Origin: Acidobacteriota bacterium | GTDB lineage: Bacteria; Acidobacteriota; Terriglobia; Acidiferrales; UBA7541 | DNA: 34,343 nt | NCBI GenBank assembly: GCA_003224145.1 | Contig: QHYN01000101.1 | Span: 1-34,343 of the forward strand | Direction: 5' to 3' | Shown here: in pieces, positions 1 to 34,343 of the stretch | Numbering within the stretch: the first letter of the stretch is position 1 | Layout: each line of letters opens with the position of its first letter | The notes under the pieces: model-generated | Told to the model about the DNA's origin: nothing | Databases searched by the model: none | What the model saw: only the letters and a program-made list of their open reading frames with translations | Position numbers and translations under genes: made by a program

Positions 1-1113
1 GAACGCGCGGCTCGCAAGCTCGGCTGGCATCCCTTTCCGGCGCCCATGGCCATTCTCTCGCAGGCCCGTCCTGGGCGCAGCGCCTGCGTGCAGTGTGGCT
101 ATTGTCTCGGCTTCGGCTGCGAAGTCGGCGCGAAATCGAGTTCGCTCGTTGCCGCCATTCGCGTCGCGGAACGCACCGGCCGCTGCGAGATTCGCCCCAA
201 CTCCTACGTGCATCGAATCGAAATCAACGCCAATGGGCGCGCAATCGGCGCGGTCTATTTTGACGAAAAGAAGAACGCGCATCTCCAACGGGCCAAGGCG
301 GTCGTTGTTTGCGCGAACGGCGCCGAGACTCCGAGGCTGCTCCTGCTTTCTGCGAACAAGCAATTCCCCAACGGTCTCGCAAATTCTAGCGGCGTAGTCG
401 GCAAGAACCTGATGTTCAACACTTACAGCTCGGTCACCGGCGTGTACGAACACCCGCTTAACGACTACAAAGGTTATTGCGTCAGCCGCGTCCTTCATGA
501 TTTCTACGAACTCGATCATCACAAGCTCGGCTTTTGCGGTGGCGGCGGTCTCGACGCTCGCTACGAATGGACGCCCGTCTCGTTTGCGTTCGGCGCTATG
601 CCTCCGGAAACGCCGCGCTGGGGCAAGGATTTCAAGGCCACCCTCGCTCACAACTTTTCCCGGACCATGGAGGTTTCCACCCATGGCACTTCCCTGCCCG
701 CGGAAAACAACAGCTTTTCTCTCGACCCCGACATGAAAGACGCCTGGGGCTTGCCCGCCCTGTGCCTGACCTACAAGGATCATCCCGACGATCTGAAGCT
801 CACCAACTGGCTCCTTGAGCGCGCGCACGAAGTCCACGAGGCCGCAGGCGCCGTCAAGAAGTGGAGCTTCCCGGCCCAGGAGCAGCAGTTTGGGGTGCAT
901 CTTCTCGGCACCTGCCGTATGGGCAACGACCCGAAAACTTCGGTGATCAATCCGGACCATCGCACGCACGATGTGAAAAATCTTTTCCTATGCGACGGCA
1001 GCAGCCTGGTGACCTCCGGGCGAGGCCAGCCCACCATGACCATCATGGCACTCGCTTTCCGCGCTGCCGACCGCATCACCGCGCTCGCGAAGCGCGGCGA
1101 AATCAGCGCCTAA
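1..1113 (+). CDS. GMC family oxidoreductase, C-terminal part (5' end outside window)
   Basis: The frame is open from base 1 and closes with TAA at 1113, so about 370 C-terminal residues are visible and the N-terminal FAD-binding GxGxxG lies upstream. The visible part has a Cys-rich stretch (CVQCGYCLGFGCEVGAKSS) and the C-terminal GMC signature, HLLGTCRMG followed by SGRGQPTMTIMALAFRAADR. These enzymes are flavoproteins that oxidise alcohols or sugars, and this subgroup resembles the large subunit of membrane-linked gluconate/sorbitol dehydrogenases. The substrate cannot be read from sequence. An ATG at 46 is internal, because conserved family sequence (AARKLGWHPFPAP) precedes it in frame. A gluconate-dehydrogenase subunit-3-like gene is often adjacent in such operons, but none is visible downstream. 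Confidence 0.9.
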   Translation, partial: ERAARKLGWHPFPAPMAILSQARPGRSACVQCGYCLGFGCEVGAKSSSLVAAIRVAERTGRCEIRPNSYVHRIEINANGRAIGAVYFDEKKNAHLQRAKAVVVCANGAETPRLLLLSANKQFPNGLANSSGVVGKNLMFNTYSSVTGVYEHPLNDYKGYCVSRVLHDFYELDHHKLGFCGGGGLDARYEWTPVSFAFGAMPPETPRWGKDFKATLAHNFSRTMEVSTHGTSLPAENNSFSLDPDMKDAWGLPALCLTYKDHPDDLKLTNWLLERAHEVHEAAGAVKKWSFPAQEQQFGVHLLGTCRMGNDPKTSVINPDHRTHDVKNLFLCDGSSLVTSGRGQPTMTIMALAFRAADRITALAKRGEISA

Positions 1114-1280
1114 GAGCGTTCGCGCTTTCTGAACCCGCTTGCTCCGCTTTATCCCCATGCAGTGGGGAGTGCGCTAGAACCGATCCACCATCCGGAAGCC
1201 CTCCGTTGGAGGTACGATCAAGAAGATGCTTTTGTCTTTTGAGCTAAAAACTTAGAACTTAAGACTGAAAACTTTTGCAT
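1114..1280. other. Non-coding spacer left of the integrative element
   Basis: No supported gene. It contains two short hairpins, CCCCA/TGGGG near 1153-1167 and CCTCC/GGAGG near 1200-1212, neither followed by a T-run. An A-rich stretch at about 1243-1275 contains repeated AAAACTT/GAACTT words. If the attachment-site interpretation is right, this was originally the sequence directly downstream of tRNA-Ile. Confidence 0.4.
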
Positions 1281-1298
1281 TGGTGGGCCCTAGTTGAC
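1281..1298. repeat. Candidate left attachment site (degenerate copy of tRNA-Ile 3' end)
   Basis: 1281-1289 (TGGTGGGCC) is identical to 4785-4793, the CCA end and most of the acceptor stem of the tRNA-Ile gene. Over 18 positions (1281-1298 against 4785-4802) 14 match. The two copies are in the same orientation and bracket the recombinase and its cargo gene, as expected for attL/attR. Nine exact bases could be chance. The support is that joining the two sites keeps the recombinase frame open and yields a tail similar at the protein level (WWALVDD against WWAWVDL). Confidence 0.6.
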
Positions 1299-1506
1299 GA
1301 TTTTAGAACTCTTCCGCTGGGTCAGATCGTCGCAGGGATCCCGCACATTGGAGGGCTCTCGCTGCTCTGATTCTAACGAAGAGCACCGAGCGCCGGTTGT
1401 CGACTGCACCCAAGTGCCGTTCGGAAACGCCGCTGCCGGAAAGCGTGTCCCAGTGCTGTCTTGTCCCGTTAGGCGACTTGCCAGGAGTCACGAATCAGTT
1501 CGCAAG
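1299..1506. other. Element left end, non-coding in the integrated state
   Basis: No gene supported here as integrated. Read in the recombinase frame from the left repeat, 1281-1370 stays open for 29 codons (beginning WWALVDDFRTLPLG) and ends at TGA 1368-1370. This would be the recombinase 3' end in a circular form. From 1371 to 1506 I see nothing assignable. The minus-strand cargo gene ends at 1507. Confidence 0.45.
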
Positions 1507-2481
1507 TCATACTCCGCCGAAATAGATGCCAACGTTCAATTTGGCTGCCCACCGCGCAACGCGAATGAGGTTGTCTAATGCGCGAATTGAGCGGCGTCCT
1601 TTAGCGATTTGCTGAGCACGAAGGATTTCCGAAAGCAATTGGGCGACCTCATCTGGCTGGTAGGTCGCGTCTGATGTGATGTCGCTTAAACGCGATAGCA
1701 GTGGGAAGCCGGGAACGACAAGAGCTGCACCCGCTTCTTCGCCATTACTGCTCTTCCACTCGACTCCCAACTCCTTAAACAATTCCTCGCCCGAAAACAT
1801 GCCAAAGCTCATGCCGACGCTGCGGTCTACCGGCGAGGTCGGTTTAAAGGTCTTTGCATAGGTATCCGGGTCCCGGGCCAAAAACACAGACCACGTTCCA
1901 GGTTCAACGAAATCCTCAAATTCACCTTTTGACTGTGCTAATCCTTCGGCTGTCAGCCAGCGCGGGTCGAACTGTTGGGGGTCACGTTCCGTTAATCCTA
2001 GTCGATTCTCAAGATACGAGCAGAATACCGAAATATCTGCTACTGCTTTTTCGATAAACGTTGCATCGGGTGGCTGTCGGAGGGATTCATTGTGTTTTTC
2101 GATCTCCTCCTTAGACATCGTGTACGGGAGACGGACCATTCCCTGCCCCGTAGGCTTAGCCTTCCAGGCGCCAATGCAATCATCGTGCATTACCCAAGCA
2201 ACTCCGCCTTCGTAATCGTTCACAGCATTCAGCAACGCATGAATTGACTCTAAGGAAGGACGGAACATCGCGAAACAGAACCGCGGGAATTCCCAAGTGT
2301 TCTGTCGCGCCAATTGATAGCTCGAATCGCTCTGATATTCTTCCTGCTTAACGTCAGATATTGATTCTTGATAGCTCCACCATTCCAACGGAGCAAGCTT
2401 GCCGATGACATACGGGAACCACGCACCACCCTTGAGAGTGCTTCGGTTTGTCGGTACACCGTGCTGTTGTTGGAGCGTCAT
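1507..2481 (-). CDS. Unrecognised protein, probable cargo of the integrative element
   Basis: 324 residues from the ATG at 2481, chosen because GAGGG lies seven bases upstream. The frame is open further, to a GTG at 2580. That longer version would add a very hydrophobic stretch (LLPGVLLLRMFVILLSFFLA, then SEGSA), which could be a signal peptide or anchor, so the start is not certain. I do not recognise the family. Visible features are an aromatic-rich N-terminal third (WFPYVIGKLAPLEWWSYQ), a mixed central region (AWVMHDDCIGAWKAKP), acidic segments, and a basic C-terminal helix (AKGRRSIRALDNLIRVARWAAK). There are no zinc, nucleotide-binding or nuclease motifs I can name. It is the only sizeable gene besides the recombinase inside the putative element and runs convergent to the left boundary. 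Its role (defence, resistance, other) cannot be inferred from sequence. Confidence 0.7.
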   Translation of the reverse strand: MTLQQQHGVPTNRSTLKGGAWFPYVIGKLAPLEWWSYQESISDVKQEEYQSDSSYQLARQNTWEFPRFCFAMFRPSLESIHALLNAVNDYEGGVAWVMHDDCIGAWKAKPTGQGMVRLPYTMSKEEIEKHNESLRQPPDATFIEKAVADISVFCSYLENRLGLTERDPQQFDPRWLTAEGLAQSKGEFEDFVEPGTWSVFLARDPDTYAKTFKPTSPVDRSVGMSFGMFSGEELFKELGVEWKSSNGEEAGAALVVPGFPLLSRLSDITSDATYQPDEVAQLLSEILRAQQIAKGRRSIRALDNLIRVARWAAKLNVGIYFGGV

Positions 2482-2744
2482 CGCGCTGCCCTCGCTTGCC
2501 AAGAAAAAGGAAAGTAGAATCACGAACATGCGCAAGAGAAGCACCCCCGGCAAGAGATTTCCGCGAACCAATTGAAGCACAAAACGTCGCGATTACGAAG
2601 AGTTAGCACAGCTCCGCCCGTAGGTAAACGCGGTTACGGACAGGTGTGTTCCGGTACGCCATTTGTCCGGTTAGTCGAGTTGCAAGGACTCGTCTATCTG
2701 CGCTTGGGAGAGTGAGCTATAAGGAGCTACCCTCTCCTCTCCCA

Positions 2745-2817
2745 TGTGGTTCAGCGCGGCAGAACACTGAACCACACGCAGTGTTCTGGTCGAAACATAC
2801 CCTTCGCGTTCTGCCGC
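2745..2817. repeat. Nested, mutually exclusive inverted repeats
   Basis: Three perfect 10-base inverted pairs overlap: TGTGGTTCAG (2745-2754) with CTGAACCACA (2767-2776); CAGAACACTG (2760-2769) with CAGTGTTCTG (2779-2788); and GCGGCAGAAC (2756-2765) with GTTCTGCCGC (2808-2817). They share arms, so only one can fold at a time. This resembles alternative hairpins in a regulatory leader or stacked protein-binding sites. Confidence 0.6.
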
Positions 2818-2891
2818 TCTTCGAGATAAAGGCCCTCCGAGCAACCGAGTAGGCCAGAACGGGGCTGCAAAAAGACCGCAGGCGAAAACCT

Positions 2892-2971
2892 CGATTTGGG
2901 CGGGAGCGACCCGGGTGTTTGTGCGGTTTTGCCGCCCAAAAATGCTCACCGGGTCGCTCCCGCCCAAATCG
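2892..2971. repeat. 23-base perfect inverted repeat with 34-base loop
   Basis: 2892-2914 (starting CGATTTGGGCGGGAGCGACC) is the exact reverse complement of 2949-2971. The stem is GC-rich and no T-run follows on either side, so a simple Rho-independent terminator is unlikely. It could be a recombinase or regulator site, or a strong RNA hairpin in the recombinase leader. Confidence 0.75.
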
Positions 2972-3141
2972 CCTATCGGAAATCGGCAGGGCCCCTTCGG
3001 AACCCCAAAAGCAAAAAAAGTTCAGTTTCCCTGAAATGTTTTTCGGACTTCTTGCCCATTAGTATAAGTAGAGGGGTACTCCTCCAGGCCACCGCTTCGG
3101 CCTTCCTCGCCTCGTAGGAAGCCCACCTCCCAACGTACAAC

Positions 3142-3366
3142 ATGCCGTCACCACTTGACACGCTCGAGGTGTCTCCAACCCAGGGGACCACAGTGGGGAA
3201 GCAGCTCGCTCCCGATGATTTACTCGCATTGCGGGCGATGTTTCTCTTGCTCGACGCATGGGATCGGAACAGCAAGCCCGCGACGCTCGTTGACATGCAG
3301 TTAAAATCGGCGCAAGGTGAGCCACACGCGCAGTCGGTCAGCGCACGCCAACGGAGGGCCAGATGA
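3142..3366 (+). CDS. Small protein translationally coupled to the recombinase
   Basis: 74 residues. Its stop codon overlaps the recombinase start as ATGA (3363-3366), and the recombinase ribosome-binding site (GGAGGGCCAG) lies inside its last codons, a hallmark of translational coupling. The core (LAPDDLLALRAMFLLLDAWDRN) looks like an amphipathic helix and the C-terminus is basic (ARQRRAR). No strong Shine-Dalgarno sequence precedes the ATG at 3142, so an internal start such as 3238 is possible. I do not recognise a named family. The position suggests an accessory or regulatory protein for the recombinase, such as a directionality factor; that is inference only. Confidence 0.55.
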   Translation: MPSPLDTLEVSPTQGTTVGKQLAPDDLLALRAMFLLLDAWDRNSKPATLVDMQLKSAQGEPHAQSVSARQRRAR

Positions 3367-4850
3367 GACAAGCCGTCCTATACGCGAGGGTATCAAGCAA
3401 AGACCAAGAGCGAGAGGGCTTCTCAATCCCCGCGCAACTGAAATTTCTCCGAGAATACGCGCAAACGCACGAGCTCAATGTCCTGCATGAATTTGTGGAT
3501 GTAGAGACGGCCAAGACGACTGGCCGAAAACAATTCGGCGAAATGGTGCGCTTTCTGCGCGATCACAAGACGTGCCGCGTCGTTTTGGTGGAGAAAACCG
3601 ACCGGCTGTATCGGAACTTCCGCGATTGCGTAACGCTGGAAGATCTCGACGTTGAAATCCATCTTCCCAAAGAGGGCCAGGTCATCAGCAAGGACTCGAA
3701 ATCACAAGCCAAACTAGTGCACGGCATTCAGCTTGTGATCGCACGGAACTACATCGAGAATCTGCGGGATGAGGTGCGCAAGGGCATGCGTGAAAAGGCC
3801 GCGCAAGGGATCTACCCGAGCCGGCCACCGTTGGGCTACCGAAACAACAAATTGCTGCGCACGATTGAGGTTGACCCTGACAACGCGCCGATCGCGCAAC
3901 GAATGTTTGAGCTGTACGCGACAGGTTCGTACTCGCTCGCCACCTTGCGTTTGTTTCTCAAAGCCGAGTACGGCAAGGTCCTCTCGAAATGGCACATCGA
4001 AAAACTTCTAAGGAATCCGTTCTATATCGGCACCTACGAATGGGAATGCAAGAGCTACGCGGGCACGCATCCTCCCCTTGTGAGCCCTGAAATATTCTCC
4101 CGCGTGCGCGATGTGTTGAGCGGCAAAGCACGGCCCCGCAAGCAAAAACACGAGTTTGCATTTTCAGGCTTGCTCCGTTGTGCCTACGACAAATGTGCGG
4201 TCACCGCTGAGTTCAAAAAGCAAAAGTACACGTATTACCGTTGCACCGGTTACCGGGGCAAGTGTGACTTGCCCTATTTTCGCGAGGAAGTGATCGCTGA
4301 ACGTCTCGGCCAGGTCTTGCAGGCGATCCGAATCCCGGATGACGTTCTGGTGCAGCTCGAAGAGTCCTTGCTCTCCGATAAAACCCATGAGGAAACGCTC
4401 AAGAAGCGCCAAGCCGAACGGATGGAGCAGCGGCTGACCCAACTGCGCAGGCGGTTGGAGCAGGCTTACGTTGATCGCCTGGACGGAAAAATCACCGAGG
4501 AATTTTGGGAGGCGAAGGCCGCCGAATGGCAAGAGGAGGAGCAATCGCTTCTCGCATCCTTGCGGGAACTTGAACGCGCAGAAAATCCCGAGCGTGCGCT
4601 CGACCGCGTTTGCATTTTAGAACTCGCGAATAAGGCGCATTCTCTGTACGTTACGCAGACTCCACAAGAAAAGGCTAAATTGTTGAGAATGGTGCTATCG
4701 AACTGCGCCGTGGACGCGGTAAGTGTTTATCCCACATACAGAAAGCCCTTCGACATGATCTTCGAACGGGTCAAAACAGGGGAATGGTGGGCCTGGGTGG
4801 ACTTGAACCACCGACCTCGCCCTTATCAGGGGCGCGCTCTAGCCACCTGA
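3363..4850 (+). CDS. Serine recombinase (resolvase/invertase family, large-serine type)
   Basis: 495 residues as integrated. The N-terminal resolvase domain (about 1-140) begins YARVSSKDQEREGFSIPAQ, with Ser11 as the expected nucleophile and the VEKTDRLYRNFRD segment. The recombinase domain (about 150-250) has GYRNN and LRNPFYIGTYEW. A zinc beta-ribbon (about 260-305) contains LRCAYDKCAVTAEF and YYRCTGYRGKCDLPYF, and a charged coiled coil spans about 335-420. Such enzymes cut with a 2-base stagger and join DNA through a phosphoserine intermediate to integrate, excise or invert. The start is fixed by GGAGG upstream and the ATGA overlap with the preceding small gene. The last 21 codons (from WWAWVDLN) are antisense to tRNA-Ile and so are not native recombinase sequence. 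In the excised form a different in-frame tail is predicted. All key motifs are present, so it is likely active. Confidence 0.93.
   Translation: MRQAVLYARVSSKDQEREGFSIPAQLKFLREYAQTHELNVLHEFVDVETAKTTGRKQFGEMVRFLRDHKTCRVVLVEKTDRLYRNFRDCVTLEDLDVEIHLPKEGQVISKDSKSQAKLVHGIQLVIARNYIENLRDEVRKGMREKAAQGIYPSRPPLGYRNNKLLRTIEVDPDNAPIAQRMFELYATGSYSLATLRLFLKAEYGKVLSKWHIEKLLRNPFYIGTYEWECKSYAGTHPPLVSPEIFSRVRDVLSGKARPRKQKHEFAFSGLLRCAYDKCAVTAEFKKQKYTYYRCTGYRGKCDLPYFREEVIAERLGQVLQAIRIPDDVLVQLEESLLSDKTHEETLKKRQAERMEQRLTQLRRRLEQAYVDRLDGKITEEFWEAKAAEWQEEEQSLLASLRELERAENPERALDRVCILELANKAHSLYVTQTPQEKAKLLRMVLSNCAVDAVSVYPTYRKPFDMIFERVKTGEWWAWVDLNHRPRPYQGRALAT
4785..4802. repeat. Candidate right attachment site (tRNA-Ile 3' end)
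   Basis: Same-orientation partner of 1281-1298: nine identical bases (TGGTGGGCC), then five of nine. The exchange point would fall in or near the identical segment, leaving the tRNA intact. Confidence 0.6.
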
Positions 4851-4861
4851 GCTACAGGCCC
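4785..4861 (-). tRNA. tRNA-Ile (GAT anticodon)
   Basis: 77 bases read on the minus strand from 4861 to 4785. The acceptor stem GGGCCTG pairs with CAGGCCC, discriminator A, and CCA is encoded. The D arm is GTAGCTCAGGTGGCTAGAGC, the anticodon stem-loop CGCCCCTGATAAGGGCG carries GAT, and the T arm has GGTTCAAGTCC. It stands alone and not within an rRNA operon in this window. Its 3' end is the boundary of the putative integrative element, and 4785-4850 is also read by the recombinase frame on the opposite strand. Confidence 0.96.
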
Positions 4862-4951
4862 GAACTGGCGGCAACTCAAAAATTCTAGCAGGCCAACTTG
4901 CGCCGCACAACCGCAACCTGCGAACCATGCCTCGAGCGAAAACTCTCCCTC

Positions 4952-5260
4952 TTACTGCACGAAACCCACATTCGGCGTTGGCCCGCTTCCTTCGGGCGAT
5001 TCTTTAATCGGACCGAACTGCGCCTCATACCGGCCGAGATTTTCCCCCAGTGCCCGCCAGATCCGTTTGGCGTGCCCCGGGCTGACGATCGCGCTGTTCA
5101 ACAGCTTCCCCTGTGCGCCATTGGGAAAAATGTAAATAAAATTCAGCGTGAACTCTTCCAGGTTGTGGTGAATCATCACCAGGTTGCTGTACTGCCCTTG
5201 CAATTCCTTCTCATCCGCCTTGATTTGCACCTGCCCTGGCACTGGCTGCTGTTGGTCCAT
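4952..5260 (-). CDS. DUF3467 family protein
   Basis: 102 residues. The core GQYSNLVMIHHNLEEFTLNFIYIFPNG, then IVSPGHAKRIWRALGENLGRYEAQFG, matches the DUF3467 pattern as I remember it: a small soluble bacterial protein with no established function, sometimes described as structurally akin to chaperone-like or SecB-like folds. ATG at 5260 is chosen because GGGAG precedes it and the family-like sequence begins soon after. An upstream extension to 5350 would add a low-complexity basic stretch and is unlikely. It is divergent from the metal transporter across about 180 bases and lies next to tRNA-Ile in the same direction. No operon partner is visible. Confidence 0.82.
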   Translation of the reverse strand: MDQQQPVPGQVQIKADEKELQGQYSNLVMIHHNLEEFTLNFIYIFPNGAQGKLLNSAIVSPGHAKRIWRALGENLGRYEAQFGPIKESPEGSGPTPNVGFVQ

Positions 5261-5376
5261 CTCAGTTCGCTCCCGGATTGCTCCTTCGAACTTACCACAA
5301 GCCCTTTGGGCCCGCTCAGTTCCTTTACCTCCGGCCCTTCTCGGCCTCAATGATCAAAAAAACAATGAAAGTCCCA

Positions 5377-5410
5377 TTGACACGCATCCACATTAAATGT
5401 AGTTTAGTAT
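5377..5410 (+). promoter_or_regulatory. Possible promoter for the metal transporter
   Basis: TTGACA at 5377-5382 is a perfect -35 hexamer, with a weak TAGTTT (5400-5405) at 17 bases or TAGTAT (5405-5410) at 22 bases. The stretch 5391-5430 is A+T-rich in an otherwise GC-rich setting and contains two TTTAG words (5403-5407 and 5416-5420). A metal-responsive operator would be expected here, but I cannot identify a definite MntR or Fur box. Confidence 0.3.
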
Positions 5411-5437
5411 TGTTATTTAGCGTAGTTAACTTCGGTC

Positions 5438-6829
5438 ATGGCACCCACGATTCGCCCACAACTCGAGATGGACCCGCCCATCGCCGCTGAATCTTCCGCT
5501 GGTTTCTCCTTGGCGGAAACGCCTGCTCGGGTCCTTCTGCCGTCCTTGCCCGAATCCCATCGCACCATTCCTTTTTCTTCCGGAGCTTCCTGGTTCCGCA
5601 AGATTCTAGCTTTTGCCGGCCCGGGTTATCTCGTCGCCGTGGGCTACATGGATCCGGGCAACTGGGCCACTGACCTGGGGGGCGGCTCAAAATTTGGCTA
5701 CACGCTTCTCAGCGTCATCCTCATAAGCAATCTGATGGCGATGTTCCTGCAAGCTCTCTCCGCGAAACTCGGCATCGCCACAGGACGCGACCTTGCCCAA
5801 GCCTGTCGCGAGCACTACTCCCGCCGCACCTCCGTGTTCCTCTGGGTGATCTGCGAAATCGCCATCGCCGCCTGTGATCTCGCCGAAGTATTGGGCTCCG
5901 CAGTCGCGTTGAAGCTCCTCTTCGGCCTGCCGCTCCTCGCCGGCGTTCTCATCACGGCGCTCGATGTGCTCATCGTCCTCCTCTTGCAGGGCCGCGGCTT
6001 CCGCCTGGTGGAAGCCTTTGTCGTTACGCTCATCGGCTCCATCGCCGCTTGCTTCGCCTACGAAATCTTTTTCGCTCACCCGCTTTGGCGTGAAGCCGCC
6101 ATCGGTCTCCTTCCCCGAATCGAGATTCTTCGCAATCGCGAGATGCTCTATATCGCCATCGGCATCCTTGGCGCCACCGTCATGCCGCACAATCTCTACC
6201 TGCATTCCAGCATCGTTCAGACACGCGATTTCGGCGCCTCGACGCGCGACCGGCGCGAGGCCGTGCGTTACGCCGTCTTCGATTCCACGCTCGCTCTCGG
6301 CTTCGCGCTTTTCATCAACGCCGCCATCCTCGTCCTTGGTGCCGCCGCTTTCCACACCCGCGGTCTGAACAACGTCGCCGAAATCGCCGATGCCTACAAG
6401 CTCCTCAGCCCCGTTCTGGGAGTCAGCCTCGCCAGCACCCTTTTTGCTTGTGCCCTGCTCGCCTCCGGCCAGAACTCCACGCTTACGGGCACTCTCGCGG
6501 GCCAGATTGTCATGGAAGGTTTCCTGCACATTCGCCTGAAACCCTGGCTCCGCCGCCTCATCACTCGCGCCATGGCCATTATTCCTGCGGCCCTGGTCAT
6601 CGGCTTCGCCGGCGAGAACAAAGTCACGTCGCTGCTGATCCTCAGCCAGGTTATCTTGAGTTTTCAATTGCCCTTTGCGGTCATCCCTCTCATCCAATTC
6701 ACAGGCGACCGCGCCAAAATGGGCGAGTTCGCCAACTCGCGCCTGGTCTCCGTCGTTGCCTGGATTGTCGCTGCCGCCATCCTTTTCTTCAACGCCGAAC
6801 TCGTCTGGCTCATCTTCCGCTCTGCTTAG
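5438..6829 (+). CDS. mntH: Nramp-family divalent metal ion transporter (Mn/Fe)
   Basis: 463 residues, normal for bacterial Nramp, with about eleven hydrophobic segments. The metal-binding signatures are present: DPGN at 72-75 in TM1 (YMDPGNWATDLGGG) and GATVMPHN in TM6 with Met249, the sulfur ligand typical of Nramp. The family couples proton entry to uptake of Mn(II) or Fe(II) across the inner membrane. About 55 N-terminal residues precede TM1 and are cytosolic. The start at 5438 lacks an obvious Shine-Dalgarno sequence, and ATG at 5468 is an alternative. The long open frame on the opposite strand is a shadow. mntH is a family-level name. Selectivity for Mn over Fe is not shown. Confidence 0.92.
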   Translation: MAPTIRPQLEMDPPIAAESSAGFSLAETPARVLLPSLPESHRTIPFSSGASWFRKILAFAGPGYLVAVGYMDPGNWATDLGGGSKFGYTLLSVILISNLMAMFLQALSAKLGIATGRDLAQACREHYSRRTSVFLWVICEIAIAACDLAEVLGSAVALKLLFGLPLLAGVLITALDVLIVLLLQGRGFRLVEAFVVTLIGSIAACFAYEIFFAHPLWREAAIGLLPRIEILRNREMLYIAIGILGATVMPHNLYLHSSIVQTRDFGASTRDRREAVRYAVFDSTLALGFALFINAAILVLGAAAFHTRGLNNVAEIADAYKLLSPVLGVSLASTLFACALLASGQNSTLTGTLAGQIVMEGFLHIRLKPWLRRLITRAMAIIPAALVIGFAGENKVTSLLILSQVILSFQLPFAVIPLIQFTGDRAKMGEFANSRLVSVVAWIVAAAILFFNAELVWLIFRSA

Positions 6830-6861
6830 TCGTAGCACACGAACAGTAGGGCTTCATCCCG

Positions 6862-6883
6862 AGGCCCGACTCCCGTCCGGGCC
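6862..6883 (+). terminator. Weak hairpin after the Nramp gene
   Basis: GGCCCGAC and GTCCGGGCC can pair around TCCC with one bulged base, about 30 bases after the stop codon at 6829. There is no T-run, so it may be a Rho-dependent end or an RNA-stabilising hairpin and not an intrinsic terminator. Confidence 0.25.
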
Positions 6884-6987
6884 AAAGGATCTCAACTGCT
6901 GGTGCATCGGACCACGCTCGACCCGCTACCGGGATTGTCTGCACCTTTCACCATTCACTTCGATGTGCGAAAATTTTCCCTGTTCCC

Positions 6988-7458
6988 ATGTCGACGAACC
7001 GTCCGCCCACCCTCAAGCTTCGCAAATTCCTTTTCGCCGCTCTTCTGATTCTCATTTGCGTCTTAATCGTCCACTGGCTCAACGAGCAAAACAAACCCTG
7101 GATCGTTCCCCAGGAATTCAAAAGTCTCAAGAATCCCCTGCTTCCCTCAGAGTCCATCTTGAGCTCCGCCCGGCAAATCTATGCGGATGAATGTGCCCAA
7201 TGTCATGGGGAACGCGGCCAAGGGGACGGCCCTGAGGCGAGGACGCATACTCCACTTCCCGCGGATCTCACCGACGCGAAGCGCATGGCCACCGTCACCG
7301 ATGGCGAAATCTTCTACCAGATCACCGAGGGCCGAAGGCCCATGCCCTCGTTCAAACGTCGCCTGACGCAGGATCAGCGCTGGCAGCTCGTTCTGCTCGT
7401 GCGCTCGTTCTCCCAACCCTCCGGCCAGACCAATCCCAGCGGCAACAAACAGCCCTGA
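6988..7458 (+). CDS. Membrane-anchored c-type cytochrome
   Basis: 156 residues. An N-terminal uncleaved anchor (KFLFAALLILICVLIVHWL, about 13-31) is followed by a periplasmic class I cytochrome c domain. The haem motif CAQCH is at 69-73 and the probable axial Met is Met119 in PMPSF. The segment PADLTDAKRMATVTDGEIFYQITEG resembles the single-haem cytochromes with an LxxG/MPSF arrangement found beside oxidases and dehydrogenases. It is probably a periplasmic electron carrier. No redox partner is adjacent: the Nramp gene lies upstream and unrelated genes run convergently downstream. No strong Shine-Dalgarno sequence is seen before the ATG, but the following lysine/arginine plus hydrophobic segment fits this start. 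Confidence 0.88.
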   Translation: MSTNRPPTLKLRKFLFAALLILICVLIVHWLNEQNKPWIVPQEFKSLKNPLLPSESILSSARQIYADECAQCHGERGQGDGPEARTHTPLPADLTDAKRMATVTDGEIFYQITEGRRPMPSFKRRLTQDQRWQLVLLVRSFSQPSGQTNPSGNKQP

Positions 7459-7484
7459 TGATCTGCTGAAAATGTACTGTTAAT

Positions 7485-7512
7485 TGTCATTCCGAGCGAA
7501 GCGAGGAATCTG
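7485..7512. repeat. REP-like intergenic repeat (TCATTCCGAGCGAAGCGAGG type)
   Basis: The stretch reads TGTCATTCCGAGCGAAGCGA followed by GGAATCTG, an imperfect palindrome with TTCC/GGAA ends. Near-identical words are common intergenic repeats in several environmental bacterial lineages, from memory. It lies between two converging genes, the usual place for REP sequences. Only one copy is seen in this window. Confidence 0.5.
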
Positions 7513-7542
7513 CTTTTCGTTTGCGTGGGCAAAAATGAAATC

Positions 7543-7923
7543 CTAAGTCCGACCCGGTTTGGCAGGCTCTCGGTGGAGGCCGATCACGTTCCCACCCGGG
7601 TCGCGGAACCTCGCGGCGATCTCCGGTGCGTCCATACCAATCGGCTGCACGATTTCGCCTCCGTTGGCGACGATGGTTTTCACGGTGGCTGCTACGCTAT
7701 CGACCATCACGTATATGAGAAATCCGGGTGCGGAAGCGGACGCGCGACCGACCAGCCAGGTGCTGCTCACTTCGCCGGTTGTGTCGTCAAAGGCGGTGCT
7801 GCCGTCACCACGCCGCCGGATGTGCCAGCCGAAGACCCGTCTGTAAAACTCCGCCGAGCGTGCAATATCGGTGGCGGGCATCTCGATGTAACAGATCTTG
7901 CCGTTCGCAAGCGTGGGAGGCAT
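7543..7923 (-). CDS. VOC superfamily (glyoxalase/bleomycin-resistance fold) protein
   Basis: 126 residues. The start at 7923 is supported by AAGGA six bases upstream. The frame extends to 7992, but the extra residues are not domain-like. Features typical of one glyoxalase-like unit are seen: ICYIEMPATDIARSAEFYRRVFGW at the start, a central beta segment, and FRDPGGNVIGLHRE at the end. Metal-ligand-like positions (Glu near residue 14, Glu/His near the C-terminus) are plausible but not diagnostic. VOC proteins include dioxygenases, lyases and resistance proteins, so substrate is unknown. It lies 46 bases downstream of the membrane-protein gene on the same strand and may share its transcript. Confidence 0.85.
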   Translation of the reverse strand: MPPTLANGKICYIEMPATDIARSAEFYRRVFGWHIRRRGDGSTAFDDTTGEVSSTWLVGRASASAPGFLIYVMVDSVAATVKTIVANGGEIVQPIGMDAPEIAARFRDPGGNVIGLHREPAKPGRT

Positions 7924-7969
7924 TAGGATTCCTTCAAACGGTGTGATTCTTAGCGCGCTGTTAAGATTG

Positions 7970-8527
7970 CTACCGCGGCCAAAGCCACCCAAACGTCCCC
8001 GCGGTCAGCAAGCCATAAACCAGGCCATCAAAAAAATGTTTGATAACCACGCCCCACGGCTGTCCCGCCCAGATGCCATTCACCAGTTGCCCCACGCCGT
8101 AGGCCATGAACGCCGCCGTGCCCGCCACGCGAAACACCGCCAGATACACTGTCCCTGACGGAAGGGTGCGTCCCGCCAGATAGGCGGTAAAGATGCCGAC
8201 AATCACGCAGTACACAAACCACATCCCAAGAAACTTCGGCATGTTCACCGGGCCCGTCGGAAACACGGTCATCGTCCCGACCGGTCCTTGCTTCTGCTTC
8301 TCCGCAATGGCGGGCGACTTCATGTCCTTGTGCGTGCAAAACGGGAACATATACACTCCCCGTTTCACCCCTGCCTTGCGCAGGACCGCCAGAACATTGT
8401 CTTCATCAGGCAATTGCTTGTAGTCGCTACGGTGATACGGCAGCACCATGTGCATGATGGAGCTGGCCACGAACACGATCACGGCCGAAAGCAGGATCGG
8501 GATCCAAAGAGCGGTGAGAGGAACCAT
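7970..8527 (-). CDS. Conserved-looking membrane protein of unknown function
   Basis: 185 residues from ATG 8527, which has a near-perfect Shine-Dalgarno sequence (AAGGAGG) five bases upstream. Four hydrophobic segments are visible: LWIPILLSAVIVFVASSIMHM, FLGMWFVYCVIVGIFTAYLAG, VYLAVFRVAGTAAFMAYGVG and VVIKHFFDGLVYGLLTAGTF. A soluble loop between the first and second contains YHRSDYKQLPDEDNVLAVLRKAG and FCTHKDMKSP. I do not recognise a named domain. The pattern suggests a small inner-membrane protein. It is first in a possible two-gene unit with the VOC protein. Confidence 0.82.
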   Translation of the reverse strand: MVPLTALWIPILLSAVIVFVASSIMHMVLPYHRSDYKQLPDEDNVLAVLRKAGVKRGVYMFPFCTHKDMKSPAIAEKQKQGPVGTMTVFPTGPVNMPKFLGMWFVYCVIVGIFTAYLAGRTLPSGTVYLAVFRVAGTAAFMAYGVGQLVNGIWAGQPWGVVIKHFFDGLVYGLLTAGTFGWLWPR

Positions 8528-8665
8528 GGCTGCCTCCTTGGCATTTGGGGCTGGGTGCCCGCAATGAATGAGGGGGCTGTTTGCCCCGATTTCCCCCGCG
8601 AGGCTACCCTTCTCGCATGCCGCGGTCAAGCGTCCACTTTGCCGAGTGAACCCCCGAGGACGTCG

Positions 8666-10366
8666 CTACGGCTTCTTCTTTTTGAAAAGGCCAGTGAGGG
8701 CGTCAACCGCATTGCTCGGGTTCGGTTGCGATTTGTCAGCCGCCGTGCTGCTGCCACCCAAGCATCCCAATTTTGATTTGAACATATCGGCCGCGAGGCC
8801 GCCCACGTCCGGAACGAATTTGGGATCGGAGGTCGTCCCCTTGATTTGGAAAGGCACGGTCAAACCGCTCTTGCATCCGCCTCCAGTAACTTTGCCGAGG
8901 AGGTCGCCTAGGCCCCCGGCAGCACCTCCAGTGGAGCTGGCGGCCGCAGATTGAGAACTCGAGAGAGTCGCGACCATTTTGAAATCGAGATCGTTCCTGG
9001 AATCCACGGTGCCGGTGCCGGTGAGATTTCCCAACGACGGCACGATGGCCAGGAAATTGTCGGCCTTGATCCCATCTGGCGCCATCCGGAGATCGCTGGT
9101 GAGTTTTTCGATGTTGAGATCACTGCCGGTCTTGAGGCCGGTGAGCGCGGAAATCGCAGACATTTTTGAACCGAGATCGAAGCCCGCGAGCTTTCCGTTA
9201 AAGAGCCCGACGTTGCCCGTGGTGACGAGCCTATTCGTGGGACCACTGATATTGAGGTCCGCGTTGAGCGCGCCGGCTTGCAACGATGCGCCTTTGGGAA
9301 CATTGATACCAAGCGCCGGGAGAAACGCCTGCAAATCTCTCGCAGGCATGTCCTTGGCATCCAGCTTGATTTTGACGACGGTAGCCTCACCCTCGGTCTT
9401 ATAAGTGCCGCCGAGATGCGCGGCCGCAGCTCCGATTTTCAAGACCGACTGGTTCAGAATCCCGGTATTTTTTCGAAGATCGTATTTGGTATTGAAGTCG
9501 ACAGTAACGGGGACGCTGGCTGGCGAGCCACCCGCAACGAGAAGGGCTTTGGAAAGTTTCGCGTTGCCCCTGGTTTCCGCTGCTCCACCGCGAGAAGCAA
9601 GCGTGCCGTCAAGATCGAGAATGCCTCCCAGACCTGCCGAGGAATCCAGGAAGCCCGTGGAGGCAAGATTCAAAGAACTGATGGTGAGTTTAGCGTTAAG
9701 GGGAGTCAGCGAAGTGTCCGCCTGATCGATGGGACCCGCGTTGCCTTCGAGTTTGAACTTCCCACCGGAAGGAAGGTCCGCGGTGACGGTCACAGGAAAC
9801 TTCGAAGTCATGGAAAAATCGGAGGCCGTGATGTTGAGGTTGTCGTAGGCGCTGCGCTTCTGGGAATTCGTCGCGCCCACGATGATCTTGCCGTTTTTTA
9901 GCACGAATTTCGCAATGGAGAGATCCGCGGCAGCACTCGGGCCGGAGGAAGATTTCTTGGCTTCGGATTTCGTCGAAGCGCCGCCGAGCGAGGAAAAGTT
10001 CCATACGCCGGCGGGATTGTGCAGCAGCGTGACCTGCGGAGTGTCGATGGTCACGCCCGTGATGTTCAGGCTTTTTGAGAAAATCAGCGGCAGGATTTCC
10101 ACGCCGACGTTGAAGGATTTAGCGGTGAGAAAAGGTGAGGAGCTGAATTTGGGATCGTCGCCGATGGAGAGGTTATCGGCGGAGAGCGAACCAGTGATGA
10201 GAGAGAGACTGAGATTCCCAAGCTGCACCTTGCGTCCCAGCGCCGCGGAAGCTTTCTCTTCGATGGTGGGGCGGAACTGATTGACGGGGATCAGGAACGG
10301 AACAATAAGAATCAAAACAATCAAGATACCAACGACGATAAGCACGATGCGGAGCTTGCCCTTCAT
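8666..10366 (-). CDS. AsmA family protein
   Basis: 566 residues. ATG 10366 is chosen because GGAGG precedes it and the protein then begins with a basic n-region and one membrane anchor (IVLIVVGILIVLILIVPFLI). The N-terminal PVNQFRPTIEEKASAALGRKV and ISSLNLASTGF-type repeats, the long beta-rich periplasmic body and the C-terminal GTGTVDSRNDLDFKM / LTVPFQIKGTTSDPKFVPDV are AsmA hallmarks. AsmA-like proteins are now viewed as inner-membrane-anchored, periplasm-spanning proteins related to bridge-like lipid carriers, affecting outer-membrane lipid balance. A Ser/Ala-rich patch (about 485-500) and a Lys-rich end are low complexity. It is divergent from the pseudopilin gene. Confidence 0.9.
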   Translation of the reverse strand: MKGKLRIVLIVVGILIVLILIVPFLIPVNQFRPTIEEKASAALGRKVQLGNLSLSLITGSLSADNLSIGDDPKFSSSPFLTAKSFNVGVEILPLIFSKSLNITGVTIDTPQVTLLHNPAGVWNFSSLGGASTKSEAKKSSSGPSAAADLSIAKFVLKNGKIIVGATNSQKRSAYDNLNITASDFSMTSKFPVTVTADLPSGGKFKLEGNAGPIDQADTSLTPLNAKLTISSLNLASTGFLDSSAGLGGILDLDGTLASRGGAAETRGNAKLSKALLVAGGSPASVPVTVDFNTKYDLRKNTGILNQSVLKIGAAAAHLGGTYKTEGEATVVKIKLDAKDMPARDLQAFLPALGINVPKGASLQAGALNADLNISGPTNRLVTTGNVGLFNGKLAGFDLGSKMSAISALTGLKTGSDLNIEKLTSDLRMAPDGIKADNFLAIVPSLGNLTGTGTVDSRNDLDFKMVATLSSSQSAAASSTGGAAGGLGDLLGKVTGGGCKSGLTVPFQIKGTTSDPKFVPDVGGLAADMFKSKLGCLGGSSTAADKSQPNPSNAVDALTGLFKKKKP

Positions 10367-10570
10367 GACGACCTCCAGAATGGAAGGAATAGCCAATGGC
10401 CAGGACGCGGAAAACGCATGATAGCACAGCAGCAATACGAATAACTGCACCCCTCATACATCTCTCATCAAAATTGAGTTATCCTGAAAGACGGGAGTTT
10501 TTGTGGGCCCCACACGCGGCCGAGTTTGGAGATCCTTCGCCATGGTAGGGGAGCTGTTCCACGGATCCTT

Positions 10571-11041
10571 ATGAGCAAGAGACGCAAGTGTTTGCAGAGT
10601 GGGCTCACGCTTCTGGAACTGATCCTGGCCGCATTCGTTCTTGCCATACTGGCAACTGCTGCGTTGCCCGTGGTGCGCTTCACGATTGTGAGGTCCAAGG
10701 AGGTCGAACTCCATCGGGACCTCCGGGAAATACGCGATGCCATCGACCGCTACAAGGATTATGCGGACCGCAACCTCATTCGCGTCGAAGTCGGCAGCGA
10801 GGGATATCCGCCAGACCTGGAAACGCTGGTCAAAGGAGTGCAGATTGGCGCGAGTTCCGATCGAAAGGTGCGTTTCTTGCGTCGCATTCCCGTGGACCCT
10901 ATGACAGGCCGAGCTGAATGGAATCTGCAAGCCGTTCAGGATGACCCGGATTCAACATCGTGGGCAGGCAAGAACGTGTTCGACGTCCATTCCAAATCTC
11001 AGGCCGCGGCTCTCGACGGAACACGATACGCGGATTGGTAA
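10571..11041 (+). CDS. Type II secretion pseudopilin-like protein (GspG-like)
   Basis: 156 residues from ATG 10571, which places a short basic leader (MSKRRKCLQSG) before the prepilin peptidase site. Cleavage is expected after Gly11, giving LTLLELILAAFVLAILATAA with Glu at position +5 as in functional pilins. The C-terminal half contains GYPPDLETLVKG and RRIPVDPMTG, the layout of GspG-type major pseudopilins, and ends DVHSKSQAAALDGTRYADW. No other secretion genes flank it, so it is an orphan pseudopilin, common in this type of genome. The ribosome-binding site is weak (GGAT). A longer frame from 10526 would push the leader too far upstream. Confidence 0.87.
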   Translation: MSKRRKCLQSGLTLLELILAAFVLAILATAALPVVRFTIVRSKEVELHRDLREIRDAIDRYKDYADRNLIRVEVGSEGYPPDLETLVKGVQIGASSDRKVRFLRRIPVDPMTGRAEWNLQAVQDDPDSTSWAGKNVFDVHSKSQAAALDGTRYADW

Positions 11042-11275
11042 CGACAAGTCCTCGCCTCACACGCTCCGCGTCCCTTCAGGAAAATAGCTTAGCAATCATC
11101 CCCCAGTTCAATTCCATCCGTGCAAATCTTGAAAAAGGGTAGGAACACAAATCAGGTTCTCACGCAGCGGATCCCGCACTGGCAATGTTAGCTGCGGGGA
11201 GTAAAATGAGAAGCCGCCGGAAGACTGGTTCACGTGCCGCAGACGGGTCTGCGAAATCTCGCGTCGAAGGTGAGT

Positions 11276-13333
11276 ATGAGAATAGCATCCGCCTTGCATT
11301 TGTTCGTGCTTTCCCTCGGTTTGACCGCGACCGCCGGTGCGCAGACTCGGGAGGAACCAGCCTTACCCTACTCACCCAGTTTGAACCTCAATTCGATGGA
11401 CAAGTCCATCGATCCCTGCCAGAACTTCTACAAATATGCTTGTGGCCGCTGGCAGAAGGACAATCCCATCCCGGCGGATCAGACTTCGTGGAGCGTTTAC
11501 GGCAAGCTCTATCAGGACAATCTCAACTTTCTGCGCAGCATTCTGGAGCAGGCGGCCCACAGCTCGAGTCCGCGCGACGCCGTGTCACAAAAGATTGGGG
11601 ACTTCTATGCGTCCTGTATCGACGAGGCGGCGCTCGAAAGGAACGGGCTGGGGCCCCTTCAAGCGGAACTGGATGCGATTGCGCAGCTGAAATCCGTGCG
11701 TGAACTGGCTCCGCTGGTGGCCAGGCTGCAAATAACCACAGGCGGGTACAGGACGATTCTCTTCCGGAGCGGTTCCGATCAGGACCCGGACAATTCAGAA
11801 CAAGTGATTGCGTCGCTGGATCAGGGCGGCCTGGGGCTTCCGGACCGGGACTACTACACCAAAGACGACGCAAAATCGAAGGAAACTCGCGAACGCTATC
11901 TCCAGCACGTGCAGAAAGTTTTCGAGCTGCTTGGCGACTATCCCGAAGCCGCAAAGAAAAATGCCGACACCCTGATGCGCATGGAAACGGCGCTCGCCAA
12001 GGCCTCCATGACGCGCGTGGAGCGGCGCGATCCCTACAAGCTGAAGAACAAGATGAAAGTTCCAAGGCTCGAAGAGCTCGTTCCTAATTTCAGCTGGAAG
12101 ACCTACTACAGTGTTTTGCAATACCCCACGATCGAGATCCTGAACATCGGAGACCCGGGGTTCTTCAAAGAAGTGAACGCGGCGCTCGCGAGAGAGTCGC
12201 TGACCGACTGGAAGATATATCTGCGGTTTCATGTGGCGGACAGCTCGGCACAGTTTCTCTCGGAGAAGTTTATTCAGGAGAATTTCGAGTTCTACCGCAA
12301 ATATTTGCGCGGTGCCAAGGAGCGGGAGCCTCAATGGAAGCGCTGCGTCAAGTTCACCGACTACATGCTGGGCGAAGCGCTGGGCCAGGCGTACGTGCGC
12401 AGTGTGTTCGCACCCCACCTCAAACAAAGCACACTGGACATGGTGCGCGGCATCGAAGACGCCATGGCAAAGCGGATTCAGGCTCTGGACTGGATGAGCC
12501 CGGAGACAAAACAGCAAGCTCTCACCAAGCTCCGCGGCATTCGCAACAAAATCGGCTATCCCGACCGGTGGCGGGACTACAGCTCGGTGAAAATTGTACG
12601 CGACGAATTTCTTGCAAACGTGCAGCAGGCCACCGCGTTTGAGCACCGCCGGGAGATCACCAAGATCGGTAAGCCCGTAGACCACGGCGAATGGGAAATC
12701 TCTCCGGCCACCGTAGACGCCTACTACAATCCGCAGATGAACGACATCAATTTTCCCGCGGGCGTTCTGCAGCCTCCTCTGTACGATGCCAAGTTGGACG
12801 ACGCGCCAAACTACGGCGACACCGGTGGCACCATCGGTCACGAATTGACGCACGGTTTTGACGACGAGGGCAGCCAGTTCGACGCCCAGGGCAATTTGAA
12901 AAATTGGTGGACCAAAGAGGACCGCGAAAAGTTTGACGCGCGCACCAAATGCGTCAGCGACCAATATTCGCAGTACGTCGTGGTGGATGACGTGCACATC
13001 AACGGGCAGCTGACGATGGGAGAGGATGTAGCGGACCTGGGCGGCGAGATTCTTGCTTACATCGCTTGGAAGGATGCCACCAAGGACAAAAATCTCCAGC
13101 CCGTCGACGGGCTCACGCCGGAACAGCGCTTCTTCATTGGCTTCGCGCAGTGGGATTGCGCCAACGAACGACCCGAAGACCTTCGCGTGCGCGCCCAGAC
13201 CGACCCGCATTCACCCGCGAAGTACCGCATCAACGGCGTACTAGTGAACATGCCGGAATTTGCAAAAGCCTTTTCCTGTAAAGCTGGCCAACCCATGGTG
13301 AAGCCGGCGGACAAGGTGTGCCGCGTCTGGTAG
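11276..13333 (+). CDS. Exported M13 family zinc metallopeptidase (neprilysin/PepO-like)
   Basis: 685 residues. ATG 11276 has GAAGGTGA upstream and opens a signal peptide (MRIASALHLFVLSLGLTATA, then GAQ). The N-terminal M13 region has SIDPCQNFYKYACGRWQ. The catalytic motif HELTH is at 522-526 in GHELTHGFDDEGSQFD. The third zinc ligand is Glu583 in GEDVADLGG, where most relatives have GENxADLGG. The substrate-binding VNAYYNP-like motif appears as VDAYYNPQMNDINFPAG, and the end is VCRVW, the usual M13 terminus. The enzyme is expected to cleave peptides in the periplasm. It is a complete, full-length member and apparently monocistronic. A frame from 11234 would add a pre-signal stretch and is less likely. 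Confidence 0.95.
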   Translation: MRIASALHLFVLSLGLTATAGAQTREEPALPYSPSLNLNSMDKSIDPCQNFYKYACGRWQKDNPIPADQTSWSVYGKLYQDNLNFLRSILEQAAHSSSPRDAVSQKIGDFYASCIDEAALERNGLGPLQAELDAIAQLKSVRELAPLVARLQITTGGYRTILFRSGSDQDPDNSEQVIASLDQGGLGLPDRDYYTKDDAKSKETRERYLQHVQKVFELLGDYPEAAKKNADTLMRMETALAKASMTRVERRDPYKLKNKMKVPRLEELVPNFSWKTYYSVLQYPTIEILNIGDPGFFKEVNAALARESLTDWKIYLRFHVADSSAQFLSEKFIQENFEFYRKYLRGAKEREPQWKRCVKFTDYMLGEALGQAYVRSVFAPHLKQSTLDMVRGIEDAMAKRIQALDWMSPETKQQALTKLRGIRNKIGYPDRWRDYSSVKIVRDEFLANVQQATAFEHRREITKIGKPVDHGEWEISPATVDAYYNPQMNDINFPAGVLQPPLYDAKLDDAPNYGDTGGTIGHELTHGFDDEGSQFDAQGNLKNWWTKEDREKFDARTKCVSDQYSQYVVVDDVHINGQLTMGEDVADLGGEILAYIAWKDATKDKNLQPVDGLTPEQRFFIGFAQWDCANERPEDLRVRAQTDPHSPAKYRINGVLVNMPEFAKAFSCKAGQPMVKPADKVCRVW

Positions 13334-13397
13334 CGGCTGTGCGGTCGATCTAGGCACGCTTTGTCGGCCTAGCGTCCCAGGGTAGCAGGTATCCACA

Positions 13398-14225
13398 ATG
13401 CCTCGCTCAAACGACAAGCAGAGAATCATCGAGCACTACGACCTCGTTAGTCCCTACTACCGCTCCCGCTGGGGCGAGCATATACATCACGGATATTGGA
13501 TTCGCGGGGATGAATCAAATGAAAAAGCACAGCTTCAGCTCGTCGAGCATCTCGCTGAGCTCGCAAACATAAAGCCCCGCGCAGATATTCTTGACATCGG
13601 CTGCGGCTTCGGCGCTAGCAGCCTCTATCTAGCCGAACACTATAACGCCAAAGTAACCGGCATCACTATTTCCTCCGTACAGATCAAAATGGCAATCCAA
13701 GCCGCGGCAGGGAAACAACTCGATGCAAAGTTCCTCTTGATGGACGCTGAAGTAATGAACTTCGAGAAGCAATTCGACCTTCTCTGGTCCGTGGAATCGA
13801 TTGCCCACTATCAGAACCGCCAGGCGTTCTTTGCTTCTGCCGCTAAACTCCTGAAGCCGGGCGGCTCCTTCGCGATCACCGACTGGTTCAAGAAAGAGAA
13901 TCTCACGCGCGCGGAGACGCGGAAATTTATCGGTCCCATCGAAAAGGGCATGCTTGTGGAACTACAAGTGATGGATGACTATGAACAATTCCTCATTTCG
14001 AACAGCCTGCAAATCATACACCGCGAAGTGCTGAACAAGAATTGCGCCAAGACATGGGACCTGAGCCTCGACATTATTAAGGATCGGAGTTTCTGGGCGC
14101 TCGCCGCGAAATACGGCCCCGAGTTCGTCTCCTATCTCAAAGCGTTTCAGGCCATGCGCGCCGGCTTTGCGTCCGGCAACTTCGTCTACGGCCTCTTCGT
14201 CGCGTCAGCCATTCCAAATACCTGA
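13398..14225 (+). CDS. SAM-dependent class I methyltransferase
   Basis: 275 residues. Motif I is DIGCGFGASS at 66-75, followed by an acidic motif II region (VTGITISSVQ), DLLWSVESIAHY as motif IV and LLKPGGSFAITDW as the post-motif. The N-terminal HYDLVSPYYRSRWGEHIHHGYW is typical of the small-molecule methyltransferase group that includes tocopherol, sarcosine/glycine and cyclopropane-type enzymes. The substrate is not predictable. It follows the M13 peptidase by 64 bases on the same strand, with a weak hairpin (CTAGGC/GCCTAG, 13350-13372) between them, so the two may be separately transcribed. Confidence 0.9.
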   Translation: MPRSNDKQRIIEHYDLVSPYYRSRWGEHIHHGYWIRGDESNEKAQLQLVEHLAELANIKPRADILDIGCGFGASSLYLAEHYNAKVTGITISSVQIKMAIQAAAGKQLDAKFLLMDAEVMNFEKQFDLLWSVESIAHYQNRQAFFASAAKLLKPGGSFAITDWFKKENLTRAETRKFIGPIEKGMLVELQVMDDYEQFLISNSLQIIHREVLNKNCAKTWDLSLDIIKDRSFWALAAKYGPEFVSYLKAFQAMRAGFASGNFVYGLFVASAIPNT

Positions 14226-14317
14226 TGAATCCCATTTGGCACCCCGCCGATGTGCTCAACTGAACAAAACGGGACACAAGACGCCAGCGCCAGATGAGTC
14301 GAAGATTTCGAACTGGG

Positions 14318-16528
14318 CTACTGCAGCGGCGGCCACGCCTTACATTCCGACGCAGTGACCGGCGAGGTTAAAGGAGAGTCCATTTTGGAGCGAATCACCC
14401 CGTCGGAGGTTGAACAGAAGCTTCTTGTTCTGGTGTTGCTGTCGACGGGCGTAGCAACCACCACATATTCCTCGCACTGGTGTTGCTTGCAGTCAGCTGT
14501 GACTCTGAAACGATATCCAGACTTCGTGCACCACGCGTCCGCGGTACAGCTCTTATTGGCCAGAGTTTCGTCAAGAAGACCTGCGTGGTCAGCCGTATAG
14601 ACGTTGGGTCCACGCGGATCTGGCCCAAGCGTGGCCAGATCGGGCGCATAGCCTCTCTTTGGATACGTCGTCGAATAGACGACTTGGGCGGTGCTCACCG
14701 TACGTACGCTGCCGACCGCGCTCGCTTCATTGGCAGCAATCCTCGAACGCAGCAGGTTGGGAATCGCGATTGCCGCCACGATCAAAACTCCACCGACGTC
14801 CATGGCGGAGCTTGTACTGGCTTCGCGGATTGCGGTTTCCTCGCCATAAACCCAGATTGCCCCCGGGGTACTTTCTGTGGCCAACTGCGCGAGAGATTCC
14901 GCCATCCCTGGCGCTACCTGCCGCAGCCTCAGCGCTGTCATGGCTAAGGGATCCTGGTATAACAATGCGGAAGCGCTCAGTGAGTGCCCTGGTGGCAGTG
15001 ACGCCAGGAGCTTCTCGGACTTTGCCAATGATTCGCCGGTCCTATGCAGCCGAACTGCCTCGGCAACCACATCACGGCTCGAGCCTATGACCAGATACCC
15101 ATCCACAAACGCATAGCCGATTTCGCTGGCGGCCTTCGCGTTGGGAATTCTGACCGTATAGTAGGTGACGCCTCCGTCATCGACATGCTCCGCATCGAAA
15201 TGCGCTGCGGCCAGCAACATGCTCAACGTTTGCTGTAAACGGTTGACATCCTTAACGCCAAATATTGCCTTCCATTCGGGCTGCGGCGGAGTGACATTGT
15301 CCAGCTCCAGTGTAATCTCTCCTCCCAGCTGACTGAGCAGATCGTCCTTTAGACTGAGTTTTAACGCCTGTTCGAATTGAGCAAGCGCAGCGAATGCGCT
15401 GGAATTCGAGGCACTCGTGAGCTCCTTAACATCTTCAAATATCTGTGCAGGGTCCTTGAGCAACACTGTGCCCGCCAGCATCGCCTTTGGAGAGGCAAAA
15501 TCCAGGCTGCTCAGGAGCGCCGGCTTCGCCAGCCAGGACGCGGCTCCATGCCGCGGAGCGCTGAAGCTCAATTCCACTTGGCTGATTGCTTGGCCAGCCA
15601 CGCTCTTGTGCCCCCAAACTAGGTACTTCAAATCGGCAAATCCGCTGTGCTGGAATGCCAACTGGTTCTGATTCGTGCCGGGTGGGACTTGGCTCAGGAT
15701 CTTGTGCAAATCAGCGGCTGCTAAAACGGTCACTCCGCCTTGATACTCCTGTACCACACGCTGCCCAAAGGGAGTGGAGACAAACTCCCGGCTACTACGG
15801 CTCAGCCGAGCATTAAAACTGCGCAGTGTGGCCAGATCGAGCGCTCCGACGACAAAATCAGGGCGTACCAGAACCACGAGTTCCTGCTCCTGGCCCTTAT
15901 CCTTTGTCGTCGCGAGTTCCTGCGGATCCAACACGCGCACGCCCGGCTTCGATTTGCCGGCAAGTTCACTGACCATCTGCTGTAGAAACTTTTTCAGGCC
16001 CGGCTTCCGCACTTCCGCAACCATCAGAAGTCTGGGCTCTCGGCCTTCCATCGCGCCCGACACCACGATTTCCCCTCCCAGGTATTGGCTGACCTGATAG
16101 AACTTCTCCAGAGAATCCTCCACCTTAGGCCCGGCCGTGGCCGGCTCGCCGTGCTGCCACCAATCGCGGAGTACCGAGCTCTCCTGCAGCTCCTGCCGGA
16201 AAACCTTCAGTACCTGATGCGCGGCGTCGCCATAGTTGGGGAACGCGGCATAGGACATCGTCGATTCCGGCATCAGCGGCAAAAGACGGCTATCGCCGCG
16301 CGCCTCCGGAAATTTGAGGTCGTTCTGAAGCCGCTCGGCCAGCCGGCCGAACTCCGCCAGCAATCCAGGGTACTTGTTCAACTCCTGAGTCCATAGCGCT
16401 TCGGGTGCTTGGCCTTCCGGCTTGGCCTGGGCGCCACACGCCGAGGCAACAACAAAGATCACGGCGATAGCAGCCGCGCACTTGATGAAATAACTCCGTC
16501 CTTGCTGCCGAATTTGGGCGTATCTCAT
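14318..16528 (-). CDS. Exported protein with a C-terminal type IV pilin-like domain
   Basis: 736 residues from ATG 16528 (GGAGG eight bases upstream), beginning with a signal sequence (KCAAAIAVIFVVASACGAQA). Residues about 40-570 form a soluble domain of a type found in exported proteins, possibly DUF3352-related, though I am not sure. From about 575 the sequence changes to a pilin: VGGVLIVAAIAIPNLLRSR, then IAANEASAVGSVRTVSTAQV and YPKRGYAPDLATLGPDPRG, with paired cysteines in the C-terminal globular part. The prepilin leader (GFTLIE, with Glu5) is missing, so this domain cannot be processed as a normal pilin. A second membrane segment or a docking helix is likely. It is separate from any pilus gene cluster here. 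The frame is open to 16648, but that extension lacks a ribosome-binding site. Confidence 0.85.
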   Translation of the reverse strand: MRYAQIRQQGRSYFIKCAAAIAVIFVVASACGAQAKPEGQAPEALWTQELNKYPGLLAEFGRLAERLQNDLKFPEARGDSRLLPLMPESTMSYAAFPNYGDAAHQVLKVFRQELQESSVLRDWWQHGEPATAGPKVEDSLEKFYQVSQYLGGEIVVSGAMEGREPRLLMVAEVRKPGLKKFLQQMVSELAGKSKPGVRVLDPQELATTKDKGQEQELVVLVRPDFVVGALDLATLRSFNARLSRSSREFVSTPFGQRVVQEYQGGVTVLAAADLHKILSQVPPGTNQNQLAFQHSGFADLKYLVWGHKSVAGQAISQVELSFSAPRHGAASWLAKPALLSSLDFASPKAMLAGTVLLKDPAQIFEDVKELTSASNSSAFAALAQFEQALKLSLKDDLLSQLGGEITLELDNVTPPQPEWKAIFGVKDVNRLQQTLSMLLAAAHFDAEHVDDGGVTYYTVRIPNAKAASEIGYAFVDGYLVIGSSRDVVAEAVRLHRTGESLAKSEKLLASLPPGHSLSASALLYQDPLAMTALRLRQVAPGMAESLAQLATESTPGAIWVYGEETAIREASTSSAMDVGGVLIVAAIAIPNLLRSRIAANEASAVGSVRTVSTAQVVYSTTYPKRGYAPDLATLGPDPRGPNVYTADHAGLLDETLANKSCTADAWCTKSGYRFRVTADCKQHQCEEYVVVATPVDSNTRTRSFCSTSDGVIRSKMDSPLTSPVTASECKAWPPLQ

Positions 16529-17108
16529 CCGTTTTGCCTCCGTCAGAATGGACGCAGGATCGACTGCTGGCCCCGTTTCTACCACGAAAATACTATCGAT
16601 GGCTGGCACGGTGCTGCTCGAGTAACGGCGTACTCGCAAACAATCCACTTGGACGATTGACGCATGAATTGGATATGCGAATTTTCAATGTCTGGTGATG
16701 ACCGGGCGCAGGGCATTCATTCCCCACACGGTCGAGGTGGGGTGCAACTAAGTTTCATCATTTCGGAAGTGAGGAAGCTGGATGAGGTAATCGTGGGGCT
16801 GGCGAGATTCGAACTCGCGACAAACGGTTTAGGAAACCGTTGCTCTATCCATCTGAGCTACAGCCCCTCATCAACAGACTACACCATTTTTACTACAATG
16901 CGCCCTTCGACGGGTCATCTGGTCTTTTAATAAAGTCCTCGAACTCCACGAATTCAAACAAGAAAGACAATGTTTGTAAGAACGAACTACGGACGAGGAC
17001 TGAAGTTTCCTGAATGGCGTATCGGCGGCTCGAATCCGCCCAGCATCGAGACGTGCGGTCGACGGGGAACTGCTTTCTCTTCTTATTCTCCAATTGGAAT
17101 GATTGCCG
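16529..17108. other. Intergenic stretch holding only tRNA-Arg
   Basis: Apart from the tRNA at 16794-16867 I see no gene. A plus-strand frame at 16664-16930 reads through the tRNA antisense and is not supported. 16934-16942 and 16995-17002 carry a weak inverted pair (AGTCCTCG/CGAGGACT) of unclear meaning. Confidence 0.4.
16794..16867 (-). tRNA. tRNA-Arg (CCT anticodon)
   Basis: 74 bases read on the minus strand from 16867. The acceptor GGGGCTG pairs with CAGCCCC, the D arm is GTAGCTCAGATGGATAGAGC, the anticodon stem-loop ACGGTTTCCTAAACCGT carries CCT, and the T arm is GCGAGTTCGAATCTCGC. Discriminator A is followed by CGA, so CCA is not encoded, unlike tRNA-Ile in this window. It decodes AGG. 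Confidence 0.95.
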
Positions 17109-17870
17109 TTAATACGATTTCTGCATCGGGCGGATGCTGATGTCCGTGACTTCGGCCGTGCGCGGGAGGCGGAGCGAATGAGTTACCATTTCCGCGATGT
17201 CTTCCGGTTGGAGGAGCAGTTCTGGCTTGTAGGCGCGGCCTTCCTTATCGAAAAGTCTTTCCATGCGCGGCGTGGCCGTGCGGCCGGGATAGATACACAA
17301 GACGCGGATGCCGTCGGCGTTGATTTCATCGCGCAAACTGTCGGCGATGGAGCGAAACGCGTGTTGCGTTGCGGAAAACTGTCCGGCGCCGACGGGGGAA
17401 CGAAGGCCAGCGGAAGAATTGATAAACACGATCTGGCCCGGGGCCTTGCGCAAGAGCGGCAACATGGTCTGGACCAAGGCGTAGTGGCCGCGAACGTTGG
17501 AGCGGTACATCAGATCAAGGTCGGCCAAGGAAGCCTTCTCGTGCGTGCCGTGAGCGATGGCGCCGCCGCAAAGCAGCAAAATGTGTAGTCGCCCAAACTC
17601 GCGCTGCAGCTTTTCACCGAGAACGTGAATGTCTTCGTCTTTGGTGAGGTCGACCGGACAAGCGTGGGCACGCGCGCCGAGCGCCTGCGCCTCTTTTGCG
17701 ACGGCCTCGAGGAGTTCCTTGCGCCGAGCGGCCAGATAAAGCTCCGCGCCTTGCAAAGCCAACGAGAGCGCGATGGCCCTGCCGATGCCGCTGCTCGCTC
17801 CAGTCACAACGGCAATCTGGTTCTTCAAGCTTTCCATGATTGGTGTCGCAGCCTCCGCCGGCTCATTCAC
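17109..17870 (-). CDS. Short-chain dehydrogenase/reductase family protein, catalytic pair altered
   Basis: 253 residues from a GTG at 17870, or 242 from ATG 17837; neither has a clear Shine-Dalgarno sequence. The Rossmann signature TGASSGIG (near residue 19) and the AARR NADP-type segment are intact, and the catalytic Ser is in INSSAG. Where SDR enzymes carry YxxxK, this protein reads GQFSATQHAFR: Tyr is Phe and Lys is Gln. The DNA at 17340-17390 supports this directly. The rest of the fold, including GIRVLCIYPGRTATP, is well kept. It may be a binding or regulatory SDR, or use other residues. It is divergent from the acetamidase-like gene across about 90 bases. Confidence 0.9.
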   Translation of the reverse strand: MNEPAEAATPIMESLKNQIAVVTGASSGIGRAIALSLALQGAELYLAARRKELLEAVAKEAQALGARAHACPVDLTKDEDIHVLGEKLQREFGRLHILLLCGGAIAHGTHEKASLADLDLMYRSNVRGHYALVQTMLPLLRKAPGQIVFINSSAGLRSPVGAGQFSATQHAFRSIADSLRDEINADGIRVLCIYPGRTATPRMERLFDKEGRAYKPELLLQPEDIAEMVTHSLRLPRTAEVTDISIRPMQKSY

Positions 17871-17963
17871 TGTGGATTGAAATTCTCACCCGAGAAATCA
17901 CACTGAAGGCCTATCATATCGAATTCATGCGCACCATCGGAGTTTACACTGAGGAGGAACAAT

Positions 17964-19310
17964 ATGATGGGTTTTCGTTGTTTTCTTGCTGTGGTTCTCG
18001 GCCTGCTCTTGGGTTCATCTCTCTTCGCTCAGAGTTCTGGCGAACGAATTCAGAGTGATCCCAGTGGCGAGTGGGTGCTGACCACCATCGTGTACGGGGA
18101 AAACCTCAGTGAGCGGCTGAAGCTCACAGCGGAAAAGGATCAACTCAGAGGAACGCTCTTCCGCGATGAAGGAGCGACGGTAAAAGGAACCCTCAAGGGG
18201 CAAGAGCTGCAGTTCAGTTTCAAGGAGTCCGGCGGAGACCAGAGTGAATATAAGGGACGATTCAACGGCGAAACGCTGGTGGGGGAGTACACGACTATCG
18301 GAACTGATGGCGACAGGACCACGGGCACATGGTCGGCCCGCCGAATTCCGGCGCGCTCCTCCGGCGGACCGCGCCAATTGGAATTCGTGCCGCAAGTTTT
18401 TCGCCGCACCTTTTCGAGCACGTTCGAGCCCGTGCTGCACATCTGGCCGGGAGACACGGTGCACACCACGAGCGTGGATGCCGGCGGCACGGATGAAAAA
18501 GGTGTCACGCGCGTGCTGGGCGGTAATCCGTTGACCGGTCCGTTTTATGTGGAGACGGCCATGCCGGGCGATGTGCTGGCAATTACCATCAAAAAGCTGA
18601 GGCTCAATCGCAATTGGGCGATGAGCGATAAGGGGCTCGTCAATCGCGCTATGACCACAGATTACGCAGCGAAAAACAAACAGGACTGGTCGAACACACG
18701 CTGGCACCTGGACGTTGAAAAAGGAATCGCGACGCTCGAGAAGCCGTCGGAAGCGATGAAGAATTTTACCGTGCCGGTGCGGCCAATGCTGGGCTGTGTG
18801 GGAGTGGCGCCGGGATTTGGCGGCGCGCCCGTCATATCCGGAGATTCCGGTCATTTCGGCGGAAACATGGATTTCAATGAGATCGCTGAGGGAGCCACGC
18901 TGTATCTTTCGGTCCAGCAGCCGGGCGCTTTGTTGTATGTCGGCGACGGACACGCGTTGCAAGGAGATGGCGAGCTCAACGGAAATGCTCTCGAAACGTC
19001 GATGGACATCGAGTTCAGCGTCGAGGTTCAGCAAAAGAAGGACATCGGCATGCCGCGCGTTGAAAATGCGGAGTTCCTAATGGCCATGGGGCTTGCGGGG
19101 TCATTGGACAGCGCGTTCAGCCGGGCGACTTCCGAGCTCGCTACATGGCTGCAGGAAGACTACAAGCTTTCCAGCTCTGATGTGGCAGCCATTCTCGGCA
19201 CGTCGATTCACTACAGCGTTTCGGAAGTGGCGGACCGAAATGTCGGAGTCATCGCTAAAATTCCAAAGAAGGCTCTTGCCACGCTGAAACGCGAGGCACC
19301 GGCAAAATGA
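17964..19310 (+). CDS. Exported acetamidase/formamidase family protein
   Basis: 448 residues. ATG 17964 is preceded by GAGGAGGAACAAT. The signal peptide is FLAVVLGLLLGSSLFAQ. Residues about 25-130 form an extra beta-rich domain (GEWVLTTIVYGENLSERLKL, GTLKGQELQFSF, GEYTTIG). The rest is the acetamidase/formamidase fold: HIWPGDTVHTTSVDAGG, NPLTGPFYVETAMPGDVL, GCVGVAPGFGGAP, SGHFGGNMDFNEIAEGATLYLSV and GDGHALQGDGEL. Family members hydrolyse formamide or acetamide in the cytoplasm. The secretion signal and N-terminal domain make a periplasmic role on another amide likely. The gene is convergent with the flavoprotein gene. Confidence 0.92.
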   Translation: MMGFRCFLAVVLGLLLGSSLFAQSSGERIQSDPSGEWVLTTIVYGENLSERLKLTAEKDQLRGTLFRDEGATVKGTLKGQELQFSFKESGGDQSEYKGRFNGETLVGEYTTIGTDGDRTTGTWSARRIPARSSGGPRQLEFVPQVFRRTFSSTFEPVLHIWPGDTVHTTSVDAGGTDEKGVTRVLGGNPLTGPFYVETAMPGDVLAITIKKLRLNRNWAMSDKGLVNRAMTTDYAAKNKQDWSNTRWHLDVEKGIATLEKPSEAMKNFTVPVRPMLGCVGVAPGFGGAPVISGDSGHFGGNMDFNEIAEGATLYLSVQQPGALLYVGDGHALQGDGELNGNALETSMDIEFSVEVQQKKDIGMPRVENAEFLMAMGLAGSLDSAFSRATSELATWLQEDYKLSSSDVAAILGTSIHYSVSEVADRNVGVIAKIPKKALATLKREAPAK

Positions 19311-19339
19311 GAAGGTATCGCGGCCAGGAAATCTTCCCG

Positions 19340-20710
19340 TCAGGTGACGGGCTTGACGTCTTCCATCAGAGCGAAAAACCCTTCCGCCAACGTGGGGTGG
19401 ATGTACACCGCGCCTTTCAAAAGCGTGTAGGGCTGATTGGCGAGCATGAGCGTGCCAAGAATCTGCACCAGCTCGCCGCCTTCGGAAGCCAAAATGGAAG
19501 CACCTAGAACGCGGTCATTGGAAGCATCGACGACAATTTTCATGAGCCCGGCGGTTTCGCCGCGTTCGATGGCGCGAGCAACATTGGTCATCGGACATTT
19601 TCCGATTTTGAGTTTGTAACCTTTCGCGCGAGCTTCTTTCTCGGTCATGCCCACACCGCCGAGCTGCGGATCGGTGAAGACGCAGTAAGGCACAGGCCGG
19701 TTTTCGGTCGTGAGGTTCTTCCCTTCGACAAGGTTCGCATACACGATTTGAAAATCATTGTAGGAGATGTGTGTGAATGCGGGACCGCCTTTGCAGTCTC
19801 CGAGCGCCCAGACTCCCGCGACGCTGGTTTCGAGGCGGGCGTTGACTTTGATGGAGCCGTCTTTGTTCGTGGCGATGCCAGCTTTGTCCAGCCCCAAGTC
19901 ATCGGTGTTGGGAATGCGGCCCGCGGCCACCAGCAGATGCGAACCCGTGACTTCAGAACCCGCTGTTGAGTTTTCGCACGCGAGGGTGATCGAGCCGTTC
20001 TTCTGCTGAACGGCTTCGGTACGGGCGTTCAAGACAAATCGCAGACCTTCGACTTCGAGCGCTTTCTGCAATTCAGCCGCGATTTCAGAATCTTCGCGGG
20101 GGACAATTTGTGCTCCCTGATGAAGGACCGTGACGCGGCTGCCGTACCGGTGGAACATCTGCCCAAACTCCAGGCCAATGTAGCCGCCACCGAGGACGAG
20201 CAGGTGCTCGGGAACGGTGCTCAGTTGCATGATCGATTCGTTGGTGAGAAACGACACGTCCCGCAAGCCGGGAATCGCAGGAATGCGCGGACGGCCACCC
20301 ACGTCGACAAAAATCGTTTCGCTTTCGAGCAGCTCATCGCCAACCTTGAGCTGATGCGGGGCGACAAAGCGCGCGTGACCGTGGTAGAGACGAAGCTTCT
20401 TGCGCTCATCGACCCTTCTTTGCTGGCCGCTTCGGAAGCTCAGAACCACCTCATTCTTCTGCGCGACGATTTTTGTGAGATCGACGCGAACATCGGATGT
20501 GTAGACGGCCCAGCGCGCGGCATTGCGCGTATAGTGAGCGACTTGCGCGCGATGAACCATGGTTTTCGTCGGCGTGCAGCCGACGTTGATGCAGGTTCCG
20601 CCCAGGTTCTTTCCCTCGACGAGCGCGACGGACCATCCCAAATCCGCGAGGCGAAACGAGAGAGGATTGCCGGCTTGGCCAGAGCCGACGATGATGGCGT
20701 CATATTTCAT
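19340..20710 (-). CDS. Mercuric-reductase-like FAD/NAD(P)-disulfide oxidoreductase
   Basis: 456 residues. ATG 20710 has GGAGG nine bases upstream. The N-terminal FAD motif GSGQAG (9-14) is followed by the redox pair Cys40/Cys45 in GGTCINVGCTPTK. The NAD(P) motif GGGYIGLEFG comes next, then the second FAD motif GVWALGDCKGGPAFTH, and a C-terminal dimerisation domain ending HPTLAEGFFALME. It lacks the N-terminal heavy-metal-associated domain and the C-terminal vicinal cysteines of true MerA, so mercury reduction is unlikely. Such proteins are usually labelled mercuric-reductase-like or dihydrolipoamide-dehydrogenase-like. It lies next to a copper-related cluster on the opposite strand, which may be coincidence. 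Confidence 0.92.
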   Translation of the reverse strand: MKYDAIIVGSGQAGNPLSFRLADLGWSVALVEGKNLGGTCINVGCTPTKTMVHRAQVAHYTRNAARWAVYTSDVRVDLTKIVAQKNEVVLSFRSGQQRRVDERKKLRLYHGHARFVAPHQLKVGDELLESETIFVDVGGRPRIPAIPGLRDVSFLTNESIMQLSTVPEHLLVLGGGYIGLEFGQMFHRYGSRVTVLHQGAQIVPREDSEIAAELQKALEVEGLRFVLNARTEAVQQKNGSITLACENSTAGSEVTGSHLLVAAGRIPNTDDLGLDKAGIATNKDGSIKVNARLETSVAGVWALGDCKGGPAFTHISYNDFQIVYANLVEGKNLTTENRPVPYCVFTDPQLGGVGMTEKEARAKGYKLKIGKCPMTNVARAIERGETAGLMKIVVDASNDRVLGASILASEGGELVQILGTLMLANQPYTLLKGAVYIHPTLAEGFFALMEDVKPVT

Positions 20711-20929
20711 GAGGGGATTCCTCCAGCGGGGCGCGCCCCAAGACTTTACATCGGATGCGGCGCGGCCAGATAAGGCTCATAGAAACTCTCCATGTTGCTG
20801 AATGTCCTGCGCAGGAAAGCGGCTGTTGACCAGGGCTCTCACAGCTGCGACGATCGGGCCGTTCTGCTTGTGAAAGACAGAGACAGAGTCAGGTTGACGA
20901 GAGTGAGCTGACGGCGTAGCGTAACAAAG

Positions 20930-21361
20930 ATGGCGATGAAAATCGCGGCACCGATGAATATGCGCAGATGGGGAGCAGCGGCCGCCAGTCTGGTGACGTT
21001 GCTGGCTCTTGTTGTTGCGCCGATTTGCGCGCCCTTGTGTGCCGCGCAAGCCTGCTCTCAGGCGCCGGGCGCGACTGCGAAAGGGCCGTGTCACTTTGCG
21101 GAGGCAGCAAAGGGCAACGGGCTTCATGCTCGCGCCGTGCAGAATTGCAGCGCGCTGGAATTGCAAGCGGCCGATCCAACTTCAACCAACTTGCGCAGTT
21201 CTTTGCAGGCGCGACGCTTCATGGTTTCCGCTGGCTCGTTCGATCTCCTACTGCCGGACCTTCTTCCCGGGATGGAAAATCATTGCGGCGCGGGTTGTGC
21301 CCACAGGCCGCCACCGGGGCACTCTAGTTCCCCAGCCGCCATAGTTGTCCTCCGCATCTGA
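20930..21361 (+). CDS. Small exported Cys/His-containing protein, possibly copper-related
   Basis: 143 residues. A hydrophobic signal-like segment (AAAASLVTLLALVVAPICA) precedes a cysteine-bearing mature part (PLCAAQACSQA, GPCHFAEA, NCSALEL, HCGAGCAHRPPPGHSS). No family is recognised. The start may be 20930 or the ATG at 20960, which gives a shorter basic n-region (MRRWG). There is no strong Shine-Dalgarno sequence. It sits 120 bases upstream of the multicopper oxidase in the same direction, so a periplasmic metal-binding role is plausible by context. Confidence 0.6.
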   Translation: MAMKIAAPMNMRRWGAAAASLVTLLALVVAPICAPLCAAQACSQAPGATAKGPCHFAEAAKGNGLHARAVQNCSALELQAADPTSTNLRSSLQARRFMVSAGSFDLLLPDLLPGMENHCGAGCAHRPPPGHSSSPAAIVVLRI

Positions 21362-21455
21362 TTCCTCCTCCTGCAAAGCTGAAAATCAGACCTTGCCGGG
21401 TGCCTTGACGTGGTCCCGGGCCCAGCCTCGAGCGAGGGTCGGGTAACGGGGCGGG

Positions 21456-21469
21456 ATTTGCATGCAAAT
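21456..21469. promoter_or_regulatory. Perfect 14-base palindrome overlapping the multicopper oxidase leader
   Basis: ATTTGCATGCAAAT is self-complementary and ends just before the AAGGAGG ribosome-binding site (21470-21476) of the multicopper oxidase. It could be an operator for a dimeric repressor or a small RNA structure controlling translation. No regulator gene is visible nearby. Confidence 0.4.
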
Positions 21470-21481
21470 AAGGAGGCGAAA

Positions 21482-22807
21482 ATGAGCGGTTCAAGAAGAA
21501 GGTTCTTTCAGGACGCGGCTATCTTGGGTGCGGGCCTCTTGGGACTGGGCCGGGAAGTGCGAGCAGAGGAAGACCATCCCGCGCAAAAAAGCCGCCGAGA
21601 AACCGGCAAACGACCGGTAGCGGAGCGAGGGGTGTACCTGCCGATGGTAACCCCTGATGTGACGGACCTGCCTCACGAAATGGACGACGGCACAAAGGTT
21701 TTCCACCTCGTTGGCGAGCCAGTGAAACGAAAAATCGTGCCGTTCAAGACCATCGACGCATGGGGCTACAACGGAAGCTGCCCAGGGCCGACGATTCAAG
21801 TGCAGCAGGGAGACCGCGTGCGCGTCATTTTCGAGAACCGGTTGCCGGAGTCCACGTCCATGCACTGGCACGGCCTCGAGGTTCCCATTGAGCAAGACGG
21901 CGTCCCATACATCAGTCAAAAGCCGGTGGCCCCGGGAGAAAAATACGTTTACGAATTTACGGTTCATCAGGAGGGCACGTTTTTTTATCACGCGCACAGC
22001 GCCATGCAGGAAATGATGGGGCTGGTGGGTTTCTTCATCGCACACCCCGAAAAAAGCTACAAACCCCGCGTGGATCATGACTACGGCCTGATCCTGCAGG
22101 AATGGGCTGTTCTGCCGAGCAATACCGTTCCAAACACCGCCTCGATGGAATTCAACTGGCTGACGTTCAACGGGGCTGCTGCGCCGATGACGACTCCGCT
22201 GCTGGCGCGGCTGGGGAGCCGCGTGCGGCTGCGTTTCCTGAACCTCGGCGTGGATCACCATCCGATCCATTTACACGGAAATCAGTTCGTATTGACGGGG
22301 ACGGAAGGCGGGCGCGCGCCGGAATCGGCGTGGTTTCCGATGAACACAGTGCTCGTGGGCGTGGCGCAAGCGCGCGTCGTCGAATTCGAAGCGAAATACC
22401 CGGGCGCGTGGATGATCCACTGCCATCTTCCGCACCACATGATGAACAGCATGATGGATTTATTGCGCGACCGGCAGATTCAAACCGCCGATCAGACCGA
22501 GGCGAAGGCCCTCAACCAAATGCAGACGCTGGCGATGAACGTGCCCTTCGAGCACATGCATCCTTCGCCCATTGCCGAGAATGCGGCCAGTGTGCCGGGG
22601 TTCCCCCAGGATGCGTTCATGGAAATGGGCATGGATGACGTCGTCGAAAAGCCGGAGACCTACGGGCTGCCCAAGAATTGGAGCGCGGGGATGATGGGCA
22701 TGATGACCATGGTGCGCGTGTTGCCGGAAAAAGAATACGACGCGATCTTGGCGCGCAAAAAGGGTGCGAGCACGAGCAACGGCGGCGAACCCAAACATGA
22801 GTTTTGA
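21482..22807 (+). CDS. Two-domain multicopper oxidase (Tat-exported)
   Basis: 441 residues from ATG 21482 (AAGGAGG upstream), starting with a Tat-like signal (SRRRFFQDAAILGAGLLGLG). Copper ligands: HWHG 128-131, HAH 170-172, HPIHLHG 260-266, HCH 313-315 with His319 and axial Met324. The gap from HAH to HPIHLHG is only about 90 residues and to HCH another 48. Three-domain laccases and CueO need some 300, so this is the two-domain small-laccase layout, whose members form homotrimers with the trinuclear site between subunits. After the core, about 110 residues are Met/His-rich (FEHMHPSP, MEMGMDD, MMGMMTM), suggesting Cu(I) binding. It is probably a periplasmic cuprous oxidase. It precedes the outer-membrane efflux gene by 64 bases. 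Confidence 0.93.
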   Translation: MSGSRRRFFQDAAILGAGLLGLGREVRAEEDHPAQKSRRETGKRPVAERGVYLPMVTPDVTDLPHEMDDGTKVFHLVGEPVKRKIVPFKTIDAWGYNGSCPGPTIQVQQGDRVRVIFENRLPESTSMHWHGLEVPIEQDGVPYISQKPVAPGEKYVYEFTVHQEGTFFYHAHSAMQEMMGLVGFFIAHPEKSYKPRVDHDYGLILQEWAVLPSNTVPNTASMEFNWLTFNGAAAPMTTPLLARLGSRVRLRFLNLGVDHHPIHLHGNQFVLTGTEGGRAPESAWFPMNTVLVGVAQARVVEFEAKYPGAWMIHCHLPHHMMNSMMDLLRDRQIQTADQTEAKALNQMQTLAMNVPFEHMHPSPIAENAASVPGFPQDAFMEMGMDDVVEKPETYGLPKNWSAGMMGMMTMVRVLPEKEYDAILARKKGASTSNGGEPKHEF

Positions 22808-22825
22808 GGCAGAAGAAAAGATTCA

Positions 22826-22861
22826 ACACAGAGGACACAGAGACCACAGAAGACACGGAGA
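22826..22861. repeat. Four imperfect 9-base tandem repeats
   Basis: Units ACACAGAGG, ACACAGAGA, CCACAGAAG and ACACGGAGA lie between the multicopper oxidase stop and the GGAGG of the efflux gene. Such ACAGAGG-type strings recur in intergenic regions of various environmental bacteria, from memory. They sit in a short operon spacer and could affect mRNA stability or spacing. Confidence 0.6.
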
Positions 22862-22871
22862 GGAGGAAACG

Positions 22872-24338
22872 ATGATGCGAATCCAAGCGAGAGTTCAAAC
22901 AATGCTTGTCGTGGGCGCCGTATTGATAGTGGCCGCTGCAGCTCGAGCGCAGGAAATGCAAATGCCCATGCAGCAGCACAAGGAGCACGCGGAAATGGCT
23001 GCCATCAAGCCGGAATTTCCGCGTATGGGACGAGCGCAAGAGCGCGCACGAGGAGCGCTCATCACTCTCGAGCATGTCCAGAAGATGGCCAACGAATCGA
23101 ATCCCACATTACGGCAAGCGGAGGCGGAAATTCGCGCGACGAAAGCGCGGCAGCAGCAGGCCGGCTTGTATCCGAATCCAACTGTGGGCTACACCGGTGA
23201 CGAGATTCGCGGTGGCTCGGTCGGAGGAGGAAAGGAGGGCTTCTTTCTGCAGCAAGCTATCGTCACCGGCGGAAAACTCGGCTTGAACCGCGAGGTTTTC
23301 GGTAAAGAAATTCAACTGGCAGAAATCGAAGCGGAAGAGCAAAAAATCCGCGTGCAAAGCGCGGTGAAGACGGCCTTCCTGCGCTTCCTGGCAGCGCAGG
23401 AACTGCTGGATGCGCGGCGTGACCTTGCTACTATCGCGCAAGATAACGCCGGAACGCAGCGACGTCTGATGAATACCGGTCAGGCTGACGAGACCGAAGT
23501 GCTGGAAGCAGAGGTCGAGGCCGAGCGCATGCGCATGATCGCGCGCATGCAGGAAAACACGCTCCGGGAGGAATGGCGATCTCTTGCCGCCGTGATCGGC
23601 CAACCGGAGATGCCATTGGCCACGGTCGGCGGCGATCTGGAAAACGGCTGGCCGGAGTTGAATGAAGAACAGGCCGTAGGCGCCATCGCAAAGGAAAGTC
23701 CGGCCGTACGCATCGCGGACGCGACGGAAACGCGCGCTCAGACTGCGCTTGCTCGGGCAAAACATGAAGCGATCCCCGACGTTTTGTTACGTGGAGGAAT
23801 GGAATACAACCACGAAACTCTTGGCAGCGTCCCTTTCGCGAAGGGTTGGGAGGGAATTGCCGAGGTCAGCTTGCAGATCCCGCTCTTCAACCGCAACCAA
23901 GGAAACGTGACCGCGGCGCGTGCCGACATCGAACGTGCCGACGAAGAAAAGAAGCGCATTGCGCTCATGCTGCGCGAACGCGCCGCGTCGGCGGTGGACC
24001 AGTACGCCAACGCGCGCCTGATGGCCGTCGAGTACCGCGACGAAGTGCTTCCGCGCGCCAAGAAAGCGTACAGCTTAATGGTGGAAAAGTATGGGCAGAT
24101 GCTGGCTTCGTATCCCCGCGTTCTCGACACGCAAAGAAAACTCTACGAACTGCAAATCGAATACATCTCGGCGCTCGAGGGCGTGTGGACGAACGGCATC
24201 GCCCTTCAGGGCTACTTGCTCACCGACGGGCTCGAAGCCCCCGCGCGGCCCGGCGAAGTCGATCGTCCAATCCGCGAAACCAATGTGCCGACGCCGGAAC
24301 GCACCATGTCTCCGCGTGAATCGATGCCCAATCCTTAA
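22872..24338 (+). CDS. Outer-membrane efflux protein (TolC/CusC/CzcC-like)
   Basis: 488 residues from ATG 22872, preceded by GAGGAGGAAACG. The signal peptide is MLVVGAVLIVAAAARAQ. The mature N-terminus is Met/His-rich (EMQMPMQQHKEHAEM). Then follow two outer-membrane-efflux repeats: ITLEHVQKMANESNPTLRQA with YPNPTVGYTGDE and the first coiled-coil hairpin (about 95-260), and a second with VSLQIPLFNRNQGNVTAARADIERAD. The C-terminal tail is low complexity. The protein should form the trimeric outer-membrane duct of an RND-type heavy-metal exporter. No membrane-fusion or RND pump gene follows within the window, so the inner-membrane partner must be elsewhere. The linkage to the multicopper oxidase supports copper as substrate. 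Confidence 0.92.
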   Translation: MMRIQARVQTMLVVGAVLIVAAAARAQEMQMPMQQHKEHAEMAAIKPEFPRMGRAQERARGALITLEHVQKMANESNPTLRQAEAEIRATKARQQQAGLYPNPTVGYTGDEIRGGSVGGGKEGFFLQQAIVTGGKLGLNREVFGKEIQLAEIEAEEQKIRVQSAVKTAFLRFLAAQELLDARRDLATIAQDNAGTQRRLMNTGQADETEVLEAEVEAERMRMIARMQENTLREEWRSLAAVIGQPEMPLATVGGDLENGWPELNEEQAVGAIAKESPAVRIADATETRAQTALARAKHEAIPDVLLRGGMEYNHETLGSVPFAKGWEGIAEVSLQIPLFNRNQGNVTAARADIERADEEKKRIALMLRERAASAVDQYANARLMAVEYRDEVLPRAKKAYSLMVEKYGQMLASYPRVLDTQRKLYELQIEYISALEGVWTNGIALQGYLLTDGLEAPARPGEVDRPIRETNVPTPERTMSPRESMPNP

Positions 24339-24665
24339 CATAAACGGTCACGGAGCTTGCCGGGGGGCTGAGTTGCCTAGGCAGGCGCCCGGACCACCGA
24401 ACTGTGCTCCACATCTCTCCCGTATCGAGTCTGGAACACTGGTACCCCAGTAGCGTTGACCTATAGAAATTCCAGTGGGTACTGTGCAGGATAGGGCACC
24501 CGTGTGTCGGCGGAGGCATTTCCGCCGAATCGCATTCGGAACAAGAGGATATAAGGTTCAAGAATTCGGGCCGTTACGCTGCCTGGCAAGGCCCGCCCCC
24601 GCTCGGCTGATTGGGGACTTTTCAGCGACGACAGCACTTGCATGCGGCTCGGGCTTGAAAGAAGA
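24339..24665. other. Intergenic region upstream of the kinase
   Basis: 327 bases with no supported gene. It contains a TTGACC word near 24457 and a GATATAAGG word near 24550, neither forming a clear promoter pair. The kinase start region begins at 24642. Confidence 0.4.
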
Positions 24666-26969
24666 ATGATGGAAACTGTATCCAAAGCCGGGAGATATGA
24701 AATCGTCGGCGAACTGGGCCGCGGCGCCATGGGAATTGTGTATAAGGCCGCGGACCCGGTCATCGGGCGTACCGTCGCCGTGAAGACCATCCGGCTGAGC
24801 GAAGAGGGCACGGGACTGTCACGGCCTGAACTCCTGACGCGGTTCCAAACCGAGGCTCGCGCGGCGGGCTTGCTGACCCATCCGAACATCGTGGTGGTTT
24901 TTGACGCCGGGGAAGAAGACGGCCTGTATTACATCACCATGGAATTGGTCGAGGGGAAGAGCCTGCAGGCGCTGCTTGATGGAGGACACGCCTTCCCGCT
25001 GCCACGCACGCTGCGGATCATGGATCAGACGTGCAGCGCGCTGCAATTCGCCCATGAGCGCAACGTCGTTCACCGCGACATCAAACCCGCAAACCTGATG
25101 CTCACCGCGGATGACACCGTGAAAATCACGGACTTTGGCACGGCCAAAATCCTCCAGTTCGGCACGGTGCAGCAGACTGCGCACGTAATGGGCACGCCCA
25201 GCTATATGTCGCCGGAGCAGGTGAAGGGCCGCGCGGTGGATGGCCGCAGCGACATTTTTTCGCTCGGTGTGATGCTCTATGAAATGGTAACCGGCGAAAA
25301 ACCTTTTCCCGGACAGAACATCACCACGGTCATCTATAAAATCGTGAACGAAGACCCTGTCCCGCCGCGCCAAATCGATCCTACGATCCACCCCGGAATC
25401 AGCGCTGTGACAATGAGGGCACTGGCGAAAGAGCCGGAACAGAGATATCAGAGCTGCCGCGAGATGCTCGAAGATCTACGGAATTACCGAACCCTGCGAG
25501 TGGGCGGCGGAAATCCCCAATCGACCATGGTGATGGGCGGCGGTTCACCCGCGGCGACGGTGGTATCCGGAAATGCCGGTGGACGCGGCCTCGCGGGTGA
25601 CGACCAATCCGTGCTCGCGACAGCCCGTTCCCTGAGCGCACGAGCAGCAACCCCGGGACAAACTCCCATCGTTCGTCGAACCGGGACAATCCAGCCGCCA
25701 GTAGAGTCGCCCAAGAAAAAGAGCGTTGTTGGCACGATTTTCGCGGCGTTGCTGCTCCTGGGGGTCATCGCGTACGGCGCCAATAAGATCAAGCCGGTTT
25801 TCGAAGCCGCACGCGAACTGCATAAGGCGCAGACCAGTGGCAGTGCGTTGCCGGCTTCCGTGCCGTCTGCCTCAGAAACCGCGCCTGATAGCTCCGGCTC
25901 TGGTGGAAACGAGAGTTCGCCGTCATCGAAAGAGCTTGCGGCGGCAGCCGCAGGAACGCCGGCGGAAACAAAATCCGCTGAGTCCGCGCCGGTAGAGCAC
26001 GCTTCTGAAAAATCAGCAGTAAAGAAAACAGAAATCTCGCTCAGCCCCAAAGCGGCGGAATACAAGGGCCGCATCGAAGAAGCCATCTCCGAGAGAGGCT
26101 TGGCCGGCCGCGCCAAGGTTCAGGGCACAGGCAACACGCTGACGCTGGCCGGGAAACTGCGCCCTTCGGAACATGGCGAGCTTTTGAGATTCTTACGAAA
26201 CGGGCCGGCGGGTGTGCACGTGATCGATCATATTGAGTATGACGACGCGCCGGTGACTACCGCTGGCAACCCTGACGAGAGCAGCCATCCCGTTCCGTCC
26301 GCAGGTCGCGGGGCCATTCATGTGGTCACTGACGTGATCGGCGCCACGGCCATTCTTCATGGACCGGCGGGGCGGGTTCTGAACAAGTGCGAGACACCCT
26401 GCAGCTTCAACAATCTCAACCCCGCGCGCTACAGCCTCGAAGTGCAAAAGGACGGCTATCAGTCAGTTCAGACGGCTTTGCAGATTAAAGGTGGCGAGGC
26501 ACAAGACCAGAAGATCAAACTCGAGTCCCTCGCCAAGGGCATCTTCATCAGCAGCCAGCCACCGGGGGCCGATGTTTTCATCAACGGCGCCAAGCAATCC
26601 GGCCAGACTCCCGTGACCCTGCCGCTCGCACCCGGGCAATACAACCTGGTCTTGCGGCTGCCGGGTTACGAAGCCTATGCCGGAAATATTCAAGTCAAAG
26701 ACAATATTCAGACGCAACTCACCGATGTGCCACTTAAAGAAAAGTCGGCCACGCGCGTCGCCTGGGCGCAAGTGAATAGCAACCCAAAGGGCGCAGAGAT
26801 CCTGGTGGACGGGACCTCCACGGGGCAATTCACGCCCTCTCGCGTTCAAATGCCCTCGGGCTTGCACACGATCACGCTGAAGCTTGATGGGTATCAACAG
26901 GCAAAACGGCCAGTTCAGGCCAGTGAAGGCGGCACTGTTACAGTCAATGAAGCTCTCCGTCAGAAATGA
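24666..26969 (+). CDS. Transmembrane Ser/Thr protein kinase with PEGA repeats
   Basis: 767 residues; ATG 24666 follows GAAAGAAGA. An ATG at 24642 adds eight residues without a ribosome-binding site. Kinase domain (about 10-280): GELGRGAMGIVYKA, Lys40, HRDIKPANL with Asp138, DFG at 156-158, GTPSYMSPEQVKGRAVDGRSD. A Ser/Gly/Pro-rich linker leads to a membrane helix (GTIFAALLLLGVIAYGA), then Ser/Ala/Glu-rich low complexity. A BON-like segment follows (RIEEAISERGLAGRAKV through LTLAGKLRPSEHGELLRFL), then three PEGA-type repeats (AILHGPAGRVLNKCETPCSF, FISSQPPGADVFINGAK, VNSNPKGAEILVDG). The kinase lies in the cytoplasm and the PEGA part outside, where it may sense cell-envelope state. The catalytic residues are complete, so it is likely active. 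Confidence 0.94.
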   Translation: MMETVSKAGRYEIVGELGRGAMGIVYKAADPVIGRTVAVKTIRLSEEGTGLSRPELLTRFQTEARAAGLLTHPNIVVVFDAGEEDGLYYITMELVEGKSLQALLDGGHAFPLPRTLRIMDQTCSALQFAHERNVVHRDIKPANLMLTADDTVKITDFGTAKILQFGTVQQTAHVMGTPSYMSPEQVKGRAVDGRSDIFSLGVMLYEMVTGEKPFPGQNITTVIYKIVNEDPVPPRQIDPTIHPGISAVTMRALAKEPEQRYQSCREMLEDLRNYRTLRVGGGNPQSTMVMGGGSPAATVVSGNAGGRGLAGDDQSVLATARSLSARAATPGQTPIVRRTGTIQPPVESPKKKSVVGTIFAALLLLGVIAYGANKIKPVFEAARELHKAQTSGSALPASVPSASETAPDSSGSGGNESSPSSKELAAAAAGTPAETKSAESAPVEHASEKSAVKKTEISLSPKAAEYKGRIEEAISERGLAGRAKVQGTGNTLTLAGKLRPSEHGELLRFLRNGPAGVHVIDHIEYDDAPVTTAGNPDESSHPVPSAGRGAIHVVTDVIGATAILHGPAGRVLNKCETPCSFNNLNPARYSLEVQKDGYQSVQTALQIKGGEAQDQKIKLESLAKGIFISSQPPGADVFINGAKQSGQTPVTLPLAPGQYNLVLRLPGYEAYAGNIQVKDNIQTQLTDVPLKEKSATRVAWAQVNSNPKGAEILVDGTSTGQFTPSRVQMPSGLHTITLKLDGYQQAKRPVQASEGGTVTVNEALRQK

Positions 26970-27145
26970 CCGGTTGGTTCGGCATTGATCGACGTCAAAG
27001 CCACATTCTAAAACGATTTGGCAGCCTTTTGGAAGCCTACCTAAAACGTAACAATTTGTTACACCTACCAGCTTTTAGTTCTAGAATTCTACGGAAATCC
27101 TTCTCAATCTAAACGACTTAGCTACGCTTCGAGGGGGAGGGTCAA
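26970..27145. other. Intergenic region upstream of the HEAT/PilZ gene with palindromes
   Basis: Contains GTAACAATTTGTTAC (27048-27062), a 7-base inverted repeat around a single central base, and TAGAATTCTA (27082-27091), a perfect 10-base palindrome. This stretch is A+T-rich and probably contains the promoter, though no clear -35/-10 pair is seen. Confidence 0.4.
27048..27062. promoter_or_regulatory. Candidate operator (7-1-7 inverted repeat)
   Basis: GTAACAA-T-TTGTTAC is symmetric and A+T-rich, about 155 bases before the likely start of the HEAT/PilZ gene. The size suits a dimeric helix-turn-helix regulator. No regulator is identified. Confidence 0.4.
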
Positions 27146-27355
27146 ATGCTTGCCTATCCATTAGGACCTTCTTGCCCCTTTATCCAATGGGGCAGCCGTT
27201 GGCTGAGGGAAGCGGGATGGCCCAGCAGCCAGGAAGTCACACGGAGATGCCTTTGGCTTTTCGCGCTACATTACCTTTCGGAAGAGATCAGGGTGGGATC
27301 CGTTCCAAGGCGAGTGCGGATTCGACTCCGCGAACCCTCGCGCGCGGCGTCGTGA
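27146..27355 (+). CDS. Upstream overlapping ORF with a strong ribosome-binding site (doubtful)
   Basis: 69 codons from ATG 27146, preceded by GAGGGGGAGGG at good spacing, the best Shine-Dalgarno sequence in the area. It overlaps the first 139 bases of the HEAT/PilZ gene in another frame. The protein (MLAYPLGPSCPFIQWGSRWL...) resembles nothing I know and the latter half looks like out-of-frame GC-rich coding. It may be a regulatory leader ORF whose translation affects the downstream start, or simply an artefact of a misread frame. Confidence 0.2.
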   Translation: MLAYPLGPSCPFIQWGSRWLREAGWPSSQEVTRRCLWLFALHYLSEEIRVGSVPRRVRIRLREPSRAAS

Positions 27356-29889
27356 GAGCCGTTGTCACATCGCTGGACGCCAACTCGAATCAGAAGGCCA
27401 CCGAAATCCATCGCGCTCTTCGAAGCTTTCATTTGCTGCTGCGCTCGGAGCGCCTCTACGAGAAGAATCACCCAAGCCGGCTTGACAGCCTGGACGGTGC
27501 TTACGATTCGCTGCACCACATCGCGCAAGTCCTTGAGGGGCTCGAGATTCGCGTCGAGCGCGGCGGAATTGTCGCTCCAAGGATCAGTGAGGCACACCTG
27601 CCGGATGCGCGTGGAGAAATGCAGACGCTGGCAGCGGACCTGCAGCGTGCGGGCATTTACGCCCTAACCTTCTCCAAGAAATTCCATGTGGGCGAACTCG
27701 ACACGCTCACGCGACTCATGAGAGAGTCGTTGTTAAAATCGGAGGAGCCGGCAAACGATGGCGGCAGTGCGTGGTGGCCGGCGCGGCTGCTGGAGAACCG
27801 GGTGGAAGGCATTTCCATTAATACGCAGACGGAACGAAGGGTAGACACCGTTCTGGCGAGCCTAATTGGCGCCCTGGTGGCATACGGCGGACACTCCCCG
27901 CGCGAGACCAGCGACGCACCAATCAAGGCGCCGGAGCTCGACGATATGACAGCGACGCTGCGCCTGCTGGCGCGGCTTACGCCCCCGCTCGAAAGCGCGC
28001 GCGGCCTTTCTGCGGAGGAAGCGGCGCGCGCGATTCACGGCGCGATGGAAGAAGCCAGCCGCGATAGCGTACGCATGCTGCTCAGTTCCGTTTCTCAATA
28101 CGCACCGCGTGATGCGGAGCAGCCTCTGCCCTATCTGCTGCGGCTTTCCGAAAACATCATTCTTGAGTTTCTGAGTGCGGAGTTTTCCGGCGGCTCGGTT
28201 GCTTCCCCCTCAGTAAGGCCGGCCATCGACCGCTTCGGCGACGTCATCGTGGAAGCCGGAGAGTACTCGGGACCGCATTCTTCGCAGCATCTCTCCTCGC
28301 TGGCGGTTACCTGGGCAACCGACACACACCGCGAACAATTGATCGACCGGTTCTGGCTGGAACTCCCACCGCGAGAGAAATCGGCAGTCTTGCGCGGACC
28401 CGAGGTCTGGTGCGTTCCGATTGCTGCGTTACGCCAGACCCTCGGGCAACTCGCCAAGGCCGGTGCCGATGCGCCGCGCCGCGAAGCGCGCAATATTGTG
28501 CTGAATTACGCACGGCAACTCGGGCTTTCCGATGTGACAGCGAGGCGTTCCGTCGCGGCGGGACTTAACGAACTCGCGGCCATCATCGAATCGCTTTGGC
28601 CCAATCAATTGCCGGAGGACCTCAGCCGGGGGGCGATGAGAGCGCTGTTTACGGAAACGGCTCCAGAAACCGCAGCACTGCTGGCAGCTTTCGTGGAAGC
28701 CCTGGGGCGCATTGCCGTAAGCCGCGGCGATTATGCCGGTTTCGAATCCATTCTGACCGGGCTGGAACGCGTTCCGAGGGATAAAGAGCACGACCACATG
28801 ACGGCACTGGGCACTCGCCTGGTCGCTCAGGATCGCTGGTTCTTACTCGTGGATGCCGCGCTGGCCAACCGGCCTCTGGATCCCGTGCTGCCACGTTTGT
28901 TGCAGCGCGACCCCGAACGGCTTCTCGACCGGCTGACTCTGCTGCTTACTGAACCACACGGCGCGGAGATGGTGCCAGCTATGGCGCGCCTCTTGCGAAC
29001 CATCGGTGTGCCCGTACTCAACCTTCTCGAAACCCGGCTCTACGAAGCGCGCCGCCAGCGCGTGACCGCAGCCATTAAGTTGCTGGCCGTTGCTGATCCA
29101 GAGCGCCTGCTGCGCGGCCTCGCTCGCGCGATGGCGAGTTGGGAATGGAACCTTCAGGATCTGGCGGTGAGCGAGCTTTCCCGGCCTTCCAATTCTGCGT
29201 CGGCTCAGAGCGCCGCCTTCGTATTCTCCGCAATCCTCGCCGATGCGCACCCTATGGTCGTGCCGATGATGATCGACCAGATCGGTTTGGCGCAAGAAAC
29301 TACGGCCGTGCCCCAGCTCATGGAAATCGCTGCCGGCGAACATGAGGTCTTGCGCGACCAGTTCGTGCGCATCAAGGCCATCGAAGCGCTTGGCCGCATG
29401 CGCGCGGCGGAAGCCGCTGAGCTGCTGCGCACCTTGGTGGGAAGCCGCGAGGGCCTGGCTTACGCAGAGCCAGCGGGCTTGAGGGCGGCTGCGGAAGACG
29501 CCCTGGCCTTGATCGAGAATCGTCCCTCGTTTAAGCAGGCGATTGGGGCATTTGGGGCGCCCACCCAATCCAGTTCGAGTTACCTCGTCCCGCGCCGCTA
29601 TGTCCGCGTGCCCCTGGAATCACCGCTTCGCGCGCAGATCGAAGGCGCTCCTGCCGGCCTCGCCCGCGTGAAGACGATCAGCCTGGGCGGCGCGTACCTG
29701 GAGTCGGCGCGAAAACTCAGCGTTGGCGATTCCATCAAGCTCGAGGTTCGTGCCGGCCTTCGCAAGATCCATTTCACGGCGGTAGTCCGCAATATCGGCG
29801 CCGACGGCAACGGCGTGGAATTTGTTCATATGCGCGACGAAGATCGCGAAAAACTCCGCAAGCTCGTCCAGCGCCACCTGCAGCTCTAG
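27217..29889 (+). CDS. HEAT-like repeat protein with C-terminal PilZ domain
   Basis: 890 residues from ATG 27217, chosen for GAGGGA upstream; ATG 27172 is an alternative with no ribosome-binding site. The protein is cytoplasmic: no signal or membrane segments. Residues to about 770 are helical, with HEAT-like repeats clearest in the second half (LLRTIGVPVLNLLETRL, AAIKLLAVADPERLLRGLARAM, VPQLMEIAAGEHEVLRDQFV, IKAIEALGRMRAAEAAELL). The C-terminal PilZ domain (about 790-885) has RRYVR (793-797), the RxxxR c-di-GMP motif. Its second motif reads TISLGG (820-825), with Thr instead of the usual Asp/Asn of [D/N]xSxxG, so binding may be weaker. It probably links c-di-GMP to a partner via the HEAT scaffold. 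The upstream kinase gene suggests a shared signalling role. Confidence 0.88.
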   Translation: MAQQPGSHTEMPLAFRATLPFGRDQGGIRSKASADSTPRTLARGVVRAVVTSLDANSNQKATEIHRALRSFHLLLRSERLYEKNHPSRLDSLDGAYDSLHHIAQVLEGLEIRVERGGIVAPRISEAHLPDARGEMQTLAADLQRAGIYALTFSKKFHVGELDTLTRLMRESLLKSEEPANDGGSAWWPARLLENRVEGISINTQTERRVDTVLASLIGALVAYGGHSPRETSDAPIKAPELDDMTATLRLLARLTPPLESARGLSAEEAARAIHGAMEEASRDSVRMLLSSVSQYAPRDAEQPLPYLLRLSENIILEFLSAEFSGGSVASPSVRPAIDRFGDVIVEAGEYSGPHSSQHLSSLAVTWATDTHREQLIDRFWLELPPREKSAVLRGPEVWCVPIAALRQTLGQLAKAGADAPRREARNIVLNYARQLGLSDVTARRSVAAGLNELAAIIESLWPNQLPEDLSRGAMRALFTETAPETAALLAAFVEALGRIAVSRGDYAGFESILTGLERVPRDKEHDHMTALGTRLVAQDRWFLLVDAALANRPLDPVLPRLLQRDPERLLDRLTLLLTEPHGAEMVPAMARLLRTIGVPVLNLLETRLYEARRQRVTAAIKLLAVADPERLLRGLARAMASWEWNLQDLAVSELSRPSNSASAQSAAFVFSAILADAHPMVVPMMIDQIGLAQETTAVPQLMEIAAGEHEVLRDQFVRIKAIEALGRMRAAEAAELLRTLVGSREGLAYAEPAGLRAAAEDALALIENRPSFKQAIGAFGAPTQSSSSYLVPRRYVRVPLESPLRAQIEGAPAGLARVKTISLGGAYLESARKLSVGDSIKLEVRAGLRKIHFTAVVRNIGADGNGVEFVHMRDEDREKLRKLVQRHLQL

Positions 29890-30069
29890 CCGCACCTTCC
29901 CTTCAAGAACGTAGCTTTTTGTCGCAACGTCGATAGCGACAAGGAGCGACATTCCCCTCCATGCCTGCCGTTACTCGTCTTGTCGCTTGCATGAGTCCCT
30001 AATCCGGGTCATTCTGCGCCTCGCGCCGGGGGGGACATGACCACGGAGGAGGGCGTGAAAAGTTTTCAG

Positions 30070-30098
30070 TTGAAAGCAACTCTATATTGCAGTAAAAG
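30070..30098 (+). promoter_or_regulatory. Possible sigma-70-like promoter of the TonB receptor
   Basis: TTGAAA (30070-30075), 17-base spacer, TAAAAG (30093-30098). A TATATT at 30102-30107 is an alternative -10 with a poor -35. Position suits a leader of about 90 bases before the ATG at 30193. Confidence 0.3.
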
Positions 30099-30128
30099 CC
30101 CTATATTCAATTGTTTCAGGTGCGAAGC

Positions 30129-30144
30129 GGCGGGCATGCCCGCC
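30129..30144. repeat. 16-base perfect palindrome in the receptor leader
   Basis: GGCGGGCATGCCCGCC is self-complementary and flanked by AAGC and GCTT words that nearly extend the stem. It lies between the possible promoter and the ribosome-binding site of the receptor gene. Such GC-rich GCATGC-centred palindromes also occur as dispersed repeats, so a repeat element is as likely as a regulatory hairpin. Confidence 0.55.
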
Positions 30145-30192
30145 ACCGCTTGGGGTAGCGGAAGATTTTCTGGTGCCACAACAGGAGGATTC

Positions 30193-33100
30193 ATGCAGCG
30201 CAGGCAAGGTGTGTGTGCTTCGACCGCTTGGCAGTCGATCTTGGCAGGACTGTTATTGTTTTTGTTGGTGCTCGGCTGCGCCGCAACCGTTTCGGCACAG
30301 GGGGTGAATACCGCCTCCTTAACGGGAACAGTGCTTGATCCTTCCTCTGCTGGCGTAAAGGGAGCAAAAGTCACGGTAACGAACCTAGCCACCGGTTCCG
30401 CGCGGGCTGTTGTTTCAGAAGATGACGGCCGCTACAACCTCGTTGGACTTCCGCCTGGTCAGTACAATATAACTGTCGACGGCGGACCGAATTTCGAGGT
30501 TTACAAAAACACTTCTGTTGTGCTCACAGTGGGCGATACCGTGACGAGAGACATCAAGCTGGTGCTCCGTGGGCAGCTGCAGTCCATCATAGTGATGGCC
30601 GAGACCTCGAACATCGAACCCTCCAAGACGGACGTCTCCCAGACCGTGGAGCAGCGCCGCATCGACAACCTCCCCATTAACGGCCGCAGCTACATCAATT
30701 TCACTCTGACCAACTCGCAAACCACGCGAGACGTTTCGCCCACCATCGGCCCCGCGCCGAATAGCGGTTTGAGCATCGGTGGGGCGCGAGCCCGTGGAAC
30801 CATGGTGAGCGTTGACGGCGCGGATGCCGTCGATAACTCCATCAACGCCATTCGCTCGACCCTCTCTCAAGAGGGCATTCAAGAGTTTCAGCTCATTCTG
30901 AGCAATTACAACGCCGAGTACGGCCGCGCCAGCGGGGGCGTCATCAACATCGTGAGCAAGGGCGGCACCAACGAATTTCATGGAAACGCCTTCGGGTACT
31001 TCCGCAACAAGGCCTTTCAGGCGCGCAATGCCTTTTCCGGCCAGGTCAATCCGATAACCGGAGCGCTGGATCCCGTTAAGCAGGCCTACACGCGAACACA
31101 GAGCGGCCTCACGTTCGGCGGCCCGATCAAGAAGGACAAAACTTTTGTCTTCTTCTCTTACGAATACACGCAGCGCGAAGAGACCGGTTTCTCGAGCATC
31201 GGCAAGAACAATTTCAATATGCGGGCTGTGACGCTTCCGACGCCCAACGGTCCGCTGACGGTACAATTGGACGCGGGGAAGGGTGGACAAGCAGACACGG
31301 TCGAGGCACTGCTCGGTTCAGGAAACGCTCAACTGCAAGGTCTCGCGGTGCAATACGGCGTTTTTATGGGCTCAGCTTCAAGCGTCGCACTCAATGGCTT
31401 CGATTTCGGCGCTGTCGCCAATGGGTTCTATCAAGCCAACGGTATTCCTCTAACAGCTACGCCGGGCCGTCAATTCCCCATTCCCGTAACGTGCCCTGCG
31501 GGCCAACCTGTCAACAACGGCGCCACTTGCTCTAACTTCGGCGTGTATGTTGCGCCACTCCCCGCTTCTTTTGCCGCTCTCAATGGCAATAACGTTCGCG
31601 GTAATTACCCGGTCATGGAGAAGACCAGCTTATGGTCTGCCCGCCTCGACCATCATTGGAACAATCGAAACAATTCATTCCTCCGCGTGGGCGTTTCACC
31701 CTCTCTTCTCACCGGCCTTCCGTCCACTTCGCAGAATCAGGTCTTCGGTGAGAATTCCGGTACACGCGCGGGCCTGAGTCAAACCCGCGACCTCAACTTC
31801 ACTTTTCAGCATGACACCATCGTCAGCGATAATGCCTTTAATGAGTTTCGCACGCAGGTCGCCCGCCGCGGGATCCACTTTGGCTTTTCGCAGCTTCCGG
31901 GCGGTTCCGATATCGGTGTGAATATACCCGGGTACGCGTACTTCGGCCGTGAACCCTACTCCCCGGTTGACCGCATTGAACGTCGCTTTGAATTCATGGA
32001 CAACGTTAGCCTTGTCCGCGGCAAGCACACCTTCAAGATGGGCGGCGATGTCAATGTCATTCAACTCCGCTCGAAAAAGCAGCAGATTTTCGAACTTGAT
32101 TTCGGCGGCGTTGTTAATTTCGGCGGCTTCGCAACGTCAACAGTCACGGCTGATGCAATCCATGATTGCTACGGTGCAGGTGGCGGCCATGACGGGACTT
32201 GCGCTCCGGGTGAAGTATCTTTGCCAGGAACCACTAGCCTGCAATCCTACGGTCTCGGAATTCCCGTCTCTTACATTCAGGGCATCGGAAACTCCAACCA
32301 GCCTTTTGATAACCTGCCCTTCGCTTTTTTCCTGCAGGACAACTGGCGTGTGAATCGTCATCTGGCCTTCAACTACGGCGTGCGCTACGACGTGGAAATC
32401 AGCCCCATTTTTTCACCCCTCCCGGGAATCAATCCCCAGGCGGAGAAAGCCCTCGGTGTCGTGGAAGGAATCCCGCGCGACTATAACAATTTCGCGCCGC
32501 GCTTTGGCTTGGCTTGGGACCCCGCAGGCAATGGAAAAACCGTGATTCGCGCTGGTTATGGTCTGTTCTATGATCACCCCCTTCTGGCCACGGCTTTCGA
32601 CGCCGCTACGGCCGATGGTGGGCGTTCGACCCAATTGCTTTCCACGGGCGGCACGCCCTCCGCTTGCGGGCTTGTCACTCCAGTTTGTGGCAACGGCCTG
32701 GACTCTCCCGCTAACCTCAATGGCTCTTCCATCTTTCAGGGCGTCCTGAATGCGCCCCCATTCTTGAACATGTTTTACCTTCCCGATCACCAGCGCTTCG
32801 ATCCTCTCGCCAGTGGTTCCCTCTTTGCCAATCAGGCGTACTTGCAGGCGGGATTCCCGCTCCCCATTCTTCCCTTTACGCTTCCGCTTTCGAAGAACTT
32901 CGTCTACGGCTACGCAGAGCAGGCGAATCTTACGATCGAGCGTGAAATCGCGGGCTCCTGGAAGTTCAGTCTCGGCTACCAGCGGACACGCGGTTTGCAC
33001 TTGAACCGCCCGCAGGACATCAATTCCACCGATCCTCAATTGCTCGACGTAAATTTTGCCGATTGCAACTTAGCAGGCTTTACTACCTCCGTATGCGGCA

Positions 33101-34215
33101 CACTCCCCTTAAGCGTCGCCGTACCCACTGCCACCGTGACAACTGCCAATGGCTGTACTTTTACTCCGGCACTTCCCGGCGTCAGCCTCCTAGGAACATT
33201 GGGCGGTTGCCCCGCACCCCTTGCATTCCTAAATAACACTCCTTTGGCAACCGCTGCGGCCTTCAACTTCTTCCGCCCATCCGGACCCAATCCATCCTTC
33301 GCCGGGCCTGGTGCTGTGTTTTACCCACAACTGGCGGGTGCCGCCCAGGCTGCCTGTTTCTACGCCGGCTTCCCATTACTCGGGAATACCGCGCCGAAAT
33401 GCTACCCGGGGGGCTTCGGTGTACCCGTCGCCTTCAACAGCGTGGATGCGCAGCTGTCCAATGGCAACTCCTGGTACAACGCCGTGACCTTCAACCTCTC
33501 GAAGCGCTTTTCCAAGGGCTTTGAGCTGCTCTCCAGCTACACTTTTTCTCATTCCATTGACGACGCGACCGACCTGCAATCTCCCCTCGAGCCGCAGGAC
33601 AGCCGCTTCCCCAATCTGGAGCGCGCCAATTCGGTGAATGATCAGCGCCACCGCTGGGTGAACAGCGCCGTCTTTCAATCGGCGGGCGCTAAGTCCGGCG
33701 ACGGTTTCTTCAAACATCTCATCGGTGATTTCACTCTTTCTCCCATCATCGAATTCTCCTCCGGCCGGCCCTTCAATGTCATCACTGGAAAGGATACGCG
33801 TCTCGACTTGGGCGCGTCCCAAGCCCGGCCCTCGGTTGGCGGAGGAACGACGTCACCGTTCATCCCCGGCGTAACGTTTGGTGTGGCGAATGTCTGCCTG
33901 ACGAATAGCGGCTCGACATTCAGCATTCCGGGCATCACGACGGCTGGAGCGGGTTGCGGCGGGAACCTTGGCCGAAACCGCTTCACTTCGCCCAACTTTT
34001 TCCAGTGGGATATGCGTCTCTCCAAGCGCATCCCCTTCGGCGAACGATTCCGACTCGATCTCATCGCCGACGCCTTCAACCTGTTCAACCGCACCAACAT
34101 CGCTGCCGTGAATCAGCTTTGCGACCCAACCGCCGGCGCAACGTGCACTGCCGGCCAGCCGACCGCCTCCTACGATGCGCGCCAGTTCCAGTTTGCGCTC
34201 AAGTTGAGCTGGTAG
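30193..34215 (+). CDS. TonB-dependent receptor, Oar-like, with carboxypeptidase-like regulatory domain
   Basis: 1340 residues. ATG 30193 has AGGAGG four bases upstream and opens a signal peptide (ILAGLLLFLLVLGCAATVSA, then Q). Residues about 40-130 form a carboxypeptidase-regulatory-like beta sandwich (ASLTGTVLDPSSAGVKGAKV, DGRYNLVGLPPGQYNITV). The plug follows (RRIDNLPINGRSYINF, QEGIQEFQLILSNYNAEYGR, GGVINIVSKGGTNEFHGNAF), then a long beta-barrel with many aromatic strands (FFLQDNWRVNRHLAFNYGVRYD, NFAPRFGLAWDP) ending in FALKLSW, the aromatic C-terminus that directs outer-membrane insertion. It should take up a large or scarce substrate using TonB energy. The substrate is unknown, since no degradation or transport genes are adjacent. 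Large paralogous sets of such receptors are typical of Acidobacteria. Confidence 0.96.
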   Translation: MQRRQGVCASTAWQSILAGLLLFLLVLGCAATVSAQGVNTASLTGTVLDPSSAGVKGAKVTVTNLATGSARAVVSEDDGRYNLVGLPPGQYNITVDGGPNFEVYKNTSVVLTVGDTVTRDIKLVLRGQLQSIIVMAETSNIEPSKTDVSQTVEQRRIDNLPINGRSYINFTLTNSQTTRDVSPTIGPAPNSGLSIGGARARGTMVSVDGADAVDNSINAIRSTLSQEGIQEFQLILSNYNAEYGRASGGVINIVSKGGTNEFHGNAFGYFRNKAFQARNAFSGQVNPITGALDPVKQAYTRTQSGLTFGGPIKKDKTFVFFSYEYTQREETGFSSIGKNNFNMRAVTLPTPNGPLTVQLDAGKGGQADTVEALLGSGNAQLQGLAVQYGVFMGSASSVALNGFDFGAVANGFYQANGIPLTATPGRQFPIPVTCPAGQPVNNGATCSNFGVYVAPLPASFAALNGNNVRGNYPVMEKTSLWSARLDHHWNNRNNSFLRVGVSPSLLTGLPSTSQNQVFGENSGTRAGLSQTRDLNFTFQHDTIVSDNAFNEFRTQVARRGIHFGFSQLPGGSDIGVNIPGYAYFGREPYSPVDRIERRFEFMDNVSLVRGKHTFKMGGDVNVIQLRSKKQQIFELDFGGVVNFGGFATSTVTADAIHDCYGAGGGHDGTCAPGEVSLPGTTSLQSYGLGIPVSYIQGIGNSNQPFDNLPFAFFLQDNWRVNRHLAFNYGVRYDVEISPIFSPLPGINPQAEKALGVVEGIPRDYNNFAPRFGLAWDPAGNGKTVIRAGYGLFYDHPLLATAFDAATADGGRSTQLLSTGGTPSACGLVTPVCGNGLDSPANLNGSSIFQGVLNAPPFLNMFYLPDHQRFDPLASGSLFANQAYLQAGFPLPILPFTLPLSKNFVYGYAEQANLTIEREIAGSWKFSLGYQRTRGLHLNRPQDINSTDPQLLDVNFADCNLAGFTTSVCGTLPLSVAVPTATVTTANGCTFTPALPGVSLLGTLGGCPAPLAFLNNTPLATAAAFNFFRPSGPNPSFAGPGAVFYPQLAGAAQAACFYAGFPLLGNTAPKCYPGGFGVPVAFNSVDAQLSNGNSWYNAVTFNLSKRFSKGFELLSSYTFSHSIDDATDLQSPLEPQDSRFPNLERANSVNDQRHRWVNSAVFQSAGAKSGDGFFKHLIGDFTLSPIIEFSSGRPFNVITGKDTRLDLGASQARPSVGGGTTSPFIPGVTFGVANVCLTNSGSTFSIPGITTAGAGCGGNLGRNRFTSPNFFQWDMRLSKRIPFGERFRLDLIADAFNLFNRTNIAAVNQLCDPTAGATCTAGQPTASYDARQFQFALKLSW

Positions 34216-34236
34216 CGGAGAATTCCTACTCGACGG

Positions 34237-34269
34237 GGAGGCTTCGAACAACGAAGTCTCCTTCTTCTT
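34237..34269 (+). terminator. Rho-independent terminator after the TonB receptor
   Basis: A 10-base stem (GGAGGCTTCG with CGAAGTCTCC, one G-T pair) around an AACAA loop, followed by TTCTTCTT. It begins 21 bases after the receptor stop codon. Confidence 0.7.
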
Positions 34270-34343
34270 CGCGCGAGGGGATAGCTATTTCTCTTCACCA
34301 CTTACCGCGGGATTGAGGGCTCGCAGAGCCGTTTCAGTTGGCT
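34270..34343. other. Window end, nothing assignable
   Basis: Short stretch without a recognisable gene or signal. Confidence 0.3.

Follow-up and report, generated by a model that had tools for sequence, protein, structure and literature searches.

The window, as the whole 34,343-nucleotide stretch of DNA analysed here is called, carries a putative 3.5-kb integrative element abutting a tRNA-Ile gene. The host is a soil bacterium. Besides the gene for a large serine recombinase (LSR), the only gene-like ORFs in the element are two of 74 and 357 aa, neither belonging to a known family; the product of the former is, at a guess, an accessory or directionality protein. The features are as follows.

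1281..1289, + strand: left copy of the repeat TGGTGGGCC and left end of the element; the relatives' homology begins here
1281..1313, + strand: P' arm (element half of attP), common to 90 arms, with TTAGAAC at 1303-1309
1281..1370, + strand: stretch encoding the native tail in the circular form, WWALVDDFRTLPLGQIVAGIPHIGGLSLL followed by TGA
1507..2580, - strand: element-borne ORF of 357 aa, without Pfam or NCBIfam family
3142..3366, + strand: small ORF of 74 aa that shares 4 nt (ATGA) with the start of the recombinase ORF and is kept in close relatives
3363..4850, + strand: LSR ORF, 495 aa in the integrated form, with Resolvase, Recombinase and zinc-ribbon domains
4755..4784, + strand: probable P arm (gene-side half of attP, within the recombinase gene), its extent taken from LSR half-site length and its motif position ambiguous
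4785..4793, + strand: right copy of TGGTGGGCC, containing the crossover, whose exact dinucleotide is not fixed
4785..4861, - strand: target gene that the element occupies, tRNA-Ile(GAT); its 3' CCA supplies the TGG (Trp475) of the recombinase frame
4802..4808, + strand: CTTGAAC, antisense to the tRNA-Ile T-loop, proposed to serve the target half-site as its zinc-ribbon motif and lying 5 bp closer to the crossover than its P' arm counterpart

The recombinase scores above the Pfam cut-offs for PF00239, PF07508 and PF13408 and has the domain set of an LSR (Resolvase catalytic, Recombinase and zinc-ribbon domains); in an AlphaFold model, the zinc ribbon is followed by long predicted helices (residues 326-373 and 379-405), in keeping with the coiled coil that these enzymes have inserted in the zinc-ribbon domain. 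The ORF passes position 4784 by 66 nt (21 codons and a stop), all within the antisense strand of the tRNA gene, and ends in WWAWVDLNHRPRPYQGRALAT. In the integrated form the stop codon sits outside the element and the final part of the enzyme is tRNA-encoded. When 4784 is joined to 1281, the frame is kept and 29 codons are read WWALVDDFRTLPLGQIVAGIPHIGGLSLL before a TGA at 1368-1370. A sequence-only reading of the window had reported the run into the antisense tRNA, the matching 9-base repeat at 1281 and the alternative in-frame end, and the coordinates hold for all of them.

The copies of TGGTGGGCC are spaced by 3504. A repeat scan returned 29 direct-repeat families of at least 9 nt in 3.9 kb of the window, so that a 9-nt repeat is not significant by its length; its weight comes from its position and from relatives. 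In one relative (L012) homology to the element starts exactly at 1281. Left ends of the P' arm type were found in 52 of 299 genomes of the class and in none with a reversed-pattern control, the arms having been selected with a 28-position pattern that builds in conservation at its fixed positions. In a set of 90 distinct left ends, nothing ahead of TGG is conserved except for the A/G-rich last 8 bases of the flank, the common sequence stops near position 33, and the left flanks are unrelated. Unoccupied sites running into a tRNA or tRNA fragment emerged from five comparisons: L292/L187, whose flanks are identical at 400/400 positions on the left and 1498/1500 on the right, and L247/L075, L277/L242, L269/L270 and L293/L188. 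In L292, the insertion with the best empty site, a recombinase is missing from the tRNA end and the left flank resembles a decayed recombinase end; for most arms this search returned no usable match, or none but copies of the arm's own locus. The relatives' empty sites break at the repeat and, together with their left ends, place the crossover within it, in agreement with the earlier proposal that the repeat is the crossover site and against the possibility, raised alongside it, of junctions falling elsewhere.

The bases shared at the ends number mostly 7-10. One locus, L003, carries the same P' arm at a non-tRNA site, and its two ends have only GGGCC in common, not TGG. The crossover is narrowed to the shared bases, with repeat positions 5-7 fitting Pro-type elements and L003 alike. 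The GG of TGG was considered as the crossover on account of a TTCGAA in the gene-side arm of six ends; it was rejected in view of the L003 ends and because another gene-side motif puts the centre elsewhere. For the window's own element, the exact empty site was not found among three GMC loci with tRNA-Ile (L068, L053 and L061), whose spacers do not align; L068, the second GMC/tRNA-Ile locus of the assembly (contig C303), is without the element, and its spacer and the window's left flank cease to align at about base 1131. Neither a circle nor an attP junction turned up for the window copy. L005 was dismissed as a closed circle: its contig (G444:C30) lacks a terminal repeat, and contigs G445 and G447 contain no match to the 1,009 bp past the crossover, which leaves it attP-like by motif only.

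Thirty of 32 recombinase ends adjoining a tRNA gene (tRNA within 140 nt) enter it in the same frame; one of these 3' ends is the window's own and several belong to truncated genes. The genes entered are for tRNA-Ile, Pro, Arg, Gln, Asn, Asp or Ala, and the linkers measure 30, 75, 96 or 108 nt. L021 and L105, the latter broken, do not keep the phase; in L146, L162 and L167 the tRNA is read in another frame. It might be supposed that the locus is a degenerate relic, in which a recombinase that had lost its stop codon ran into a tRNA and the repeat arose by chance, since 9-nt repeats are common by chance and many partial copies lie at these tRNAs. Such an origin is very improbable, being already contradicted by the relatives: the same architecture at 30/32 ends, the precise unoccupied sites and the common P' arm.

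Viral relatives offer comparisons of native-tailed with tRNA-tailed enzymes (L163/L162, L164/L167, L331/L330 and the more distant L359/L356); the tails of L158, L160 and L161 fit neither type cleanly. Plasmid and phage collections yielded distant relatives only, the top-ranked at 30.7% and 30.3% identity. The view that the tail differs between circular and integrated forms is upheld by the frames on both sides and by these relatives, whose recombinases differ by such a swap; wherever a tail of the WWAWVDL kind was seen, it adjoins a tRNA or an antisense tRNA fragment rather than standing without one. The tail swap is real, and its published precedent, as described in PMC3146451, is DsiB of Dehalococcoides.

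A motif common to both half-sites suggests how the tRNA may be recognized. T(T/C)(A/C)GAAC begins at position 23 in 81 of 90 P' arms, and T(C/T)GAAC begins at 19 in 32/32 antisense tRNAs. GAAC therefore lies 5 bp closer in the tRNA, as in the account of A118-type LSRs of Listeria in PMC3783163, the source of the 5-bp half-site rule applied here to the T-loop motif. In the viral pairs L163/L162 and L164/L167 the motif is again shifted by 5 (20 vs 15). The attP/attB 5-bp shift of the ZD motif that marks LSRs is seen on one side of the site only. On the gene side no one mirror motif recurs: 6/32 arms have an exact TTCGAA at one position and 14/32 have TTT(C/G)G at a different one, so that the centre of the site is not fixed. 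A limited literature search did not find the T-loop reading in print. In the A118-type system described in PMC3783163 the attB ZD motif is likewise 5 bp closer to the centre than that of attP, and the LI motif TTTAGTATC is similar to TTTAGAAC; however, that account reports neither a tRNA target nor an overlap of attP with the gene end.

What the sequences themselves establish (the frame on both sides, the left end at 1281, the relatives' in-frame overlap and unoccupied sites, the 5-bp offset and the swapped-tail recombinases) is best explained as a whole, with a probability of roughly 85%, by an LSR with attP across its own 3' end and a tRNA 3' end as target. The LSR would move the 3.5-kb element by means of an attP spanning the end of the recombinase gene, with the last part of the gene as one arm, the crossover within TGGTGGGCC and the following ~30 bp as P'. 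The target half-site would be the 3' end of the tRNA gene, that is, the acceptor end with CCA and the near-universal T-loop, whose antisense T(C/T)GAAC would take the place of attB's zinc-ribbon motif and lie 5 bp closer to the crossover than the P' motif does. Recombination would spare the tRNA and exchange the recombinase's own tail for an antisense-tRNA-encoded one. We infer the T-loop contact, the exact crossover bases and the mobility of the window copy from these patterns; the relatives would then represent a family of serine integrases that recognize the T-loop and CCA end and carry attP within the 3' end of their own gene.

In the ssrA islands of Dehalococcoides, as published in PMC3146451, the 3' end of the serine recombinase gene invariably overlaps att, as here, and the DsiB stop codon lies outside the island, even in the antisense ssrA gene. 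Tandem islands, some of them lacking integration modules, are a further likeness. By the same description, DsiB differs in targeting tmRNA with a 20-bp repeat, against many kinds of tRNA and mostly shorter identities here, and in belonging to an integration module of six genes that includes a second recombinase, DsiA, against a single recombinase here; the window element thus has the 3' att overlap of a DsiB island, but neither the ssrA integration nor DsiA and its module. In archaeal suicidal (SSV-type) integrases, attP lies within the integrase gene and integration therefore alters the enzyme (PMC8371274); these are tyrosine recombinases and the gene is split, whereas the window enzyme has serine recombinase domains and only its C-terminal tail changes. 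According to PMC3816273, on filamentous phages of Ralstonia, ORF13 of phiRSS0 loses 26 C-terminal aa on integration, and phiRSM uses, at the 3' end of a tRNA-Ser, a serine recombinase of resolvase-like type; however, ORF13 is a possible regulator whose integration is carried out by host XerCD, and for phiRSM that source reports no recombinase tail swap. Phage JC1 was set aside as a parallel: the integrase gene of a related prophage is described as overlapping rimO, but JC1's attP lies upstream of the recombinase gene.

Whether the exchanged tail matters is a separate question. About 11 first codons of the native tail are conserved as DNA, GACGAT being kept in 58/59 relaxed matches (reversed control, 1), and this undercuts a first judgement that DDFRT is strongly conserved as protein. 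Such DNA-level constraint, ending near position 33, is what one would expect if the swap were a neutral outcome of fitting attP tightly to the end of the gene, with neither tail needed and the frame kept open only because the half-site is conserved; a similar trivial reading was given by the DsiB authors (PMC3146451). The tRNA-encoded tails, which range upwards from 3 residues (e.g. WWS or WLR and a stop) and are predicted to be disordered (pLDDT under 50), fit this explanation. So does the lack of a coding signal in DNA-picked arms of the window's clade, where the third-position share was 0.38 (p = 0.20, not significant), no different from that in a control set of recombinase-less G265 arms (0.40, p = 0.19). 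The chances of neutrality are about even; against it stand the constraint seen in two pairs of viral native tails and the phase, which is constant over four linker lengths.

In those two viral pairs, pN/pS beyond the half-site is 0.29 and 0.21 (summed Fisher p 0.003-0.006; singly 0.03-0.09), and the L164 native tail is predicted to form helices at 488-503 and 507-516. These data are consistent with a directionality switch, in which the native-tailed enzyme of the circle would serve attP x attB and the tRNA-tailed enzyme would not re-integrate, performing only excision, if any. In the same direction, codon-position variability in the window's tail family is 0.19/0.13/0.42, with pN/pS of 0.30 for the six closest, although the 15 tails were selected by protein similarity; and P' arms are open over 11 codons in the recombinase frame in 89/89 cases (other frames, 19/89 and 37/89), a result partly built in by the search pattern. 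On the other hand, the remaining viral pairs are weaker (pN/pS 0.84 for L331/L169, 0.74 for L170/L166, 0.58 for L170/L172), the DNA-picked arms do not differ from their control, Pro-type arms have no common tail beyond the half-site, and serine integrases are already directional through site geometry and RDFs, as set out in PMC3783163. A switch is thus possible but unproven, and rather unlikely. The earlier proposal as a whole is supported in part. For its suggestion that the tail matters the evidence is modest and concerns the native tail; in the window's own clade the unbiased test fell short of significance, with an equal score in the control. Much of the tail conservation is at the DNA level, and the viral sister clade has a constrained, predicted-helical native tail. 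We conclude that the tRNA-encoded tail, disordered by prediction and with its length set by the tRNA, is a tolerated by-product; the native tail may make some contribution in the circular form.

It is doubtful that a widespread bacterial and viral LSR clade both uses the universal T-loop and CCA end as attB, switching tRNAs through changes at a few acceptor-end positions, and exploits the tail exchange, which every integration would bring with attP inside the gene, as a protein-level memory of the circular or integrated state that biases direction. An LSR with attP across its own 3' end and a tRNA 3' end as target would by itself explain simply how many tRNA genes come within reach of one serine-integrase family, and would offer a ready supply of site pairs readable from sequence. 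For annotation, recombinases with DSNxRP-like ends may carry antisense tRNA instead of a conserved domain. The old remark that DsiB is possibly fully functional only on the circle, raised by McMurdie 2011 (PMC3146451), would become testable with an integrase whose tail is rewritten by integration and whose behaviour can be compared before and after.

Joining position 4784 to 1281, as in the circular form of the 3.5-kb element, keeps the recombinase frame open for 29 codons up to a TGA at 1368-1370. In the integrated form, the last 21 codons and the stop lie inside the antisense sequence of tRNA-Ile. The sequence, ORF and repeat tables bear out these coordinates, from which a sequence-only reading had proposed that integration swaps the tail of the protein. 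The features concerned are:

1281-1289 and 4785-4793: copies of a 9-nt repeat, the left one beginning at 1281
2892-2914 and 2949-2971: arms of a perfect 23-nt inverted repeat, separated by a 34-nt loop and lying upstream of the recombinase gene
3142-3366: 74-aa ORF overlapping the recombinase start
3363-4850: recombinase ORF (Resolvase, Recombinase and zinc-ribbon domains)
4785-4861, minus strand: tRNA-Ile

The recombinase protein had one match in its own assembly. Inverted stretches matching the 23-nt repeat are present in three compared loci (L002, L003, L012). The 74-aa product, a candidate accessory or directionality protein, carries a motif, LAPDDLLALRxxFLLLDxWDRN, that is preserved in close relatives and loosely, by eye, in L131 and L134.

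The 9-nt repeat is unremarkable by itself, since these 3.9 kb contain 29 repeat families of at least 9 nt. The element terminates at this repeat: homology with a different acidobacterial genome (L012) starts exactly at 1281, and in L003 the same left arm is preceded by unrelated DNA. L003 (8128-11445), whose recombinase is 93% identical, occupies a non-tRNA site; its right end is separated by roughly 12 bp from the 3' terminus of what we take to be a ROK-kinase-like gene, with no tRNA there, and its two ends have only GGGCC in common. Of 299 class genomes, 52 contain a match to a DNA pattern for the left end of the element (P' arm), and none contains a match to the reversed control pattern. 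Ninety distinct arms were examined, from regions around most matches and including the window, L012, L131, L132 and L003 (placed by hand, without TGG). Conservation at pattern-fixed positions is built in by the search; beyond these, common sequence reaches approximately position 33 and then falls to near background. The left flanks are unrelated, apart from their last 8 bases, which are A/G-rich. Short stretches or tandem arrays bounded by P' arms, in which no recombinase was found, occur in genome G265 (L300-L304; spacing about 1.1-5.3 kb), L289, L305 and L292, the arm lying 94 bp from a tRNA in L305 and 603 bp in L289. These stretches are perhaps mobilised in trans.

The recombinase family is present in 47 of 396 phylum genomes, including the window's own (E <= 1e-20), and in 16 genome-contig loci and 25 IMG/VR contigs. 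Fifty-three distinct recombinase 3' ends were compared, several of which belong to truncated genes. For 32 of the ends a tRNA begins no more than 140 nt away (Pro 14, Gln 8, Asn 3, Arg 3, Asp 2, Ala 1, and Ile 1, the window itself); many of the 32 share ancestry and are not independent. The ORF enters the tRNA in phase at 30 of them, through a Trp codon that is the complement of CCA, after linkers of 30 nt (20 ends), 75 nt (8), 96 nt (1) or 108 nt (1). The two out-of-phase ends belong to L021, with a linker of 136 nt, and to the broken gene of L105, with one of 32 nt; L146 reads its tRNA in another frame. Overlap with a tRNA is thus a family trait. The tRNA-Ile gene is a crowded integration hot spot: copies of its 3' part, about 45-50 nt long, are numerous and scattered in the genus (4785-4861 and relatives G413:C37, G405:C515 and G411:C75), a length suggesting tyrosine integrases that cross over near the anticodon.

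Natural pairs display both tails. The proteins of L163 and L162, with bodies 95% identical, agree up to NLKNL, after which one continues VSACRSSNLF and the other EMAGVEPAS, by eye a tRNA-like antisense peptide; ARAGORN called no tRNA at the latter, where the contig ends nearby. Native and tRNA tails also distinguish L164/L165/L168 from L167 (84%), L331 from L330 (82%) and, more distantly, L359 from L356 (61%); tRNA-Ala was called in L357, a near copy of L356. Contig L005 and the G447 prophage are collinear over parts of their length (67-91% identity), homology on the recombinase side stopping at the crossover.

Unoccupied sites were also found. L187 (genome G163) matches the left flank of the L292 insertion (G094) at 400/400 bases, leading directly into tRNA-Pro, and agrees on the right at 1498/1500; the 4887-bp insertion therefore sits precisely at TGG. 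No recombinase lies at the tRNA end of this insertion, and the flank on its left resembles a decayed recombinase end. Repeated flanks in G265 likewise lead into tRNA-Pro. Weaker indications of unoccupied sites come from sequence comparisons of L247/L075 (tRNA-Ile, 68 nt, 87%), L277/L242 (tRNA-Arg, 408 nt, 86%), L269/L270 (tRNA-Arg fragment, 209 nt, 88%, same genome) and L293/L188 (124 nt, 81%). Most other queried arms matched only copies of their own locus or nothing usable. The window's assembly holds a second GMC oxidoreductase/tRNA-Ile locus without the element (C303, L068; GMC protein identity 95%), apparently a second strain or a duplication.

Of the 90 P' arms, 81 have the motif T(T/C)(A/C)GAAC beginning at position 23; T(C/T)GAAC begins at 19 in all 32 antisense tRNAs (exact TTCGAAC at 18 in 24 of them), so that GAAC lies 5 bp nearer the crossover in the tRNA. 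The viral relatives L163/L162 and L164/L167 show a 5-bp difference too, with the motif at 20 when the tail is native and at 15 when it is tRNA-derived. This offset matches that of the Listeria integrase, for which PMC3783163 describes 25-bp half-sites and a zinc-ribbon motif shifted 5 bp between attP and attB. We infer from these parallels that in attB the role of the zinc-ribbon motif is taken by the T-loop. On the gene-side arm, two candidate mirror motifs were seen, exact TTCGAA (6/32) and TTT(C/G)G (14/32). Pro-type elements with both ends share at least positions 1-7 of the repeat, and L003 only 5-9; a crossover at positions 5-7 would be compatible with both.

Does the tail matter? Counting against it, GACGAT is kept in 58 of 59 matches of a relaxed codon pattern (reversed control, 1 match), so conservation of the DDFRT part is at the DNA level; 9 of 32 tRNA tails meet a stop in their first 11 codons, and the tRNA tail is predicted to be disordered (residues 480-495, pLDDT under 50). 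Counting for native-tail function, two viral pairs show pN/pS of 0.29 and 0.21 beyond the half-site, near gene-body values (Fisher p 0.003-0.006 summed, 0.03-0.09 singly, depending on rounding), and the L164 native tail is predicted to form two helices (block pLDDT 64, 82, 70, 61 from residue 481). Such constraint is not seen in L331/L169 (0.84), L170/L166 (0.74) or L170/L172 (0.58); in L164/L165 the changes are too few. The window's own tail family also counts in favor: pN/pS is 0.30 in frame versus 4.19 and 0.75 in other frames for the six closest tails, and 0.49 versus 1.01 and 1.28 for all 15, which were chosen by protein similarity; variability by codon position is 0.19, 0.13 and 0.42. 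The third-position share was 0.38 (p = 0.20) in a DNA-picked arm set and 0.40 (p = 0.19) in the recombinase-less G265 control, although frame 0 scored best in 23 of 48 pairs. On this evidence, the suggestion that the tail affects activity or directionality divides: a functional native tail is plausible, a directionality switch unproven.

McMurdie and co-workers (PMC3146451) report that the 3' end of dsiB overlaps attL in every case, with its stop codon outside the island even where it overlaps ssrA, and suggest that dsiB is perhaps fully functional only on the circle. As far as the literature search can tell, the family's spread over many tRNA genes, the site geometry (T-loop and 5-bp shift) and the pairs of tails observed are new. 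Set beside the archaeal suicidal tyrosine integrases (PMC8371274), this bacterial, serine-type system is a milder counterpart.
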